A stretch of DNA of 64,000 nt from Novibacillus thermophilus (GTDB lineage: Bacteria > Bacillota > Bacilli > Thermoactinomycetales > Novibacillaceae): NCBI RefSeq assembly GCF_002005165.1, contig NZ_CP019699.1:2728001-2792000 (forward strand), given 5' to 3'. The notes under the pieces are model-generated. The model saw only the letters and a list, made by a program, of their open reading frames with translations, was not told where the DNA came from and searched no databases. Numbering within the stretch: position 1 is the first letter of the stretch; each line of letters opens with the position of its first letter. Made by a program: the position numbers and the translations under genes. Positions 1 through 64,000 of this stretch are shown piece by piece.

Positions 1-1131
1 CGATGCTTGTGCTGCGTCGGACATCTGGTAAAAGATAGCAAAAATAAGGAATTGTTTCACTAAATCCACCACTTCGCCATTGTCAGAGTACAAGTGTGCG
101 ATCTGTTCCCGGAAGAAGTACAGGAAAAGAGAAAAAATTGCCATCATGCCGATTGCCGACGTGACACCTAAGCGGGCGTACTGTTTAGCGTCGGCAAAAC
201 GTCTCCCTCCCGCTTCAAAACCGACGACAATTGTGAGCGCCATGGAGATACTCAGAGGGACCATGAACAACAGGGACGTGAAATTTATCGACGCTTGATG
301 GGCGGCGATCGTCACCGTGCTGAACATTGTGCTGACCAACAGGGTGACGACGGCAAAAATACTCGATTCAAAAAAGACGGAAAGCCCCATTGGAACACCG
401 ATCCGGAGCTGCTCTCTCCACGTCTTGAGCGAGGGGGAAAACCACTTGACGAATAGGTGATACGTGCGCATGTTTTTCACTTTAAAGGTGATGATGACAC
501 AAATGATAAAGATAAACCAATAAGTGGCAGCCGTCGCATACCCGACACCGATCCCGCCGAGAGCTGGAAAACCGAATTTGCCAAAAATGAAAAAATAGTT
601 GAGCACGACGTTGACTGGAACAACTAAGAGCATGATCGCCATCATAATGTGTGTATAACCTTGTGCGTCAAAAAAATAACGGAGGACATTGGCCGCGAAC
701 AGCGGGACAATGCCGAAGGACAGCCCGATTAAGAAGTGCTTAGTGATGTGGTGAACATTTGGTTCAAGCACCATGAGCGACAAGAGCGGTTCGAGAAATA
801 CAGCTCCCACTACCAAGACGATGACCGAGAGCAGGACGGACAAATAAAGCGACTGGGTCACCGACTCGCCGATTTTGTGGCGCTGTCCACTGCCTAGCAA
901 CTGGGAAACAATGGGGGTAACCGCCATTAAAATCCCGTTCATTCCAGTAAAAACGGGCATCCAAATGCTCGACCCTATGGCTACGCCGGCTAGATCGTCT
1001 GTACCCGAACGGCCGGCCATCATCGTGCCCACTAAGTTCATCGCATACAAGCCAACTTGGGTCACCATGATCGGCCAAAATATCTTGAAGAGTAGAGCGA
1101 CTTTTTCCTTTGGTGTTTGGGCGTGATGCAT
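1..1131 (-). CDS. MATE family multidrug/cation antiporter (3' part cut by window edge)
   Basis: Reading the minus strand from an ATG at 1131 gives 377 open codons that run off the left edge. The N-terminus (MHHAQTPKEKV) leads into a membrane segment with PIMVTQVGLYAMNLVGTMMA and later PIVSQLLGSG, the usual first-helix and loop pattern of NorM/MATE exporters, which swap Na+ or H+ for cationic drugs at the cytoplasmic membrane. Members are about 450 residues, so roughly 70 residues are missing. A GAGGG sequence lies upstream of the chosen ATG. It is a stand-alone minus-strand gene divergent from the serpin, and it is preceded by a promoter and an attenuator-like hairpin (separate entries). The substrate cannot be told from sequence. 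Confidence 0.85.
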   Translation of the reverse strand, partial: MHHAQTPKEKVALLFKIFWPIMVTQVGLYAMNLVGTMMAGRSGTDDLAGVAIGSSIWMPVFTGMNGILMAVTPIVSQLLGSGQRHKIGESVTQSLYLSVLLSVIVLVVGAVFLEPLLSLMVLEPNVHHITKHFLIGLSFGIVPLFAANVLRYFFDAQGYTHIMMAIMLLVVPVNVVLNYFFIFGKFGFPALGGIGVGYATAATYWFIFIICVIITFKVKNMRTYHLFVKWFSPSLKTWREQLRIGVPMGLSVFFESSIFAVVTLLVSTMFSTVTIAAHQASINFTSLLFMVPLSISMALTIVVGFEAGGRRFADAKQYARLGVTSAIGMMAIFSLFLYFFREQIAHLYSDNGEVVDLVKQFLIFAIFYQMSDAAQAS

Positions 1132-1170
1132 GGCGGCATCCCTCGCAATATATAAACGTTCATCCATACG

Positions 1171-1206
1171 AAAAACCCGGCATATTCTGAACGAATACCT
1201 CCCGGG
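1171..1206 (-). terminator. Terminator-like hairpin inside the MATE leader (possible attenuator)
   Basis: The minus strand reads CCCGG (1206-1202), then TATTC-GTTCA-GAATA as inner stem and loop, then CCGGG (1180-1176) followed by five T residues (1175-1171). No gene on the minus strand ends just upstream, so this hairpin lies between the promoter and the start codon of the MATE gene. This is the arrangement of a transcription attenuator. I could not match the ~45 nt ahead of it to a known riboswitch or T-box class. Confidence 0.5.
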
Positions 1207-1257
1207 CTTGGTTCCACTCTGTCGGAGAGAAAGCGACTTTTGTGTTGATTGTGATCT

Positions 1258-1286
1258 AATCTATCACGTCATTAGCATTTTTTCAA
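1258..1286 (-). promoter_or_regulatory. Sigma-A-type promoter of the MATE gene
   Basis: On the minus strand TTGAAA (1286-1281) and TAGATT (1263-1258) are separated by 17 bases. Transcription would begin near 1251, leaving a leader of about 120 nt before the ATG at 1131. Confidence 0.5.
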
Positions 1287-1368
1287 CTGACAACGGAGTG
1301 AAACACCTGGGCTTCCCGCTCGTCTAACGTAAGGAGACAAGAGGATCAGGAAGGACGGTGTATGTGCG

Positions 1369-2643
1369 ATGATACGTCGTCACGTGGGATACGTGTTGAC
1401 GACCGTTGTCGGAGTGGCTTTGTTGTTTGCTTCTGGCTGCGGTACGGAGAATGGCAATCCGAACGTTCCACCTAATGAAAAGGATGAAACGGCTTACGGA
1501 GCTGAAGACGCAGCAGAACGCGTGCTCGCGGCAAACAACCGGTTTGCGTTTGAACTGTTTGCGAACGTGAGGCTTGAAGATGCCGGGCCCAATACGTTTA
1601 TTTCTCCATTCAGTGTCGCCACCGCTCTGTCCATGACGTATAACGGGGCGGCAGAAGAGACGAAGGATGCCATGGCAGAAGTCTTACACGTGCGAGATCT
1701 CAGTATGGAAGACGTGAACCGCTCCCAGGCTGCGTTACACAGCGTAGTCGAACGAACGGATTCCGATGTGGAGCTCAATGTCGCCAACGCTCTTTGGGGC
1801 CGAGAAGGGACGCCGTTTCGACCGGATTTTATACGGCAAGTGGGAAAATTTTACAATGCGCAGGTGACAGAACTCGATTTTGACCATCCTCAAGCGCCTC
1901 ACGTCATCAACGAGTGGGTGCGAGAGGAAACGAACGGCAAAATTGAAGATATAGTAGACAGCATCGATCCGGAAACGTTCCTCTTCCTAATGAATGCCCT
2001 TTATTTTAAAGGGAAGTGGACAAATCCTTTTGATCCGGCGGGCACAGTAGACGCCGATTTTTACTTGCGAGACGGGGAAACAAAGCGAGTCCCGATGATG
2101 TCCCAGTCGGGAGAGTACGCATATTACGCAGGCAACGGATTTCAAGCTGTAGAGCTGCCTTACGGCAGTGGGCTATTCAGCATGACGATCTACCTTCCTG
2201 AAGATCGATCGAGCTCGGAAGCGTTTTACGCACAACTCAACGTTGAGAACTGGGCGAAATGGTCGACTGAGTTTGAAAAGATGTCTGGCACAATTCAACT
2301 TCCGCGCTTTCAGTTAACGTACGAAACAACATTAAACGAGGCGTTAAAAGCCATGGGCATGGAAATAGCGTTCGACGAACAGCGAGCCAATTTTCACCGG
2401 ATGGTTGACTTGTCAGCTGCCCCAGACGAGAATGCCTTTATTAAACAGGTGAAACACAAAACGTTTATCGAAGTGAACGAAGAAGGAGCAGAAGCATCCG
2501 GTGCGACTTCGGTTGAAGTGGGGATTGTGTCCGCTCCTGTCGACTCCTTTACTATGAGGGTGGACCGTCCGTTTTTCTTCACCATTCAAGACCGTGAAAC
2601 GGGAACGCTGTTGTTCATGGGAGCAGTCGAGGAGCCTGAATGA
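1369..2643 (+). CDS. Serpin-family protease inhibitor, secreted lipoprotein
   Basis: A 424-residue protein starting with a lipoprotein signal (hydrophobic VVGVALLF then ASGC, lipidated Cys24) and a short polar linker, followed by a complete serpin fold of about 375 residues. Serpin signatures are visible: NTFISPFSVATALSMTYNGA, NALYFKGKW, and a C-terminal RPFFFTIQDRETGTLLFMGAV. The reactive-loop hinge EEGAEASGAT (371-380) has the small residues needed for loop insertion, so it should be inhibitory. Counting the usual 17 residues from the hinge puts P1-P1' at Val387-Ser388, which would suit an elastase-like target; that is inference. It would sit on the outer face of the membrane. It is a single gene ending at a hairpin shared with the converging dat gene. 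Serpins are patchy in bacteria, so acquisition by transfer is plausible. Confidence 0.93.
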   Translation: MIRRHVGYVLTTVVGVALLFASGCGTENGNPNVPPNEKDETAYGAEDAAERVLAANNRFAFELFANVRLEDAGPNTFISPFSVATALSMTYNGAAEETKDAMAEVLHVRDLSMEDVNRSQAALHSVVERTDSDVELNVANALWGREGTPFRPDFIRQVGKFYNAQVTELDFDHPQAPHVINEWVREETNGKIEDIVDSIDPETFLFLMNALYFKGKWTNPFDPAGTVDADFYLRDGETKRVPMMSQSGEYAYYAGNGFQAVELPYGSGLFSMTIYLPEDRSSSEAFYAQLNVENWAKWSTEFEKMSGTIQLPRFQLTYETTLNEALKAMGMEIAFDEQRANFHRMVDLSAAPDENAFIKQVKHKTFIEVNEEGAEASGATSVEVGIVSAPVDSFTMRVDRPFFFTIQDRETGTLLFMGAVEEPE

Positions 2644-2710
2644 AGCAGTCCGCGCCATGGGTCGGGCATACACCTGGAATAACCTGTTCGGCTCAAGTCG
2701 TCCCGCAACA

Positions 2711-2747
2711 AAAAGCGCTTGTCTCCCACAAGGGGGACAGGCGCTTT
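2711..2747. terminator. Bidirectional terminator between serpin and dat
   Basis: AAAGCGC..GTC paired with GAC.GCGCTTT forms a strong hairpin; T runs flank it on both strands (longer on the minus strand, GCGCTTTTTG), so it can end both converging genes. Confidence 0.75.
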
Positions 2748-2755
2748 GCGGTGGC

Positions 2756-3610
2756 TCATTCAGCTTTCATCGCTGTCTCTTCCACTATGAGATCATAAAA
2801 AGCTCGTTGCAACTGCTTCGTCACGTCGCCGGGTTGGCCGTTCCCGATGGCGCGGTTGTCCACGTGGGTGACGGGACAGATTTCGATGGACGTGCCGGTG
2901 ACAAACACTTCGTCCGCTTCATACAGGTCTTCGCGCTTGAACGGCGTCTCCTTGACGTTCGTATTTAATTTTTCGGCTAGCTGGATCGCTGCGTGACGGG
3001 TGATGCCGTGTAGGATGAGATGGTTGGCCGGGTGCGTATAGAGTGTTCCGTTTTTGACGATGAATACGTTTGTCGAACTGCCTTCCGTAACGGTGTCGCT
3101 CCGGTGTAGAATGGCTTCTTGACACCCTTGTTCTACTGCTTTTTGCTTTGCCAACACACTTCCCAGCAGGTTTAGGCTTTTGATGTCACAGCGGAGCCAG
3201 CGGATATCGTCTGTCGTGATGGCGCGAATCCCCTCGGCGTGCAAGTCGCGTGGCGGGTTGCTATCCATGATGTAGCCGGTGAGCACGGGTGTCGCGGAGG
3301 TTGGAAACGGATGGCGGCGCGGCGCCGCTCCGCGGGTCACTTGAAGGTACACGCTGCACGTGCTCCGCCCTTCTTGCTCGATTAACGCTTGAACCTTCTC
3401 TTTTAGTCGTCCTATTGACACAGGGAGGTCCAGCATTAATTCGCGGGCGCTGCGCTCAAGGCGTTGCATGTGTTGATCCATGAGGAACGGTTGCCCGTTG
3501 TACACGCTAATGACTTCGTAAATCCCGTCTCCGAACTGGTAACCGCGGTCTTCTAAGTCAATTCGGACGTCTTCCCGGCTCTTGATCTGGTCGTTTACCA
3601 ATACAAGCAT
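2756..3610 (-). CDS. dat: D-amino acid aminotransferase
   Basis: PLP enzyme of fold type IV, which interconverts D-alanine/2-oxoglutarate with pyruvate/D-glutamate and so feeds D-amino acids to peptidoglycan. From the ATG at 3610 it is 284 residues, the usual length. The catalytic lysine is Lys144 in DIKSLNLLGS and the cofactor-contacting Glu is Glu176 in VTEGSSTN. N-terminal YQFGDGIYEVI is the family signature. The start is chosen because AAAGGAGA lies just upstream; a longer open frame reaching 3703 lacks a ribosome site. Branched-chain aminotransferases are the nearest alternative, but the size and the SLNLL sequence after the lysine fit Dat. It is a monocistronic gene ending at the shared hairpin. 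Confidence 0.93.
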   Translation of the reverse strand: MLVLVNDQIKSREDVRIDLEDRGYQFGDGIYEVISVYNGQPFLMDQHMQRLERSARELMLDLPVSIGRLKEKVQALIEQEGRSTCSVYLQVTRGAAPRRHPFPTSATPVLTGYIMDSNPPRDLHAEGIRAITTDDIRWLRCDIKSLNLLGSVLAKQKAVEQGCQEAILHRSDTVTEGSSTNVFIVKNGTLYTHPANHLILHGITRHAAIQLAEKLNTNVKETPFKREDLYEADEVFVTGTSIEICPVTHVDNRAIGNGQPGDVTKQLQRAFYDLIVEETAMKAE

Positions 3611-3833
3611 CTTTCCGTCTCCTTTATTCAGTGTCATAGCATTAGTGTGCAGAAATCGGCCAAAAGTTTCAACCGATGATATCCTATCACGTCCACGCCC
3701 CACGTCAATACTTGATCAGCGCCAAAAATGCAAGCCGTCAAAAAATGAGGAATAAAGTGTACGGCAGGGTTTGGACAAGCTAAGGGGGAGAAAATAGTGA
3801 GAAAGGAGACGAATTGGGCGATTTACAACGGTA

Positions 3834-3861
3834 TTTACACTATATATAGTAGTGTTATAAT
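3834..3861 (+). promoter_or_regulatory. Sigma-A promoter of nrdJ
   Basis: TTTACA (3834-3839), 16 bases, TATAAT (3856-3861). The first NrdR box overlaps the -35 element and the spacer, and the second lies just downstream of the -10 element, so NrdR binding would block polymerase. Confidence 0.65.
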
Positions 3862-3884
3862 GAAAATTACATATATATAGTGCT
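3837..3884 (+). promoter_or_regulatory. Tandem NrdR boxes (operator of the ribonucleotide reductase gene)
   Basis: Two near-palindromes, ACACTATATATAGTAG (3837-3852) and ACATATATATAGTGCT (3869-3884), match the NrdR box consensus. Their start-to-start distance is 32 bp, three helical turns, the spacing NrdR needs to bind both. NrdR represses ribonucleotide reductase genes when dATP/ATP signals sufficient dNTPs. Confidence 0.9.
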
Positions 3885-3919
3885 GAGTGCGCGACACTCG
3901 GCAACGAGGAGGACTCACC

Positions 3920-6900
3920 TTGAAGATTAAACGCTACTATACAAAGCCGGGAGAAGATCCCTTTGCATCAGTGGAATATACGCTGAGGGATTCGCGCATT
4001 ACGAATCCAGACGGATCTGTCGTGTTTGAAATGAAAGGGGCAGAAGTGCCGAAACATTGGTCGCAAGTCGCGGCTGACATTATGATTTCTAAGTACTTCC
4101 GAAAGGCCGGAGTGCCGCAAACTGATGAAAACGGCGAACCGATTTTGGACGAGAACGGGAAGCCGGTCACAGGACCCGAGAGAAGCGTTAAGCAGGTTGT
4201 CCACCGTTTAGCGGGATGCTGGCGGGACTGGGGGGAACGGTACGGCTATTTTGATACAAAAGAGGACGCACAGGCCTTTTACGATGAGCTCGTGTACATG
4301 ATGCTTCACCAGATGGCTGCGCCCAACTCGCCGCAGTGGTTCAACACTGGGCTCGCTTACGCTTACAATATTACCGGGAAGTCACAAGGCCACTACTACG
4401 TGGACCCTGAGACGGAAGAGATAAAACAGGGTAAAGATGCGTATACACGTCCACAGCCCCACGCTTGCTTCATCCAATCCATCGAAGACGACCTCGTGAA
4501 CGAAGGCGGCATTATGGATCTGTGGGTGCGGGAAGCGCGCCTGTTCAAGTACGGCAGCGGAACGGGGACGAACTTCTCCAACATCCGCGGCAAAGGGGAA
4601 CCGCTGTCCGGCGGTGGGAGTTCGTCCGGACTGCTCTCCTTTTTGAAAATCGGCGACCGCGCCGCCGGCGCCATTAAGTCCGGCGGAACGACGAGGCGGG
4701 CGGCGAAGATGGTCTGTCTCGATTTGGACCATCCGGACGTCGAGGAATTCATTAACTGGAAGGCGAACGAAGAAAAGAAGGTGCGGGCGCTCATTGAAGC
4801 CGGGTACGATCCGTCGTTTAACGGAGAGGCGTACGAAACGGTGTCCGGACAGAACTCCAACAACTCGGTGCGCGTCCCGAATGCGTTCTTTAAAGCGGTA
4901 GAAGAAGATGGGACGTGGAAGCTGATTCGCCGCACTGACGGCAAGGTCAGCAAAGAACTGCGGGCCCGCGATCTGTGGGATCAAATCGCCGATGCGGCCT
5001 GGGAGTGTGCGGACCCCGGAATCCAGTGTGACGATACGATTAACGAATGGCACACGTGTCCAGCCGGAAGTGACGGTCAACTTGGTGCCAAGCACAACCG
5101 CATCAACGCGTCCAACCCGTGTTCGGAGTACATGTTTTTGGACAATACGGCGTGTAACCTCGCGTCCCTCAACTTGCTGAAATTTTTTGACGCCGAACGC
5201 CGCCAGTTCGATATAGACGGACTGGAACACAGTGTCCGGTTATGGACGATCGTGCTGGAAATCTCGGTGCTGATGGCCCAGTTTCCGTCCAAAGAAATCG
5301 CGAGGCTGTCTTACGAATTCCGGACACTCGGGCTCGGCTACGCGAATATCGGGACGGTGTTAATGGTGTCCGGCATCCCGTACGATTCGAAGGAGGCATT
5401 GGCCATTACGGGAGCCGTCACAGCGATCATGACCGGTACAGCTTACGCCACGTCGGCTGAAATGGCGAAGGAGCTCGGCCCGTTCAAAGCGTACAAACAC
5501 AACAGGGAGCACATGCTGCGGGTTATTCGCAACCACCGCCGCGCCAGTTACGATGCTCCGGAAGACGAGTACGAAGGGCTGACGATCAAACCACTCGGCA
5601 TCAGTGAAGAACACTGTCCGAAAGATTTGCTCGCGGCGGCCCGTACGAGCTGGGACAAAGCGTTGGAGTTAGGGGAACAATACGGATACCGCAACGCGCA
5701 AGTCACAGTGCTGGCGCCGACCGGCACCATCGGGCTGTTGATGGATTGCGACACGACAGGTGTCGAACCGGATTTTGCCCTGGTCAAATTTAAAAAGCTG
5801 GCCGGCGGCGGTTACTTCAAAATCGCCAACCAATCCATCCGCCCGGCCTTGAAAAACTTGGGTTACAACGAGAAGCAAATTGAAGACATTTTGACTTACG
5901 TAACCGGGACTCTCTCGTTAGACGGCGCTCCTCACATCAACCGGGAGTCGCTCAAAAACATTGGCTTTACAGACGATGACATCAAGAAAGTGGAAGACGC
6001 CCTTCCAACAGTGTTCGAACTGCCTTACGCGTTTAATGTGTCGACACTCGGGGAAGAGTGTTTGTCCCGCTTAGGGTTTACGCCGGAACAATACCAATCC
6101 CCAGAGTTTGACTTGTTGAAGGCACTCGGCTTTACGCAAGAGCAGATCGACGAAGCGAACGACGTCATTTGCGGTATGCTGACGACGGAAGGCGCTCCGC
6201 ACTTGAAGGAAGAGCACTATCCCGTATTCGACACAGCGAACAAATGCGGCAAACACGGAACCCGTTACATCCACTACATGGGGCACATTCGGATGATGGC
6301 CGCTGCCCAGCCGTTTTTGAGCGGTGCCATTTCCAAGACGATCAACATGCCAGAACACGCAACACGAAAGGACATTCAGCACGCTTACTGGGAAAGCTGG
6401 AAGTACGGCTTAAAAGCGATCTCCATTTACCGGGACGGTTCGAAAAGTTCCCAACCGCTCAACAGCAAGGGAGATAAAAATGAGACAAAAGAAACCGACA
6501 CGGCAGTGGAAACAGATATCCAAGGAGCGGAAACAGTCCAACCTGCGGCCACTTCTGGCGAGTACAGGGAGTTCATCGCCAAAGGGCATGCGACAAGCGA
6601 ACGGCGCCGGCTACCGCGTCAGCGGGAAGGGTTCACCCAGGAAGCACGCATAGCGGGGCAGAAAATTTTTGTGCGAACAGGTGAATACGAAGACGGCTCC
6701 CTGGGGGAACTGTTCATTGACATGCACAAAGCGGGGACGACGATGCGCGGGATGTTGGACGCTTTTGCTGTAGCCGTGTCACTCGGCCTGCAGCACGGCG
6801 TTCCCCTTGAAAAATACGTCGACGCCTTCACCTTTACGCGGTTTGAGCCGGCCGGTGTAGTAGATCACCCGAACATTAAGATGGCCACTTCCGTCGTCGA

Positions 6901-7234
6901 CTACGTGTTCCGGATGATCGGCATGGAGTATTTAGGCCGAAAAGACTTTGTTCAAGTGCCGCCAGCCGATGAAGAGCTCCGCTACTACCAAAACAAGTTG
7001 AAACAGCAGGAGAGAAAAAATCGAACTGCCGATGTCAAACAAACGGCAACTCAAAGGGAGATGGAACAATCGGCGGACAAACCAACCTTACCCCAGCTTG
7101 CCGAGCCAAAGTTGAACAGTGCGAAAGTGGCGAGCAACGGCGCTCCCATCTGCACTGAGTGCGGCGGCATGACGAAGCAAAGCGGGACGTGTTACGTCTG
7201 CCTCGACTGCGGTTCGACGACAGGTTGTTCGTAA
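3920..7234 (+). CDS. nrdJ: Class II adenosylcobalamin-dependent ribonucleoside-diphosphate reductase
   Basis: Reduces ribonucleotides to deoxyribonucleotides in the cytosol using a thiyl radical generated from coenzyme B12, independent of oxygen. The 1104-residue protein has NSPQWFNTG (about 136-144), ACFIQS (Cys183), FKYGSGTGTNFS, the NPCSEY loop holding the radical cysteine, and LAPTGTIGLLMDCDTTGVEPD. The C-terminal ~25 residues are a cysteine-rich tail (CTECGG..CYVCLDCGS) of the kind that re-reduces the active site. A low-complexity acidic linker near residue 845-880 separates the barrel from the C-terminal domain. The TTG at 3920 is chosen because GAGGAGG sits at 3907-3913; an upstream GTG at 3887 lacks one and overlaps the operator region. 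It is monocistronic, controlled by the NrdR boxes, and ends at a strong terminator. Confidence 0.95.
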   Translation: MKIKRYYTKPGEDPFASVEYTLRDSRITNPDGSVVFEMKGAEVPKHWSQVAADIMISKYFRKAGVPQTDENGEPILDENGKPVTGPERSVKQVVHRLAGCWRDWGERYGYFDTKEDAQAFYDELVYMMLHQMAAPNSPQWFNTGLAYAYNITGKSQGHYYVDPETEEIKQGKDAYTRPQPHACFIQSIEDDLVNEGGIMDLWVREARLFKYGSGTGTNFSNIRGKGEPLSGGGSSSGLLSFLKIGDRAAGAIKSGGTTRRAAKMVCLDLDHPDVEEFINWKANEEKKVRALIEAGYDPSFNGEAYETVSGQNSNNSVRVPNAFFKAVEEDGTWKLIRRTDGKVSKELRARDLWDQIADAAWECADPGIQCDDTINEWHTCPAGSDGQLGAKHNRINASNPCSEYMFLDNTACNLASLNLLKFFDAERRQFDIDGLEHSVRLWTIVLEISVLMAQFPSKEIARLSYEFRTLGLGYANIGTVLMVSGIPYDSKEALAITGAVTAIMTGTAYATSAEMAKELGPFKAYKHNREHMLRVIRNHRRASYDAPEDEYEGLTIKPLGISEEHCPKDLLAAARTSWDKALELGEQYGYRNAQVTVLAPTGTIGLLMDCDTTGVEPDFALVKFKKLAGGGYFKIANQSIRPALKNLGYNEKQIEDILTYVTGTLSLDGAPHINRESLKNIGFTDDDIKKVEDALPTVFELPYAFNVSTLGEECLSRLGFTPEQYQSPEFDLLKALGFTQEQIDEANDVICGMLTTEGAPHLKEEHYPVFDTANKCGKHGTRYIHYMGHIRMMAAAQPFLSGAISKTINMPEHATRKDIQHAYWESWKYGLKAISIYRDGSKSSQPLNSKGDKNETKETDTAVETDIQGAETVQPAATSGEYREFIAKGHATSERRRLPRQREGFTQEARIAGQKIFVRTGEYEDGSLGELFIDMHKAGTTMRGMLDAFAVAVSLGLQHGVPLEKYVDAFTFTRFEPAGVVDHPNIKMATSVVDYVFRMIGMEYLGRKDFVQVPPADEELRYYQNKLKQQERKNRTADVKQTATQREMEQSADKPTLPQLAEPKLNSAKVASNGAPICTECGGMTKQSGTCYVCLDCGSTTGCS

Positions 7235-7250
7235 GATCGGCTTTTGTACG

Positions 7251-7278
7251 GGCGCTTCCTTTAGGGGAGGCGCCTTTT
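7251..7278 (+). terminator. Terminator after nrdJ
   Basis: GGCGCTTCC-TTTAGG-GGAGGCGCC followed by TTTT. The remaining ~170 bases to the next gene hold no gene that I can see. Confidence 0.85.
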
Positions 7279-7451
7279 CATACTACACATCCTGCACCAC
7301 TTCTTTCCATTGTGGAGACAGCTTCCGCATTCCACGCAGAAAAATGACAGGAGAACTGGGATCCGTAGAGCATAAATGGCAGAAAAAGTTGCGCGAGAGG
7401 ACTGTTTCGGTCACAATATAATGGACGATGTCACTGCGGGAGATATAAAAT

Positions 7452-8183
7452 ATGCGTATATTCGCCATAGCCGATTTACACTTGTCGTTTAATAAAGACG
7501 TCACCTTGTACGACATCGACGCGGAGAAAGACCAATACAAACCCATGGACGTATTTTGCGGGTGGGAGCGTCACTTTGACAAAATTCGGGATAATTGGTT
7601 GCAAAGCGTATCCGAAAACGACACCGTGCTCATTCCCGGAGACATCAGCTGGGCCATGAAGCTGGAGCAAGCTGTCCACGACTTTCGCTGGATTCACCAG
7701 CTTCCTGGCCGGAAAGTGATGTCACCGGGCAACCACTGCTACTACGTGACGACTAAAAAGAAAATTCGCAGCGTCCTTCCTGAAAGTATGGAGTGGATTG
7801 ACGGAGACTACACACTGGTGGGAGACTATGTAGTGGTTGCAACGCGGGGGTGGATACTGCCACAAGATGCCGACTGGGATGAAACGTATGACCGCAAAAT
7901 ACACGACCGTCAAGTGGGGCGCCTCAACCTCGCCCTGGAAAGTGCGCGGAAAGATCACCCCGAAAGACCGGTCATCGCCATGTTGCATTACCCACCGCTT
8001 ACGACTTACGCTCCGGACAGCGACTTTTTTCACGTGTTGAAACAGTACGACGTCGAGTTATGCCTTTACGGTCACCTGCACGGAAACGCGCACCGAACTG
8101 CGATTAACGGTGAAGTGGACGGAATTGAACTGCGCCTCGTCTCGTGTGATTATTTGAATTTTAACCTGTTGCGAGTCCGATGA
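7452..8183 (+). CDS. Calcineurin-like metallophosphoesterase (COG1768 type)
   Basis: A 243-residue cytosolic protein with the metal-binding motifs of the calcineurin-like fold in order: IADLHLS (DxH) at 7-13, LIPGDISWAM (GD) near residue 60, PGNHCYY (GNH) near 95, AMLHYPPL, and YGHLHGNAH (GHxH). The third motif has Cys where most family members have Asp/Glu after GNH. Length fits the group of predicted phosphohydrolases conserved in Bacilli and Clostridia; the natural substrate is unknown. The ATG at 7452 follows GGGAG at a 10-base distance. It stands alone ahead of mntR. Confidence 0.8.
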   Translation: MRIFAIADLHLSFNKDVTLYDIDAEKDQYKPMDVFCGWERHFDKIRDNWLQSVSENDTVLIPGDISWAMKLEQAVHDFRWIHQLPGRKVMSPGNHCYYVTTKKKIRSVLPESMEWIDGDYTLVGDYVVVATRGWILPQDADWDETYDRKIHDRQVGRLNLALESARKDHPERPVIAMLHYPPLTTYAPDSDFFHVLKQYDVELCLYGHLHGNAHRTAINGEVDGIELRLVSCDYLNFNLLRVR

Positions 8184-8253
8184 CAGGTCTCGACTGTGTT
8201 ATGATAGAGTGGACGGATGAAAAGGACGAACGAAAGTAGAGGAGGAAGTCGAG

Positions 8254-8715
8254 ATGCCGACACCAAGCATGGAAGACTATTTGGAGCGCATCTATCAACT
8301 GATAGAAGACAAAGGGTACGCCCGCGTTTCAGACATTGCCGAACACTTGGACGTGCATCCGTCTTCGGTGACGAAAATGGTGCAAAAACTGGATGAAAAA
8401 AAGTATTTAGTGTACGAAAAATACCGCGGTCTCATTTTAACCCCGAAAGGCAAAAAAATGGGCAAACGCTTGGTGGATCGGCATGAGCTGTTAGAAGAGT
8501 TCCTTCGCATCATTGGCGTGGATGAGGACCTCATCTATTCAGACGTAGAAGGCATCGAACACCACTTGAGCTGGGATGCCATTACGTGCTTGGAATACTT
8601 GGTAGAGTACTTCCGCGACGACCCGAAGAGGATTGAGGATTTACATATGCTCAAAGCTGCCGACGAAGCGGAAGAAGCGGAAATGGAAGAAAAAAATAGA
8701 GGAGACAGTCGGTAA
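8254..8715 (+). CDS. mntR: Manganese-dependent transcriptional regulator MntR
   Basis: DtxR/MntR-family repressor that senses Mn2+ and shuts off manganese uptake. The 153-residue protein has an N-terminal winged helix ([12 protein letters not shown] at 35-46) and a dimerisation domain. All manganese ligands known from B. subtilis are in the same positions: Asp8, Glu11, His77, Glu99, Glu102 and His103. It has a slightly longer acidic tail than the ~142-residue B. subtilis protein. GAGGAGG-type ribosome site precedes the ATG. mntR followed by the patatin gene is the B. subtilis yqhN-yqhO order. Confidence 0.95.
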
Positions 8716-8749
8716 AAAACCTGCGATCGTCACGATGGCAGGTTTTTTT
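8715..8749 (+). terminator. Terminator after mntR
   Basis: AAAAACCTGC paired with GCAGGTTTTTTT around a loop that itself contains a short ATCGT/ACGAT stem; it starts at the mntR stop codon. Confidence 0.85.
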
Positions 8750-8798
8750 GTGAAACTGCATCATACGATATACACAAAGGGAGATGGAGGTGGTGCCG

Positions 8799-9752
8799 TT
8801 GTGGGCAAACGCTGTCTTTCAAGGGGGAGGCGTAAAAGCGATTGGATTGGTCGGGGCACTGACCGTCGCCGAACAGCGCGGCTACCGGTGGAGACGGATG
8901 GCGGGAACGTCGGCAGGAGCGATTATTGCGTCGTTAGTAGCGGCAGGGTATACGGCTGAGGAGATCCGTCGCGTGATCGAAGAGTTGGACTACACCCTGT
9001 TTACAGAACCAGGAGCGTGGCACTTATTGCCTTATATCGGACCCGTGGCGCGGTTGTGGATAAAAAAAGGGCTTTACTCGGGGAAAGAAATCGAGAGGTG
9101 GCTGGATGACTTGCTGCGTCAGAAAGGGGTCCACACGTTTGCCGATTTAAAAGCCGGCACATTGCAAATCGTCGTTTCCGACATCACCCGGGGGAGACTG
9201 GTGGTACTACCTGAAGATTTGAAGTTGTATGGACTGTCGGCAGTCGACTTGCCGGTGGCCCGGGCAGTGCGGATGAGTTGCGGGATTCCCTTTTTCTTCG
9301 ATCCGATTGTGCTTTACAGCCGATCCGAACCGAAGCGCAATTACATGGTCGACGGCGGTGTGTTGAGCAATTTTCCGTTGTGGCTGTTTGATGAAGAAGC
9401 ACCCAAATGGCCGACGTTCGGCTTTCGCCTCGTGTCCGAAGATGGAGAGGCCGCGCCACATGAGATACGAGGGCCGTTCTCTCTCTTTCGGGCCCTTTTC
9501 CAAACCATGATGGACGCGCACGACACAAGACACTTAGAAGAGCAAGACAAAGTGCGTACAATTCTCGTCCCTTCATTAGGTGTAAAGTCGACCGATTTTC
9601 ACATCACCCCGGAAAAGAGCGCGGCTCTCTTTGACGCGGGAAAAAAAGCAGCCGAGAAATTTTTCCGGCAATGGGATTTTCAGCAGTATTTAAAGAACTT
9701 CCACGGCAAGGTAGTTGTGACGATCAACAGGAGACAGAACAAGCTGCCTTAG
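8799..9752 (+). CDS. yqhO: Patatin-like phospholipase/lipid acyl hydrolase (YqhO family)
   Basis: About 317 residues with the patatin catalytic dyad pattern: an oxyanion loop FQGGGVKAIGL near the N-terminus, nucleophile serine in MAGTSAGA (GxSxG), and the aspartate in VDGGVLSNFP. Such enzymes cleave acyl esters of membrane lipids; the actual substrate of YqhO is unknown. The TTG at 8799 is preferred because GGAGGTG lies six bases upstream; an in-frame ATG at 8784 would put that site inside the gene. It follows mntR as in B. subtilis and converges with a frameshifted minus-strand gene. Confidence 0.85.
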   Translation: MWANAVFQGGGVKAIGLVGALTVAEQRGYRWRRMAGTSAGAIIASLVAAGYTAEEIRRVIEELDYTLFTEPGAWHLLPYIGPVARLWIKKGLYSGKEIERWLDDLLRQKGVHTFADLKAGTLQIVVSDITRGRLVVLPEDLKLYGLSAVDLPVARAVRMSCGIPFFFDPIVLYSRSEPKRNYMVDGGVLSNFPLWLFDEEAPKWPTFGFRLVSEDGEAAPHEIRGPFSLFRALFQTMMDAHDTRHLEEQDKVRTILVPSLGVKSTDFHITPEKSAALFDAGKKAAEKFFRQWDFQQYLKNFHGKVVVTINRRQNKLP

Positions 9753-9760
9753 GCTTCCGT

Positions 9761-10104
9761 TTACTGACTTTTGCGGCGCGGATGCCAACCTTTCTTGTGC
9801 CCGTCTATCACTTGGAACGGGTAATGTTTGCGCCGTTTGCGTTTTGCCAGTTTTCCCCTTTGGTTTTGCCGGTGTTTGCCCGTGCGCAGCGCTTTTTGAT
9901 ACTTTTTGTGTTCGTCTCTCGATGCGGAGTGAGGCCGTCCAGCCCATCGCAAAAGCCACTTCGGCGGAAATTTGTACAGGTAGAAAACGATCCCGAAAAC
10001 GGCGAGGGGCAGGAGGACGCCCCCGGATTGCGGGCGAACCCGGCGAACACTCCTACAGCGATCAAAGCAACCATGAGGTACATCCAGCTGTTTCGGTAGA
10101 ACAT
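9761..10104 (-). pseudogene. YqhP-like small membrane protein, one-base frameshift
   Basis: From an ATG at 10104 the frame encodes a transmembrane start (MFYRNSWMYLMVALIAVGVF) that loses sense after NPG; the neighbouring frame continues with a second membrane segment (LLPLAVFGIVFYLYKFPP) and a very basic tail (HRQNQRGKLAKRKRRKHYP) to the stop at 9761. Adding one base to the C run at plus-strand 10020-10024 joins the two into a ~114-residue protein. Two membrane helices plus a Lys/Arg-rich cytoplasmic tail are all that can be said of function. Position after yqhO suggests yqhP, but I recall that family only weakly. The break may be a sequencing error. Confidence 0.6.
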
Positions 10105-10221
10105 GGCGATACCCCCATTCCGGCCGGTTGTGTGAGCGGGTTTACTGTCATTGTCCCCGTTTTCATATCCGGTAATCACAATTGTATTGTATCGCAAGTC
10201 GCTCTAAAGTGCCATATCGCG

Positions 10222-10899
10222 CTACTCGACTAACCCCAGCTCCAAGTACTCTCGCCAACTGATTTGCGCGGTCACTTCCCAGTTCATATCTCGTTGCCAG
10301 CGCTTGACCGCCGCTTCCAACCCGTATCCGAATATGCCGTCGACGGGTCCTTCGTAGTAGCCGGAAGCCCGCAACCGGTTTTGTACGAGCAACACATCGG
10401 AACCTTTGTCCCCTCGGACAAGGGTTTTGAGCGCCCACTCGTCGCGCCTGGGAAGAGGGCCGTCTACGATGACAAGTGTGCCGGTGTTCACGAGGGAAAA
10501 CAGTTCTTCAACGTGTTCGTTAAACATGCGAAAACACCCGTGACTCGCATCTTGGCCAATTGTGTGTGGCAAGTTCGTGCCGTGGATCCCGTAAATCCCC
10601 CACGGCACATTTAATCCGAGCCAGCGTGTCCCGAATCCTCCGCCCCAGTCTGTCGACTTGTACGTAATCACCCATTCGCCGATCGGGCTCGGATGCTGTT
10701 CACGTCCAGGGGCGACTGGGTACTGTTTCACGACACGGTCTCCTTCGTACAGGAACAGTTGCCGTTTCCATAAGTCGATCAAGATGTAGCGGTTAGACGT
10801 CGAGTCCCCCGTATCCCGGGGAACGCCTTGGGGAGGCGCACTGTAGCCGGTTGTTAGAACGAGGCATAACGAAAGCAAAAAGGTTGACAATATCCGCAT
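10222..10899 (-). CDS. L,D-transpeptidase with peptidoglycan-binding domain
   Basis: Exported 225-residue protein. A signal segment (residues 1-20) is followed by a YkuD catalytic domain (about 37-153) with the conserved HGTNLPH (His106) and the active-site SHGCFR (Ser119-His120-Gly121-Cys122..Arg124), and then a C-terminal PG_binding_1 repeat (about 157-225). These enzymes make 3-3 crosslinks in peptidoglycan or attach to it outside the membrane; in spore formers some act on the spore cortex. AAGGAGA precedes the ATG at 10899. The gene stands alone on the minus strand, breaking the yqhP-to-aroQ order known from B. subtilis. The 170 bases between it and aroQ contain the two divergent start regions and nothing else I can name. 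Confidence 0.92.
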   Translation of the reverse strand: MRILSTFLLSLCLVLTTGYSAPPQGVPRDTGDSTSNRYILIDLWKRQLFLYEGDRVVKQYPVAPGREQHPSPIGEWVITYKSTDWGGGFGTRWLGLNVPWGIYGIHGTNLPHTIGQDASHGCFRMFNEHVEELFSLVNTGTLVIVDGPLPRRDEWALKTLVRGDKGSDVLLVQNRLRASGYYEGPVDGIFGYGLEAAVKRWQRDMNWEVTAQISWREYLELGLVE

Positions 10900-11069
10900 G
10901 TTTTGATCTCCTTAAGTCGTTCGCAGCTGAAAGACGGAGCATGTACATAGTATTCATAGGCAACGGAAACCTTATCCTCCAAATGAAACAATTTGTGCAA
11001 AAAGCGGCGCCAATAGGATTTACGGTGTGAATGTGATAAAATGGCAGGGGAGAAAAAGGGGGAGTACAG

Positions 11070-11522
11070 GTGATAGAAGTACTCGTTTTACACGGTCCGA
11101 ACTTGAATATGTTGGGTAAACGGGAACCGGGTATTTACGGCCGCATGACGCTCGAGGAAATGAACGCCCGATTGAAAGAAGTAGGGAAAATGTGGGGCTT
11201 GAAGGTTCACGCGTTCCAGAGCAACAGCGAAGGGGAAATCGTCGAATACATTCATCAGGCGGACGAACGCTATGACTACATACTGCTGAACGCCGGGGCG
11301 TACACCCACTACAGTTATGCGATTCACGACGCACTGCGCGCTGTCGACGTCCCGGCCATCGAGATTCACCTTTCGAACATTCACGCTCGGGAACCGTTTC
11401 GCCGTATGTCTGTTCTCGCCCCAGCCGTCATCGGCCAGATTGCCGGTTTTGGTTACGACAGCTACGAACTCGGACTGTACGCCATAAAAAAAGCTGTAGA
11501 ACGCAAGGTGAATGCGCGATGA
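11070..11522 (+). CDS. aroQ: Type II 3-dehydroquinate dehydratase
   Basis: Third step of the shikimate pathway, 3-dehydroquinate to 3-dehydroshikimate, by the trans-dehydration dodecamer type. The 150 residues show HGPNLNMLGKREPGIYG (catalytic Tyr23), FQSNSEGEIV, NAGAYTHYS and EIHLSNIHARE, all family signatures. GTG start after GGGGGAG. It overlaps the downstream peptidase by four bases (ATGA), and corresponds to B. subtilis yqhS. Confidence 0.95.
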   Translation: MIEVLVLHGPNLNMLGKREPGIYGRMTLEEMNARLKEVGKMWGLKVHAFQSNSEGEIVEYIHQADERYDYILLNAGAYTHYSYAIHDALRAVDVPAIEIHLSNIHAREPFRRMSVLAPAVIGQIAGFGYDSYELGLYAIKKAVERKVNAR

Positions 11523-12583
11523 AGCGGCTGGAGAGACTGCGGCACTTCATGCACAAAGAAAATATCGACGCCCTCTTGGTGTCTGACGCCGTAAATCGCC
11601 GCTACGTGACGGGTTTCACTGGGACTTCCGGCTTTGCCCTGGTCACCCGGGACCGCGCCCTGCTCATAACAGATTTTCGCTACGTGACTCAAGCCCGAGA
11701 ACAGGCGCCGCATTTCCACATCGTCCAGCATAAAGGGACAATTTGGCAAACGGTTGCCGAACAGTGTGCCCGTTTGGAGATCCGATCTCTCGCGTACGAA
11801 GAGCACCACTTAACGGTTGCGCAATTTCGAGAGCTAGAGCAAGAGCTTAAAGGCACGGCATTAAAGCCGTCGGATCAGGTCGTCGAACGCTTGCGCCAGA
11901 TCAAAGACGAACGGGAACTGGCCATTTTGCAAAAAGCTGCCGAGATCGCTGACCGAACGTACGAGCACATCCTATCGTTCATTCGGGAAGGTGTCACTGA
12001 GCGGGACGTGATGTTCGAGCTGGAGTTTGTCATGCGCAAGCTAGGTGCCCAGTCGTCTTCGTTTGACATCATTGTGGCCTCCGGCAAGCGTTCGGCACTG
12101 CCCCATGGGGTGGCGAGCGGAAAAAAGCTGGAGCAGGGCGACTTCGTCACACTGGACTTCGGCGCGGTGTACGAAGGATACTGCTCGGACATGACGCGGA
12201 CTGTCGTCGTCGGCGAACCGAGCGCAAAACAACGGAACATTTACGATATTGTCCTCAAGGCGCAAGAACGTGTGCTCCAAGGCCTCCGGCCGGGAATGAC
12301 CGGACGAGAAGCCGACGCACTCGCCCGCCACTACATTGCGGAAAGAGGGTACGGCGACAATTTCGGCCACAGTACAGGACACGGAATTGGCTTAGACGTG
12401 CACGAGGGGCCGCTCCTTTCACACAAGAGTGAAACCGTTCTGCAACCGGGCATGGTCGTGACCGTTGAGCCCGGCATCTACATTCCCGATTTGGGCGGCG
12501 TGCGCATTGAAGACGACGTCGTGATCACGGGGTCCGGTTGCAAACGACTGACACGGAGTGAAAAAGAACTTGTCATCGTGTAG
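11519..12583 (+). CDS. yqhT: M24 Xaa-Pro aminopeptidase/dipeptidase (YqhT)
   Basis: Pita-bread metallopeptidase that removes N-terminal residues ahead of proline. The 354-residue protein has a creatinase-like N-terminal domain (1-125) and a catalytic domain with the five metal ligands Asp213, Asp224, His288, Glu317 and Glu331, within VTLDFGA, CSDMTRT, HSTGHGIGLDVHE, VEPGIY and VRIEDD. ATG start overlaps the end of aroQ, indicating translational coupling, and efp follows 30 bases later with its own strong ribosome site; the same order is found in B. subtilis. Confidence 0.93.
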   Translation: MKRLERLRHFMHKENIDALLVSDAVNRRYVTGFTGTSGFALVTRDRALLITDFRYVTQAREQAPHFHIVQHKGTIWQTVAEQCARLEIRSLAYEEHHLTVAQFRELEQELKGTALKPSDQVVERLRQIKDERELAILQKAAEIADRTYEHILSFIREGVTERDVMFELEFVMRKLGAQSSSFDIIVASGKRSALPHGVASGKKLEQGDFVTLDFGAVYEGYCSDMTRTVVVGEPSAKQRNIYDIVLKAQERVLQGLRPGMTGREADALARHYIAERGYGDNFGHSTGHGIGLDVHEGPLLSHKSETVLQPGMVVTVEPGIYIPDLGGVRIEDDVVITGSGCKRLTRSEKELVIV

Positions 12584-12616
12584 ACGGTACAGGACCATTT
12601 TAAAGGAGGATGCGTT

Positions 12617-13174
12617 GTGATATCCACGAACGATTTTCGTACGGGTCTCACCATTGAACTGGATGGAGACCCATGGCAAATTATGGATTTTCAACATGTC
12701 AAACCGGGAAAGGGGGCCGCGTTTGTCCGTTCCAAACTGCGGAATTTGCGCAACGGTAATATTCAAGAGCGGACGTTCCGGGCCGGAGAGAAAGTCCCTC
12801 GCGCTCACGTGGAGACGCGGCAGATGCAGTACTTGTACAACAGCGGGGATGAGTACACGTTTATGGACAATGAAACGTACGAGCAGATTACACTCCCCGC
12901 GGCAAATCTCGAGCGGGAAATTAAATTTTTGAAAGAGAACATGAACGTAAACATTGTGAGTGTGAAAGGAGAAACGATCGGAGTCGAACTGCCGAATACA
13001 GTCGAGCTGGAAGTCGTAGACACGGAACCGGGCATTAAAGGGGATACCGCGTCTGGCGGAACGAAGCCGGCCACGCTGGAAACCGGACTGACGGTTCAAG
13101 TGCCGTTTTTTGTCAACGTTGGAGACAAAATCATCGTCGACACGCGCAAAGAGGAATACGTATCCCGAGTATGA
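12617..13174 (+). CDS. efp: Translation elongation factor P
   Basis: Relieves ribosome stalling at polyproline runs. The 185-residue protein has the three beta-barrel domains, with the tip lysine Lys32 in KPGKGAAF where B. subtilis EF-P carries its 5-aminopentanol modification. Domain III shows the usual [12 protein letters not shown]...ATLETG sequence. GTG start with AAGGAGG upstream. It ends 22 bases before a converging DUF441 gene, without an obvious terminator between. Confidence 0.96.
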
Positions 13175-13196
13175 GCCGTGCAAAGCGGCATGCGCG

Positions 13197-13652
13197 TCAT
13201 CTGAAAAAAAATGAAAACACCTTTAGCAAAAAAGCCGTGATCCCGGCTGCCATGAGGGGGCCGACCGGAATTCCACGCATAAAGAGGATACCGAATATGG
13301 AGCCGATGACGAGACCGACGATGAGCTCTGGATCGATTTTCAACAAATCGAGCCCCTTGCCGTTCATGTACGTGGCAAGTGCTCCTCCGATGAGAGCCAA
13401 AATTCCCGGTGCGCTTGTAAACACAGATAAGACGTCCTTATATCCGATGCTGCCGTTGGCAAACGGTATAAGGACCGCTATCGTCAAGAACAAGAGCCCT
13501 AACTCAAGCCCGCGGCGTTCGATGGCGGGAAAGTAGTGTTCTAGGTGTGACAGTTTTAAAATTAGCAGGAAACTCGCGGCAGTGGCGATGATGGGCGAAC
13601 GTCCGATTATGCCGATCACGATGAGGCCGACGAGTAGTATGTCTCCGTACAT
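13197..13652 (-). CDS. DUF441 family membrane protein (YtwI/YeaL type)
   Basis: A ~151-residue integral membrane protein with about four or five helices. It matches the DUF441 pattern: [52 protein letters not shown], and a final VGPLMAAGI. Function unknown. The ATG at 13652 follows AGGGG; an in-frame GTG at 13670 lies within the hairpin arm upstream. It lies downstream of comA on the same strand. Confidence 0.85.
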
Positions 13653-13655
13653 ACG

Positions 13656-13702
13656 AAAACCCCTGTCCACTTATTCGTATTACACTTTATGTGGACAAGG
13701 GG
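13656..13702 (-). terminator. Hairpin between comA and the DUF441 gene
   Basis: On the minus strand CCCCTTGTCCAC (13702-13691) pairs with GTGGACAGGGG (13670-13660), followed by TTTT. It can end comA transcription, and its 3' arm contains the AGGGG that serves as ribosome site for the DUF441 gene. Confidence 0.6.
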
Positions 13703-13709
13703 CGAAATA

Positions 13710-14486
13710 TTATTGCGTCGACAGTTCCGGTTGAAGGTTGACGGAAAATGTGTCTGAACGCAAGCCGCGGCGCAGCGCTTCCACAGCAAGGGCGTCCTTT
13801 GACGCGACGTTTCCCAGGTTCACGTTTTCCCCGAGCAACTGAATCAGTGTCGCTTGCTGTGACTTCAACGGTGCTTCCCAAATGATGTCCGTGCCACACC
13901 GTTTTTGGGCTTCTTGTACGAATTTGGGATCGAGCTCCCCGTTTTTGTCGTAAATGCCGACGTCTTTTCCCGATTCACGCCCTTCGACGATGACGTAGGA
14001 GGCACCCGCCAGTCGATCTTGTTCATAAGTGCGGTACAGCTGGTCGAAGGAGATACAAGTCCCTTTCGTTTTTTTACCCACCTCAGACAAGACGAGAAAA
14101 GATTCGCTCATGCGAGAAATCACGTTTTGGCGCATTCCCGGCGGGAGAGTCAGGCTCCCCTCTGAAATCTCAACTGCCGGGAACCCTACTTGTTCTAACG
14201 TCTCCATATAGCGCTCCCAACATCCCCTGGCAAAAGCCGCTTCAAAAAACGTTCCCCCGGGATACACCAAAGTGTCGTGCTCTTTGGCACACGCAATCTT
14301 TTCTTGCAAAACGCCGGAAGGCGTGAGACCCGCCGTCCCAAACCCTAATTTGACAAAGTCGATGTACGGGCCGGCGATGTTCAGTAAATCCCGAAAGGCG
14401 TTCATTCCGAGGCCCGTATCGATGACCATCGTCACGCCGGATTGGCGTGGTTTTGCCGTGCGTTCCTTCACCCATTCCCAGTCCAT
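13710..14486 (-). CDS. comA: Phosphosulfolactate synthase (ComA/YitD family)
   Basis: Adds sulfite to phosphoenolpyruvate to make (R)-phosphosulfolactate. In archaea this begins coenzyme M synthesis; in Bacillus the product, after dephosphorylation, is sulfolactate that accumulates in spores. The 258-residue TIM-barrel protein shows VIDTGLGMN, DFVKLGFGT, VYPGGTFFE, AVEISEGS and VIVEGRESGKDVGIYD, all family hallmarks. ATG after AGGAGA. An MFS transporter lies directly upstream in the same direction, as yitG lies near yitD in B. subtilis; no comB-like phosphatase is present here. Confidence 0.92.
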   Translation of the reverse strand: MDWEWVKERTAKPRQSGVTMVIDTGLGMNAFRDLLNIAGPYIDFVKLGFGTAGLTPSGVLQEKIACAKEHDTLVYPGGTFFEAAFARGCWERYMETLEQVGFPAVEISEGSLTLPPGMRQNVISRMSESFLVLSEVGKKTKGTCISFDQLYRTYEQDRLAGASYVIVEGRESGKDVGIYDKNGELDPKFVQEAQKRCGTDIIWEAPLKSQQATLIQLLGENVNLGNVASKDALAVEALRRGLRSDTFSVNLQPELSTQ

Positions 14487-14564
14487 CGGCGCTCTCCTTT
14501 CAAACGTATTTACGATTACAGACTATGCCCCGGAGACAGGGTGGGTGTTTGCGGACGAATTCCA

Positions 14565-15847
14565 TTACGGGTTTTGGGGGTCCGGGTTCCATCGCTTTTT
14601 GTGTATGAACGTTCGTTGGTGACCTTTTTTGCTCCTTAGGCGATGGGGGCGCTTGATTAAAAATAAGGAGAGGAGACAACTTAACGCTGTAATGCCGCCG
14701 ACTGACAAAAACAGGGCGGTTTTTGTGTCCATAAAAGCGCCGAATACGGGGGGCCTAGCGCGACGCCGATAAATCGAACGCTGTTGTACAGAGAGGTGAC
14801 GATGCCCCGTTCCTCTTTCCCGACAGACGACGTGATCATCGTGTTTAAACACGGCAACACTAAACCACTTCCCACACCCCCGACGACGAGCAAGCTGATG
14901 AGCACAATGTTGCTGTTGACGAACGGGACGGCGCCGATGACGACGGCGAGCGTTCCCAGGCCGGCGACGATAAAAGGCTTCATATATTTGATGCGATGCT
15001 GAACGAACCCACCGCACCAGTACGACGTCGAGCTTAACGCCAACAACGGAATAGCGAGGACGAGTCCTTTCCTCACCCCTTCAATGCGGTACGTTTTTTC
15101 CAGTACGTCGGAGAGGTAAAACAGCACCCCGAACAACACGAACAGCGTGACAGAGCCGGCCAAAAAGGCGGCGAGCAACCATTTCCCTTGGTTTTTCCAC
15201 GTGTTCATTAAATGATTTTTGTACTGGGCGAGGGGCGGCGGCTCCTTTTGGGTCCCTGGCTCTCTAATCAACCACCAGACGAGGACAGCGGCAGGGAGGC
15301 ACAGAATAGGGAAAGCAAAAAAGAGGGAGAACCATGTGATCACCGCCAGGAGCGAACCGATAATGGGACTCAAGACTTTCCCCATACCGTTGGCCGCTTC
15401 AATAATTCCGAGGGCTTTACTGCGGCTTTGTCGGTCGTACAAGTCGCCGACGAGGGCCATGGCGATGGGGGCGGTCCCGGCAGCACCGATTCCTTGGATG
15501 ATGCGCCCGGTGAGGAGGAGAGGATAAGACCCGTCCCCAATCCAGGCGGCGAGGCCGGCGACAACTCCTCCCGTCCCGTACAGGAGCAAACTTGGAATGA
15601 TAACTTTTTTGCGGCCGATTCTGTCAGAGAGGATGCCCGCTAAAGGGATGACGATCCCGGCCGGGATGGAGAAGAGGGTAATGAACAGACTCACTTGAAA
15701 CTGACTGACGTCGAGAGCCGCTTTTGCTTGTGGCAACACGGGTACTATCATGGAATTGCCGAGCACCATAATGAGAGGAATAAGGCTTAGCGTCGCTATG
15801 GCGCTGGCGCGCGGCCGTTCCCTCGATTGACTGTTTTGTCCACTCAT
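14565..15847 (-). pseudogene. MFS efflux transporter (YitG-like), one-base frameshift near the 3' end
   Basis: Twelve-helix major facilitator of the drug:H+ antiporter type. From the ATG at 15847 (AAAGGAG upstream) the frame gives PLIMVLGNSMIVPVLPQA, GILSDRIGRKK (the loop 2-3 signature) and continues to FIGVALGPP, then goes out of sense. The adjacent frame continues exactly with VFGAFMDTKTALFLSVGGI and a basic tail ending at 14565. Adding one base to the G run at 14748-14753 (plus strand) restores a ~427-residue protein, a normal length. It is upstream of comA, so the pair may be co-transcribed; export of sulfolactate or a related metabolite is speculation. Confidence 0.8.
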
Positions 15848-15990
15848 GCTGTTGTAACTCCTTTACGGAAAAGCCTCTTCGTTCAACACGTTTAGCATGC
15901 CCGTTAACCGACGGTGTATGAGGGTTGGCATAAATGAGCCAAGCTCGCATATTTATGGAGTAAAACGGAGTTGGACAGGAGGTTCTCCCG

Positions 15991-16961
15991 TTGAAGCCGG
16001 AGATCGAACACATTTTGCCGCAACGTTTGCGTCAGCTAATCGAGGCTATCCCCCAGCACATTTCTCCGTACATTGAAGAAATACGCGTGCGTTTGGGACG
16101 ACCCCTGGAAGTGGTGACGGCGGACAAGGTCCTTTACGTACTTCCGGACGGCACCGTCTCTAAGTACTATCAAGCGGCATACCGTCCCGATGATTCCGAC
16201 TGCACCGCCTTGCTGAGCCTGATCAGCAATCATTCTCTCTACGCTTTAGAAGAAGAGTTGAAGCGGGGATATGTGACCATTCAAGGGGACACCGCGTCGG
16301 GATTGTCGGGAGAGCTGTCGTCGAGGACGGAGAGGTGAGTCATTTGCGCAGTGTGAGCGGGTTCAATATCCGCATCGCCCGCGAATTGAAGGGGGTGGCG
16401 CGATCTCTCGTGCCGTTTCTTACCGATCCAGACGGAAGATGCTATAACACACTCATCGTATCGCCTCCCCAGTGCGGCAAGACAACCCTTCTGCGGGATC
16501 TTGCCCGTTGCTTTAGCAGCGGAGGAGAACACGAGGCGGTGAAGGCGAACAAAGTCGGCATCGTAGATGAGCGGTCCGAGTTGGCGGGGAGTGTGAACGG
16601 AGTGCCGCAGCTCGACATCGGGCCGAGGACGGACGTGCTGGATGCGTGTCCCAAGGCGGAAGGGATGATGATGATGATCCGCTCGATGTCTCCGGACATA
16701 CTGGTGGTGGACGAAATCGGGCGGCCGGAAGACGCGAGGGCCATAGACGAAGCCGTTCACGCAGGCGTTCAGTTAATCACCACCGTCCACGGCAAGGATT
16801 TAGACGATATCAGCCGACGCCCGGTACTGTCCCGCATTTTACAGCAGTCAATTTTTGCCCGTTATGTCCTTCTCAGTAAAAAACGCGGTACCGGGACGGT
16901 TGAGGGAGTGTACGATGCCGAATGGAATGAGCTTTGGGAAGGGCGGGTGCATGCCATGTGA
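15991..16961 (+). pseudogene. spoIIIAA: Stage III sporulation protein AA (ATPase), one-base frameshift
   Basis: Cytoplasmic ATPase of the SpoIIIA-SpoIIQ feeding-tube complex between mother cell and forespore, related to secretion ATPases. The TTG at 15991 follows AGGAGG. The first 98 residues match the family up to LYALEEELKRGYVTIQG, then the frame fails; the next frame reads GHRVGIVGRAVVEDGEV and carries on through SVSGFNIRIARE, Walker A SPPQCGKTT, GIVDERSELAG and the Walker B-like ILVVDEIGR to the stop at 16961. One extra G in the run 16285-16288 gives a full ~323-residue protein. As spoIIIAA is essential for sporulation and everything else is intact, a sequencing error is likely. Confidence 0.9.
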
Positions 16962-17473
16962 AGCTCTTAGGTGCTGTCATGATCTTTCTGGCATGCGCGA
17001 TGACAGGATTTTGGATGGCGCGCCACTACGCGCGGCGCACGGAGGAACTGCGGCAATTGCGCGGAGCACTCTCGCTGTTGGAGACTGAAATTGCTTACGG
17101 TGCGACACCGCTTTACCTCGCCTGTCGACACATTGGAGAACAGGAAACTGGGCCGGTCGGGCGCTTTTTCTCCCTCGTATCCCAGAACTTGACTCAATCG
17201 GACGGCCATTCCGCTCTAGAGTGCTGGCAGCGGGCCCTTTCCGAAGTGAAGGGTGAACTGGCCATACGCGAACGAGACCGGCGCATTCTCCACCGCTTGG
17301 GCCACAAACTGGGCTTGTCTGACAAGCCCGATCAAATTCACCACTTGCGTTTGGCGCAAGCGAATTTGGAAACGGAGGAGGCGCACGCGATCAAAGAACA
17401 GGAAACGTACGAAAAAATGTTTCGCAGTCTAGGCGTGCTCACCGGCGCTTTGTTGGTCATTTTAATGTACTGA
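16958..17473 (+). CDS. spoIIIAB: Stage III sporulation protein AB
   Basis: Membrane protein of the SpoIIIA channel, distantly like type II secretion GspF. The 171-residue chain has an N-terminal hydrophobic segment (KLLGAVMIFLACAMTGFWMA), a helical soluble body with LRQLRGALSLLETEIAYGATPL, and a C-terminal hydrophobic end (LGVLTGALLVILMY). The GTG at 16958 overlaps the spoIIIAA stop by four bases (GTGA). Confidence 0.93.
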   Translation: MKLLGAVMIFLACAMTGFWMARHYARRTEELRQLRGALSLLETEIAYGATPLYLACRHIGEQETGPVGRFFSLVSQNLTQSDGHSALECWQRALSEVKGELAIRERDRRILHRLGHKLGLSDKPDQIHHLRLAQANLETEEAHAIKEQETYEKMFRSLGVLTGALLVILMY

Positions 17474-17488
17474 CGGGAGGGGTAAAGG

Positions 17489-17695
17489 GTGAACATCGAT
17501 GTTAACGCCATATTCCAAATTGCCGGCATCGGGATCATCGTGGCCATGATCCATACGATCCTCAAACAGATGGGAAAAGAAGACTGGGCTCACTGGGTCA
17601 CCCTTATCGGCTTTATCGTCGTGCTGTACATGGTGGCCAACTTAATTAACGAACTGTTCCAAACGATACGCAATGTGTTTTTGTTTCAAGGGTGA
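17489..17695 (+). CDS. spoIIIAC: Stage III sporulation protein AC
   Basis: A 68-residue two-helix membrane protein (IAGIGIIVAMIHTILKQMGKEDWAHWVTLIGFIVVLYMV) of the SpoIIIA complex, with typical length and the conserved KQ.G..DWA loop. GTG start after GGGAGGGG. It lies between AB and AD in the canonical order. Confidence 0.95.
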   Translation: MNIDVNAIFQIAGIGIIVAMIHTILKQMGKEDWAHWVTLIGFIVVLYMVANLINELFQTIRNVFLFQG

Positions 17696-17711
17696 CGCGG
17701 GAGGCGGTCAT

Positions 17712-18104
17712 GTGGACATCATTCAAGTCGTCGGCATTGGTTTGATCACTGCCGTTCTCGTCATCACGATTAAAGAGCAGCAACCGTTGTTCGCCTTTCT
17801 GTTGGCTACATTTGTCGGCGTTGCCATCTTTCTCGGCCTGATCGGAGAAATAAGCAAAGTGATCCGCCTTCTGGAAAATATCGCGAACAAGGCGAATATT
17901 CAAATCGTCTACCTGGAGACGATCTTGAAAATTATCGGCATCGCCTATATCGCAGAATTCGGGGCACAAATTACGCGGGACGCTGGACAGAGCTCTATCG
18001 CTGCTAAAATCGAACTCGCTGGAAAAATACTGATCATGGTGATGGCGATTCCGATTATTACCGTACTCGTAGAGACGATCATGCAACTGTTGCCCGGTTC
18101 ATGA
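17712..18104 (+). CDS. spoIIIAD: Stage III sporulation protein AD
   Basis: Membrane component of the SpoIIIA channel, 130 residues from the GTG at 17712 (GGGAGG upstream). It begins VDIIQVVGIGLITAVLVITIKEQ and contains LKIIGIAYIAEFGAQITRDAGQSSIAAKIELAGK, the most conserved part of the family. Several hydrophobic helices. Follows spoIIIAC with 16 bases between. Confidence 0.95.
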   Translation: MDIIQVVGIGLITAVLVITIKEQQPLFAFLLATFVGVAIFLGLIGEISKVIRLLENIANKANIQIVYLETILKIIGIAYIAEFGAQITRDAGQSSIAAKIELAGKILIMVMAIPIITVLVETIMQLLPGS

Positions 18105-18129
18105 CACGGCGTTTAAAGGAGGTGAGGCC

Positions 18130-19347
18130 ATGCCGCTGGGCACGATGAGGCGATTGTGGCTCGTTATCCTCACCGGATACTGCTTCGTTTTCACAGCCTC
18201 GGTAGCGGCGGCAGAAGAAACGACAGACCCACGAGAAATCGATGAGTCGACGGTTCAAAACGACCTAGTGCAAAAACAGTTGGAATACATCGAGACCGAT
18301 GACATCGAGCAGTACTGGCAACGTATATACGATGAGTACAACGGTTTTTTGCCCGGCAGTGAACCCCCGAGCATTTTCGATTTGATCCTCGACAACCGCG
18401 AAGGGTTCGATGTGAAAGGCGCTTTGCTCGGGTTTTTCGAATACTTTTTGTTTGAAATTGTTCACAACATGGGACTGCTTGGCACGATCGCGGTTTTGGC
18501 CGTTTTCTGCATGTTGCTGCAGCAAATGCAGACGGCGTTCGAACAAAACACGGTGAGCAAAGTGGCGTACGCCGTCGCCTATTTGGTGTTGATCATTTTG
18601 GCGATTAACAGCTTTGCAGTGGCGATAGAGACGGCACAATCGACGATCGGGGGCATGGTGAACTTCATGCTCGCCCTCATCCCCCTGATGTTGACACTGT
18701 TAGGCGCTATGGGAAACGTCGTGTCGGTCACTGTATTTCATCCGCTCATCGCCTTCTTGGTACATGTGATCGGAACTGTCGTGTACACCGTCGTGTTTCC
18801 GCTGCTCTTTTTTTCCGCTGTCCTCGGCATGATTAGTTCATACGCCGTCCAGTATCCGCTGACGAACTTGGCTCGCTTGTTACGCAACGTCAGCATGAGC
18901 GCCCTCGGCATCTTCATGACGGTTTTCCTCGGCGTCGTTTCCGTGCAAGGGGCGGCGACGGCTGTCACAGACGGTGTGACGATCCGTACAGCGAAGTACG
19001 TCACAGGCAATTTCGTCCCAGTGGTAGGCGGCTTGTTTGCCGAGGCTGCCGATACAGTGGTCGGGGCCTCTCTCTTGGTCAAAAATGCTGTCGGCATGTC
19101 CGGGGTCATCATTCTCATGTTTATTTGCGCCTTCCCAGCACTGAAGATTTTAGCTTTGGCCTTGATTTACAGTTTCACCGGGGCCGTCATGCAACCGCTG
19201 GGCGACAGTCCGATTACGCAGTGCCTCGACACGATCGGAAAAGGACTGATCACCATATTCGCGGCCATGGCGACCGTCGGGCTCATGTTTTTTATCGCTG
19301 TGACGATCATTGTCGCAGCTGGAAACGTGTCCGTCATGTTGCGGTAG
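18130..19347 (+). CDS. spoIIIAE: Stage III sporulation protein AE
   Basis: The largest membrane protein of the SpoIIIA complex, 405 residues. A cleavable signal peptide (to about residue 27, ASVAAAEE) precedes an acidic region and then about seven hydrophobic helices with the conserved HNMGLLG and the SYAVQYPLTNLARLLRN region. AGGAGGTG precedes the ATG. In the canonical operon position between AD and AF. Confidence 0.95.
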   Translation: MPLGTMRRLWLVILTGYCFVFTASVAAAEETTDPREIDESTVQNDLVQKQLEYIETDDIEQYWQRIYDEYNGFLPGSEPPSIFDLILDNREGFDVKGALLGFFEYFLFEIVHNMGLLGTIAVLAVFCMLLQQMQTAFEQNTVSKVAYAVAYLVLIILAINSFAVAIETAQSTIGGMVNFMLALIPLMLTLLGAMGNVVSVTVFHPLIAFLVHVIGTVVYTVVFPLLFFSAVLGMISSYAVQYPLTNLARLLRNVSMSALGIFMTVFLGVVSVQGAATAVTDGVTIRTAKYVTGNFVPVVGGLFAEAADTVVGASLLVKNAVGMSGVIILMFICAFPALKILALALIYSFTGAVMQPLGDSPITQCLDTIGKGLITIFAAMATVGLMFFIAVTIIVAAGNVSVMLR

Positions 19348-19359
19348 GGAGGGGTGAAC

Positions 19360-20001
19360 GTGTCCTACTTGGCATCGTGGATTCAACAACTCGTGTTAAC
19401 CGTCATTTTGGCGACGTTCATTGACCTTTTGTTGCCAAACAACACGATGCAGCGTTACGTTCGCCTCGTTATGGGCTTGGTCATTTTAATGCTCATTCTC
19501 TCACCGCTGTTATCGTTGTTGCAAAGGGATTGGAGTCTTGAAGATCTGATGTCGCAGGGGCAAGCTGCCGCAAGGGGAGAACTTGAGAGCTTGCCACTCA
19601 TACAGGAGAAAGCTGGCACTCTGATGGAAAAGCAAGACGAGTGGGTGTCAGAAACGGTCAAAACGCGCATCGAGAGAAATATACGCGATGGGATTGAGCA
19701 ACAGTTTGACGTAGAGGTTATCGGCGTGACCGCTTCTTTGTCGGAAGGCGGAAAGCACCCAGGGGTTGACAGCGTCCGCGTGACTCTCGATCCCGGTGCA
19801 CATCCCCATGGTCAATGGGAGATTGAACCAGTAAAACCGGTCGACATTGACGTGGAAGAAGACCGAGAAGAAGAGTCAGAACCTGTTTCCAGTTCCATAC
19901 CTGCCTGGTATGTCCGCGATATACGGGAGTGGGTGTCGCGCGAATGGCACATCGAAGATGCGAACGTACAAGTGAATATCGCGGAAGAGGAGGGATCGTA
20001 A
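19360..20001 (+). CDS. spoIIIAF: Stage III sporulation protein AF
   Basis: About 213 residues: two N-terminal membrane helices (SYLASWIQQLVLTVILATFI, LVMGLVILMLILSPLL) and a soluble domain with coiled coil and a ring-building-like fold, thought to assemble with AG in the intermembrane space. The GTG at 19360 is preferred to the in-frame GTG at 19354 because of its distance from GGGAGGGG (19347-19354). The acidic insert near residue 165-180 is variable in the family. Confidence 0.92.
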   Translation: MSYLASWIQQLVLTVILATFIDLLLPNNTMQRYVRLVMGLVILMLILSPLLSLLQRDWSLEDLMSQGQAAARGELESLPLIQEKAGTLMEKQDEWVSETVKTRIERNIRDGIEQQFDVEVIGVTASLSEGGKHPGVDSVRVTLDPGAHPHGQWEIEPVKPVDIDVEEDREEESEPVSSSIPAWYVRDIREWVSREWHIEDANVQVNIAEEEGS

Positions 20002-20002
20002 C

Positions 20003-20650
20003 ATGCTGAAATCGTGGTGGAAGCGATTGACCGGGGAGACGGAAAACGCTGACGAACAAGACCATAGCTATGGGAACCGACCGCGAACGCTGCAATGGCT
20101 GGTTATTCTCGGGTGTGTCGGGGCGGCGTTCATGCTCTTCTCCTCCTTCATCAGCGTCCGGCAGGAAGTCATCCCCGCGCGCGAACCCCCGTCTGAAACG
20201 GGTGAAGCGGCTGAGACCTCTGCACTGTCTGGCGACGGCCGCCCTCTTTCCATCGAAGACTACGAAGATAAAATGGCCGCTGAATTGAGCGGACTCTTGG
20301 AAAAAGTCGTCGGCCTGGAACAAGTGTCAGTGCAAGTCAATCTAAAGTCGACGGAAATCGCCGTTCTTGAGAAAAACACAGTGAACAAGAAGCAAGTGAC
20401 AGAAGAAGAAGACAGGGAAGGCGGCAAACGGACAGTGACGGATACGAACGAAGACCGGCAGGTGGTGACGATACAAGGCAAACAAGGGGAAGAGCCGATC
20501 GTCGTACAGCGGTTAAAACCCGATGTAAAAGGCATCATGATCGTAGCTAAAGGGGTTGAAAATCTGGAAGTGAAATCTGCGGTGTTGCAGGCCGTCCGAG
20601 CTTACCTCGACGTGCCTCCACATAAAATTGCCATTTTGCCAAAAGGTTAA
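20003..20650 (+). CDS. spoIIIAG: Stage III sporulation protein AG
   Basis: A single-pass membrane protein (helix at about 31-50, LQWLVILGCVGAAFMLFSSF) whose extracytoplasmic domain forms the large 30-fold ring of the SpoIIIA channel. Conserved parts are YEDKMAAELSGLLEKVVGLEQVSVQVNL and the C-terminal GIMIVAKGVENLEVKSAVLQAV..YLDVPPHKIAILPKG. 215 residues, ATG after GGAGG, one base after the AF stop region. Confidence 0.95.
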   Translation: MLKSWWKRLTGETENADEQDHSYGNRPRTLQWLVILGCVGAAFMLFSSFISVRQEVIPAREPPSETGEAAETSALSGDGRPLSIEDYEDKMAAELSGLLEKVVGLEQVSVQVNLKSTEIAVLEKNTVNKKQVTEEEDREGGKRTVTDTNEDRQVVTIQGKQGEEPIVVQRLKPDVKGIMIVAKGVENLEVKSAVLQAVRAYLDVPPHKIAILPKG

Positions 20651-20662
20651 GGAGGGTTTAAT

Positions 20663-21316
20663 TTGAGTAAACAAACGGTTTGGTTAGTGACGATGCTCTC
20701 GCTGATGGTCGTCTTGTCCGCCTACTACATCGTCTCGGGTCCGGTAGAGCCGGTGGATGATGTGGCGGCGACCGAAGAAGACGCAGAGGTGACAACACAA
20801 GAGGCGAACCCGCTGGAACTGGCGCTGTTCGGGTCTGATGGAGACGGGGAGGAAGATGCAGAGAAAGGAGCAGACGAGGCGGAGACAAAGGAAGAAGCGC
20901 GTGATTCAGAAGGAGAAAAGACTGAAGAAACCGGTACCGAGGACGACGACACCCCGGCGATCAGCGGGCAGGATTACTTCCTCGCTATGCAGACAGAGCG
21001 TTCTGCCATCAACTCAGAGCTAATTGAAAAGTACACAGACATTATGACCGATCCCCAGTCGTCCGAAGAACAGGCTGAAGCGGCAAGCGCCAAATTGGAA
21101 GAGTTGCGAAAGACGATCGACCAAGTGACAGAAATGGAAGAACTGATCAGGGGACAAGGATATAACGACGCCCTCGTCATGCACGAAAAGGGAAAATACG
21201 ACATTACCGTGCAAACGGACTCCCTCAGCAAAAAGCAAGCCGTGGAAATATTGGAACTCATTCAAGAAGAGACGGATGTTCCGGCCACATACTTGACCAT
21301 TTCTTATCACCCGTAA
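20663..21316 (+). CDS. spoIIIAH: Stage III sporulation protein AH
   Basis: Mother-cell membrane protein whose forespore-facing domain binds SpoIIQ. One N-terminal helix (VWLVTMLSLMVVLSAYYIVS), a long acidic linker (Glu/Asp-rich, about residues 30-95), and a C-terminal ring-building domain ending DVPATYLTISYHP. 217 residues; TTG start after AAGGAGGG. Last gene of the operon, ended by a strong terminator. Confidence 0.93.
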   Translation: MSKQTVWLVTMLSLMVVLSAYYIVSGPVEPVDDVAATEEDAEVTTQEANPLELALFGSDGDGEEDAEKGADEAETKEEARDSEGEKTEETGTEDDDTPAISGQDYFLAMQTERSAINSELIEKYTDIMTDPQSSEEQAEAASAKLEELRKTIDQVTEMEELIRGQGYNDALVMHEKGKYDITVQTDSLSKKQAVEILELIQEETDVPATYLTISYHP

Positions 21317-21330
21317 CGCGTGCCGTTCTC

Positions 21331-21360
21331 CAATCCCTTTTAACAGGGATTGTTTTTTTT
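21331..21360 (+). terminator. Terminator of the spoIIIA operon
   Basis: CAATCCC-TTTTAACA-GGGATTG followed by eight T residues. Confidence 0.9.
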
Positions 21361-21473
21361 CGCAAATGTGTGGAGGTTGTGGTATGATCGAGTAGTCTTA
21401 CCTCCCGTTAGTGGATGTGATAAAATACACATGACAGATGGGGATATTTGAACGTTCTGGGAGTGATAATTCA

Positions 21474-21944
21474 GTGAAGATGGAAGACATACGTGAACTT
21501 ATACAAATAATGGAACAATCGGACTTGGAAGAACTGGAACTGGAACAGCACGGTGTCCGCCTCAGTTTGAAGAAGTCCCTTTCACCGGGGGACAAGAGAC
21601 AGCCGAACGGTGAGGCTGTTCAAACGAAAGCCGTACAACACGTGTCAGAGGCGACGGACCGCCCGGAACACGACACCCGACAAACGGCCACTGAGGATAC
21701 ATCATTACATAAGATCGTATCCCCGATGGTGGGGACCTTCTACCGGGCGCCGGCCCCCGATGCCGATCCGTACGTGCAAGTGGGAGATCGAGTTCAGGAG
21801 AACACGGTCGTGTGCATCGTCGAAGCGATGAAGTTGATGAACGAAATTGAAGCAGAGGTCACGGGAGAAATTGTGGAAGTTCTCGCCGAGAACGGACAAT
21901 TGGTCGAATACGGCCAGCCGCTGTTCTTGGTAAAAAAAGACTAG
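21474..21944 (+). CDS. accB: Biotin carboxyl carrier protein of acetyl-CoA carboxylase
   Basis: Carries the carboxyl group on biotin for the first step of fatty acid synthesis. 156 residues: an N-terminal part beginning [22 protein letters not shown], a polar linker, and the biotinyl domain with the biotinylated Lys120 in [13 protein letters not shown]. The GTG at 21474 is chosen because GGGAGTG lies nine bases upstream; an open frame from 21438 has no ribosome site. It forms a unit with accC, 13 bases downstream. Confidence 0.95.
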
Positions 21945-21957
21945 GAGAGGGCTTGTC

Positions 21958-23349
21958 ATGTTTCATAAAGTGTTGATTGCGAACCGGGGCGAGATCGCCG
22001 TCCGCATCATTCGCGCGTGTCGTGAAATGGGGATCTACACTGTCGCAGTCTACTCGGAAGCGGACCGGGACAGTTTACACGTCAAACTGGCTGATGAAGC
22101 GTACTGCATCGGACCAAAAGCAGCTCGTGACAGTTACTTAAACTTCGCCAACATCATGAGCGTGGCCACTTTGACCGAAGCGGACGCCATCCACCCGGGT
22201 TACGGATTTTTGGCGGAAAACAGCGATTTTGCGGACATCTGCGCTGAGTGCAACATCACGTTCATCGGCCCGAGTGCCCATGCGATTCAGTTGATGGGGG
22301 ACAAATCGACGGCCAAAGAAACGATGAGACGAGCGGGTGTTCCCGTCGTACCAGGGTCGGACGGTTTAATTGACAGCGAAAAAGAAGCGGTCGAAACGGC
22401 AGAAGCTATCGGCTACCCCGTTCTCGTAAAGGCGACCGCTGGAGGCGGCGGGAAAGGGATACGTATCGTACGAAACCGAGGTGAACTCGTTCAATCCATT
22501 CGCACGGCGAGGCAGGAGGCAGAAGCGAACTTTAGTGATGCCGGCGTCTATCTAGAGAAGTACTTGCAACAACCGCGTCACGTTGAAGTGCAGGTCATGG
22601 CTGATCAACACGGAAACGTAATTCATTTGGGTGAAAGGGATTGCTCGGTCCAGCGCCGCATGCAGAAATTGATTGAAGAAGCGCCGTCGCCGGCTGTCGA
22701 TGAAGACCTCCGCCGCGAGATGGGACAGGCTGCTGTCCGCGCGGCACGGGCAGTTGATTACGAAGGAGCCGGGACAGTAGAGTTCCTTTTGGAAGATGGT
22801 CACTTTTATTTCATTGAGATGAACACGCGTATCCAGGTAGAGCACCCCGTGACGGAAATGGTGACCGGGATTGACCTGATTAAGGAACAAATTCGCGTTG
22901 CGGCAGGTGAACCGTTATCCGTCAAGCAAGAAGACGTCCGTTTGGACGGGTGGGCCATCGAATGCCGCATCAATGCAGAAAATCCCGAGAAGCAGTTTAT
23001 GCCGTCCCCCGGGACTCTCTCGTTTTACTTGCCCCCTGGAGGGATGGGGGTACGTGTAGACAGCTCTGCCTACCCCGGTGCTGAAATCACGCCGTTTTAC
23101 GATTCTATGATTGCTAAACTCATTGTGTGGGGTAACAATAGAGATGAGGCGATTGCGAAAATGAAGCGAGCCCTCGTGGAATTTGCCGTCGAAGGAATTG
23201 AGACGACCATCCCCTTCCATTTACAAGTGTTGGAGCACGAACGTTTTGTGAAGGGGGACGTGACGACACAATTCGTGGACCAATTGAAGAGGTCAGTGGA
23301 GGCCAAAGGAGATGAAAACGATGGAACACCAAGATTGGACGCCGTTTGA
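21958..23349 (+). CDS. accC: Biotin carboxylase subunit of acetyl-CoA carboxylase
   Basis: ATP-grasp enzyme that carboxylates biotin on AccB using bicarbonate. 463 residues with [20 protein letters not shown], the ATP-binding loop [14 protein letters not shown], and [21 protein letters not shown] with catalytic residues. It carries a slightly longer C-terminus (to [16 protein letters not shown]) that overlaps the next gene by some 30-40 bases. Starts after GGAGAGGG. Confidence 0.96.
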
Positions 23350-23689
23350 CCAGACGGCGTTGGGGACAGTGGAAATCGCCCCGGAAGTCATTGAGTTCAT
23401 CGCGGGAACCGCCGCACTGGACGTTGAAGGGGTTCACGCTTTGAGCGGCGGTTTTGTCGGCGACATCCAAGAAAAACTCGGGCGCAAAAACGTGCGCAAA
23501 GGGATTCGCGTACGCATTGGCGACCAGGAAGTAGAAGTCGCCTTGTCCGTCATTATGGTGTACGGCTCGTCTATCCCGCGAGTTGCCAACGAATTGCAAC
23601 ACAAAGTCAAGCAGTCGATTGAAACGATGACCTCTCTGACGGTGAAACGCGTGAACGTGTACGTCACAGGGGTAGCCTGGGACAAGTGA
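23312..23689 (+). CDS. yqhY: Asp23/Gls24 family envelope stress protein (YqhY)
   Basis: A 125-residue Asp23-domain protein ([27 protein letters not shown], then [33 protein letters not shown]). YqhY is conserved beside accBC and genetically linked to control of acetyl-CoA carboxylase activity in B. subtilis. The start may be the ATG at 23312 or, with better spacing from AAAGGAG, the ATG at 23321; both lie inside the end of accC. Confidence 0.92.
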
Positions 23690-23708
23690 GGCTGACAGGA
23701 GGAAGCAC

Positions 23709-24098
23709 ATGGCGAAGAAACGGAAAAGGTTATGGTGTCAAGCCTTTTTAGCGGCTGGCAGTGCATTGGGTTTGTACATAAGTGTCAGCTGCAAAAGGCG
23801 TAGCAAACCGCTGCTCCTCGACGCCACGGAAGAGGGGGCCGTCTTTGTGACGGCGCATTCATTGGAACAGGCAATCCGCCGACTGCTTAACGAAGAGCGG
23901 AATGTGCATCCCCTCCGCATAAGAGCTGTTTTGGCAGGAGAGCGCGTACAGAAAATCACGGGAACCGTTCAGTTGAAGCAAAGCCGTTTGACCCCGACGA
24001 CGGAACAATTAGAAGAAAAGATCCGCCTCCTTGTCCGCGAACAATTTGGCGTAGAGCTGCCGGCCGCTGCCCTTCACTTTGACACGATACTGACGTGA
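23709..24098 (+). CDS. Small membrane-anchored protein, AmaP-like
   Basis: 129 residues: a basic N-terminus (MAKKRKRLW), one hydrophobic segment (CQAFLAAGSALGLYISV) and a soluble domain of two alternating hydrophobic strands and an amphipathic helix ending REQFGVELPAAALHFD. The pattern (a leading strand, a helix rich in Leu/Arg, strands, a final VEL..V strand) resembles the AmaP anchor of Asp23 proteins, and it directly follows an Asp23-family gene, so it may tether YqhY to the membrane. This assignment is inference. ATG after AGGAGG. Confidence 0.55.
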   Translation: MAKKRKRLWCQAFLAAGSALGLYISVSCKRRSKPLLLDATEEGAVFVTAHSLEQAIRRLLNEERNVHPLRIRAVLAGERVQKITGTVQLKQSRLTPTTEQLEEKIRLLVREQFGVELPAAALHFDTILT

Positions 24099-24150
24099 AC
24101 GGACTGTCGGTTGGAGGACGGGTTTCGTTAGGAAAGGAAAGGACGTTAGC

Positions 24151-24549
24151 ATGAGTCGACGCGATGCACGGGAAAAGGTGATACAAGCCCTTTACCAGCT
24201 GGACTTTCATCGGGACCGATGTGATTTGCCTGACGACTGGTTGAACGGATTGCGCGAACGGGACCTTCTGTTTTACAGAGAATTGTTGACCGGCGTGCGT
24301 AACCGCCTGGACAAACTGGACCAAATGATTCGGCCCGCGTTAAAAGGATGGACGCTAGAGAGGTTGTCAGCCGTTGACCGCGCCATTCTTCGTCTCGGGA
24401 CGTATGAACTGAGTGAAAGGGACGACATACCGCCCAACGTGACGTTGAACGAAGCGGTGGAGCTGGCCAAGCGGTTCAGTACCGATGAGGCGGCGCGCTT
24501 CATAAACGGCGTTTTAAGTCAAATCAGGCGAAATCTCGAAGAGCGCTAA
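24151..24549 (+). CDS. nusB: Transcription antitermination factor NusB
   Basis: Binds BoxA RNA with NusE to promote antitermination on rRNA operons. 132 residues, all-helical, with SRRDAREKVIQALYQLDFH at the N-terminus and ERDDIPPNVTLNEAVELAKRFSTDEAARFINGVL at the C-terminus, both diagnostic. ATG start preceded by GGAAAGGA. Confidence 0.95.
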   Translation: MSRRDAREKVIQALYQLDFHRDRCDLPDDWLNGLRERDLLFYRELLTGVRNRLDKLDQMIRPALKGWTLERLSAVDRAILRLGTYELSERDDIPPNVTLNEAVELAKRFSTDEAARFINGVLSQIRRNLEER

Positions 24550-24564
24550 AGGACGGAGTTCTGA

Positions 24565-25532
24565 ATGTCTCGATACGTGCTCGGAATCGACACGAGTAAC
24601 TACTGTACGTCGCTCTGCCTCTTGTCAGATGCGGGAGAGATTATGGCGGACAAACGGAAGTGGCTGCCGGTAGCGCGAGGGATGAAAGGGGTGCGTCAAT
24701 CGGATGGAGTTTTTCACCACGTGCGGCAACTGGCCGATCTGTGGTGCAGTGTCACTGTCCCGGATAGTGCCCGGCTGGCTGCCGTCTGTGCCAGTAGCGC
24801 TCCCCGACCGGTCGAAGGTTCTTACATGCCAGTGTTTACGGTCGGCGTCAACTGGGGACGGTCTCTTGCCCATGCGGCTGGTGTTCCGTTTTACGAGACG
24901 ACCCATCAGGAAGGACACATCGCGGCAGCCCTTGGCGCCGCCGATCGCGAGGTAGAGGAAGACGTGCTCACAGTCTTACACTTGTCCGGGGGACATCGGA
25001 CATGCTGCACGTGCGGCGTTTGGCGTCAGGCTTTCAAATAAGAAAAGTGGGCGGTTCTACAGATTTGTATGCAGGTCAACTCGTGGACCGGATTGGCGTG
25101 GCGTTAGGTTTGTCTTTCCCAGCTGGGCGCGAACTCGAGCAGCTGGCGCGAGAGTCGCAGCAACTCCTATCAGTTCCTGCATCAGTACAGGGGACACACT
25201 TTTCGTTTTCGGGTCCGGAAACTGCGCTGAAGCGCCTTTTGGAGACGGGGCGGCATCGCGTTGCCGACATCGCCCGCGCCGTGGAAAACGTCATTGCCAA
25301 AACGGTGGAAAAAAGTCTTCTCAACGCTTTTAAAGCGGGATTTCCAAAACACGTTTTGCTCGTAGGAGGCGTGGCGGCGAACAACTACATCAGGGAGAGA
25401 CTGAGACGACGTTTAGAACACCGGGCCGTCGGCGCCCGAATATCTTTTGCCCGCGTTCACTTCTCCGGTGACAACGCATTCGGCGTAGCCTCTATCGGGT
25501 GGGATCAACTGAAAAAGGAGCTGGACAGGTGA
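24565..25532 (+). pseudogene. TsaD/Gcp-like glycoprotease-family paralogue, one-base frameshift
   Basis: Actin-fold ATPase-like protein of COG0533. The first frame begins YVLGIDTSNYCTS and contains the metal motif TTHQEGHIAAAL (HxxxH) before failing at HLSGG; the next frame continues TSDMLHVRRLASGFQI, LVDRIGVALGLSFPAG, KHVLLVGGVAANNYIRERL, and HFSGDNAFGVA. One extra G in the run 24988-24992 restores ~322 residues. The MKGVRQSDGVFHH segment marks this as the divergent Firmicutes paralogue often annotated O-sialoglycoprotein endopeptidase, not the tRNA t6A enzyme itself. It overlaps folD by four bases. Confidence 0.8.
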
Positions 25533-26413
25533 CAGCAACGATCATTGACGGAAATCAGTTAGCAGAACAGAAACGGTCGGAAATCAAAAAAAGAGTCGAT
25601 GAGTTGAGACAGCGCGGCATCGAACCGGGACTGACCGTCGTGTTAGTGGGAAATGACCCGGCTTCTACCTCTTACGTCCGGGGCAAGGAAAAAGCGTGTA
25701 AGGCCGTTGGCATCCGATCAGAAGTGCTCAGACTTCCGAAAGAAACGAGCGAAGAAGAATTGTTAAACCACGTTAGGCGTTGTAACGAAGATCCTCGCGT
25801 TGACGGCATTCTCGTTCAATTGCCGTTGCCCGACCACATTAACGAACAGCGCGTGATCAACAGCATCAACCCGGACAAGGATGTAGACGGTTTTCACCCC
25901 ATCAGTGTCGGGAATCTCGTCATCGGAAATCCGGGATTCTTGCCTTGTACACCGTACGGCATTATGGAGATGTTTCGCGCCTACGATATTTCCCTCAGCG
26001 GCAGACACGCTGTCGTCATCGGGCGCAGCAACATTGTCGGAAAACCGATTTCTCTTTTGATGCAGCGGGAACACGCCACAGTGACGATGTGTCATTCGCG
26101 CACGAAACATTTGAAAGCATTCACGAAACAGGCAGACATCGTCGTCGCTGCCGTAGGACGGCCGCGTTTTGTGACGGCTGACTTTGTTTCACCGGGAAGT
26201 GTCGTGATCGACGTAGGCATTAACCGGGTGGAATCGGGCAAACTCGTCGGTGATGTCGATTTTGAAGAAGTGAAAGAGATCGCGTCGTACATTACACCCG
26301 TTCCGAAAGGGGTCGGCCCGATGACGATCGCGATGCTCTTGCACAATACGGTCTGGAGTGCGGAACGGAAAGCGGGCATCGCCACGGGAAGCGGAAACGG
26401 CGTACTCACTTGA
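25529..26413 (+). CDS. folD: Bifunctional methylenetetrahydrofolate dehydrogenase/cyclohydrolase
   Basis: Interconverts 5,10-methylene-, methenyl- and 10-formyl-tetrahydrofolate in one-carbon metabolism. 294 residues from the GTG at 25529 with AAGGAG upstream. Signatures: VGNDPASTSYVRGKEKACKAVGI (active-site Tyr and Lys), ILVQLPLPDHI, the NADP-binding VIGRSNIVGKPISLLM and the C-terminal TPVPKGVGPMTIAMLL. It overlaps the preceding gene by four bases. Confidence 0.96.
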   Translation: MTATIIDGNQLAEQKRSEIKKRVDELRQRGIEPGLTVVLVGNDPASTSYVRGKEKACKAVGIRSEVLRLPKETSEEELLNHVRRCNEDPRVDGILVQLPLPDHINEQRVINSINPDKDVDGFHPISVGNLVIGNPGFLPCTPYGIMEMFRAYDISLSGRHAVVIGRSNIVGKPISLLMQREHATVTMCHSRTKHLKAFTKQADIVVAAVGRPRFVTADFVSPGSVVIDVGINRVESGKLVGDVDFEEVKEIASYITPVPKGVGPMTIAMLLHNTVWSAERKAGIATGSGNGVLT

Positions 26414-26717
26414 GGCAACCAGGAACGGTTCGCACGGCGGGCACAAGTTTTTTGCTGACTCACATTGTTTACAGCCTCACTGTGTTTCCCGCTAGTGGTG
26501 GAGCAGGCTTTAGCGATAGAACAAAGTTTCGTGTGCCGCGGTGTGGGATAAGGCGAACGGCTACTTTTTTAGTGAATGCCCCGACGTGTGTTCATGCAGC
26601 ACGAGACCTAAAGGGCGTCTGGAGGGATCAAACTAACTGCGTACAAGGGCCCCAAGGAATGGGCGCAGAAACGTGGTCGAGGAAGATTTCGCCGACTAAT
26701 CAAACGCGAGGTGAGGC
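26414..26717. other. Gap of ~300 bases without a recognisable gene
   Basis: No open frame here resembles a protein, and I see no convincing terminator hairpin or repeat. Short T runs occur (near 26450 and 26565), but without strong stems. In related genomes folD and xseA are nearly adjacent, so this may be spacer or decayed sequence. Confidence 0.4.
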
Positions 26718-28093
26718 ATGGTGGAGCGGGAAGAGCGAGAGATTTGGACCGTCAGCACACTGAACCGGTACGTCCGCGAATATTTGGAACAGAACGTCAC
26801 CCTGCATTCTCTGTGGGTGCGCGGCGAAATATCCAATTTTAAACATCATTCCCGGGGCACATGTACTTTACGCTAAAGGACGAAGCGAGCCGCATGAATG
26901 CCGTCATGTTTGCCAGGCATAACCGCCGCTTAAAGTTCGTACCGAAAGACGGCGACAACGTGTTGGTGCGCTGTTCCTTGTCCATGTACGAAATTGGCGG
27001 ACAAATCCAGCTGTACGTGAAGGAAATGCAGCCCGACGGCATCGGCACCTTGTTCCTCGCCTTTGAGCAGTTGAAGCAGAAGCTAGAAGCCGAAGGCCTG
27101 TTTCAACAGGAGCGGAAACGCCCCTTGCCTCCTCACCCGAAGACGGTAGGGGTCGTCACCTCACCTACCGGAGCGGCAGTACGGGACATTGTCACCACGA
27201 TTGCCAGAAGATCACCGCATACGAACGTTCTGTTGTTCCCCGCCATCGTGCAAGGAGACGACGCTGTGCAGTCAGTGGTCGACGCCATCGAACTCGCTAA
27301 CCGGCATTTTCAAGAAGAAGTGGACGTTCTCATCGTGGGCCGCGGCGGCGGTTCGCTGGAAGAGCTGTGGGCGTTTAACGAAGAGGCGGTCGCTCGCGCG
27401 ATTGTTCTGTCCGACATTCCGGTTATTGCGGCAGTCGGTCACGAAACGGATGTGACGATCGCCGATTTCGTCGCCGATGTGCGGGCGGCGACACCGACAG
27501 CTGCGGCGGAACTAGCCGTTCCGTCTCACAGTGAACTCGCGGCCCGGGTTCACGATTTACACAACCGGGTCGGCCGTGCCACAACCCGGTTACTCGAGCG
27601 TTACCGCGAACAATTGAATCGATGCCGTAAGTCTCCGGTCATGAGGCGCCCGGCATTGCAACTGCGGGAGTACATCCAACGGCTGGACTATCTTCATGCC
27701 GACCTCACCCGCGCCGCGACCAACCAAGTAAAACGAAACGCCGACAGACTAGCCTACTGTCAAGACCGCATCCGACTGCACCGCTTGTCGGAAAAAGTCG
27801 CCCTTGTGCAAAAAGAGCTCAGGCGCGCTGAACAGCACTTGGTGAGAGGACTTGAACGCATGATTCGCGAAAAGCAGTCGACGTTAGAACATAAGTTGCG
27901 GCAATTGGACGCCCTCAGTCCGCTCAAAGTGATGCAAAGGGGCTACTCCCTCGTCTACCGGGAGGATGACGGACGACTCGTGAAAACGATAGGCGAAGTG
28001 GACCTGGGGGATATTGTGCACGTTCACGTGTCTGACGGGAAACTGAGCTGCCAAGTGTGGGGATTGGAGGAGAAGACGCATGGTGGAAAGTAA
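26718..28093 (+). pseudogene. xseA: Exodeoxyribonuclease VII large subunit, one-base frameshift
   Basis: Large subunit of the single-strand DNA exonuclease. From the ATG at 26718 (GAGGTGAG upstream) the frame encodes IWTVSTLNRYVREYLEQN and LWVRGEISNFKHHSRG, the OB-fold N-terminus, and then breaks; the next frame continues HMYFTLKDEASRMNAVMF to the end with VTSPTGAAVRDI, IVGRGGGSLEELWAFN and GHETDVTIADFVADVRAATPT. One extra G in the run 26854-26857 restores a ~459-residue protein of normal length. The downstream piece alone would lack the DNA-binding domain. xseB overlaps its end by 14 bases. Confidence 0.9.
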
Positions 28094-28331
28094 AGAGAAT
28101 CAGTACGAGACGTTGACGTTTGAAGAAGCGTTGAAACGCCTTGAAGAAGTGGTACAGAAGCTAGAAGACGGCGATGTGCCGTTGGAAGAGGCGATTGACC
28201 TCTTTCAAGAAGGGATGGCTTTGTCCAAACGGTGCAGTCAACAGTTGGACAAGGCGGAACAGCGCATCGAGATGTTGATGGAAGAAAACGGAGAATGGAC
28301 GAAGAAACCTTTTGCTCCCGAGGAGGACTAG
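28080..28331 (+). CDS. xseB: Exodeoxyribonuclease VII small subunit
   Basis: 83 residues, helical, with LTFEEALKRLEEVVQKLEDGDVPLEEAIDLFQEGM, the full family signature; several copies wrap the coiled coil of XseA. ATG at 28080 with GGAGGAG upstream, inside the end of xseA. Confidence 0.96.
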   Translation: MVESKENQYETLTFEEALKRLEEVVQKLEDGDVPLEEAIDLFQEGMALSKRCSQQLDKAEQRIEMLMEENGEWTKKPFAPEED

Positions 28332-28337
28332 ACGCCG

Positions 28338-29237
28338 TTGAAGGAACGGTTAGCCCAATACTTGGACCACAAAAGGAAACGTATAGATGAAGCGCTCCGC
28401 CGTGTCATGGCAGAAGAAAAGGACGTGCCCGCGGAATTAAAAGAGGCGATGAACTATTCTCTTTTTGCCGGTGGCAAGCGGCTCCGCCCGGTGTTGACCT
28501 TGACGGTGGCCGAAGCGCTCAGCGCTCCGCTGGAACCCGTCACGCCTTTTGCCTGTGCCATCGAAATGATCCACACCTATTCTTTGATTCACGACGACTT
28601 GCCGTCAATGGATGACGACGACACGCGAAGAGGTCGTCCGACGAATCACAAAGTTTTCGGTGAAGCGATGGCTATCCTCGCCGGTGATGCTCTGCTGACG
28701 AAAGCGTTCGGATTGATGACTCGATGTTCGTCTGGGGAAGGCGCCGATGCTGAAAAGTTGATCAAGTTAATCGACGAAGCCTCTCATGCGGCAGGGGCCG
28801 AAGGGATGGTCGGCGGCCAAGTGAAAGATATCCTGGCTGAGACGAACCCGGTGTCTGTGCAGGAACTGACGGACATTCACCGCCTCAAAACAGGGGCGTT
28901 ACTGCGTCTGTCGGTGAGAGCCGGAGCGATCTTGTCTGGAGCGACTCTCGATCAGCTTGACGCTTTAACCCGATACGCCGACAACATCGGTCTCGCTTTC
29001 CAGATTCAGGATGACGTGTTGGACATCGTCGGAGACCAAGAAAAGACCGGAAAACCGACGGGTCGTGACGAAGCGAGACACAAGGCGACGTTTCCGGCGC
29101 TCATCGGTTTGACCGAATCAAAGAAACGGGTACAGACACTCGTGGAGGAGGCGAAAATACAAGTCACTGCCGCTTCGGGAATCCGAGCAGAGTGGCTCTG
29201 TGAGATAGCGGACTACCTAGTCGATCGTGAGGCATAA
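28338..29237 (+). CDS. ispA: Farnesyl diphosphate synthase (polyprenyl synthetase)
   Basis: Condenses IPP with DMAPP and GPP to FPP for quinones, undecaprenyl phosphate and other isoprenoids. 299 residues with GGKRLRPVL, the first Asp-rich motif HDDLPSMDDDD, TGALLRLSVRAGA, and the second FQIQDDVLDIVGD. TTG start with GAGGAGG upstream. Followed by the OLE RNA region, oapA and dxs, which form an isoprenoid operon. Confidence 0.96.
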   Translation: MKERLAQYLDHKRKRIDEALRRVMAEEKDVPAELKEAMNYSLFAGGKRLRPVLTLTVAEALSAPLEPVTPFACAIEMIHTYSLIHDDLPSMDDDDTRRGRPTNHKVFGEAMAILAGDALLTKAFGLMTRCSSGEGADAEKLIKLIDEASHAAGAEGMVGGQVKDILAETNPVSVQELTDIHRLKTGALLRLSVRAGAILSGATLDQLDALTRYADNIGLAFQIQDDVLDIVGDQEKTGKPTGRDEARHKATFPALIGLTESKKRVQTLVEEAKIQVTAASGIRAEWLCEIADYLVDREA

Positions 29238-29266
29238 TTGTTGGTGGGTAGCTCTTATGATATAAT
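29238..29266 (+). promoter_or_regulatory. Sigma-A-type promoter of the OLE RNA
   Basis: TTGTTG (29238-29243), 17 bases, TATAAT (29261-29266), placed directly after the ispA stop codon. Transcription would start near 29273, a few bases before the 5' arm of the terminal stem. Confidence 0.65.
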
Positions 29267-29272
29267 GTGGAT

Positions 29273-29880
29273 ACTTATGATGGAATGGTGCAGTATTCTA
29301 GTCAGTCTATTTCCTCCGAAGACGGGCCTAAAAATCCGTTAAAGGGCACATCGATGAAGTTCTTGGTGTTGGCTTCCGATGCCCCGTCGGGGGTCGATGC
29401 TGAGAGTTAAGGTTGAAGGGCGATCCACAAGGGCATGTGGGCGAAGACCCTTCTTCCGTGGAGGACTCAAGATGCCGCCAAGTTTGTCGTCGGCACCTTG
29501 AGTTTAAACCTGCATACGGGGTTCACCCTCCGGATGCAGCGTAGCCTGCCTTGAGTGGGAGCAGAGAGGATTATCTTGACGGACGGCTCGTTCTCGGCAA
29601 GGAGCAGTCGTTTCCTTTCAAGATATGAAATCTGCCCTGCAAAAGAGGCTAGGAGGGGCAGAATAGACTGTTGAGGAAAACTCCTAGACTGTTTGCATCA
29701 AGCAAGGTTCTCTGAGGATTACAGTACGGTCTAAGTGGCAATCCAGTCCGAAACGGGGAGACCCTTTCGAGTGGCACGTAAAGGGAAACCGCCAAGAACG
29801 GCAACGTTCTGGTGTGCCGCTGGGAAAACCTACTGGACCTAAGCCGTAATGTTTACTCAGAGAACTACCATTCCATCCTT
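29273..29880 (+). ncRNA. ole: OLE RNA (ornate large extremophilic RNA)
   Basis: About 610 bases between ispA and the oapA/dxs genes contain no protein-like frame but are rich in hairpins and GNRA-like purine stretches. This is the known location and length of OLE RNA, which lies just upstream of its membrane partner gene oapA in the isoprenoid operon of Halalkalibacterium halodurans and other extremophilic or anaerobic Firmicutes. GATGGAATGGT (29279-29289) is perfectly complementary to ACCATTCCATC (29867-29877), an 11-bp pairing that closes the whole molecule and sets both ends. The RNA localises to the membrane with OapA and is linked to resistance to ethanol, cold and Mg2+ stress in H. halodurans. 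The end positions are estimates; no covariance search could be run. Confidence 0.85.
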
Positions 29881-29914
29881 CACGCAGGAGACAATCGGAG
29901 GGTACACCCTTACT

Positions 29915-30565
29915 ATGATTCACATATTTCGGGGATCTTGGCGCTGGACGGTTACGGTGACGATCGCCACGTTCGTGCTCGCGGCTGTTTTTTCAGTGAC
30001 GTCCACCGTTTTTCTCAACGGCTTGTCTTGGGGAATTGGCCTCTGCATGCTGTTCGTCATCGTGTTGATCGGCGTCGTGTTCGACGCCATCGGCATTGCA
30101 GCGGCCGCGGCGGACGAGAAACCGTTTCACTCTATGGCGTCCAAAAAAGTGCCCGGCGCACGACAAGCTGTTGGGATTATCCGCAAGGCGGATCAGTTTT
30201 CGAACTTTTGCAATGATGTGATCGGAGACATTAGCGGAATTGTGAGCGGTGCCGTGGCCTTTGCCGTCGTCACTCAGATCGTGCTGGCGATGCAAAATCC
30301 GACGAGTGCGATTCAGGCAGGAATTAACGTGCTGCTGACGGCCATCGTGGCAGCCGTGACGGTCGGCGGCAAAGCGTTGGGGAAATCGGTCGCCATTTCC
30401 CATGCCAACGACATTGTCTTTTATGTGGCAAAAGTTTTTTATGTGTTGGAAGCGCGGTTTCGCATCACGTTTTTTGACGTCAGACGAGAAAAACACAAAA
30501 GACGGGACAGAAAGCGGGAGATCAAACAGTGCTATTGGAAAAAATCAACTCACCTGAACAGTTGA
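29915..30565 (+). CDS. oapA: OLE RNA-associated membrane protein OapA
   Basis: A ~216-residue integral membrane protein that binds OLE RNA and brings it to the membrane. Four hydrophobic segments ([75 protein letters not shown]), a conserved polar region with [27 protein letters not shown], and a very basic C-terminus ([14 protein letters not shown]) suited to RNA contact. The ATG at 29915 lies 12 bases after GGAGG; the frame stays open upstream to 29849, but that part is inside the RNA. It overlaps the start of dxs by 37 bases, so the two are coupled. Confidence 0.88.
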
Positions 30566-32415
30566 AACAGCTAACTCCCGGTCAATTGCCGCAGTTGGCC
30601 AAAGAAATCCGTCAGTTTTTAGTGGACAATCTTTTTTTTACTGGAGGTCACTTGGGGGCGAACCTCGGGGTTGTGGAGTTGACGATTGCGCTCCATTACT
30701 TGTTTGACAGTCCCCGGGACAAGATCATCTGGGACGTCGGTCACCAAGCGTACGTGCACAAAATATTGACGGGCCGAGCTGATCGGTTTAACACCTTGCG
30801 CAAGTACAAAGGACTGTGCGGGTTCCCGAAGCGGGCGGAAAGTGAACACGACGTGTGGGAGACGGGACACAGTAGCACGTCGTTGTCGGCGGCGATGGGG
30901 ATGGCGACAGCTCGCGACATGGCCGGAGACGACTACAAAGTGATCGCTGTGATCGGCGACGGTGCCATGACCGGCGGCATGGCCTATGAAGCGTTAAACC
31001 ACATCGGTCATGAACAGAAAGACATCATGGTCATTCTCAACGACAACGAGATGTCCATCGAGCCCAACGTCGGCGCCATGTACAACTACTTGGGCAAATT
31101 GAGAACGCACAAACACTACCACAAAGTAAAAGAGGAAGTGGAAACACTCCTCAAACGCATCCCCGCCATCGGGGGAAAAGTGGCCAAGTCGGTGGAACGG
31201 TTAAAAGACAGCATTAAATACTTACTTGTCTCCGGGGTCATTTTCGAAGAGCTCGGCTTTACCTATTTAGGCCCGGTAGACGGCCATCATATCGACGACG
31301 TTATGAGCAGTTTAAAACAAGGTGCCCAAATCAAAGGGCCAGTGCTCATTCACGTTGTGACCAAAAAGGGGAAAGGGTACAAGCCGGCTGAAGAAGCGGC
31401 TGACAATCTGCACAGCGTCGGTGCGACGAAGGTGGAATCTGGCGCCCTCCAGCGTGCGCCGAAAGGACCGAACTACAAAAACGTGTTTGCCGACACGTTA
31501 ATTCAACTCGCCGAACGCGACCCGCGAATCGTTGCCATTACACCGGCCATGCTTGGCGGCAGCGGTTTGATTAAATTTGTGGAACGCTTCCCGGATCGCT
31601 GTTTCGACGTCGGAATTGCTGAACAACATGCCACTACTTTGGCGGCTGGCATTGCGACCCAAGGACAAAAACCGGTGTTGGCCATTTATTCGACCTTTTT
31701 GCAGCGGGGTTACGATCAAGTGATACACGATATCGCGCGACAAAATTTGAACGTCTTTTTGGCCATAGACCGGGCGGGACTGGTCGGCGCGGACGGCGAA
31801 ACACATCAAGGTGTCTTTGATATCGCGTTCCTGCGGTGTTTGCCAAACATGACGGTCATGATGCCGAAAGACGAGAACGAATTTCGCCACATGATTTACA
31901 CGGCTCTTCAGTACGACGGCGGTCCCATTGCCGTGCGGTATCCTCGCGGCGAAGGGATGGGTGTCCCCATGGACGAACCGCTTCGCACCATTCCCATCGG
32001 CCAGTCGGAAATGCTGCACGAGGGGCAAGACGTCACGCTGTTGGCGTTTGGCCCGATGGTGTCCCTCGCGTTAAAAGCGGCACACGCGTTGCAAAAGGAA
32101 GGTATTCACGCTAGAGTCATTAACGCCCGATTTGCCAAACCCCTCGATGCGGACATGCTGTTGCAACAGGCAAACGACGACATGCCAATTGTCACCATTG
32201 AGGAGGGAGTTACGGCGGGCGGTTTTGGCAGCGCCGTATTGGAGTTTTACGCCCAACACCACATTTACCACATGGCCGTGCAAACGATGGGTGTACCGGA
32301 CTACTTTGTCGAGCACGGCAGCGTTCGCGAGCTGCGGGAAGAAGTCGGGCTCACTGTTGAAAACATTGCTGCGAAGGCTCGCAAAATGGCATTAAAGCGA
32401 AGACGGAGAGCGTAA
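30529..32415 (+). CDS. dxs: 1-deoxy-D-xylulose-5-phosphate synthase
   Basis: Thiamine diphosphate enzyme joining pyruvate and glyceraldehyde 3-phosphate, first step of the MEP isoprenoid pathway. 628 residues: [22 protein letters not shown], the cofactor motif [20 protein letters not shown]...[19 protein letters not shown], and the transketolase-like [19 protein letters not shown] start with CGGGAG upstream, inside the end of oapA. tlyA starts two bases after its stop. Confidence 0.97.
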
Positions 32416-32416
32416 T

Positions 32417-33235
32417 TTGGAACGGAAAGTGCGACTGGACGTCCTCCTTGTGGAAAAGGGACGCTTTTGGACGCGGGAAAAGGCAAAGGCCGCCATTATG
32501 GCCGGTTTAGTGCGCGTTGACGGAGAGACAGTGGTCAAGGCGGGAACGAAAGTGCCGTGCCACGCGAAAGTGGAGGTCGACGCACCGCTGCACCCGTATG
32601 TCAGCCGGGGTGGATTAAAGCTAGAGAAAGCCCTTCGAGTTTTTGAATTTGAGATGGACGGTGCCGTTGTCGTCGACGTCGGTGCTTCGACCGGCGGTTT
32701 TACAGATTGCGCCCTTCAGCACGGCGCCCGGCACGTGTACGCTGTGGACGTTGGCTATGGACAGCTCGCCTGGAAATTGCGTCAAGACCCGCGCGTCACC
32801 GTGATGGAGCGAACGAATTTCCGGCACGTTTCGCCGGACGCATTTCGAGACCCGAGGCCGGACGTGGCGGTGGTCGACGTGTCGTTTATATCGTTGGACA
32901 AAATACTGCCGGTGTTAAAGCAGGTCCTGCCTCCCCACGGCGATGTACTCTCCCTCGTTAAACCGCAATTTGAAGCCGGCCGGAATCTAGTCGGAAAAAA
33001 AGGTGTTGTGCGCGACCCATCTGTCCACCGTTCCGTACTGTTTGACGTCTTTGACGCGGCGGAGTCCAACGGTTTTCACGTGCTCCATTTAACGTACTCG
33101 CCGATTACCGGCGGCGAAGGGAATATCGAATTTTTAGTGCACTGGGTCAAACAGGACGAGCCGAAACTCTCGGATGACGACTTGCGTCAGCTCGTAGAGG
33201 CGACCGTCTATCGCGCCCACAGTCACTTATACTAA
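32417..33235 (+). CDS. tlyA: TlyA family rRNA 2'-O-methyltransferase
   Basis: 272 residues: an N-terminal S4 RNA-binding domain (RLDVLLVEKGRFWTREKAKAAIMAGLVRVDG) and an FtsJ-type SAM methyltransferase domain with VVDVGASTGGFTDCALQHGA (SAM site) and the catalytic Lys/Asp/Lys/Glu set in part visible (DVSFISL, LVKPQFEAG). The mycobacterial enzyme methylates 16S and 23S rRNA and affects capreomycin sensitivity; Bacillus YqxC is the homologue. TTG start in tight contact with dxs. Confidence 0.92.
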   Translation: MERKVRLDVLLVEKGRFWTREKAKAAIMAGLVRVDGETVVKAGTKVPCHAKVEVDAPLHPYVSRGGLKLEKALRVFEFEMDGAVVVDVGASTGGFTDCALQHGARHVYAVDVGYGQLAWKLRQDPRVTVMERTNFRHVSPDAFRDPRPDVAVVDVSFISLDKILPVLKQVLPPHGDVLSLVKPQFEAGRNLVGKKGVVRDPSVHRSVLFDVFDAAESNGFHVLHLTYSPITGGEGNIEFLVHWVKQDEPKLSDDDLRQLVEATVYRAHSHLY

Positions 33236-33471
33236 TACCCGGCCGAGACTCGCCCACGTAGTTGGAAAAAGTATTGCTCCGTGGTGCAGAAAAAGAGTAC
33301 GCTAACCTACTCCCATGGACCGCTGTGGAGTGTTAACGGGAGTCTGGCATCGCAACGGAAGGGGATGGTGCGTCCGCGTCAGATTCACTCCGAAGGATTT
33401 GGCGGTATCGTGGCAAGCAAAGTTACCGAAAGGGAGGATTTCGCTGTTTTACGGCGAATGGTCATAGTGGG

Positions 33472-33981
33472 GTGATTGGCGTGCTCGAGCGTGGTGACGG
33501 TTTCGTCTATGTGCTGATTGTCTTACTGCTAGTGGCATGGGCGTGGTACTTTGCGAAAAGGCGTCGCGGTTTGTCATCTGGCACCATCCCAACGTCTGGT
33601 AAATTGGTTGAACTGTTAAAGGAAGAAGGGTACGACATCGTTTCCGGCAAGGCTAAAATTCCGGTGAAAGTCGATATCGGCGACAGAGAAACCGACGTTA
33701 TCATGAGTGTCGACTGCATCGTTCGCCAAAACGGACGCAAGTACGTTGTAAAGGTTGAGAGAGAAGAGGGGGAGGCGGTGACGGTCAAGCGCGTCCGGGA
33801 ACGGTTTCTCGCCGTATGTTTGGCTTTCCAGGCAGATGGGATCGTCGTTGTCAGCGCAGACAAAACGCGCATTAAACACGTCGACATAGACCTCCGCTCT
33901 TCTTTCAAGATGCACCGGCTGAGATGGGGAGTCGTTTCATTTTTGTTAGGTGTAGGACTGACGTTTTTCTGGCTATACTGA
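33472..33981 (+). CDS. Membrane protein with a central nuclease-like alpha/beta domain, function unknown
   Basis: 169 residues, two membrane helices at the ends (about 8-26, GFVYVLIVLLLVAWAWYF; about 150-168, GVVSFLLGVGLTFFWLY) enclosing a soluble domain. The domain runs helix (KLVELLKEEGYDIVSGK), strands, VDCIVRQNGRKYVVKVERE, helix (VRERFLAVCLAFQADG), strand (IVVVS), an order reminiscent of the PD-(D/E)XK fold, but the expected ExK reads K-V-E, so activity is doubtful. It lies between tlyA and nadK and is translated from a GTG at 33472 or 33481. The 236 bases before it hold no other gene that I recognise. Confidence 0.65.
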   Translation: MIGVLERGDGFVYVLIVLLLVAWAWYFAKRRRGLSSGTIPTSGKLVELLKEEGYDIVSGKAKIPVKVDIGDRETDVIMSVDCIVRQNGRKYVVKVEREEGEAVTVKRVRERFLAVCLAFQADGIVVVSADKTRIKHVDIDLRSSFKMHRLRWGVVSFLLGVGLTFFWLY

Positions 33982-34020
33982 ATGGCGTCACCGTATACGA
34001 CGACACATGAGGTGAAGCGA

Positions 34021-34905
34021 TTGACGACTATCGGACTTGCTGTGAACCCCGGGAAACCGAATGCTCGCATTGTCGCGAGGGAATTGCTCTACCTGCTGGA
34101 AAAGCACGGAGCCAGGGCCTTGATTGAAGATGGAATCGCGCAACAGCTGGGACGACCGGACGTAGCTCTGTCCCTCGACCGCTTTCCTAAACACGTGGAC
34201 ATGGTGTTTGTGCTCGGAGGAGACGGGACGTTGCTGGGCATTGCCCGCAAGTTTGCCCGCCACCACATTCCGATTCTCGGGTTCAACCTGGGGCATCTCG
34301 GCTTTTTGTCTGAAGCAGAGCCTGACAGTCTGGAAGATGCGGTAGAAAAGGTTCTCCACGGGCAATACACTGTAGAGAAGCGGATGATGCTGGAAACGGA
34401 AGTCATTCGCGGGAACCATAAGCTGGAGCAGAGTTGTGCGTTAAACGACGTCGGAATCGCCAAAGGTTCTTTCAGCCGTTTAATTACGAATGACGTCTAC
34501 GTAGACGATATTTATTTGGGAACGTATTCGGGAGACGGAGTCATTGTTTCCAGTCCGACTGGCTCTACAGCTTATTCACTGTCCGCAGGTGGGCCGATCG
34601 TCAGTCCGCGAGTCGACGTCCTCCTCGTCACTCCTATCTGCCCCCACACCCTCAACGCGCGGCCAATTGTTCTTTCGGCTGAAGACTGCTTGCACATTCG
34701 TGTGGACGCCACCCATGAAGACATCGGTTTAACGATAGACGGACAATTAGGATTTAAACTGAAGGTCGATGACATTATCCGCGTGCGCCGCGCGCCGTAC
34801 AACACACTGCTCGTGAAGTGGGAAGAGAGCTCTTTCTTTGACGTCGTCCGCAAGAAACTTCAGGGGGACACCGGGGATGTGCCGCAGTTGGAGGTTAAAA
34901 AATGA
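34021..34905 (+). CDS. nadK: NAD kinase
   Basis: Phosphorylates NAD to NADP using ATP or polyphosphate. 294 residues with [12 protein letters not shown], the [14 protein letters not shown]-site motif, [13 protein letters not shown], and the catalytic region [26 protein letters not shown]. The TTG at 34021 follows GAGGTG by six bases; an ATG at 33982 in frame lacks a ribosome site. Its stop overlaps the argR ATG (ATGA). In B. subtilis nadK lies elsewhere, so this neighbourhood is lineage specific. Confidence 0.95.
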
Positions 34906-35348
34906 AAGGGCAGCGACAAATTAAAATTCGGGAAATTGTCACCAACTACGAGATTGAGACGCAAGAAGAGCTGGTCGAGCGGTTGAGAGCCGAAGGGTAC
35001 AACGTCACGCAGGCCACCGTTTCCCGCGACATCAAAGAGCTCCGCCTCGTGAAAGTGCCCACCTCCGGCGGCCGCTACAAGTACTCTCTACCGGCGGACA
35101 GGCGGTTCGACCCGCTGCAGAAATTGCGGCGTTTGCTCGCGGACAGTTTTGTGGGCGTGGACTACAGCCACTGCTTTATCGTCATGAAAACACTGCCGGG
35201 AAATGCGCATGCTATAGCGGCCCTGCTCGACAACCTCGACTGGAAAGAAGTGATGGGCACGATCGCCGGAGATGACACCATTCTCATCATTTGCCGTGAA
35301 GAGTCGCAATGCCCGGTACTTGTCAACCGTTTCCTGGACATGTTGTAA
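34902..35348 (+). CDS. argR: Arginine repressor ArgR/AhrC
   Basis: Hexameric arginine-sensing regulator. 148 residues: winged helix ([45 protein letters not shown]) and a C-terminal oligomerisation domain with [34 protein letters not shown], whose GDD binds arginine. ArgR is also needed for recN-region control in no known way; the argR-recN adjacency is simply conserved in Bacilli. Confidence 0.96.
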
Positions 35349-35363
35349 GGGAGGTGTCGACGG

Positions 35364-37070
35364 GTGATCCGCGCATTGTCAATTCGCAATTTGGCTGTCA
35401 TTGATTCAGTCGAGTTGACGTTCGGTTCCGGTTTACACGTCTTGACAGGGGAAACCGGTGCAGGCAAATCCATCATGATCGACGCGATCTCCCTCGTCCT
35501 CGGTGCTCGCGGTTCGTCTGAACTTGTCCGCCATGGGGCAAAAAAAGCGGAGATCGCCGCCCTGTTCGAATTTCCGGAGAAACACCCCGTATGGCAAAAG
35601 TTGGACGACTACGGTCTGAATGCAGACGATGACGGAACGTTGCTCATTAAACGGGACATTGCCCAAAACGGCAAGAGTACCTGTCGGGTAAACGGGCAAA
35701 TCGTCACACTGACGATGTTAAGACAGATCGGGTCGCTGTTCATTGACGTACACGGTCAACACGACCATCAATCACTGCTGCGCGAAGAAGAACACGTGGC
35801 CTGGCTGGACGCCTACGCCGGGGAGCAGCTACAGCGGCTCAAGCAGGAGTACCGCCAGCTGTACAGTGAATACCGGCAAGTCGAACACGACCACCGTCGT
35901 TTGACAGAAGGGGAACGCGAAACGGTTCAGCGCATCGACCTCCTCGAATTTCAAGCTAAGGAAATCGCCGCTGCTCGATTGTCAGAAGACGAAGAGGAGC
36001 GTCTGCAAAGGCGGCGTCAAAAGCTGGCCCATATGGAAAAGCTGGTGCAACACGTTCAGGACGCTTACTATACCTTGAAAAGCGACGGCCAGGTGATGAA
36101 CGACATCAGCCGCGCCTTGGCCCAGGTAGAGACAGCCGCCGGATACGATCCGGAACTGAACGACGTCGCAGAAATGGTGAGAAATGCGTACTATCAACTG
36201 GAAGAAGCGGCGGTGACGTTAGGGCGACAAGCGGAGGGGCAGGAGTTTGACGAACGGGAATTAAACGAAGTCGAAGCCAGACTACACGTGATCGAACAGC
36301 TGAAGCGCAAGTACGGTTCGACTGTTCGCGACATCATTCAATACGGGGAAAGAGTGGAGGCGGAACTGGACGTATTGAAAAACCGCGAATTCCACTCGGC
36401 GGAACTCAAATCCCGTTTGGATGAGTTACAAAAACAGTTAATTGTCAAAGCGCGCGGACTGAGCCAAATGCGACGTGAAGCGGCGCGGACCCTTGAGCAG
36501 GAAGTGGAGCGGGAGCTTGCCCAGTTACATATGAAACAGACGACGTTTAGAATCGAATTTCAAGCGTTGGCCCGTGCCGAAGAGGACAGGCCCCTATACA
36601 AAGACGGCTGGGATCGGTTGCGGTTTACCATTTCGCCCAATCCTGGAGAACCGCCCAAACCGTTGGCCAAAATAGCGTCGGGCGGCGAATTGTCGCGGGT
36701 CATGCTGGCGCTGAAAACGATTTTCCACGACGTGGACGAAGCGGGAACTTTGATTTTTGACGAAATTGATACAGGTGTAAGCGGCCGGGCTGCCCAGGCT
36801 ATTGCTGAAAAGTTGTACCGCATTGCCAAAAAGCGTCAGGTGCTGTGTGTCACCCACTTGCCGCAAGTGGCCAGCATGGCAGACTGCCATTTTTACATCG
36901 ACAAACAAGTGGAGTCAGACAGTGCCGTAACGAACGTGCGCGTTCTGTCGCAGCAAGATCGCATCAACGAACTGGCCCGCATGTTAGGCGGCGTGGAAGT
37001 CACTCAAAAAACGAAACAACATGCGGAGGAGATGCTGCGTTTAGCGGCTCAAAGCAAAAAAGGCGCATGA
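35364..37070 (+). CDS. recN: DNA repair protein RecN
   Basis: SMC-like ATPase that gathers at double-strand breaks. 568 residues: Walker A GETGAGKS (29-36), long coiled-coil arms (about 155-345) and C-terminal ABC signature ASGGELSRVMLALKTIF with Walker B LIFDEIDTGVSG. GTG start after AAGGGAGGTG. Downstream 195 bases before spoIVB contain no gene or clear terminator. Confidence 0.96.
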   Translation: MIRALSIRNLAVIDSVELTFGSGLHVLTGETGAGKSIMIDAISLVLGARGSSELVRHGAKKAEIAALFEFPEKHPVWQKLDDYGLNADDDGTLLIKRDIAQNGKSTCRVNGQIVTLTMLRQIGSLFIDVHGQHDHQSLLREEEHVAWLDAYAGEQLQRLKQEYRQLYSEYRQVEHDHRRLTEGERETVQRIDLLEFQAKEIAAARLSEDEEERLQRRRQKLAHMEKLVQHVQDAYYTLKSDGQVMNDISRALAQVETAAGYDPELNDVAEMVRNAYYQLEEAAVTLGRQAEGQEFDERELNEVEARLHVIEQLKRKYGSTVRDIIQYGERVEAELDVLKNREFHSAELKSRLDELQKQLIVKARGLSQMRREAARTLEQEVERELAQLHMKQTTFRIEFQALARAEEDRPLYKDGWDRLRFTISPNPGEPPKPLAKIASGGELSRVMLALKTIFHDVDEAGTLIFDEIDTGVSGRAAQAIAEKLYRIAKKRQVLCVTHLPQVASMADCHFYIDKQVESDSAVTNVRVLSQQDRINELARMLGGVEVTQKTKQHAEEMLRLAAQSKKGA

Positions 37071-37268
37071 ATATTTTACCACCTGAACTGCCATATTACC
37101 GTTAGAGGTCTCGTGTTTCCATTTCCTGTTGACCGCTGACACAAGAGGCAGTTTCTTTTTTTTGTGGAATGATTTATGCCGTATGGCCGACGAGGAGTCA
37201 GCTCAATTTAAGGGATACGATGAACGGTCATCAAAGGTATGGCTTAGGTAGGCCGCGATCGGAGTGTG

Positions 37269-38630
37269 ATGTTTTTGGACCGAAGACAAACAAAAAAATG
37301 TGTCGGTCTTGCCCTCGTGGTCTTGATCGTATTCGTCTCAACGACTCCCGGTTTTCAACAGTTTTTTTCCATACCGAAAGACATTAGAATGCTTAACGGA
37401 GCAGAGAAGATATGGAAAATCGGAATGCCGGCCACGGCCACGGCGCAAGTGTCAGATCCGGAAGTCGTCCGTATTAACGGCAATCGTTCGTCGACAGTGC
37501 CAGTCGACTTGAACCAACCGTTCAAAATGCATTCCGCCAAAAAAGGTCAAACGACGGTTCGGTTAAAACTGTTTGGCGCATTGCCGATAAAAACCATGAA
37601 CGTGCGGGTCATTCCGGAGTTGAAAGTCATACCGGGTGGCCAGTCCATCGGAGTGAAGTTGCGTTCTGAGGGAATGCTCGTCGTCGGTCACCATCACGTC
37701 GAAAGCGACGGTAAAGACATATCTCCCGGCCAAGCAGCAGACATTCGAGTGGGCGACCGCTTGCTAAAAATGAACGGCGTCAAACTGATAAAGCCTGAGC
37801 AAGTGGACGGGATCGTCCAGCAGGCGGGCGAACGTGACGAGGACATTGACATTTTACTTGCCCGGGGCAACAAACAGCTGTCCGTTACGTTAAAACCGGT
37901 TCGCGCCACTGAAAGTCAGGTGTACCGCCTTGGGCTCTATATACGCAATGCCACGTCTGGAGTCGGGACGTTAACCTTTTATGATCCGGAACATCGCGTA
38001 TACGGGGCGCTCGGTCATGTCATTTCCGACACAGATACCGGCGAACCGATACCCGCGGGGGGCGGGAAAATTGTTCAATCAAATGTCACAGCGGTGGAGA
38101 AAGGCGCTTCTGGAAAACCGGGTGAAAAGCGAGCGATCTTTTTTAATGAGGACGAGGTTTTAGGGAATATTGAGAAAAATTCCCGCTTCGGCATATTCGG
38201 CAAAATGACGGAGTTGCCGGATCATTGCTACACAGACAAAGCCATTCCCGTCGGACTGATGGAGGACGTCAAAGAGGGGCCGGCACACATTTACACTGTC
38301 GTCGAAGGCCAGAGAGTGGAAAAGTACGACATTGAAATTGTAAATGTCATCGAGCAGAAGTACGCTGCCACTAAAGGGATGATCATCAAAGTGACCGACG
38401 AACGGTTGCTGAACAAGACGGGCGGCATTGTCCAGGGCATGAGCGGCAGCCCGATTATACAGGACGGAAAACTTGTCGGAGCCGTCACCCACGTCTTTGT
38501 CAATGACCCGACATCGGGGTACGGGACGTTTCTAGAATGGATGCTGCAAGAAGCAGGAATAAAATTAAATGAAATGGACGAAAAAATCGGGGCATCACCC
38601 CCCGATTTTTTTGTCGAACATTTACGGTAA
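37269..38630 (+). CDS. spoIVB: SpoIVB serine peptidase (sigma-K checkpoint signal)
   Basis: Forespore-made protease that crosses into the intermembrane space and cleaves SpoIVFA, triggering pro-sigma-K processing. About 453 residues: an N-terminal membrane anchor (VGLALVVLIVFVSTTPGF), a PDZ domain (about 120-200, GMLVVGHHHVESDGKDISPGQAADIRVGD), and an S55 peptidase domain with catalytic His in YGALGHVISD and Ser in VQGMSGSPIIQDGKLVGAVTHV. Start at ATG 37269 (or GTG 37266). The last codons lie inside a terminator hairpin. spo0A follows, the usual order. Confidence 0.94.
   Translation: MFLDRRQTKKCVGLALVVLIVFVSTTPGFQQFFSIPKDIRMLNGAEKIWKIGMPATATAQVSDPEVVRINGNRSSTVPVDLNQPFKMHSAKKGQTTVRLKLFGALPIKTMNVRVIPELKVIPGGQSIGVKLRSEGMLVVGHHHVESDGKDISPGQAADIRVGDRLLKMNGVKLIKPEQVDGIVQQAGERDEDIDILLARGNKQLSVTLKPVRATESQVYRLGLYIRNATSGVGTLTFYDPEHRVYGALGHVISDTDTGEPIPAGGGKIVQSNVTAVEKGASGKPGEKRAIFFNEDEVLGNIEKNSRFGIFGKMTELPDHCYTDKAIPVGLMEDVKEGPAHIYTVVEGQRVEKYDIEIVNVIEQKYAATKGMIIKVTDERLLNKTGGIVQGMSGSPIIQDGKLVGAVTHVFVNDPTSGYGTFLEWMLQEAGIKLNEMDEKIGASPPDFFVEHLR
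38583..38612 (+). terminator. Terminator overlapping the 3' end of spoIVB
   Basis: AAAATCGGGG-CATCACC-CCCCGATTTTTTT; the hairpin and T run fall within the final ~16 codons of spoIVB, ending before its stop codon at 38628-38630. Confidence 0.7.
38612..38618 (+). promoter_or_regulatory. 0A box upstream of spo0A
   Basis: TGTCGAA in the context TTTGTCGAACA, a perfect match to the Spo0A~P binding site; it overlaps the last T of the spoIVB terminator. A second TGTCGAA is at 38667-38673. Confidence 0.6.
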
Positions 38631-38666
38631 ATATTAGTAAGAAAAAAGGAGGAGATAAAAATTGAA

Positions 38667-38673
38667 TGTCGAA
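38667..38673 (+). promoter_or_regulatory. Second 0A box, between the two candidate spo0A starts
   Basis: Perfect TGTCGAA 55 bases downstream of the first. It lies between a TTG at 38662 and the preferred TTG at 38716. spo0A autoregulation through several 0A boxes is known in B. subtilis. Confidence 0.55.
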
Positions 38674-38715
38674 AATAAATACTGTAAAGAGGGTAGAGAC
38701 ACAGGAGGGTTTAAG

Positions 38716-39498
38716 TTGGAGTCCATAAAAATTCTTTTAGCAGACGATAATCGCGAATTTACAGACATGATGCAAGAATGGATCGACGCGCAGGACGATA
38801 TGACGGTTACGGGCTTGGCCTACAACGGCAATGACGTACTGGATCTGATTCAAGAAGAGACGCCCGACATTTTAATTCTAGACATCATTATGCCCCATTT
38901 GGACGGGCTGGGCGTTTTGGAACACATTCAACACATGGAGCTCAACCCGAGGCCTAAAATCATTATGCTCACGGCATTCGGTCACGAGACGATCACGCAG
39001 AGGGCGGTGGAACTAGGGGCCTCTTACTACATACTGAAACCGTTTGACATGGAGGTTCTGACGAATCGCATACGGCAGATGGTGAGTGGCGACTCTTCCG
39101 CAAAAAAACTGCCGCACCCCGTGCAAACGGCAGCCAAAAAAGAACGGCATCTCGATTCCAATATAACGGACATTATTCACGAAATTGGCGTTCCGGCCCA
39201 CATCAAAGGGTACATGTACTTGCGCGACGCGATCACGATGGTGTACTACGACATTGAACTCCTCGGCTCCATCACAAAAGTGTTATACCCGAAAATTGCC
39301 GAAAAATACAACACGACGCCGAGCCGGGTGGAACGAGCCATTCGCCATGCCATCGAAGTAGCGTGGAATCGAGGGAACATCGATTCGATCAGTTCCCTGT
39401 TTGGCCACACGATTAACATGTCTAAAGCGAAACCGACCAACAGTGAATTTATTGCCATGGTAGCGGACAAGCTGCGCATTGAACATAAAGTCGGGTAA
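38716..39498 (+). CDS. spo0A: Stage 0 sporulation response regulator Spo0A
   Basis: Master regulator of sporulation entry, activated by the phosphorelay. 260 residues from TTG 38716: receiver domain with the acidic pair Asp10-Asp11, phosphoacceptor Asp56 ([17 protein letters not shown]) and Lys in YYILKPFD; then the Spo0A_C DNA-binding domain with [18 protein letters not shown] and the recognition helix [19 protein letters not shown]. Alignment with B. subtilis (MEKIKVCVADDNRE) favours this start, which has AGGAGGG upstream. A second in-frame TTG at 38662 with an even better AAGGAGGAG would add 18 residues. Followed by its own terminator. Confidence 0.96.
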
Positions 39499-39516
39499 AG
39501 AGTCGTGAAAGCTCGT

Positions 39517-39550
39517 CCCCCCACCGTACTTTTGAACGGTGGGGGTTTTT
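39517..39550 (+). terminator. Terminator after spo0A
   Basis: CCCCCACCGT-ACTTTTGA-ACGGTGGGGG followed by five T residues. Confidence 0.92.
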
Positions 39551-39605
39551 GCATGCCGGCACAACAACTGCGCATACTAAAGGTAAACGCGTGAGGTGAA
39601 AATCC

Positions 39606-40778
39606 TTGCCATGGCCGAAGTCCGTTTTTTCCAGCCGTGGAAAGGCGGAAGTTCAAGCTGCTGTCGTAGTGGACAGAAGTACAAAACGACTGATCAAGCG
39701 AATAAAACCGGGAGAAATAGCCCTCATTCACCACTGTGACTTGGATCAGGTGGCGGCGAAAGGGCTCATCGAAAAGGGCGTCAGCGCAGTCCTCAACTGT
39801 TCTGATACGTTTAGCGGGACGTACCCCACCCCCGGCCCGGAAATACTCGTCCAGGCAGGCATTCCGGTCTTGGACGGGATTGACGAGGTGTGGATGGACG
39901 TTTTCTCCGACGGGATGACGGTCTGGATGGACGGTGAACGATTCGGCTATGTGGATGAATCCGGGAAACGTGTTGCAGCCGGTAAAGGAAATCGGCTCAC
40001 GCAGAAACGGTTGTCCGCCTTGACAAAACAGGCACACGACAATGTGGAACAGGCATTGGAGCAGTTCATCGACAATACGCTGTCGTATGCTGCCAAAGAA
40101 AAACATTTTGTGACGAAACCGTTGCCGCTCCCGGAGCTGCGGACGAAAATCAAAGGCCGGCACGTCGTCGTGGTCGTAAGGGGAGCAAACTACAAGGCCG
40201 ACTTGCGGGCCATTCGCCCTTACATTAAAGATTACCGTCCAGTTTTGATCGGCGTCGACGGCGGAGCCGACGCCCTGTTGGACAACCACTTCACACCGGA
40301 CTTAATTGTCGGCGACATGGATTCTGTCTCAGACCGCGCCCTCTGTTCGGGAGCAGAGTTGATCGTACACGCCTACCCGGACGGAAAAGCACCGGGCTTG
40401 GACAGGGTAGAAAAACTCGGTCTCACGGCACACATCGTCCCCGCCATCGGAACGAGTGAAGACGTGGCGATGTTGTTGGCGTTCGAAAAGAAAGCCACCC
40501 TGATTGTCGCTTTGGGAACGCACTCGCACATGGTCGATTTTTTGGAAAAAGGGCGCAAAGGGATGGCGTCGACCCTCCTCGTGCGCATGAAAATCGGCAC
40601 ACGGCTCGTTGATGCCAAAGGTGTGAACATTTTGTACCAAGGGAAGTACCGCAGGCGGGAATTGACGTATTTAGCGATGAGTTCTGCCTTCCCCGTCATC
40701 GCACTGTTCGGGATTAATCCCGACTTTCGGCACATGATGCGCATGTTGTGGCTTCACTTACGCATGATCTTTTCATAA
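39606..40778 (+). CDS. steA: SteA-like cytokinetic ring protein (thiamin pyrophosphokinase-like fold)
   Basis: 390 residues. N-terminal part with IKPGEIALIHHCDLDQVAAKGLIEKGVSAVLNCSDTFSGTYPTPGPEIL and a central domain resembling thiamin pyrophosphokinase (VLIGVDGGADALLDNHFTPDLIVGDMDSVSD), then a C-terminal helix (LAMSSAFPVIALFGI) that could meet the membrane. In Corynebacterium SteA works with the membrane protein SteB at the division site and helps activate cell-wall hydrolysis. Here a SteB-like gene follows 31 bases later, which supports the naming. It starts at TTG 39606 behind GAGGTGA. It is not thiamin pyrophosphokinase proper, which is shorter and ends differently. Confidence 0.82.
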   Translation: MPWPKSVFSSRGKAEVQAAVVVDRSTKRLIKRIKPGEIALIHHCDLDQVAAKGLIEKGVSAVLNCSDTFSGTYPTPGPEILVQAGIPVLDGIDEVWMDVFSDGMTVWMDGERFGYVDESGKRVAAGKGNRLTQKRLSALTKQAHDNVEQALEQFIDNTLSYAAKEKHFVTKPLPLPELRTKIKGRHVVVVVRGANYKADLRAIRPYIKDYRPVLIGVDGGADALLDNHFTPDLIVGDMDSVSDRALCSGAELIVHAYPDGKAPGLDRVEKLGLTAHIVPAIGTSEDVAMLLAFEKKATLIVALGTHSHMVDFLEKGRKGMASTLLVRMKIGTRLVDAKGVNILYQGKYRRRELTYLAMSSAFPVIALFGINPDFRHMMRMLWLHLRMIFS

Positions 40779-40809
40779 GGGTGATGGATTTCAATGTAGG
40801 AGGATTGTC

Positions 40810-41424
40810 GTGGTTTCCGCTCGCTATCATTTAGTCACAGTGATGTCCGTTTTTTTAGCCCTCGGTCTCGGCATTTTGCTCGGTGGTTCCCTTGGCCAGC
40901 AATGGCTATCTGAAAAGCAGCAAGGACTCATTGACCAGTTGGAACGTCATTACGACGAACAAGTGACACAAAATCGCGAATTGAGCGCGAGTTTAAACAA
41001 GGTGCAAAAAGCGTATCGAAAGGAGAAAGACAAAACAGACGAACTGTTGCGGTTAACCGTGGGAGATGCGCTAAGCGACCGGTTTTTTGTCGTATATTCT
41101 TCGGACCACAGACAGGCGAAACGCTTGAAGAAAATGATTGAGTGGGCAGGAGGACACGCGCGGACACTGGACTCTTTGACGTATACGCAAGACGACGTAG
41201 ACGCTGTTGTGCTGATGGGGGACAGCTATCTCGATCAAGTCAATCGGGACGTTTTGCGGGATTTGCAACTGCTGTACGGCGCCCCCATCGTCGTGCACAC
41301 GACGACAGAAGCGGCGCGCGAATGGCAGGGGGCCCGCATTTATCCGTACAACGGGTCCTTGTCTGAAGTGTTGTCGGAATACAAGTTCTTAAAGTTTTTG
41401 CAGGAAGTGATTCCGCCCCCTTAA
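40810..41424 (+). CDS. SteB/MctB-like membrane-anchored coiled-coil protein
   Basis: 204 residues: one N-terminal membrane helix (YHLVTVMSVFLALGLGILLGGSLGQQWL), a coiled coil (about 35-78) and an alpha/beta domain (FFVVYSSDHRQAKRLKKMIEWAG, VDAVVLMGDSYLDQ). This is the family annotated copper transporter (MctB, DUF3186) in actinobacteria, whose member beside steA is SteB, a cytokinesis protein. The GTG at 40810 follows TAGGAGG. Role in division is inferred from the pairing with steA; copper transport has no support in this sequence. Confidence 0.78.
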   Translation: MVSARYHLVTVMSVFLALGLGILLGGSLGQQWLSEKQQGLIDQLERHYDEQVTQNRELSASLNKVQKAYRKEKDKTDELLRLTVGDALSDRFFVVYSSDHRQAKRLKKMIEWAGGHARTLDSLTYTQDDVDAVVLMGDSYLDQVNRDVLRDLQLLYGAPIVVHTTTEAAREWQGARIYPYNGSLSEVLSEYKFLKFLQEVIPPP

Positions 41425-41436
41425 AGGAGGACCGTC

Positions 41437-42111
41437 ATGCCACGTGACATATCTGTCGTCGTACCAGCTTACAATGAAAGTGACCGCATCGGAGAGACGT
41501 TGCACGCGATTAAACAGTTGAACAGTGTCGACGAGATCGTCGTCGTGGACGACGGGAGTGCGGACAACACGTACGACATTGCCCGGGAGTGGGCCGATGT
41601 CCTCATACGCCGCGAGCACAATCACGGGAAGGGACCCGCTCTCGATCTCGGATGGCGAAAGTCTAAAGGGGACGTTATCGTGTTCCTCGATGCCGACTTA
41701 GGGGCTACGGCGGCATTGGCCGAAAACTTAATTGAGCCCGTCATCTCCGACCAATGTGACATGTCTGTCGCCTCCTTTCCTCCAGCAGAAACAAAAGGGG
41801 GCTTCGGTTTGGTGAAGACGTTAGCTGCTCAAGGAGTCAAATCGTTAACTGGGAAGCGGATGACAGCACCGCTTTCCGGTCAACGGGCCATGAGACGACG
41901 GCTGCTGGAGCGGATCCCACCCCTTGCCCACGGTTTTGGAATCGAAGTGTACCTGACCGTCGAGACGCTTAGAAGCGGATTTCGCGTATGTGAAATTCCA
42001 GTGAGTTTTCGCCACCGGGAAACGGGGAGAAACGTGGCCGGATTTGTTCACCGGGGAAAACAGTTCGTCCACATTTCCAAAACGCTGTACCGTTTGTGGA
42101 GGACGACGTGA
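41437..42111 (+). CDS. Family 2 glycosyltransferase
   Basis: 224 residues, GT-A fold: ISVVVPAYNESDRIGETLHAI, VDDGSADNTYDIA, DVIVFLDADLGATAAL (DxD-type metal motif), and a C-terminal EIPVSFRHRETGRN as in polyprenyl-phosphate mannosyl/glucosyltransferases. It probably moves a sugar from a nucleotide to a lipid carrier on the cytoplasmic face of the membrane. No C-terminal membrane helices. ATG after AAAGGAGG. It is followed with one-base overlap by a MraY/WecA-like gene, suggesting a shared lipid-linked sugar pathway. Confidence 0.85.
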   Translation: MPRDISVVVPAYNESDRIGETLHAIKQLNSVDEIVVVDDGSADNTYDIAREWADVLIRREHNHGKGPALDLGWRKSKGDVIVFLDADLGATAALAENLIEPVISDQCDMSVASFPPAETKGGFGLVKTLAAQGVKSLTGKRMTAPLSGQRAMRRRLLERIPPLAHGFGIEVYLTVETLRSGFRVCEIPVSFRHRETGRNVAGFVHRGKQFVHISKTLYRLWRTT

Positions 42112-42967
42112 TGGGCGTGTCATTTCCCCTCGTGCTCCTCGGCACAGTTTTGCTGGCCTGGAGTGTAGGGCGCATTGTCGTTCCGTTTGGCGTGACGTTC
42201 CTGCGGCACCACACCGTCGTCGCCACGAATTACGCAGGAGACGTCGTACCGACGGGTTACGGTCTCGTGCTGTTGTTCGCGTATGCTGCTGTCTATGCCT
42301 TCATCGCTCCGTTTTTTTTGTTGGACCTCGTGGGCCATGACGGAGCCGATTTGTACTGGACTGTCGGTACGACGAGTATGTGGATCGTCTTGTTGGGGTG
42401 GTTAGACGATACGCTTGGTGATCACACGGCGAAAGGGTTTAGAGGTCACATCGCTGTACTTGCGAAAAACGGAGTGTTCACGACAGGTTTGCTCAAAGCA
42501 TTGGGGGGAGGCGTTGCAGCATTCGCGGCGGCACGGGTGACGAGCAGCAGTGTGTGGGAGTGGGCGATCGACGGCTTACTCATCGCTCTCAGTACGAACT
42601 GGTTAAACTTACTAGACCTGCGTCCTGGGCGTGCCATCAAATTTTATTTGCTCGGCGCCGTCAGTTTGTTTCTCGTTGCTTGGCCAGAACCGTTCGTCTT
42701 TTTGTTTACCCCTCTCATGTTGTTAGCAGCGGCGACGGTTCGGGAAGACCTCGGGGGCGGGTTATGCTCGGCGACAGCGGCGCCAATCTGCTCGGAATGC
42801 AACTGGGCATTTTTTCCGCCCTCACTCTGCCTGTGACAGTTTGCGGCGCCGTCGTTTTCCTGTTTGCAGCAGGGCACATTTACGCTGAACGGTACTCGTT
42901 GACCGAACTGATTAACCGCATTTCTTGGTTGAAAAAGCTGGACAGTTGGGGAAGAGCAAAACCGTGA
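42111..42967 (+). pseudogene. MraY/WecA-like polyprenyl-phosphate glycosyl-1-phosphate transferase, one-base frameshift
   Basis: Multi-span membrane enzyme of family GT4 (PNPT). The ATG at 42111 has GGAGG upstream and overlaps the previous stop. Motifs: VVATNYAGDVVPTGYG, WLDDTLGD (catalytic Asp pair), NWLNLLDLRPGRAIK (NxxNxxDxxxG) then a break after REDLGG; the neighbouring frame continues RVMLGDSGANLLGMQLG and a last membrane helix to 42967. Adding one G to the run at 42753-42757 gives ~285 residues, somewhat short for MraY/WecA (~320-360). It should load a sugar phosphate on undecaprenyl phosphate. Real MraY is expected elsewhere in the cell-wall cluster. Confidence 0.82.
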
Positions 42968-42972
42968 CCACA

Positions 42973-43242
42973 TCAGTCCTTTTTCCGGCGCAGTTTCGGC
43001 TGAATGCGTTTTTGTTTCGCATCTCGATAAAAAATAAAACTGCCGAGGTATAAGATGGCGAGTACAAACAAGGCCAGCCCGGTGTACGCTCGCCAATCCG
43101 TCAACACTTCGGCAAAGAAGTTTCCGCTTCCGAAAGCGGAAAAAGTCGCATCTCGCATCCATTTCCAGCCAAGCACTCCGCCCGCTGCCGGGATGGCGAG
43201 AAGCATGAGGGCTACGATGCGCTCCAGTCGCTGTCTCATCAT
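42973..43242 (-). CDS. DUF2627 family small membrane protein (YqzF-like)
   Basis: 89 residues with two membrane segments (RIVALMLLAIPAAGGVLGWKWMRDA; YTGLALFVLAILYLGSFIFYRD) and a basic C-terminus. The pattern and the position between the spo0A region and the bcd/bkd operon fit YqzF of B. subtilis. Function unknown. The ATG at 43242 has AAAGGGTG upstream; an in-frame GTG at 43263 is possible. Confidence 0.75.
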   Translation of the reverse strand: MMRQRLERIVALMLLAIPAAGGVLGWKWMRDATFSAFGSGNFFAEVLTDWRAYTGLALFVLAILYLGSFIFYRDAKQKRIQPKLRRKKD

Positions 43243-43334
43243 CTGCCATTCACCCTTTCTCACCCCATCTTAACGAAATAAAGGTGAGTTGACAAATGTG
43301 CACACAATTAAAAAAATAAGCGAGGAGGTGGGAA

Positions 43335-43415
43335 ATGAGGCGCAAAATCGTTATCATAGGAATAGGTGCGTTTAAATTGCAAACGGTTACTGACAGAAGG
43401 AAACAAGGAGGATGA
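43335..43415 (+). CDS. Possible leader peptide ahead of bcd (26 codons)
   Basis: An ATG with an excellent GAGGAGGTG site (43322-43330) opens a 26-codon frame ([18 protein letters not shown]...GG) ending three bases before the bcd ATG, with the bcd ribosome site inside its last codons. The peptide is rich in Ile/Val codons, and the downstream operon degrades branched-chain amino acids. It could couple or regulate translation of bcd, or be a remnant of a lost gene. Confidence 0.35.
43377..43391 (+). promoter_or_regulatory. Candidate CcpA cre site upstream of bcd
   Basis: The 15 bases TTGCAAACGGTTACT match the broad Bacillus cre consensus WTGNAANCGNWNNCW at every fixed position. It lies 27 bases before the bcd start, where CcpA would act as a roadblock. 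Branched-chain catabolism is commonly under carbon control. Confidence 0.45.
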
Positions 43416-43417
43416 CG

Positions 43418-44524
43418 ATGGAGATTTTTGCTCAACTTTCCCAATACGACTATGAAGAACTCGTCTTTTGCCACGATGAAAATTCTGGACTGCGCGCCAT
43501 TATCGCCATTCACGACACGACGTTAGGTCCCGCTCTCGGCGGTGTCCGGATGTGGACGTACGAGTCGGAACAAGAGGCGGTTCAAGACGTGTTGCGGTTG
43601 GCGCGGGGCATGACGTACAAAAACGCCGTCGCCGGGTTGAACTTGGGCGGTGGAAAAGCGGTCATTATCGGGGACCCGAACAAAGACAAATCAGAAGAGC
43701 TGTTTCGCGCCTTCGGCCGCTATGTGCAAGGCTTAAACGGACGTTACATAACAGCCGAGGACGTCGGGACGACAGAGGAAGACATGGACACCATTTACGA
43801 AGAGACGGATTATGTCACCGGTGTGTCACCGGCATTCGGTTCAGGGGGGAATCCATCTCCTGTGACGGCGTACGGTGTCTACCAGGGAATGAAAGCTGCA
43901 GCCAACGTGGCGTTTGGCAGTGACGACTTAAACGGCAAGACGGTAGCGGTCCAAGGACTGGGCAATGTCGCTTTCAACTTGTGTCGACACTTGAGTGAGG
44001 AAGGAGCGAAATTGGTCGTCACAGACTTGAATGAGGAGCGCGTGCAACGCGCCGTCGAACAGTTTGGGGCAGAAGCCGTAGGGGTTCAAGATATTTACGG
44101 GGTCGCTTGCGATATCTTTTCGCCGAACGCACTGGGAGGCGTCCTGAACGATGAGACGATTCCGATGTTAAATTGCCGTGTGGTGGCAGGGGCGGCCAAC
44201 AACCAGCTCAAGGAAGAAAGGCACGGGAAAATGCTGGAGGAGCGGGGGATCGTGTACGCACCTGACTACGTCATCAATGCAGGGGGAGTGATCAATATCG
44301 CAGATGAGCTGATAGGTTACAATCGGGAGAGGGCGATGAAAAAAGTAGAATCTATTTACGATACGGTGTTGAACGTCTTTGCCATTGCCGAGAGGGACGG
44401 CATTCCGAGTTATCAGGCAGCAGACCGGATGGCGGAAGAGAGAATACAGTCGATCCGTCGGTCCCGGAACCCGTTTGTAAGAGATGAAAAAAACGTGTTT
44501 CACTTGCGCCGCGGCCGACATTAG
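43418..44524 (+). CDS. bcd: Leucine (branched-chain amino acid) dehydrogenase
   Basis: NAD-dependent oxidative deamination of Leu, Ile and Val to 2-oxo acids. 368 residues: [11 protein letters not shown], catalytic Lys80 in [26 protein letters not shown], and the Rossmann motif [17 protein letters not shown]. The ATG at 43418 lies six bases after AAGGAGG; the ATG at 43412 is too close. It heads the branched-chain catabolic block; the phosphotransbutyrylase and butyrate kinase genes that follow bcd's neighbours in B. subtilis are absent here. Confidence 0.95.
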
Positions 44525-44636
44525 ACGGTTGCGGAAAGCTTGGAAACACATATAATGTGACGAGGGGCATTTTATTCCAAAGTTTGACGTTACGTGAAAG
44601 GCGGAACTCGTTGAAAGTATAGAAGGGGGAGCGTGA

Positions 44637-46061
44637 GTGGAAGAGGCATACAACTTAGTTGTCATCGGGGCCGGTCCCGGCGGCTACGTGGCCGCAGTGC
44701 GGGCTGCTCAACTCGGCATGAGGGTGGCTGTCGTCGAACGGGAAAAAGTCGGCGGCGTCTGTTTGCACAAAGGTTGCATCCCGAGCAAGACATTGCTCAA
44801 GAGTGCCGAAGTGTTCGATACGGTCAGATGCGCCGGTGACTACGGTATCCTGACGGGAGAGGCAAAAGTGGATCTCATCCGAATTCAGGAACGAAAGCGC
44901 GGCATCGTGTCCCGATTACATAAAGGTGTTCAGTACTTACTCCGCAAACATAATATTGAAGTCTATCACGGCACCGGGAGAATAATGGGGGCTTCTATTT
45001 TTTCTCCGCAAACAGGCGTCGTCACCGTTGAACAAAGTGATGGAAAAGGGGGCGTGCTCAAACCGAAACACTTAATTATCGCCACGGGATCCCGTCCGCG
45101 GGAACTGAAAGGTGTCACTGCCGACGGGAACCACATCCTCTACTCGGATCACATGTTGGAACTCGACCGCCTCCCCGATTCAGTCGTCATCGTCGGCGGC
45201 GGCGCCATCGGGGTAGAATGGGCATCGATGTTGAGCGATTTCGGGGTACGCGTGACCATCGTTGAAAGTGCAGACCGCATTTTGCCCTTCGAGGACGAAG
45301 ACATCAGCCGTGAAATGACGCGTCTGCTTCAAAAGCGCGGTGTCCAGTTGTTGACGCAGACGAATGTACAGCCCGAATCGGTAACGGTAGAACAAGGTGC
45401 GGTCAGTTTACATATAGGGTGCGGAGGAGAGAGGCAGAAACTCACCGCCGAACGGGTTTTGCTGTCGGTCGGGCGGGAAGCGAATGTGGACGACATCGGA
45501 TTGTCCAATACCGACATTCAAGTGGTGAACGGGTTTATCGAAGTGAATGAGTGGATGCAGACGTCCGAACCTCACGTGTACGCCATTGGGGACGTTGTCG
45601 GCGGTTACCAATTGGCACACGTCGCCTCTCGTGAAGGAGTGATCGCCGTCGAGCACATGGCGGGGTTGAATCCCGAGCCGTTGAACCCGCGGTTTGTTCC
45701 GCGTTGCACGTACAGTCGCCCGGAGGTGGCCAGTGTCGGTCTCAGTGAGCAGGAAGCATCGGCTTTGGGATATGCGACAAAAACCGGAAACATCTCGTTC
45801 CGCTCCATGAGTAAAGCCCTTGTACACGGAGATGCAGACGGCTTTGTAAAAATTGTAGCCGACGCTGAGACGGACGACGTGTTAGGTGTACACATGATCG
45901 GCTCCCGTGTGACGGATCTCATTTCCGAAGCCGGTTTGGCCCGCTTGCTCGATGCGACGCCGTGGGAGCTGTCGCAAGTCGTTCGCCCCCACCCGTCACT
46001 GTCGGAAGCGTTGGGTGAAGCCGCGCTGGACGTGGAAGGCGCATCCATTCACGGTGCGTGA
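44637..46061 (+). CDS. lpdV: Dihydrolipoyl dehydrogenase (E3) of branched-chain 2-oxoacid dehydrogenase
   Basis: FAD enzyme that reoxidises lipoamide. 474 residues: FAD-binding LVVIGAGPGGYVAAVRAAQLG, redox disulfide GGVCLHKGCIPSKTLL, NAD-binding VVIVGGGAIGVEWASML, AIGDVVGG, and catalytic HPSLSEALGEA (His-Pro..Glu). GTG start behind GGGGGAG. First gene of the bkd complex set here, the same order as in B. subtilis. Confidence 0.94.
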   Translation: MEEAYNLVVIGAGPGGYVAAVRAAQLGMRVAVVEREKVGGVCLHKGCIPSKTLLKSAEVFDTVRCAGDYGILTGEAKVDLIRIQERKRGIVSRLHKGVQYLLRKHNIEVYHGTGRIMGASIFSPQTGVVTVEQSDGKGGVLKPKHLIIATGSRPRELKGVTADGNHILYSDHMLELDRLPDSVVIVGGGAIGVEWASMLSDFGVRVTIVESADRILPFEDEDISREMTRLLQKRGVQLLTQTNVQPESVTVEQGAVSLHIGCGGERQKLTAERVLLSVGREANVDDIGLSNTDIQVVNGFIEVNEWMQTSEPHVYAIGDVVGGYQLAHVASREGVIAVEHMAGLNPEPLNPRFVPRCTYSRPEVASVGLSEQEASALGYATKTGNISFRSMSKALVHGDADGFVKIVADAETDDVLGVHMIGSRVTDLISEAGLARLLDATPWELSQVVRPHPSLSEALGEAALDVEGASIHGA

Positions 46062-46166
46062 AGGCCCGCCCTCATACAGTCGCGCATCACGTACGTGGTG
46101 CAGGGTGGGGCATGTGCCGAAGACCGTTTCGTTTGTATTTTCAAAATAGTGAAGGAGGGACGTGCG

Positions 46167-47159
46167 GTGAGTGAACGCCATAAACAACTCGGTTTGACGG
46201 ACGATGACCTTTTCGAGATGTATACGTACATGTTGCTTGCGCGGAAAGTGGACGAACGCATTTGGCTGTTAAATAGAGCGGGCAAAATTCCGTTTGCCAT
46301 TTCGTGCCAGGGACAGGAAGGAGCTCAAGCCGGCGCCGTATTCGCCTTAAACCGCGACGTCGATTACTTATGCCCGTACTACCGGGATTTAACGATGGTG
46401 ATGGCGTTCGGGCAAACTGCCCGGGAGATTATGTTGTCAACATTCGCGAAAGCTGAAGACCCGAATAGCGGTGGACGGCAAATGCCGGGACACTACGGCG
46501 ATCGGCGCCGCCGCATTTTAAGCGGCTCCAGTCCCGTCGCGACACAGCTTCCCCACGCGACAGGGATTGCACTGGCGGTAAAAATGGAAAAAAAGCCGAT
46601 CGTCACACTCGTCTCGCTGGGCGAAGGGTCGACGAACCAAGGGGAGTTTCACGAAGCGTGCAATTTTGCCGGGGTACACCGCTTACCGGTCATTTTCTTC
46701 TGTGAGAACAACGGTTACGCGATTTCCGTGCCAGAGAGAAAGCAGCTCGCCTGTGCCAGTGTCGCCGACAGGGCAGTCGGGTACGGTTTTCCGGGTGTGT
46801 CAGTGGATGGGAACGACCCGTTAGCTGTCTACGAAGTGGTGAAACAAGCCGTCGACCGTGCTAGGTACGGGGACGGCCCGACGTTGATCGAGGCCAGGAC
46901 GTACCGCTTCACGCCGCATTCCAGTGATGACGATGACCGCAGCTATCGCAGCCGAGAAGAAGTGGAAGAGGCCCGGAAGCAGGACGCCATCGTGACCTTT
47001 CGCAAGTACTTGCGCGACGTCGGCCTTTTGACCGAGGAGAAGGAGCGCGAATTAGAAGAGTCCATTTCACAAGAAGTGGATGAAGCGACGCGGTACGCAG
47101 AAGCTGCTCCTTATCCGCCGGCGGACAGTTTGTACAAATACGTGTACGAGGAAAACTAG
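46167..47159 (+). CDS. bkdAA: Branched-chain 2-oxoacid dehydrogenase E1 alpha subunit
   Basis: Thiamine diphosphate subunit that decarboxylates 2-oxoisovalerate and related acids, making branched CoA primers for iso/anteiso fatty acids. 330 residues from GTG 46167 (AAGGAGG upstream). Signatures: MLLARKVDERIWLLNRAGKIPF, GRQMPGHYG, the cofactor motif VSLGEGSTNQGEFHEACNFAG and the phosphorylation-loop-like YRFTPHSSDDDDRSYR. Confidence 0.95.
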   Translation: MSERHKQLGLTDDDLFEMYTYMLLARKVDERIWLLNRAGKIPFAISCQGQEGAQAGAVFALNRDVDYLCPYYRDLTMVMAFGQTAREIMLSTFAKAEDPNSGGRQMPGHYGDRRRRILSGSSPVATQLPHATGIALAVKMEKKPIVTLVSLGEGSTNQGEFHEACNFAGVHRLPVIFFCENNGYAISVPERKQLACASVADRAVGYGFPGVSVDGNDPLAVYEVVKQAVDRARYGDGPTLIEARTYRFTPHSSDDDDRSYRSREEVEEARKQDAIVTFRKYLRDVGLLTEEKERELEESISQEVDEATRYAEAAPYPPADSLYKYVYEEN

Positions 47160-47239
47160 GGCGAGGTTGGAGTGTTTTTCGGCAGACGGTGCGAGCTTAG
47201 TTGATCGAGTCTTTCGACCTTTTTGAATGGAGGAAGTCT

Positions 47240-48223
47240 ATGGCGATCTTATCCTACATTGAAGCAGTGACAAAAGCGCTGAAAGATGAGATGCAGCGCG
47301 ACGAAAAAGTGTTTGTTATCGGCGAAGACGTGGGCGTCCGCGGCGGCGTTTTTCGCGCTACCGACGGTTTGATCGATCTTTTCGGAGAAGAGCGGGTGAT
47401 CGACTCGCCGCTCTCAGAAGCGCTCATCGTCGGGGCTTCAGTCGGCGCTGCTGCTTACGGCATGCGCCCGGTGGCCGAGATCCAATTCGCCGATTTTATT
47501 ATGCCCGCGGTAAACCAAATGGTGAGTGAAGCTGCCAAAATGCGCTACCGCTCGAACAACGACTGGCATTGCCCCCTCGTTGTCCGCGCCCCTTACGGAG
47601 GGGGAGTGCACGGAGCCCTTTACCACTCCCAGTGCGTCGAATCGTTCTTCTCCGGTGTGGCCGGTTTGAAAATCGTCATGCCGGCTACACCGTACGACGT
47701 GTACGGTCTGCTCGTATCGTCCATCCGGGACAACGACCCGGTCCTCTTTCTGGAGCACAAACGCTGCTACCGTTTGATTAAAGGGGAAGTGCCCGATGAA
47801 CCGTTCACTGTTCCCATCGGCAAGGCAGAAGTGAAGCGGGAAGGGACGGACGTCACGGTCATCAGTTACGGCCTGACACTGCACTTCGCATTGAAAGCGG
47901 CGGAGAAGCTGGAGACAGAGGGCATCAGTGTGCACGTCCTGGATTTGCGCACCATTCGGCCGCTGGATCGGAAAGCGATTGTCGACGCAGCGCGAAAGAC
48001 CGGCAAGGTGCTCATCGTTCACGAAGACAACAAAACAGGCGGTGTCGGTGGGGAAGTGTCGGCGATTGTGGCAGAAGAGGCATTGTTCGATCTCGATGCC
48101 CCGATTGTGCGTTTGGGTGGACCGGACGTTCCGGCCATGCCCTTCAGCACTCCTCTGGAAAGAGAGTACATGTTAAACGAGCAGAAGGTCGAGCAGGCGA
48201 TTCGCGATTTGGCCGAATTTTGA
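47240..48223 (+). CDS. bkdAB: Branched-chain 2-oxoacid dehydrogenase E1 beta subunit
   Basis: Partner of BkdAA. 327 residues with LSYIEAVTKALKDEMQRDEKVFVIGEDVG, PLSEALIVGASVGAAAYGMRPVAEIQFADF, and GGGVHGALYHSQCVESFF. The ATG at 47240 has GGAGG upstream; the open frame to 47201 is without a ribosome site. Confidence 0.95.
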   Translation: MAILSYIEAVTKALKDEMQRDEKVFVIGEDVGVRGGVFRATDGLIDLFGEERVIDSPLSEALIVGASVGAAAYGMRPVAEIQFADFIMPAVNQMVSEAAKMRYRSNNDWHCPLVVRAPYGGGVHGALYHSQCVESFFSGVAGLKIVMPATPYDVYGLLVSSIRDNDPVLFLEHKRCYRLIKGEVPDEPFTVPIGKAEVKREGTDVTVISYGLTLHFALKAAEKLETEGISVHVLDLRTIRPLDRKAIVDAARKTGKVLIVHEDNKTGGVGGEVSAIVAEEALFDLDAPIVRLGGPDVPAMPFSTPLEREYMLNEQKVEQAIRDLAEF

Positions 48224-48245
48224 TGAAGAGGAGGTGAAGGTCGTG

Positions 48246-49463
48246 ATGCGTGAAAAGGTGACGATGCCGCAACTCGGAGAGAGTGTGACGGAAGGAACGA
48301 TTACCACTTGGTTAAAACAGCTCGGTGAGCGTATCCAGCTCTACGAGCCGCTCTGTGAAGTGACGACGGATAAAGTGAGCGCCGAAGTCCCGGCGACGGC
48401 GGCTGGTACTTTGGTTGACATTGTAGTCGAAGCCGGATCGACGGTTGCCGTGGGCGATGTCATTTGCACCATTGAAAAAAACGAGGATGAGGGTGGCAAA
48501 AGTGTTCGCCCAAAAAAAGGTGCCGCTGAAGGAGAGGAAGGCGCTGATTCAAAACGGCGTTATTCCCCTGCAGTCTTGAGGTTGGCCCAAGAACACGACA
48601 TTGAGCTCGGGCTCATTGAAGGCAGTGGGCGCGGCGGACGCGTGACCCGCAAAGATGTACTCGCCTACATTGAGAAACAGAAAAAATTGACGGTTCAATC
48701 AACGGTCACGTCGTCCGCGCAACCAGACATCGAGCGAAAGGAAACGGGAGCCGTTGTGCAAAGTACCGGTGACCGGGAGATTGAACTCGACCCAGTCCGC
48801 CGCACGATTGCAGAGCGTATGGTGAAAAGCAAACAAGAAATCCCTCACGCTTGGATGATGGTAGAGGCGGATGTCACCGGACTGGTGCGTCTGCGCGAGA
48901 GAGTGAAAGACGAATTTCTCGCCCGGGAAGGCGTGCGTCTGACGTATTTGCCGTTTTTTATAAAAGCGGTAGTGGAATCGTTGAAACAGTATCCTCGGCT
49001 CAACGCTGTCTGGGCGGGGGATAAAATTATTGAGAAGAAGGAGATTAACATTTCAGTGGCGATAGCAGGCGATGATGCTCTGCACGTCCCTGTGATTCGT
49101 CATGCGGATTCCTTGAGCATTTCAGGCATTGCCAAAGCGTTGGGCAAACTCATCCACAAAGTGGCCGCCGGAGAACTGTCCGTCAGTGACACGAGAGGAG
49201 GCACGTTCACTGTCAACAACACAGGGACGTTCGGCTCCATCGCTTCCAATCCGATCATTAATGTTCCGCAGGCAGCCATCATCAGTATGGAATCCATTGT
49301 CAAGCGGCCAGTAGTTGTCAACGACGCCATTGCCATTCGCGATATGGTCCACTTTTGCCTGTCGTTGGACCACCGCATTCTGGACGGAGCGCTGGCGGGC
49401 AAGTTTATGCAGTCAGTCAAACACCAGATGGAATCGTTCGGAGACGAAACGCCGTTGTATTGA
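48246..49463 (+). CDS. bkdB: Branched-chain 2-oxoacid dehydrogenase E2 (dihydrolipoyl acyltransferase)
   Basis: Core of the complex. 405 residues: one lipoyl domain (Lys43 in EVTTDKVSAEVP), an E1/E3-binding domain (YSPAVLRLAQEHDIELGLIEGSGRGGRVTRKDVLAYI), and the catalytic domain ending DHRILDGALAGKFMQ with the HxxxDG active site. ATG 48246 or GTG 48243 after GGAGG. The operon ends at a strong terminator. Confidence 0.95.
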   Translation: MREKVTMPQLGESVTEGTITTWLKQLGERIQLYEPLCEVTTDKVSAEVPATAAGTLVDIVVEAGSTVAVGDVICTIEKNEDEGGKSVRPKKGAAEGEEGADSKRRYSPAVLRLAQEHDIELGLIEGSGRGGRVTRKDVLAYIEKQKKLTVQSTVTSSAQPDIERKETGAVVQSTGDREIELDPVRRTIAERMVKSKQEIPHAWMMVEADVTGLVRLRERVKDEFLAREGVRLTYLPFFIKAVVESLKQYPRLNAVWAGDKIIEKKEINISVAIAGDDALHVPVIRHADSLSISGIAKALGKLIHKVAAGELSVSDTRGGTFTVNNTGTFGSIASNPIINVPQAAIISMESIVKRPVVVNDAIAIRDMVHFCLSLDHRILDGALAGKFMQSVKHQMESFGDETPLY

Positions 49464-49484
49464 GTCAGAGGACGACATGACGAA

Positions 49485-49518
49485 ACGAGCCCCCTCACAG
49501 TGAGGGAGCTCGTTTTTT
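49485..49518. terminator. Terminator after bkdB, also facing a minus-strand gene
   Basis: ACGAGCCCCCTCA-CAG-TGAGGGAGCTCGTTTTTT; the same stem can stop the converging small gene ending at 49530. Confidence 0.88.
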
Positions 49519-49529
49519 AGTCAAGACGA

Positions 49530-49700
49530 TTACGCACTGATAATGCCAAATTCAAACAAAGCTGCGAGGACCGTGATGGCGAGGAGGGCAACGCTGAACA
49601 CTCCGCCGACTACCGCTCCGAACTTGTTGTTTGTTCTCTTGTTTTTAAGTGTTCCCCAAAAAGCGAGGACGGTCACAAGGGCTAAAATCGCTAACATCAT
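49530..49700 (-). CDS. Small two-helix membrane protein, DUF2759-like
   Basis: 56 residues from the ATG at 49700 (or the next ATG, 49697): MMLAILALVTVLAFWGTLKN, a polar turn (KRTNNKFG) and a second helix (AVVGGVFSVALLAITVLAAL). Length and the LVT.LA..GTLKN start resemble the DUF2759 family of Bacilli. It lies next to prli42 on the same strand. Function unknown; the ribosome site (GTGGTGATG) is weak. Confidence 0.55.
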   Translation of the reverse strand: MMLAILALVTVLAFWGTLKNKRTNNKFGAVVGGVFSVALLAITVLAALFEFGIISA

Positions 49701-49817
49701 GATTCATCACCACTTATTTCGTTATCTTCGTTGAAAAGCACATTTACGTTTAAGTATAAACCAAAAAGCTCGGGAATACCCCCTGCATTTTCATGAACAC
49801 TTTATGACAGTTTTCAA

Positions 49818-49913
49818 TCACATGAGGTGCACGACACTCATTAAAACTGTCGACAAGACCATACTAAAAACGATGAGGAGAACGACCGCTTTCATGAGCA
49901 GTCTGCGCTTCAT
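49818..49913 (-). CDS. prli42: Prli42-type stressosome-associated miniprotein
   Basis: A 31-residue single-helix membrane peptide: basic start MKRRLLMK, then AVVLLIVFSMVLSTVLMSV. It matches the pattern of Prli42 (basic residues, V..L.LF.M..ST.L), the tiny membrane protein that anchors the stressosome in Listeria and is conserved across Firmicutes. GAGGTGA lies ten bases before the ATG at 49913. Its gene is too short for ordinary gene finders. Whether it binds RsbR here is unknown. Confidence 0.75.
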   Translation of the reverse strand: MKRRLLMKAVVLLIVFSMVLSTVLMSVVHLM

Positions 49914-49997
49914 GGTTTCGTCACCTCAATCTATTATTGTAGCGAAAAAGACAGGCATTGTCCATGAAAAGCAAATCGTTGAAGGGAGGTGTCCCAC

Positions 49998-50435
49998 TTG
50001 GACAGGAAAATCAAAGTGCTTATCGCCAAACCGGGTCTAGACGGACATGACCGAGGAGCCCGCGTGATCGCACAAGGGCTTCGCGACGCGGGCATGGAGG
50101 TAACGTACACGGGTATCCGCAAAAGGCCTGATCAGATTGCGGATGCGGCGATTCGAGCCAATGTCGATTGCGTCGGCCTCTCTTGTTTGTCCGGTGCGCA
50201 CAACGCCCTGTTTCCAGAGGTCGTACGCCTCCTCAAAGAGCGAGGGGCGGGGAATGTGCTCGTGATCGGGGGCGGCATCATCCCCGACCGGGATATTCCG
50301 TATTTACTGTCGCAAGGTATCGCTAAAATTTTTACACCGGGTACGCGAACGGCCGATGTCGCAGCGTACATTCGGGAACGATTAAGTGAGACTGAGAGAA
50401 GGAACGCAGTTTGTCTTCAGGATGCTTTTGTGTGA
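49998..50435 (+). CDS. Cobalamin-binding domain protein (methylmalonyl-CoA mutase C-terminal type)
   Basis: 145 residues forming a single B12-binding fold: KVLIAKPGLDGHDRGARVIAQGL holds the DxHxxG motif for the cobalt-ligating His, followed by GLSCLSGAH and VLVIGGGIIP. Such stand-alone domains are the small part of split acyl-CoA mutases (methylmalonyl- or isobutyryl-CoA mutase). The large subunit is not in this window. The location after the bkd operon fits propionyl/isobutyryl-CoA metabolism. TTG start at 49998 with GGGAGGTG upstream. Confidence 0.85.
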   Translation: MDRKIKVLIAKPGLDGHDRGARVIAQGLRDAGMEVTYTGIRKRPDQIADAAIRANVDCVGLSCLSGAHNALFPEVVRLLKERGAGNVLVIGGGIIPDRDIPYLLSQGIAKIFTPGTRTADVAAYIRERLSETERRNAVCLQDAFV

Positions 50436-50470
50436 CAATGGTGTGTGGGAGTGGAGGGAGGAGAAACACC

Positions 50471-51589
50471 GTGGTGAATCGCCGACGTTTGATCGACACG
50501 TTTATGGAACTCGTTCAAATTGACAGTGAGACCAGACACGAACGTCGCATTTGCGACGCGTTAAAAGGGAAGCTTTCCCGCCTCGGATTGGAAGTGGTGG
50601 AGGATGATTCGGCCGAGCGCAACGGACATGCTGCGGGCAATTTGATTGCGACGTTGAAAGGGTCGCAAAACGGGGTTCCGACCATTTTTTTTACAGCACA
50701 CATGGATACGGTTTCCCCCGGAAGGGGGGTCCGACCGTCCATACGAGACGGGTACATTGTGTCCGACGGGACTACAGTGTTGGGAAGCGATGACAAGGCT
50801 GGCTTGGCGGCGCTGTTAGAAGCTGTGCACGTGTTAAAAGAGCGCAGGATCGCACACGGCGACGTACAGTTCGTGTTAACGGCGGGAGAAGAGTCGAGTC
50901 TGGCCGGTTCACGGGAACTGGATCGGTCTCTCTTAAGAGCTGAATACGGTTTTGCCCTCGACGCTAACGGTCCCGTCGGCGACATCGTCGTCGCCGCCCC
51001 GACGCAGGCCAAACTGGAGGTGGCGATCACGGGAAAATCGGCCCACGCCGGCGTAAATCCCGAAGACGGCGTGAGCGCTATCCAAGTCGCGAGTCAAGCC
51101 ATCTCGAACATGCCGCTAGGGCGCGTCGACAGTGAAACGACGGCGAATATCGGCCGGTTCTCCGGTGGAGTTGCCACGAATGTCGTTTGTGACCGCGTGG
51201 ACATATTAGGTGAAGCCCGCAGCCTGCATAAGGAAAAGCTAAAAGCGCAGTTGCGGGCCATGGAAACGGCCTTCCGTGAAGCAGCTCGATCCAACGGTGC
51301 CACAGCGGAGGTAGATGTGTGCATCATGTATCCGGGTTACCGGTTTACGGAACGGGACGCGGTCGTCAAGCACGCGCAAAGGGCGATGGAACGAATTGGG
51401 CGCCCCAGTCGGTTGTTGACGAGCGGAGGAGGAAGTGACGCGAACGTTTTTTCGGGGATGGGCATTCCGACGGTCAATTTGGCTGTCGGATACGAACACA
51501 TCCACACGACGAAAGAGCGCATACCGGTGACAGAGCTGATCAAAGCAGCCGAGATGGTGGTGGCACTCATTCGGGAAACGCTTAATTGA
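50471..51589 (+). CDS. M20 family metallopeptidase (PepT-like, YqjE)
   Basis: 372 residues of a di-zinc aminopeptidase/tripeptidase: IFFTAHMDTVSPG (first metal His-x-Asp), VLGSDDKAGLAALLEAV (bridging Asp), LTAGEESSLAGSREL (catalytic Glu-Glu), dimerisation lid domain with GKSAHAGVNPEDGVSAI, and the final GYEHIHTTKERIPV (metal His). Close to B. subtilis YqjE, annotated peptidase T-like. GTG at 50471 or 50474 behind GGAGGGAGGAG. Confidence 0.88.
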   Translation: MVNRRRLIDTFMELVQIDSETRHERRICDALKGKLSRLGLEVVEDDSAERNGHAAGNLIATLKGSQNGVPTIFFTAHMDTVSPGRGVRPSIRDGYIVSDGTTVLGSDDKAGLAALLEAVHVLKERRIAHGDVQFVLTAGEESSLAGSRELDRSLLRAEYGFALDANGPVGDIVVAAPTQAKLEVAITGKSAHAGVNPEDGVSAIQVASQAISNMPLGRVDSETTANIGRFSGGVATNVVCDRVDILGEARSLHKEKLKAQLRAMETAFREAARSNGATAEVDVCIMYPGYRFTERDAVVKHAQRAMERIGRPSRLLTSGGGSDANVFSGMGIPTVNLAVGYEHIHTTKERIPVTELIKAAEMVVALIRETLN

Positions 51590-51608
51590 GTAAGAGAAGG
51601 GGCTTACT

Positions 51609-52710
51609 ATGACGGTGCACTGGAAGGAAGGGACAGTCGTCGAAGTTGAGGGGCAGAAGGGGGGGTACAGTATGTTTCCGTTCGGAAGAAAGGGGAAAGC
51701 GGGGTGGAAAGGGCGATCCACTACACGGACGTACAGCCGCCTTTAAGCAAAGGGGATACCGTTGTCCTCAACACGACGGCTGTGGACTTGTCACTGGGCA
51801 GCGGAGGTTACCACTTTGTGGCGTGGAAAGTGGGCGAATTGAAAAAGGCCGAACCGCTCAAAGGTCACATTATGAAGTTGAGGTACACACCGTGGCAATT
51901 GGCTGTACAGTCTGCCGAAGAGGAAAGCTCTCCTCACCACGACGTGCTGAAGGGCGCATCCGATTTGGACGGCATGCCGGTTTTGGCCGGGGAACTGCAC
52001 AGTATGCTGCCGATTCTCACTGCGTCTTTGCGACACGTCGCGCGTGAACGCGACGCTGACTTGCGCATTGCATACGTCATGACCGACGGGGCCGCGTTGC
52101 CGATTCAGTTGAGTAAGCACGTAAGTTGGCTGAAAGAGCGCGAGTGGATCGTCGGAACGGTGACGGCCGGTCACGCCTACGGAGGGACCTGGAAGCCGTT
52201 AACGTGTACAGCGGACTGTTGACGGCGAAGTACGTTCTGGAAGCGGATGTCGCCATCGTCTTAATGGGACCGGGAATTGTCGGAACGGGGACGGCGTTTG
52301 GGTTTACGGGAGTGGAGCAGGGGCAGATCGTCAACGCGGCACACGCTTTGGGCGGTGTTCCTGTCGTCGTTCCCCGCATCAGTTTTGCAGACGGGCGGAA
52401 AAGACACTGGGGCATCAGCCACCATACGTTAACCAACCTGTCCCGCGTCGTCTTGCGCCCTACCCGGGTGGCGCTGCCGCAGTTTGAAGAAGTAGAGTGG
52501 CAAGCTCACATTGACCGGCAAATCACAGCATTGTCAGAGGCAGGCCACACTTGGATGCACATCCCGCTGAATTTAAAGGAGGTTGAAGAGCGCCTTCAGC
52601 ATTACCCGCCCATAACGTCCATGGGACGCGGACTTTCTGATGACCCGGCTTTCTTTATCGGTGTTTCATGTGCAGCGGACGCCGCCTGGGCTGTCATGAG
52701 CGGGACGTGA
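51609..52710 (+). pseudogene. DUF3866 family protein, two one-base frameshifts
   Basis: From the ATG at 51609 (MTVHWKEGTVVEVEGQKGG) the frame fails at a seven-G run; with one extra G at 51659-51665 it continues VQYVSVRKKGESGVERAIHYTDVQ into KGDTVVLNTTAVDLSLGSGGYHFVAW and HGVL-like middle parts. A second break after AGHAYGG is repaired by one G at 52184-52186, giving DLEAVNVYSGLLTAKYVLEAD...LMGPGIVGTGTAFGFTGVEQGQ to the stop at 52710. The restored ~367-residue protein matches DUF3866, a family of unknown function found in spore-forming Bacilli and some actinobacteria. It converges on mciZ, overlapping by 17 bases. Confidence 0.8.
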
Positions 52711-52846
52711 AGCGACCTGGGGAACGGCGTTTCTCCAGCCACTGGGTGAGGGTCACGTCGGATGTGGACAACTGTTTTAACTTTGCCCTCACTTCCCACG
52801 CTTTTCCCACAAGGCGCAAACTTCTCGCCTCACAGTACATTTTCAT
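52694..52846 (-). CDS. mciZ: Mother-cell inhibitor of FtsZ (MciZ)
   Basis: A 50-residue peptide on the minus strand. Its LVGKAWEVRAKLK segment (residues 12-24) is almost the same as the LVGKAWEIRAKLK core of B. subtilis MciZ (40 residues), which caps FtsZ filaments in the mother cell to prevent further Z rings during sporulation. The C-terminal extension (about ten basic residues) is not in the B. subtilis peptide. A strong AGGAGG precedes the ATG at 52846 and a sigma-E-like promoter lies upstream. It sits just before nudF, as in B. subtilis. Confidence 0.85.
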   Translation of the reverse strand: MKMYCEARSLRLVGKAWEVRAKLKQLSTSDVTLTQWLEKRRSPGRFTSRS

Positions 52847-52880
52847 CGCGGTACCTCCTGCGATAAAATAATCATAGGAC

Positions 52881-52909
52881 AATCTATGCCCAAAAACAGA
52901 AAAATATAC
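52881..52909 (-). promoter_or_regulatory. Sigma-E-type promoter of mciZ
   Basis: On the minus strand GTATATT (52909-52903), 14 bases, CATAGATT (52888-52881). This fits the sigma-E consensus (-35 kmATATT, -10 CATACAhT) with one mismatch in the -10 element, and MciZ is a sigma-E-controlled mother-cell gene in B. subtilis. Confidence 0.65.
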
Positions 52910-52940
52910 GCCAAAGGCGTAAGGTTGAGAGGAGTACACG

Positions 52941-53486
52941 ATGTCATCATTCACCGAACGGACGATCAAACGGAATACGATTTTTGAAGGCAACATTATT
53001 AAAGTGGAGGTTGACGAAGTCCTCACGCCGAACGGAAAAACTGCAAAGCGGGAACTGGTCCGGCATCCGGGCGCCGTTGCCGTTCTTCCGCTCATTGAAC
53101 ACAACCGTCTCGTTGTCGTGGAACAGTTTCGGAAACCACTGGAAAAAGTGATTGTGGAAATTCCAGCGGGAAAGCTGGAGCAAGACGAGGCGCCGTTGCA
53201 GTGCGCAAAGCGTGAATTGAGAGAAGAAACGGGCTATACTGCCGACAAGTGGTCGCACTTAGTTTCGTTTTACACGTCTCCTGGATTTGCAGACGAGGAA
53301 ATTCACCTGTACGTGGCGGAACATTTGCAAGCTGGGCCGAAGCAAACGGATGAGGACGAGTTTGTCAACGTGCGTGAAATCACGCTGGACGAAGCCTTTC
53401 ACTTAATTGAAACAAAGGATATATGCGACGCAAAGACAGTGGCCGCAGTGTACGCTTGGCACAATCGGGAGTTGGCCAGGAGTTGA
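52941..53486 (+). CDS. nudF: ADP-ribose pyrophosphatase (Nudix hydrolase)
   Basis: Hydrolyses ADP-ribose to AMP and ribose 5-phosphate. 181 residues with a perfect Nudix box from Gly77 to Tyr99 (GKLEQDEAPLQCAKRELREE..GY). N-terminal half supplies the swapped dimer strands typical of NudF (HPGAVAVLPLIEHNRLVVVEQFR). The gene's end overlaps the TTG of endoQ by three to four bases. Confidence 0.93.
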   Translation: MSSFTERTIKRNTIFEGNIIKVEVDEVLTPNGKTAKRELVRHPGAVAVLPLIEHNRLVVVEQFRKPLEKVIVEIPAGKLEQDEAPLQCAKRELREETGYTADKWSHLVSFYTSPGFADEEIHLYVAEHLQAGPKQTDEDEFVNVREITLDEAFHLIETKDICDAKTVAAVYAWHNRELARS

Positions 53487-54649
53487 GCACACAACGGGTG
53501 TTTGCCGATTTACACATTCATATCGGGCGTACGGAAACGGGACGGCCCGTCAAAGTGACCGGCGCCCGCGACTTAACGTTTGCCAACATCGTCGCAGAGG
53601 CGAGTGAGCGGAAAGGTTTGGACATGATCGGCATCATTGACGCCGCCTCTCCGGCAGTTCAACAGGACATCGCCGCCATGTTGGACAAAGGGGCTGTCGC
53701 GGAACTGGACGGAGGCGGCCTCCAGTATGGCGGGACGACCATTTTGCTCGGGTGTGAACTGGAAGTGCGGCCGGAAGGGTTTGGCCCGGCCCACGTGTTG
53801 TGCTATGTCCCCTCTTTTGACGCAATGCAAGAGTTTACAGCTTTTTTATCTGGATACATGAGAAATACGAACCTCAGCACGCAGCGTTTCTACGGCACGA
53901 TTGACGAGCTGTTCCGTCGTGTTGAAGAGTTAAACGGCGTCATCGTACCGGCTCACGTCTTTACGCCGTTCAAAAGTGTGTACGGCAGTTGTGCAGATCG
54001 GATGGCCGACGTGTTTCCGCTCAAGCGCGTCTCGGCTGTCGAGCTGGGTCTCAGTGCGGACTCGGAGATGGCGGACAGGGTGCGAGAGTTGCACCGTTAC
54101 ACGTTTTTGACGAACTCAGACGCCCATTCCTTGTCCAAAATTGGCCGCGAGTACAACGAGCTGCAAGTCAACGATGTCAGTTTTTCCGGTTTTACAGAAG
54201 CGCTGCAGCGGAAGGGCGGAGCGGCTGTCACAGCGAACTTCGGGCTCCACCCGCGACTGGGGAAATATCACCGTACGATGTGCAAGCAGTGTGAATCCCG
54301 CCTCCCTTACGGCGAATCCGTCTGTTCCCGCTGTGGCAGCCGGTCGATCATCAAAGGAGTGCGAGACAGGATAGGCGAAATTGAGACGGCAAGCGGGGAA
54401 CACCCGCCGCACCGACCGCCGTACATCTATCAGATTCCCCTGGAGTTTATCCCAAAAGTCGGACCGAGCACGCTGCAGAAACTGTTGGATCACTTCGGAA
54501 CTGAAATGAATGTTTTACACCGGGCGGACGAAGAGGAGCTCGCGGCCGTCGTCGGACAGCCGTTAGCCCGCTGCATTGTACAAGCCCGCGACTATCAGAT
54601 GGCAATTGAAGACGGAGGGGGAGGGGTGTACGGCAAAGTCAACATGTAA
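53483..54649 (+). CDS. endoQ: Endonuclease Q family DNA repair protein (PHP domain)
   Basis: Cleaves DNA 5' to deaminated bases (uracil, hypoxanthine, xanthine) in archaea and some Bacillus species. About 388 residues: PHP phosphoesterase domain beginning FADLHIHIGRT with metal residues in PAHVFTPF and TNSDAHSLSKIGREYNEL, a zinc ribbon (CKQCESRL..CSRCGS, about 268-290), and a helical C-terminus with YIYQIPLEFIPKVGPSTLQKLL, a helix-hairpin-helix for DNA. TTG 53483 overlaps the nudF stop (TTGA); GTG 53498 is an alternative. The family is also called TIGR00375. Confidence 0.87.
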   Translation: MSTQRVFADLHIHIGRTETGRPVKVTGARDLTFANIVAEASERKGLDMIGIIDAASPAVQQDIAAMLDKGAVAELDGGGLQYGGTTILLGCELEVRPEGFGPAHVLCYVPSFDAMQEFTAFLSGYMRNTNLSTQRFYGTIDELFRRVEELNGVIVPAHVFTPFKSVYGSCADRMADVFPLKRVSAVELGLSADSEMADRVRELHRYTFLTNSDAHSLSKIGREYNELQVNDVSFSGFTEALQRKGGAAVTANFGLHPRLGKYHRTMCKQCESRLPYGESVCSRCGSRSIIKGVRDRIGEIETASGEHPPHRPPYIYQIPLEFIPKVGPSTLQKLLDHFGTEMNVLHRADEEELAAVVGQPLARCIVQARDYQMAIEDGGGGVYGKVNM

Positions 54650-54748
54650 GGAACGCCTCTGGTTCTACGTCCCCCCTTGTCCACATAAACTGGTTAAAGA
54701 AAAAAACGCCAGTCTGTCAGCGAAGTGGCCAAGGAGGATGTTTCTTTC

Positions 54749-55405
54749 ATGCGGCGAACGTGGAACGAAACGATACAACACCATATGGAGGAGCATCTCT
54801 CCCTGTATGTGTTTACGACCGTGCTGTTTATTATGGGAATCGTGTTCGGTTCTCTCGCAGTCGGTGCGTTGACGGTAGAGCAGCGGGAGGGGTTGCTGGA
54901 GTATTTGATGCACTTTTTTAACGGGTTGGAGCAGGGGGCGGTCGCCGATGCTTCTACCGCTTTGAAACACGCAGCCGCCCATCACTTAAAGTACGTCGGG
55001 TTGATGTGGATTTTGGGACTGTCCATCATCGGAGCCCCCCTCGTTGTCGTATTGATTTTCTTAAAAGGTCTCGTCATAGGGTTTACAGTCGGCTTTTTTG
55101 TGCGTGAACTTTCATGGAACGGCTTGGGCTTCGTCTTTTTGTCGGTGTTTCCGCAAAATTTGTTGATCGTTCCCGCGATGATCATCGTCAGCGTCGCGAG
55201 CATCGCCTTTTCACTGTCACTGTTGCGCAACCGGATCATTCAACGGCGCGGAGCCATTTATCCTCAGTTCGTGTCGTACTCATTCCTCGTATTGGCCATG
55301 GCGTGCGTGCTCGTATTTGCGTCCTTTTTTGAAGCGTACGTGTCACCGAGCTTGATGCAGACGGTTGCCGGGAAATTAGGGATGGTTTGGCCCCTGTTCA
55401 GCTAA
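54749..55405 (+). CDS. spoIIM: Stage II sporulation protein M
   Basis: Membrane part of the DMP complex (SpoIID-SpoIIM-SpoIIP) that degrades septal peptidoglycan and drives engulfment. 218 residues, five or six membrane helices: LSLYVFTTVLFIMGIVFGSLAVGAL, GLMWILGLSIIGAPLVVVLIFLKGLVIGFTVGF, and VFPQNLLIVPAMIIVSVASIAFS, which hold the family's conserved KG...GF and PxN/QLxxxP elements. The ATG at 54749 is 11 bases after AAGGAGG; the frame upstream to 54725 would place that site inside. Confidence 0.93.
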   Translation: MRRTWNETIQHHMEEHLSLYVFTTVLFIMGIVFGSLAVGALTVEQREGLLEYLMHFFNGLEQGAVADASTALKHAAAHHLKYVGLMWILGLSIIGAPLVVVLIFLKGLVIGFTVGFFVRELSWNGLGFVFLSVFPQNLLIVPAMIIVSVASIAFSLSLLRNRIIQRRGAIYPQFVSYSFLVLAMACVLVFASFFEAYVSPSLMQTVAGKLGMVWPLFS

Positions 55406-55442
55406 CGATAACGATTTTAATTTAATAATTCCTTTTATCTGT

Positions 55443-55472
55443 TTGACTCCGTATTTCCGACTCGCCTATAAT
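55443..55472 (+). promoter_or_regulatory. Sigma-A promoter of fur
   Basis: TTGACT (55443-55448), 18 bases, TATAAT (55467-55472), with GGGGAGG and the TTG start of fur about 40 bases further on. Confidence 0.65.
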
Positions 55473-55511
55473 GGTTACATGCAGAAGGTAAGGCGGGGAG
55501 GGAGCCCGGTT

Positions 55512-55991
55512 TTGGATAAACGCATCGAAAAGATTAAAAACGAACTTCACGAAAAGAGTTACAAGCTGACCCCGCAGCGGGAAGCGACTCTTCGGGTGTT
55601 GCTGGAAAACGAAGAAAAACATTTGAGTGCTGAGGACGTTTACTTATTAGTGAAGGAAAAAGCGCCGGAAATCGGGCTGGCCACTGTTTACCGGACGTTA
55701 GAGTTGCTCAGTGATTTACAAATCGTCCACAAATTGAATTTCGGTGACGGAGTTGCCCGTTACGAATTTCGCGCTGACGACAAAAAGCACCACCATCACC
55801 ACCTCATTTGCCTGAACTGTGGAAGCGTAGACGAAATTAAGGAAGACTGGCTGGAGACGATTGAAAAGCGGGTGGAAGACAAGTACCACTTTAAGATTGT
55901 AGATCACCACCTCATGTTTCACGGCATTTGCCACCGTTGTAGAGACAAAGTGAACGACGAAGATTCGCTGCAGATCCAAAAAGTGACGTAA
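55512..55991 (+). CDS. fur: Ferric uptake regulator Fur
   Basis: Iron-sensing repressor. 159 residues from TTG 55512 (GGGGAGGG upstream): winged helix with YKLTPQREATLRVLLEN and GLATVYRTLELLSDL, the metal-sensing His run HHHHH (93-97), and structural zinc sites Cys100/Cys103 and Cys140/Cys143. Length and both CxxC pairs identify a Fur rather than PerR or Zur, although these paralogues are close. It ends at a strong terminator; yqzK, xerD and deoB follow as in B. subtilis. Confidence 0.9.
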   Translation: MDKRIEKIKNELHEKSYKLTPQREATLRVLLENEEKHLSAEDVYLLVKEKAPEIGLATVYRTLELLSDLQIVHKLNFGDGVARYEFRADDKKHHHHHLICLNCGSVDEIKEDWLETIEKRVEDKYHFKIVDHHLMFHGICHRCRDKVNDEDSLQIQKVT

Positions 55992-56018
55992 AAAGCAGGT
56001 CGCTCGACCTGCTTTTTT
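55991..56018 (+). terminator. Terminator after fur
   Basis: AAAAGCAGGTCG-CT-CGACCTGC followed by TTTTTT. Confidence 0.92.
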
Positions 56019-56175
56019 AGTTTCGTCCCCGAACAGAGATTGATAATGTCGGAGTTGGAGGAGATAATAAGGTTGTGAGGGAGCACGCCGTCCCCCTTAA
56101 ACGTGCTATAGGCGTATAATGTCAAACGGGTGCGAATACATTCGAAAGTAAACAAGCTGTTGAAAGGGGACAAAG

Positions 56176-56415
56176 ATGATTCTCCACTTGCGTCGGATGT
56201 GGAATTGGGCTAAGCTGCTCCTCCTCTTTGTGGTGTTTACGCTTTTAGGCTACGTCCTGATCGGTTTGATAGCAGAATGGCTGAAACCTTCTTACCGCTT
56301 TGAAGAGCCTTCCGGCAGAGCGGTAAAAGTGTTTTCGTTCGATGAGCCAAATCAACCGACACACGGCATGAGCGACGGGGAACGGCTGAAGCTCTTTTAC
56401 TGGACTGGTGAATGA
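56176..56415 (+). CDS. yqzK: DUF4227 family membrane protein (YqzK)
   Basis: 79 residues with one membrane helix (about 13-34, KLLLLFVVFTLLGYVLIGLI) and a soluble tail YRFEEPSGRAVKVF. Conserved position between fur and xerD matches YqzK. Function unknown. ATG after GAAAGGGG. xerD begins at its stop codon. Confidence 0.85.
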   Translation: MILHLRRMWNWAKLLLLFVVFTLLGYVLIGLIAEWLKPSYRFEEPSGRAVKVFSFDEPNQPTHGMSDGERLKLFYWTGE

Positions 56416-56416
56416 G

Positions 56417-57307
56417 ATGAGGAAGTGGTTGGAAGCTTTTGAACAACACGTGCGGCAGGCGAAAAAAATGGCGCCCAACACGTGTGAGTCGTATGTGAGA
56501 GACATCAACGGCTACTTGACTTTTTTGGAAAGAAACGGTATGAAACAGATTGACGGCACGACTGGAAACGACGTGCTCGCATACGTGACGTCTTTGGAAA
56601 CGCAAGGGCGCTCACGGGCGACCATGGCCCGACATTTGGCCTCAATCAAAGCGTTTTATACGTTTTTGTGGGAGCTCGGGGTCGTCTCTAAAAATCCGTG
56701 TTCAGACATTTCGCTTCCGAAAGCAGAAGTGAGTACGACGCGGACGGTTTTAACTGTAACAGAAATAGAGCGGTTGTTAACGGCTCCCGACCCCCACACG
56801 TTGACCGGTCAGAGGGATCGGGCGATATTGGAGTTAATGTACGCCAGCGGTATCCGCGTGTCGGAATTAGTTTCTTTAAATGTGACAGATGTCAATACAA
56901 CCCTCGGCGTGATCACGTGTACGGGAACGAACGGGATGGAACGTGTCATTCCTCTGGGAAAAAAGGCTTCACGCGTTTTAGACACGTACGTGAACGACAC
57001 TCGTCCTCAATTGGTAAACACTGCGTCAGAATCGGCTTTGTTCGTCAATCGGCGCGGACGGCGTTTGACGCGGCAAGGTTTTTGGAAAATACTAAAAAAG
57101 TGTGGAGAACTTTGTGGCCTCACGCACAAAATCACGCCGAATGCGTTACGCCGTTCGTTTGCAGCCCACATGCTGGACAACGGGGCCGACTTACGCGTCG
57201 TACAAGAATTGATGGGGCACGCCGATTTAGCGACAACGCAAAGGTACGCGAGCTCCGACAGAGGGAGAGTCATGGATGCGTATTTGAGACACCACCCCCG
57301 CGCTTAA
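56417..57307 (+). CDS. xerD: XerD-family tyrosine recombinase with altered catalytic residues
   Basis: Chromosome dimer resolvase by position and length (296 residues): SAM-like N-terminal domain to about 105, then a catalytic domain. Of the six catalytic positions, Arg147 (GIRVSE), Arg245, His268 (GHADL) and the nucleophile Tyr277 are present. Where XerD has the beta-hairpin Lys (GKGNKER) this protein reads GTNGMER, and where it has PHTLRH this one reads PNALRR, so the Lys is Thr171 and the first His is Asn242. The frame is intact on both sides, so these are substitutions. It may be a weak or partner-dependent enzyme. ATG 56417 (GTG 56408 possible); it continues the fur-yqzK-xerD-deoB order. 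Confidence 0.88.
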
Positions 57308-57348
57308 GAGATGCGGTGGTTCATCGCGCAGTGAAAGGAGATGATGAT

Positions 57349-58533
57349 TTGCCCCATTTCGAGCGCATTGCCTGTGTCGTACTGGACAGTGTCGGCATCG
57401 GTGCGCTGCCTGATTCTCCTTCCTTCGGTGACGAGGGCGTGCACACCCTCGGTCACGTCGCCGAGTACGCAGGAGGGTTACATATGCCGAACTTTGCCCG
57501 TTTAGGTCTGGGCAACATCGAGCCAATTAAAGGGATTCCTCAAGTGGCATCCCCGATGGCCTCCTACGGGAAAATGGCTGAGATGTCCAACGGCAAAGAC
57601 ACGACGACCGGGCATTGGGAACTGATGGGCATTTATACGGAAAAACCGTTTAAGACGTACCCGGACGGCTTTCCTGAAACGTTAATCAAACGGTTTTCAG
57701 AGCGAATCGGGCGCGGTGTGCTCGGGAATAAACCGGCCTCCGGCACGGCGATTATCGAGGAACTGGGTGAACGGCACATGGCAACAGGGGACGTGATCGT
57801 CTACACGTCGGCTGACAGTGTGTTCCAAATCGCCGCGCACGAAGAGATCGTCCCGTTAGATGAATTGTATGCCATATGTGAAACGGCACGGGAGTTGACG
57901 CTGGAACCGGAACATTCGGTGGTGCGCGTCATTGCCCGTCCGTTTGTCGGGAAACCGGGTGCTTTTAAGCGGACGGCTAACCGGCGCGACTACTCTATTA
58001 AACCGCCGGAGAAGACCGTACTGAATTATTTGAAAGACGGCGGCTGGGATGTCATTGGCATCGGTAAAATTTCGGACATATACGACGGCGAAGGCATCAC
58101 CCGTTCGATTAAGACGAAGGACAACATGGACGGGGCTGATCGCCTGATCGACACAATGGGGGAGCCGTTTAAAGGCTTGGCGTTTCTCAACATGGTTGAT
58201 TTTGATTCGAAGTACGGACACCGGAGAGACCCCGCTGGCTATGCCAGGGCGTTAGAAGAAGTGGACCGACGCCTGCCGGAAATGTTAGAGGCGCTCAGGA
58301 CAGACGATTTGCTCATCATGACGGCCGATCACGGCAACGACCCGACGCATACGGGCACAGACCACACCCGCGAGTACGTTCCCCTCCTCGTGTACAGCCC
58401 TTCCTTGACGGACCCAGTGCACCTCGGCGTCCGGTCGTCTTTTGCCGATGTCGGTGCGACGATTGCAGACAATTTCCACGTGACGTCTCCGATGGGTCGA
58501 AGTTTTTTGCACGCGTTGCTTGAACGATCTTGA
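57349..58533 (+). CDS. deoB: Phosphopentomutase
   Basis: Interconverts (deoxy)ribose 1- and 5-phosphate in nucleoside salvage. 394 residues of the alkaline-phosphatase superfamily: [13 protein letters not shown] (metal Asp), [16 protein letters not shown] with the phosphoacceptor Thr, [13 protein letters not shown], and [27 protein letters not shown] 57349 follows AAAGGAG by eight bases; a long open frame upstream across xerD is an overlap artefact. It begins the salvage cluster deoB-punA-punA2-pdp. Confidence 0.94.
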
Positions 58534-58553
58534 AATAAAGGAGAGGTGCCACC

Positions 58554-59381
58554 ATGGCTGATCGAGAAAAAGCCGTAACAGCAGCGGCGTACATTCAGAA
58601 ACGAGCCGCACAAAGCCCGAAAATCGGCCTCGTCCTAGGGTCCGGCCTCGGCGTGTTGGCAGAGCAAATGACACGTGCGGTGAAAATTCCGTACGGGGAC
58701 ATTCCGTCTTTTCCGATTTCCACGGTTCCCGGCCACGCCGGCCAACTCGTTCTGGGGAAACTGGGCGGCAACGACGTCGTGACGATGCAGGGGCGCTTTC
58801 ACTACTACGAAGGGTACGCGTTAAGTGAGGTCACGTTCCCCGTTCGCGTCATGCACGAGCTGGGAGTGGAGACGGTCATCGTGACGAACGCGGCTGGCGG
58901 CATTAACGAATCGTTTGAAAGCGGTGATCTCATGCTCATACGAGATCACATCAACTTCACGTTTCGCAACCCTTTAATTGGGAGGAACCAACCAGAGTGG
59001 GGGCCCCGGTTCCCTGACATGTCTGAAGCGTATGACCGGACATTGCGTAAGCTGGCGCGGGAGGTGGCCAGCGAACAGGGCATTCGCCTTCAGGAAGGCG
59101 TATACGCCGGCGTCACCGGTCCGTCTTATGAAACACCGGCCGAAATTCGCATGTTGCGCACCTTAGGCGGTGACGCCGTCGGCATGTCGACGGTCCCGGA
59201 GGTGATCGTCGCACGGCATATGGGGATGCGCGTTCTCGGCATATCGTGCATCACGAATATGGCTGCCGGCGTTTTAGACCAGCCCCTGAGCCACGAAGAA
59301 GTGATGGAAACGGCAGAGCGGGTGCGCGGTACTTTTATGACGCTCGTCACTGAGATCGTTGGGAAAATCGGAGAGAGGTGA
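58554..59381 (+). CDS. punA: Purine nucleoside phosphorylase (first copy)
   Basis: Trimeric PNP that splits inosine/guanosine to base and ribose 1-phosphate. 275 residues: IGLVLGSGLGVLAEQM (phosphate loop), VPGHAGQLVLG, MQGRFHYYEGYAL, VTNAAGGINESF, YAGVTGPSYETPAEIRML and GMSTVPEVIVARHMG. ATG after AAAGGAGAGG. Directly followed by a second, clearly related copy. Confidence 0.94.
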   Translation: MADREKAVTAAAYIQKRAAQSPKIGLVLGSGLGVLAEQMTRAVKIPYGDIPSFPISTVPGHAGQLVLGKLGGNDVVTMQGRFHYYEGYALSEVTFPVRVMHELGVETVIVTNAAGGINESFESGDLMLIRDHINFTFRNPLIGRNQPEWGPRFPDMSEAYDRTLRKLAREVASEQGIRLQEGVYAGVTGPSYETPAEIRMLRTLGGDAVGMSTVPEVIVARHMGMRVLGISCITNMAAGVLDQPLSHEEVMETAERVRGTFMTLVTEIVGKIGER

Positions 59382-59387
59382 CGCCGT

Positions 59388-60212
59388 GTGACGACCGTAA
59401 GGAGCAAGATTAAAGAAGCGGTACACGCGCTCAACGAGCGAACGGATAGGATCCCGGACGTCGGACTCATCCTCGGGTCCGGTCTCGGCGTATTGGCGGA
59501 AGTAGTCGAACCATCGACTGTCGTCCCTTATGGGGACATTCCGCACTTTCCCGTTTCTACAGTGGAAGGTCATGCCGGGAGGCTCGTCATCGGGTCCCTC
59601 AGCGGGAAACGGGTCATCGCCATGCAAGGGCGGTTCCACTATTACGAAGGGTATTCACAACAAGACGTGACTTTTCCCATTTACGTCATGTCGGCCCTCG
59701 GAGTGAAGACGCTCTTCGTGACGAACGCAGCGGGTGGCATGAATCCGCAATTTTCACCAGGGGACTTGATGATTATTCGGGACCACCTCAATCTGACGGG
59801 AGACAATCCCCTCATCGGACCCAACGACGACGAACTGGGGCCGCGCTTTCCTGACATGTCCCAAGCGTACGCACCGTTTTTGCGTCAGCTCGCTGAGAGA
59901 ACGGCAAAGGAGATTGGCATCCACGTCCAGTCAGGCGTTTACGCCGGGATCAGCGGTCCGAGCTTCATGACGCCTGAAGAGTTGATCATGCTGCGGAAAC
60001 TGGGGGCTGACGCTGTTGGTATGTCAACCGTTCCTGAGGTCATCGTGGCCAATTATTTAGGAATGGACGTCCTCGGCATTACGTGTATAACCGATATGGC
60101 TATCGGCGAAGAGTTAGAACCCCTCACCCACGAGCAAGTCATAAAAGTGGCGGAACGGACGAGGCCCACATTCATTCACCTGGTGACGTCCTTGTTAAGG
60201 GCGCTACCTTAA
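59388..60212 (+). CDS. Purine nucleoside phosphorylase (second copy)
   Basis: 274 residues, same family and layout as the gene before it: VGLILGSGLGVLAEVV, VEGHAGRLVIG, MQGRFHYYEGYSQ, VTNAAGGMNPQF, YAGISGPSFMTPEELIML, GMSTVPEVIVANYLG. The base-binding loop and the final residues differ from the first copy (PSFMTPEEL for PSYETPAEI; ITDMAIGEELEPL for ITNMAAGVLDQPL), so specificity may differ. GTG start, six bases after the first gene's stop, behind GAGAGGTG. Confidence 0.93.
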   Translation: MTTVRSKIKEAVHALNERTDRIPDVGLILGSGLGVLAEVVEPSTVVPYGDIPHFPVSTVEGHAGRLVIGSLSGKRVIAMQGRFHYYEGYSQQDVTFPIYVMSALGVKTLFVTNAAGGMNPQFSPGDLMIIRDHLNLTGDNPLIGPNDDELGPRFPDMSQAYAPFLRQLAERTAKEIGIHVQSGVYAGISGPSFMTPEELIMLRKLGADAVGMSTVPEVIVANYLGMDVLGITCITDMAIGEELEPLTHEQVIKVAERTRPTFIHLVTSLLRALP

Positions 60213-60230
60213 ACGCGAGGTGACTCAGTT

Positions 60231-61541
60231 TTGCGCACAGTTAACATCATTTTAAAGAAACGGCGCGGCGAGGCGTTGAGTTACCGTGAAATCGAGCATC
60301 TCATCACCGGATTCACACGCGGAGACATCCCGGACTACCAAATGGCGGCGTGGGCTATGGCCGTTTATTTTCGAGGCATGAGCGGGGAAGAAACGGCAGA
60401 TTTGACTGAGCTGATGCAAAAATCGGGAGACGAGATCGATTTGTCCTCTGTCGACGGCATCAAGGTAGACAAACACAGTACCGGCGGCGTCGGAGACAAG
60501 ACGACACTCGTGCTGGCCCCTCTCGTCGCGGCGGCCGGCGTGCCTGTGGCGAAAATGTCCGGCAGGGGCCTGGGACATACGGGAGGGACTCTCGACAAAC
60601 TGGAATCGTTCTCCCGTTTCTCCGTCGATATGACGCGGGAGGCCTTCATCGATCAAGTGAACCGGATTGGGGTCGCAATCGTCGGGCAGACGGAGAACTT
60701 AACACCGGCGGATAAACAGCTGTACGCGTTACGCGACGTGACAGCGACCGTCGATTCCATCCCCCTCATCGCCAGTTCTGTCATGAGCAAGAAGCTGGCC
60801 GCCGGAGCCGATGTGATAGTGCTTGACGTCAAAGTCGGAAGTGGCGCGTTCATGAAAACGGAAGCAGAGGCCTTTCGCTTGGCCCGGACGATGGTGGAAA
60901 TCGGGAACCGCTTGAACAGGAAAACGATCGCTGTTGTGAGCGACATGAACCAGCCTTTGGGACAAGCGGTCGGCAATGCGCTGGAAGTCCGAGAAGCGAT
61001 TGACACTCTAAAGGGAGACGGTCCGGAAGACGTGACAGAACTCTGTTTGGAACTCGCCAGCCACATGCTCGTCGCCGCTGGAAAAGGGGATAGTCGAAAG
61101 CAGGCGCGACAACATGTGCAACGACTGATGAAAAGTGGAAAGGCCCTTGAAAAACTGAAAGAGCTGGTCAGAGCGCAAGGTGGCGACGACAGGGAGGTGG
61201 ATGAACCGGATCGTTTACCGCAAGCTCCGTTAAAGATAGATGTGAGGGCGGATCAGGACGGTGTTGTAGACAGCGTCGATGCGGAACAAATCGGAATGGC
61301 AGCCATGTCCCTCGGCGCGGGGCGCGAGACGAAGGGTGATGTTATCGACTTGGCTGTCGGCATCGTGTTACACAAAAAAATCGGGGACGCGGTCCATAAA
61401 GGAGAGCCGGTGGCCACCATTCACGCCAACGACGCGTCTAAGGCTAAACGGGCGGTCGACATGGTGTCGAAAGCCGTCCAGTTGACGGATCCGTCACAGC
61501 AAGTCACCATTCCTTCTCTCATATACGGTGTCGTCGACTGA
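60231..61541 (+). CDS. pdp: Pyrimidine-nucleoside phosphorylase
   Basis: Phosphorolysis of uridine, thymidine and deoxyuridine. 436 residues: alpha domain plus alpha/beta phosphate-binding domain with DKHSTGGVGDKTTLVLAPLVAAAGVPVAKMSGRGLGHTGGTLDKLE, SSVMSKKLAAGADVIVLDVKVGSGAFMK, and the C-terminal barrel-sandwich. TTG start at 60231 behind GAGGTGA. Last gene of the salvage cluster. Confidence 0.95.
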   Translation: MRTVNIILKKRRGEALSYREIEHLITGFTRGDIPDYQMAAWAMAVYFRGMSGEETADLTELMQKSGDEIDLSSVDGIKVDKHSTGGVGDKTTLVLAPLVAAAGVPVAKMSGRGLGHTGGTLDKLESFSRFSVDMTREAFIDQVNRIGVAIVGQTENLTPADKQLYALRDVTATVDSIPLIASSVMSKKLAAGADVIVLDVKVGSGAFMKTEAEAFRLARTMVEIGNRLNRKTIAVVSDMNQPLGQAVGNALEVREAIDTLKGDGPEDVTELCLELASHMLVAAGKGDSRKQARQHVQRLMKSGKALEKLKELVRAQGGDDREVDEPDRLPQAPLKIDVRADQDGVVDSVDAEQIGMAAMSLGAGRETKGDVIDLAVGIVLHKKIGDAVHKGEPVATIHANDASKAKRAVDMVSKAVQLTDPSQQVTIPSLIYGVVD

Positions 61542-61690
61542 CGGCGCGTTTTTATTGATTGGCTGCAGCAATACCGCGCTCATCGCCAAAAATCGCCACA
61601 TATCGGCACGATGCGCGTCGATTCTTTACAAGCCGTCAGTTGCCAGTGCAGGGACAAGTTCTGTATGGTGACAGAGAAGGGGTGGAATCT

Positions 61691-62734
61691 GTGAGAAAGT
61701 GGTGGATCGGCGTAAGCACATGCGCGCTCGTCCTGGCAGGAGCAGCGACAGGCCTTTATGTGTATGTCATGAACCAAATACAGGGGGAAACGGCAGAGGA
61801 ATCGTTCCAGTTGACGGTAGAGCCGGGAGAGTCGCTCACGCAAGTATTGACGAAATTGGAGGAAAAAGGATTAGTCGGTAACGCCCAGTGGCGGTACATG
61901 TACATGCGCGTGAAACAACCGGATTACACGTACCAGGCAGGAGAATATTACGTCGAACAAGGGATGAACTTAGAGCAAGTGCTGTCAAAATTGCAAAACG
62001 GCGAGGCGCTAAAGACTGATGCCGTGGAGGTGACCATCCCCGAAGGGTGGAACGTCAAACAGATTGCGAACCGATTGGCGGAAAACGGTCTCGGCGATGA
62101 AGGGCGGTACTTAGACCTGTTCGACGACCCCGATTTTTACGGTGAGATGCGAAAAAAATTCACTTTCCTCCCGCCGTTTGACGACAAAACGAAGTTTCCG
62201 TTTGAAGGGTACTTGTTTCCGGAGACGTACCACTTTGCTGTGGATTCGACTGAAGAGGCCGTTATCGAGCGCATTCTGACCCATACAGAAGCGGTCATTG
62301 AAGATTTGGCGACCGAATACCCTGACGTTGTGAAAAAGACCGACGAAGTGTTTACACTGGCGTCTATCGTCGAACGGGAGACGGTGTTGCCGGAGGAAAG
62401 GGCAAAAGTGGCGGGCGTGTTTGCAAACCGTCTGGAAGAAGAGTGGAAACTCGAATCGTGTGCAACCGTTCAATACATTTTAGGCAAACAGCGCGATCGC
62501 ATCTTGTACGAGGACCTCGATGTGGAAGATTCGTATAATACGTATCTCCACGCGGGACTGCCCCCTGGGCCTATCGCGAATCCGGGACGGGCGTCCCTTG
62601 AAGCCGTCCTGAATCCAGACGAACACAATTACTTCTTTTTCGTAACCAAAAAAGACGGGAGCAACGGCCATCACTTTTCTGAAACGTATGAAGAACACCT
62701 TCAGAACGACGCGAACAGCCGAGGAACTTGGTAG
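61691..62734 (+). CDS. mltG: Endolytic transglycosylase MltG
   Basis: Membrane-bound lytic transglycosylase that ends growing glycan strands. 347 residues from GTG 61691: one N-terminal helix (KWWIGVSTCALVLAGAATGLYVYVM), a LysM-like region (SFQLTVEPGESLTQVLTKLEEKGLV) and the YceG catalytic domain with FPFEGYLFPETYHF, LASIVERETVLPEER (catalytic Glu) and NTYLHAGLPPGPIANPG. The open frame extends back to 61559 but without membrane or ribosome features. Its presence between pdp and dacF is unlike B. subtilis. Confidence 0.92.
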   Translation: MRKWWIGVSTCALVLAGAATGLYVYVMNQIQGETAEESFQLTVEPGESLTQVLTKLEEKGLVGNAQWRYMYMRVKQPDYTYQAGEYYVEQGMNLEQVLSKLQNGEALKTDAVEVTIPEGWNVKQIANRLAENGLGDEGRYLDLFDDPDFYGEMRKKFTFLPPFDDKTKFPFEGYLFPETYHFAVDSTEEAVIERILTHTEAVIEDLATEYPDVVKKTDEVFTLASIVERETVLPEERAKVAGVFANRLEEEWKLESCATVQYILGKQRDRILYEDLDVEDSYNTYLHAGLPPGPIANPGRASLEAVLNPDEHNYFFFVTKKDGSNGHHFSETYEEHLQNDANSRGTW

Positions 62735-62744
62735 CGATACAGAA

Positions 62745-62772
62745 GGCGGCCGCCACGGGGTGGCCGTTTTTT
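62745..62772 (+). terminator. Terminator after mltG
   Basis: GGCGGCC-GCCACGGGG-TGGCCG followed by TTTTTT; the stem is GC-rich and moderately perfect. Confidence 0.7.
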
Positions 62773-62830
62773 GTGGCCAGTATAATTGTCACAACCCTAG
62801 CCCAAAATAGAGACAAAAGGAGGCTAGCGT

Positions 62831-64000
62831 ATGGTCAACAAATGGTTGGCAATGGTACTGTCGGTGTTCCTCACAGTCAATCTCGTCCCCTTGACCGCCT
62901 ATGCCGGCGAAAATACTAACCTTGCACCGAATGCAAAATCGGCCGTGCTCATGGACATGGACACAGGTACCGTTTTGTACGAGAAAGACAGTCATCTGCC
63001 ATTACAGCCGGCGAGCATTACGAAGATTATGACGATGTTACTGCTGATGGAAGCGATTGAGGCAGGTCAAACGACGCTAAACGACATGGTGAGAGTAAGT
63101 GACCACGCCGCTTCTATGGGTGGTACGCAAATATACTTGGAAGCGGGGGAAGAAATGTCCGTGCGCGACTTGTTAAAGGGGGTCGCGATCGCTTCCGCCA
63201 ATGACGCCAGTGTGGCGATTGCCGAACACGTGGCAGGGACAGAAGAGGCGTTTGTCCGTCTCATGAACGAACGAGCCAAACAGCTGGGCATGAAGCATAC
63301 CCATTTTGTCAATTCGAACGGCTTGCCCCACCCTGATCAAAAGTCTTCTGCACACGATATCGCCCTCATGTCCCGGGAGCTGTTAAAACACGACGTCATC
63401 ACCGATTTTACGAAAGTGTATCAAGACTACTTGCGGCAGGATTCAGATGAACCGTTTTGGCTGGTCAACACGAATAAACTGGTCAAATATTACGACGGGG
63501 TGGACGGTCTCAAAACAGGGTACACGTCTGAGGCGAAATTTTGCCTCTCCGCTACAGCCAAACGAGGAGATTTTCGCGTCATAGCCGTCGTGATGGGAGA
63601 ACCGAATGCGAAGACGCGCAATGCCGAGGTCAGCCGAATGATGGACTACGCTTTTAATCAGTACACGAACCACGTCATCGCCCACAAAGGGGAGGTGTTG
63701 GGGAGCGTCCCCGTCGACAAAGGGACGACTACCACCATCACCGTGCGGGCGCCGCAGCAAATGAGCATCTTGGCCAAAAAAGGCAGTCAAGCTAGTGACT
63801 ACATCCGCGAGATTGTCTGGAAAAAAACGCTTCAAGCTCCCATCGAAGCAGGGGACTCCATTGGCGAGGTACGCGTGACAAAGGACGGAGATACTGTCGC
63901 TACTTTTCCGTTAACCGCGCATGAGGACATCCCGAGATCTAGTGTGTGGAATCTGACAAAGCGCACATTGAAAAAATGCTGTTCATTCCTGACGAAGCGC
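62831..64000 (+). CDS. dacF: D-alanyl-D-alanine carboxypeptidase, DacF type (3' end cut by window edge)
   Basis: Penicillin-binding protein 5-like enzyme trimming D-Ala from peptidoglycan stem peptides; DacF acts in the forespore on cortex crosslinking. 390 codons are visible and the frame is open at the edge. Signal peptide to about residue 25 (LTAYAGE), catalytic Ser62-x-x-Lys65 (SITK), SAN at 122-124, KTG at 228-230, then the C-terminal beta domain. ATG after AAAAGGAGG. In B. subtilis the order drm-pupG-dacF-spoIIAA supports DacF rather than DacA or DacB; spoIIA should follow beyond the window. Confidence 0.9.
   Translation, partial: MVNKWLAMVLSVFLTVNLVPLTAYAGENTNLAPNAKSAVLMDMDTGTVLYEKDSHLPLQPASITKIMTMLLLMEAIEAGQTTLNDMVRVSDHAASMGGTQIYLEAGEEMSVRDLLKGVAIASANDASVAIAEHVAGTEEAFVRLMNERAKQLGMKHTHFVNSNGLPHPDQKSSAHDIALMSRELLKHDVITDFTKVYQDYLRQDSDEPFWLVNTNKLVKYYDGVDGLKTGYTSEAKFCLSATAKRGDFRVIAVVMGEPNAKTRNAEVSRMMDYAFNQYTNHVIAHKGEVLGSVPVDKGTTTTITVRAPQQMSILAKKGSQASDYIREIVWKKTLQAPIEAGDSIGEVRVTKDGDTVATFPLTAHEDIPRSSVWNLTKRTLKKCCSFLTKR

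Follow-up and report, generated by a model that had tools for sequence, protein, structure and literature searches.

OLE is, to our knowledge, one of the largest structured RNAs in bacteria for which no biochemical activity is known. In Halalkalibacterium halodurans it is reported with OapA, OapB, OapC and bS21 bound, and the particle helps cells to grow in the cold, in alcohol, at high Mg2+ and when the carbon source is poor. Two teams have imaged clostridial OLE RNAs by cryo-EM, and the proposal of a membrane-crossing OLE dimer rests on their work (available text of PMC12265935). The bridges seen by cryo-EM are B1 (L4 A-A pairs), B2 (L5, L6 and L7) and B3, a symmetric L9.3 kissing loop that is backed by changes from GGCC into GAUC or AGCU (available text of PMC12286853).

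One survey, in its accessible sections, counts 2,822 OLE hits in Bacillota and separates variant 1 (TANB77 clade), with shorter P7, P8 and P9, from variant 2 (RF39), without P7 and P8. It also describes shorter P7-P9 in 'many clades', so that P9 shortening as such is known, and notes that species lacking OapA can carry defective ole genes (PMC11332333). Given that count, the initial annotation of the locus analyzed here overstated its case in calling it valuable because new.

Identity and layout of the ole locus

The window, a 64,000-nucleotide stretch of the Novibacillus thermophilus genome (one contig of 3,629,225 bases), carries the only OLE copy of that genome. A cmscan search of the whole window returned a single Rfam match above cut-off, OLE (RF01071), at 29269-29887 on the plus strand. 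The match covers the model in full (1-616 of 616) at 508.9 bits and E 2.4e-146, far beyond the gathering cut-off of 50 bits. The model search proposed by the initial annotation was therefore positive over its full length, and the RNA lies where it had been placed, between ispA and oapA-dxs. The gene order is ispA-ole-oapA-dxs, the neighbors being taken to be ispA and dxs from their sequences, with the following features:

28338..29237, plus strand: ispA, an ORF of 299 aa with its stop at 29237
29238..29266, plus strand: putative ole promoter, with a weak -35 TTGTTG, 17 nt and an extended -10 TGATATAAT (sequence and conservation)
29269..29887, plus strand: ole gene, OLE RNA RF01071 at full length (covariance-model match and conserved columns)
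29279..29289, plus strand: 5' strand of P1, 11 bp with 29867-29877, inner nine pairs covarying
29867..29877, plus strand: 3' strand of P1, 11 bp with 29279-29289, inner nine pairs covarying
29915..30565, plus strand: oapA, coding for OLE-associated membrane protein A (216 aa, basic C-terminal tail; translation and homology)
30529..32415, plus strand: dxs, an ORF of 628 aa that overlaps the end of oapA by 37 nt

The stretch had been described as about 610 bases without a protein-like frame. This holds for 29238-29683, where neither strand has an ORF of at least 60 aa; the remainder of the RNA is touched by three ORFs (79 aa on the minus strand, 134 aa on the plus strand, and an upstream extension of oapA). 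A hidden protein in the OLE stretch was rejected on the basis of the ORF-free part. Position 30565, the end of the region first described, is the end of oapA and not of the RNA.

Two sets of loci were compared. The first contains 126 unique sequences from 131 loci found among 132 tried; the second contains 220, the remainder of 242 loci tried once 17 without the sequence anchors and 5 duplicates had been removed. In the alignment of the 220 OLE RNAs, the window sequence retains 211 of 214 near-invariant columns, defined as those at least 95% conserved in the 219 others. The three changes, placed by manual count, are at 29380 and 29385, both at L5, and at 29477. Its closest sequence in this alignment, at 79% identity, comes from G001, the single other member of the window's family among the 42 genomes of the order Thermoactinomycetales.

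The locus resembles the full-length OLE type (RF01071; H. halodurans, C. acetobutylicum) in its full-model match, its position between ispA and oapA-dxs and its L4, L5 and L6 motifs, but differs by a GGCA in place of GGCC in L9.3 and at the three near-invariant positions. It is a complete, ordinary OLE locus of a known RNA family. The best explanation of the whole, held at a probability of roughly 0.93, is a full-length OLE RNA with oapA, most likely made from an internal promoter, closed by P1, putatively dimeric, and presumably anchored to the membrane by OapA, with OapB, OapC and bS21 also bound.

Promoter and terminal stem

The sequence immediately after the ispA stop reads TTGTTG (29238-29243), a 17-nt spacer and TATAAT (29261-29266). 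The promoter of the initial annotation thus stands at its position, with two reservations: the -35 is weak, matching TTGACA at 3 of 6 positions, and a generic promoter scan of the locus gave nothing at its threshold. The backing for a promoter comes instead from the extended TG and its conservation. A perfect TGnTATAAT is found in the 62-base upstream stretch of 100/126 OLE loci versus 1.2/126 in dinucleotide shuffles, and in the 54-base upstream stretch of 152/217 loci of the larger set. It lies 19-26 nt before the conserved GCAGTATTC in 110 of the 126. Within the operon, OLE thus carries a conserved promoter-like element of its own. Most likely, a housekeeping-type extended -10 promoter after ispA makes OLE (and oapA and dxs), and read-through from upstream would add to its output. 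For H. halodurans, one polycistronic transcript is described (PMC12265935). The literature passages covered, which did not extend to Puerta-Fernandez 2006, mention no internal OLE promoter.

At the two ends of the RNA, GATGGAATGGT (29279-29289) is the exact complement of ACCATTCCATC (29867-29877). The chance of such an 11-mer complementarity is about 1e-4 (about 370 placements between the end regions, divided by 4^11). The Rfam structure line for OLE leaves both ends unpaired, and P1 was scored with the 3' flanks aligned separately and the pairs set by the 5' anchor. In the 126-sequence set, six inner pairs (x-1 and x-5 to x-9) beat all 1000 shuffles and the other three of the nine are nearly invariant; the pair eight bases ahead of the anchor occurs as GC, CG, TA or AT. 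The two outermost of the window's 11 pairs show no covariation support, with 52 and 505 of 1000 shuffles reaching the observed value.

The larger set agrees. Across the 220 sequences, 1778 of 1980 cells of the nine pairs are standard pairs (90%), versus 38-41% when the strands are slid by -1, +1 or +2. The eighth pair is formed in 172 sequences, versus a shuffle mean of 81.8 and a maximum of 99; as the 220 sequences are related, such shuffle counts are not probabilities. The end-to-end complementarity first reported is therefore exact at its coordinates, and the suggested covariation test succeeded for nine pairs but not for the outermost two. P1 is already named in the published OLE model (available text of PMC12265935), so the covariation confirms a known helix. 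P1 would close an RNA that folds into two domains and spans about 29273-29880.

The position of the stretch immediately 5' of oapA, together with a terminator scan that found none on the plus strand of 29150-30000, could suggest merely a long 5' leader that regulates oapA-dxs in cis, with no independent RNA. We consider this exceedingly improbable, since the stem joining the OLE ends covaries, and since the H. halodurans RNA binds OapB and OapC, both encoded elsewhere, and its mutations mimic deletion (available text of PMC9723947).

Downstream of the stem, TACATA occurs within 60 nt of the 3' part of P1 in 123/220 loci versus 7.4 expected from shuffles. It is present in 9/23 loci of the window's order and absent from the window. 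It may mark the 3' end, act in processing, or belong to the oapA leader.

Predicted dimer contacts and the P9 arm

The elements that correspond to the published bridges are:

29329..29336, plus strand: A-rich loop L4 (bridge B1), UAAAAAUC in 23/23 of the order and 198/220 overall
29381..29384, plus strand: L5 loop GCCC (bridge B2), by motif test
29429..29435, plus strand: L6 loop AAGGGCA, the L5 partner (bridge B2), by motif test
29558..29637, plus strand: P9 arm in its long form, 80 nt; the other 21/23 of the order are short
29595..29600, plus strand: L9.3 apical loop CGGCAA, with GGCA replacing the symmetric GGCC (bridge B3); G001 has CGGCCA

Judged by motifs alone, the window keeps the L4 and L5-L6 loops of B1 and B2. 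GCCC and AA.GGCA occur together in 23/23 OLE RNAs of the order and 219/220 overall, under a loose test that accepts a motif anywhere in its expected stretch. Through the L4-L4 and L5-L6 contacts, the RNA would pair with a second OLE molecule.

The third bridge is different. The window's L9.3 carries GGCA, not GGCC, GAUC or AGCU, so the palindromic B3 loop is absent, and the computed L9.3 self-pairing is -2.1 kcal/mol in the window versus -8.9 kcal/mol in G001. The GGCA breaks the published dimer contact, which counts against the overall reading given above. Within the order, for which all 23 full OLE RNAs of the 42 genomes were used, the P9 arm is 37-55 nt and lacks GGCC in 21/23; the long form is restricted to the window's family, with GGCC in G001 and GGCA in the window. 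Outside the order, GGCC is present in 183/190 long arms, and the other seven comprise three AGCU (two of them near-identical), one GGC form (L113) and three otherwise. Short arms were found there at seven loci, an under-count, because the class- and phylum-level loci are mostly the best-scoring part of lists with 86 and 284 matching genomes.

Like variant 1 of PMC11332333, the 21 short-arm relatives have a shortened P9. The window itself has a long P9, and these relatives match over the whole model at 451.6-523.4 bits. A different palindromic loop taking the place of GGCC in the short arms was considered and rejected, as 4 of 21 have a palindromic 4-mer in the predicted loop versus 3.0 expected. 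A palindromic loop is present in 171/190 long arms outside the order versus 28.2 expected.

The GGCA could also be a sequencing error that removed one C from GGCC, in which case the RNA would be entirely ordinary and the overall reading would be unaffected. Relative to the G001 arm, the change is indeed the loss of one C from a CC pair, and three conserved genes of the window look frame-broken, as with residual assembly indels. However, a few indels per 64 kb would rarely strike a given 4-nt site, and a GGC form resembling it occurs in L113, one other long-arm OLE. We regard an error as rather unlikely, while giving it real weight: since residual indels are possible in the assembly, the single-base GGCA is best read as provisional. 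The frame-split genes, judged by eye and taken to be TsaD-like (24565-25532), xseA (N-terminus near 26860, about 26740-28093) and spoIIIAA (15991-16961), suggest either residual assembly indels or true pseudogenes.

The L9.3 loss in the rest of the order is independent of the window's GGCA base. Across the order, the symmetric L9.3 kissing loop seems dispensable as a third bridge. We tentatively propose, at somewhat short of even odds, that the OLE dimer of this order works without B3, through P9 shortening in most members and through a one-base change in the window's species. If so, OLE there would dimerize by L4 and L5-L6 alone or would lean more on OapA, and the P9 arch would be an accessory part of the machine. 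The order offers a natural L9.3 series, present in G001, damaged in the window and absent in the 21 others, with the L4, L5 and L6 motifs kept, so that natural RNAs can serve to test the role of the bridge in place of engineered ones. The literature searched yielded neither a report of the loss of a dimer bridge across a whole order nor a paper on OLE RNA in taxa whose names begin with Thermoactinomyc.

OapA, partner proteins and loss of ole in relatives

The basic-tailed protein predicted to follow OLE is confirmed as a 216-aa OapA (29915-30565), 46-69% identical to 16 other OapA sequences, each encoded directly after an OLE RNA. Its frame is intact and it shares 69% identity with the OapA of G001. 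An OapA frame lies downstream of OLE in 23/23 OLE genomes of the order. One of these frames, at L008:857-1420 on the minus strand, is broken near the C-terminus; the OLE of that genome scores 511.8 bits.

The profile of OapA is weakly similar to CNNM (DUF21, PF01595), at 19.7 bits over residues 46-179, short of the 28.4 bits that Pfam requires. Pfam gave just one further row, Pox_P21 (E 0.071), and neither the CBS and CorC domains nor NCBIfam gave a match to OapA. The predicted structure (mean pLDDT 75.6) has the CNNM protein MtCorB as its best PDB match, a weak one (Foldseek E 0.025, query TM 0.37), with 0/124 Foldseek matches at E 0.001 or better; MtCorB is also the match reported for H. halodurans OapA. 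OapA may thus resemble CNNM proteins by weak profile and modeled fold, but differs from them by its sub-cut-off score and its basic tail. That tail ends in RAPRTD or a close form in most aligned OapA sequences, and the window and G001 differ. In G013, another genome of the order, codons for the RAPRTD tail overlap the dxs start in another frame, as read by eye; the frames of the window's 37-nt oapA/dxs overlap (30529-30565) are offset differently.

The initial annotation had advised looking for oapB and oapC elsewhere in the genome, and both were located. For OapB, the match is to the solved structure PDB 7k9b, 'OLE-associated protein B' (E 2.6e-27), and its gene lies near position 139,700 of the single contig (G000:C1), between genes that we take from their sequences to be map- and infA-like. 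OapC is an 86-aa YbxF-like protein (E 2.6e-23 to 3v7e; 0.3 bit below its NCBIfam cut-off), encoded between what are presumably rpoC- and rpsL-like genes. The genome encodes one more L7Ae-like protein, of the YlxQ type, and a bS21 gene is present. By analogy with H. halodurans, OapB, OapC and bS21 would also bind OLE here, OapA would hold the RNA at the membrane, and the particle may have a stress role in Novibacillus thermophilus.

Two CNNM-CBS-CorC proteins of the MpfA type (L030 and L031) coexist with OLE in the window's genome. The MpfA type is reported to be depleted in OLE species, and the pair counts against the overall reading given above. Above-cut-off CNNM matches occur in 41/42 genomes of the order, the sole exception being G001, which bears OLE. 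An anticorrelation between MpfA and OLE inside the order was not seen: 42 such matches fall in the 23 OLE genomes and 36 in the 19 without full OLE, counting all CNNM proteins, a few of them broken, by hand.

OLE is full in 23 of the 42 genomes, a remnant in one and without a match in 18. Of the genomes without full OLE, 17 were searched for OapA (16 of the 18 OLE-less genomes and the remnant genome G013); none has a full-length copy, and two have OapA scraps at E 9e-4 to 1e-3. What survives in G013 is about 50 nt from the OLE 5' end (22.9 bits, below cut-off) together with part of the P10 region; upstream, TGTGCTATAAT is intact. In G021 no Rfam OLE match was obtained and a 5'-anchor pattern allowing up to 4 mismatches also failed; its ispA-dxs gap was aligned with the OLE 5' end of six references, the best of which scored 60 versus a shuffle maximum of 26; three of the six were clear (60, 55 and 45), one marginal (27 versus 25) and two not above shuffles. 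There too TGATATAAT is intact. These two relatives therefore show ole and oapA remnants between ispA and dxs, each with a perfect extended -10 (L024:1501-1574, L253, L252). The remnants fit the published defective ole genes (PMC11332333, accessible sections), and the joint losses of ole and oapA in the order help to ask what replaces the particle.

With such remnants at hand, and with 18/42 genomes lacking an OLE match, the window's own gene might be on a path to loss like that of G013 and G021, its GGCA and weaker L9.3 self-pairing (-2.1 versus -8.9 kcal/mol) and its divergent OapA tail being early signs. Decay is very unlikely, given a full-length match of 508.9 bits, 211/214 near-invariant positions, 11 perfect P1 pairs, and an OapA frame that is intact and 69% identical to that of G001. 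An intact full-length OLE locus remains the preferred reading.

Mobile origins were also considered. A phage origin was rejected, as OLE has no match in phages, and so was a plasmid origin, as the one distant plasmid match is itself an OLE locus. In this locus, at L254:2983-3647 on a 504-kb record, a full OLE (399.8 bits) is followed by a CNNM protein and dxs. The record is listed as a Pusillibacter faecalis conjugative plasmid; either a secondary replicon carries OLE there or the contig has been mis-filed.
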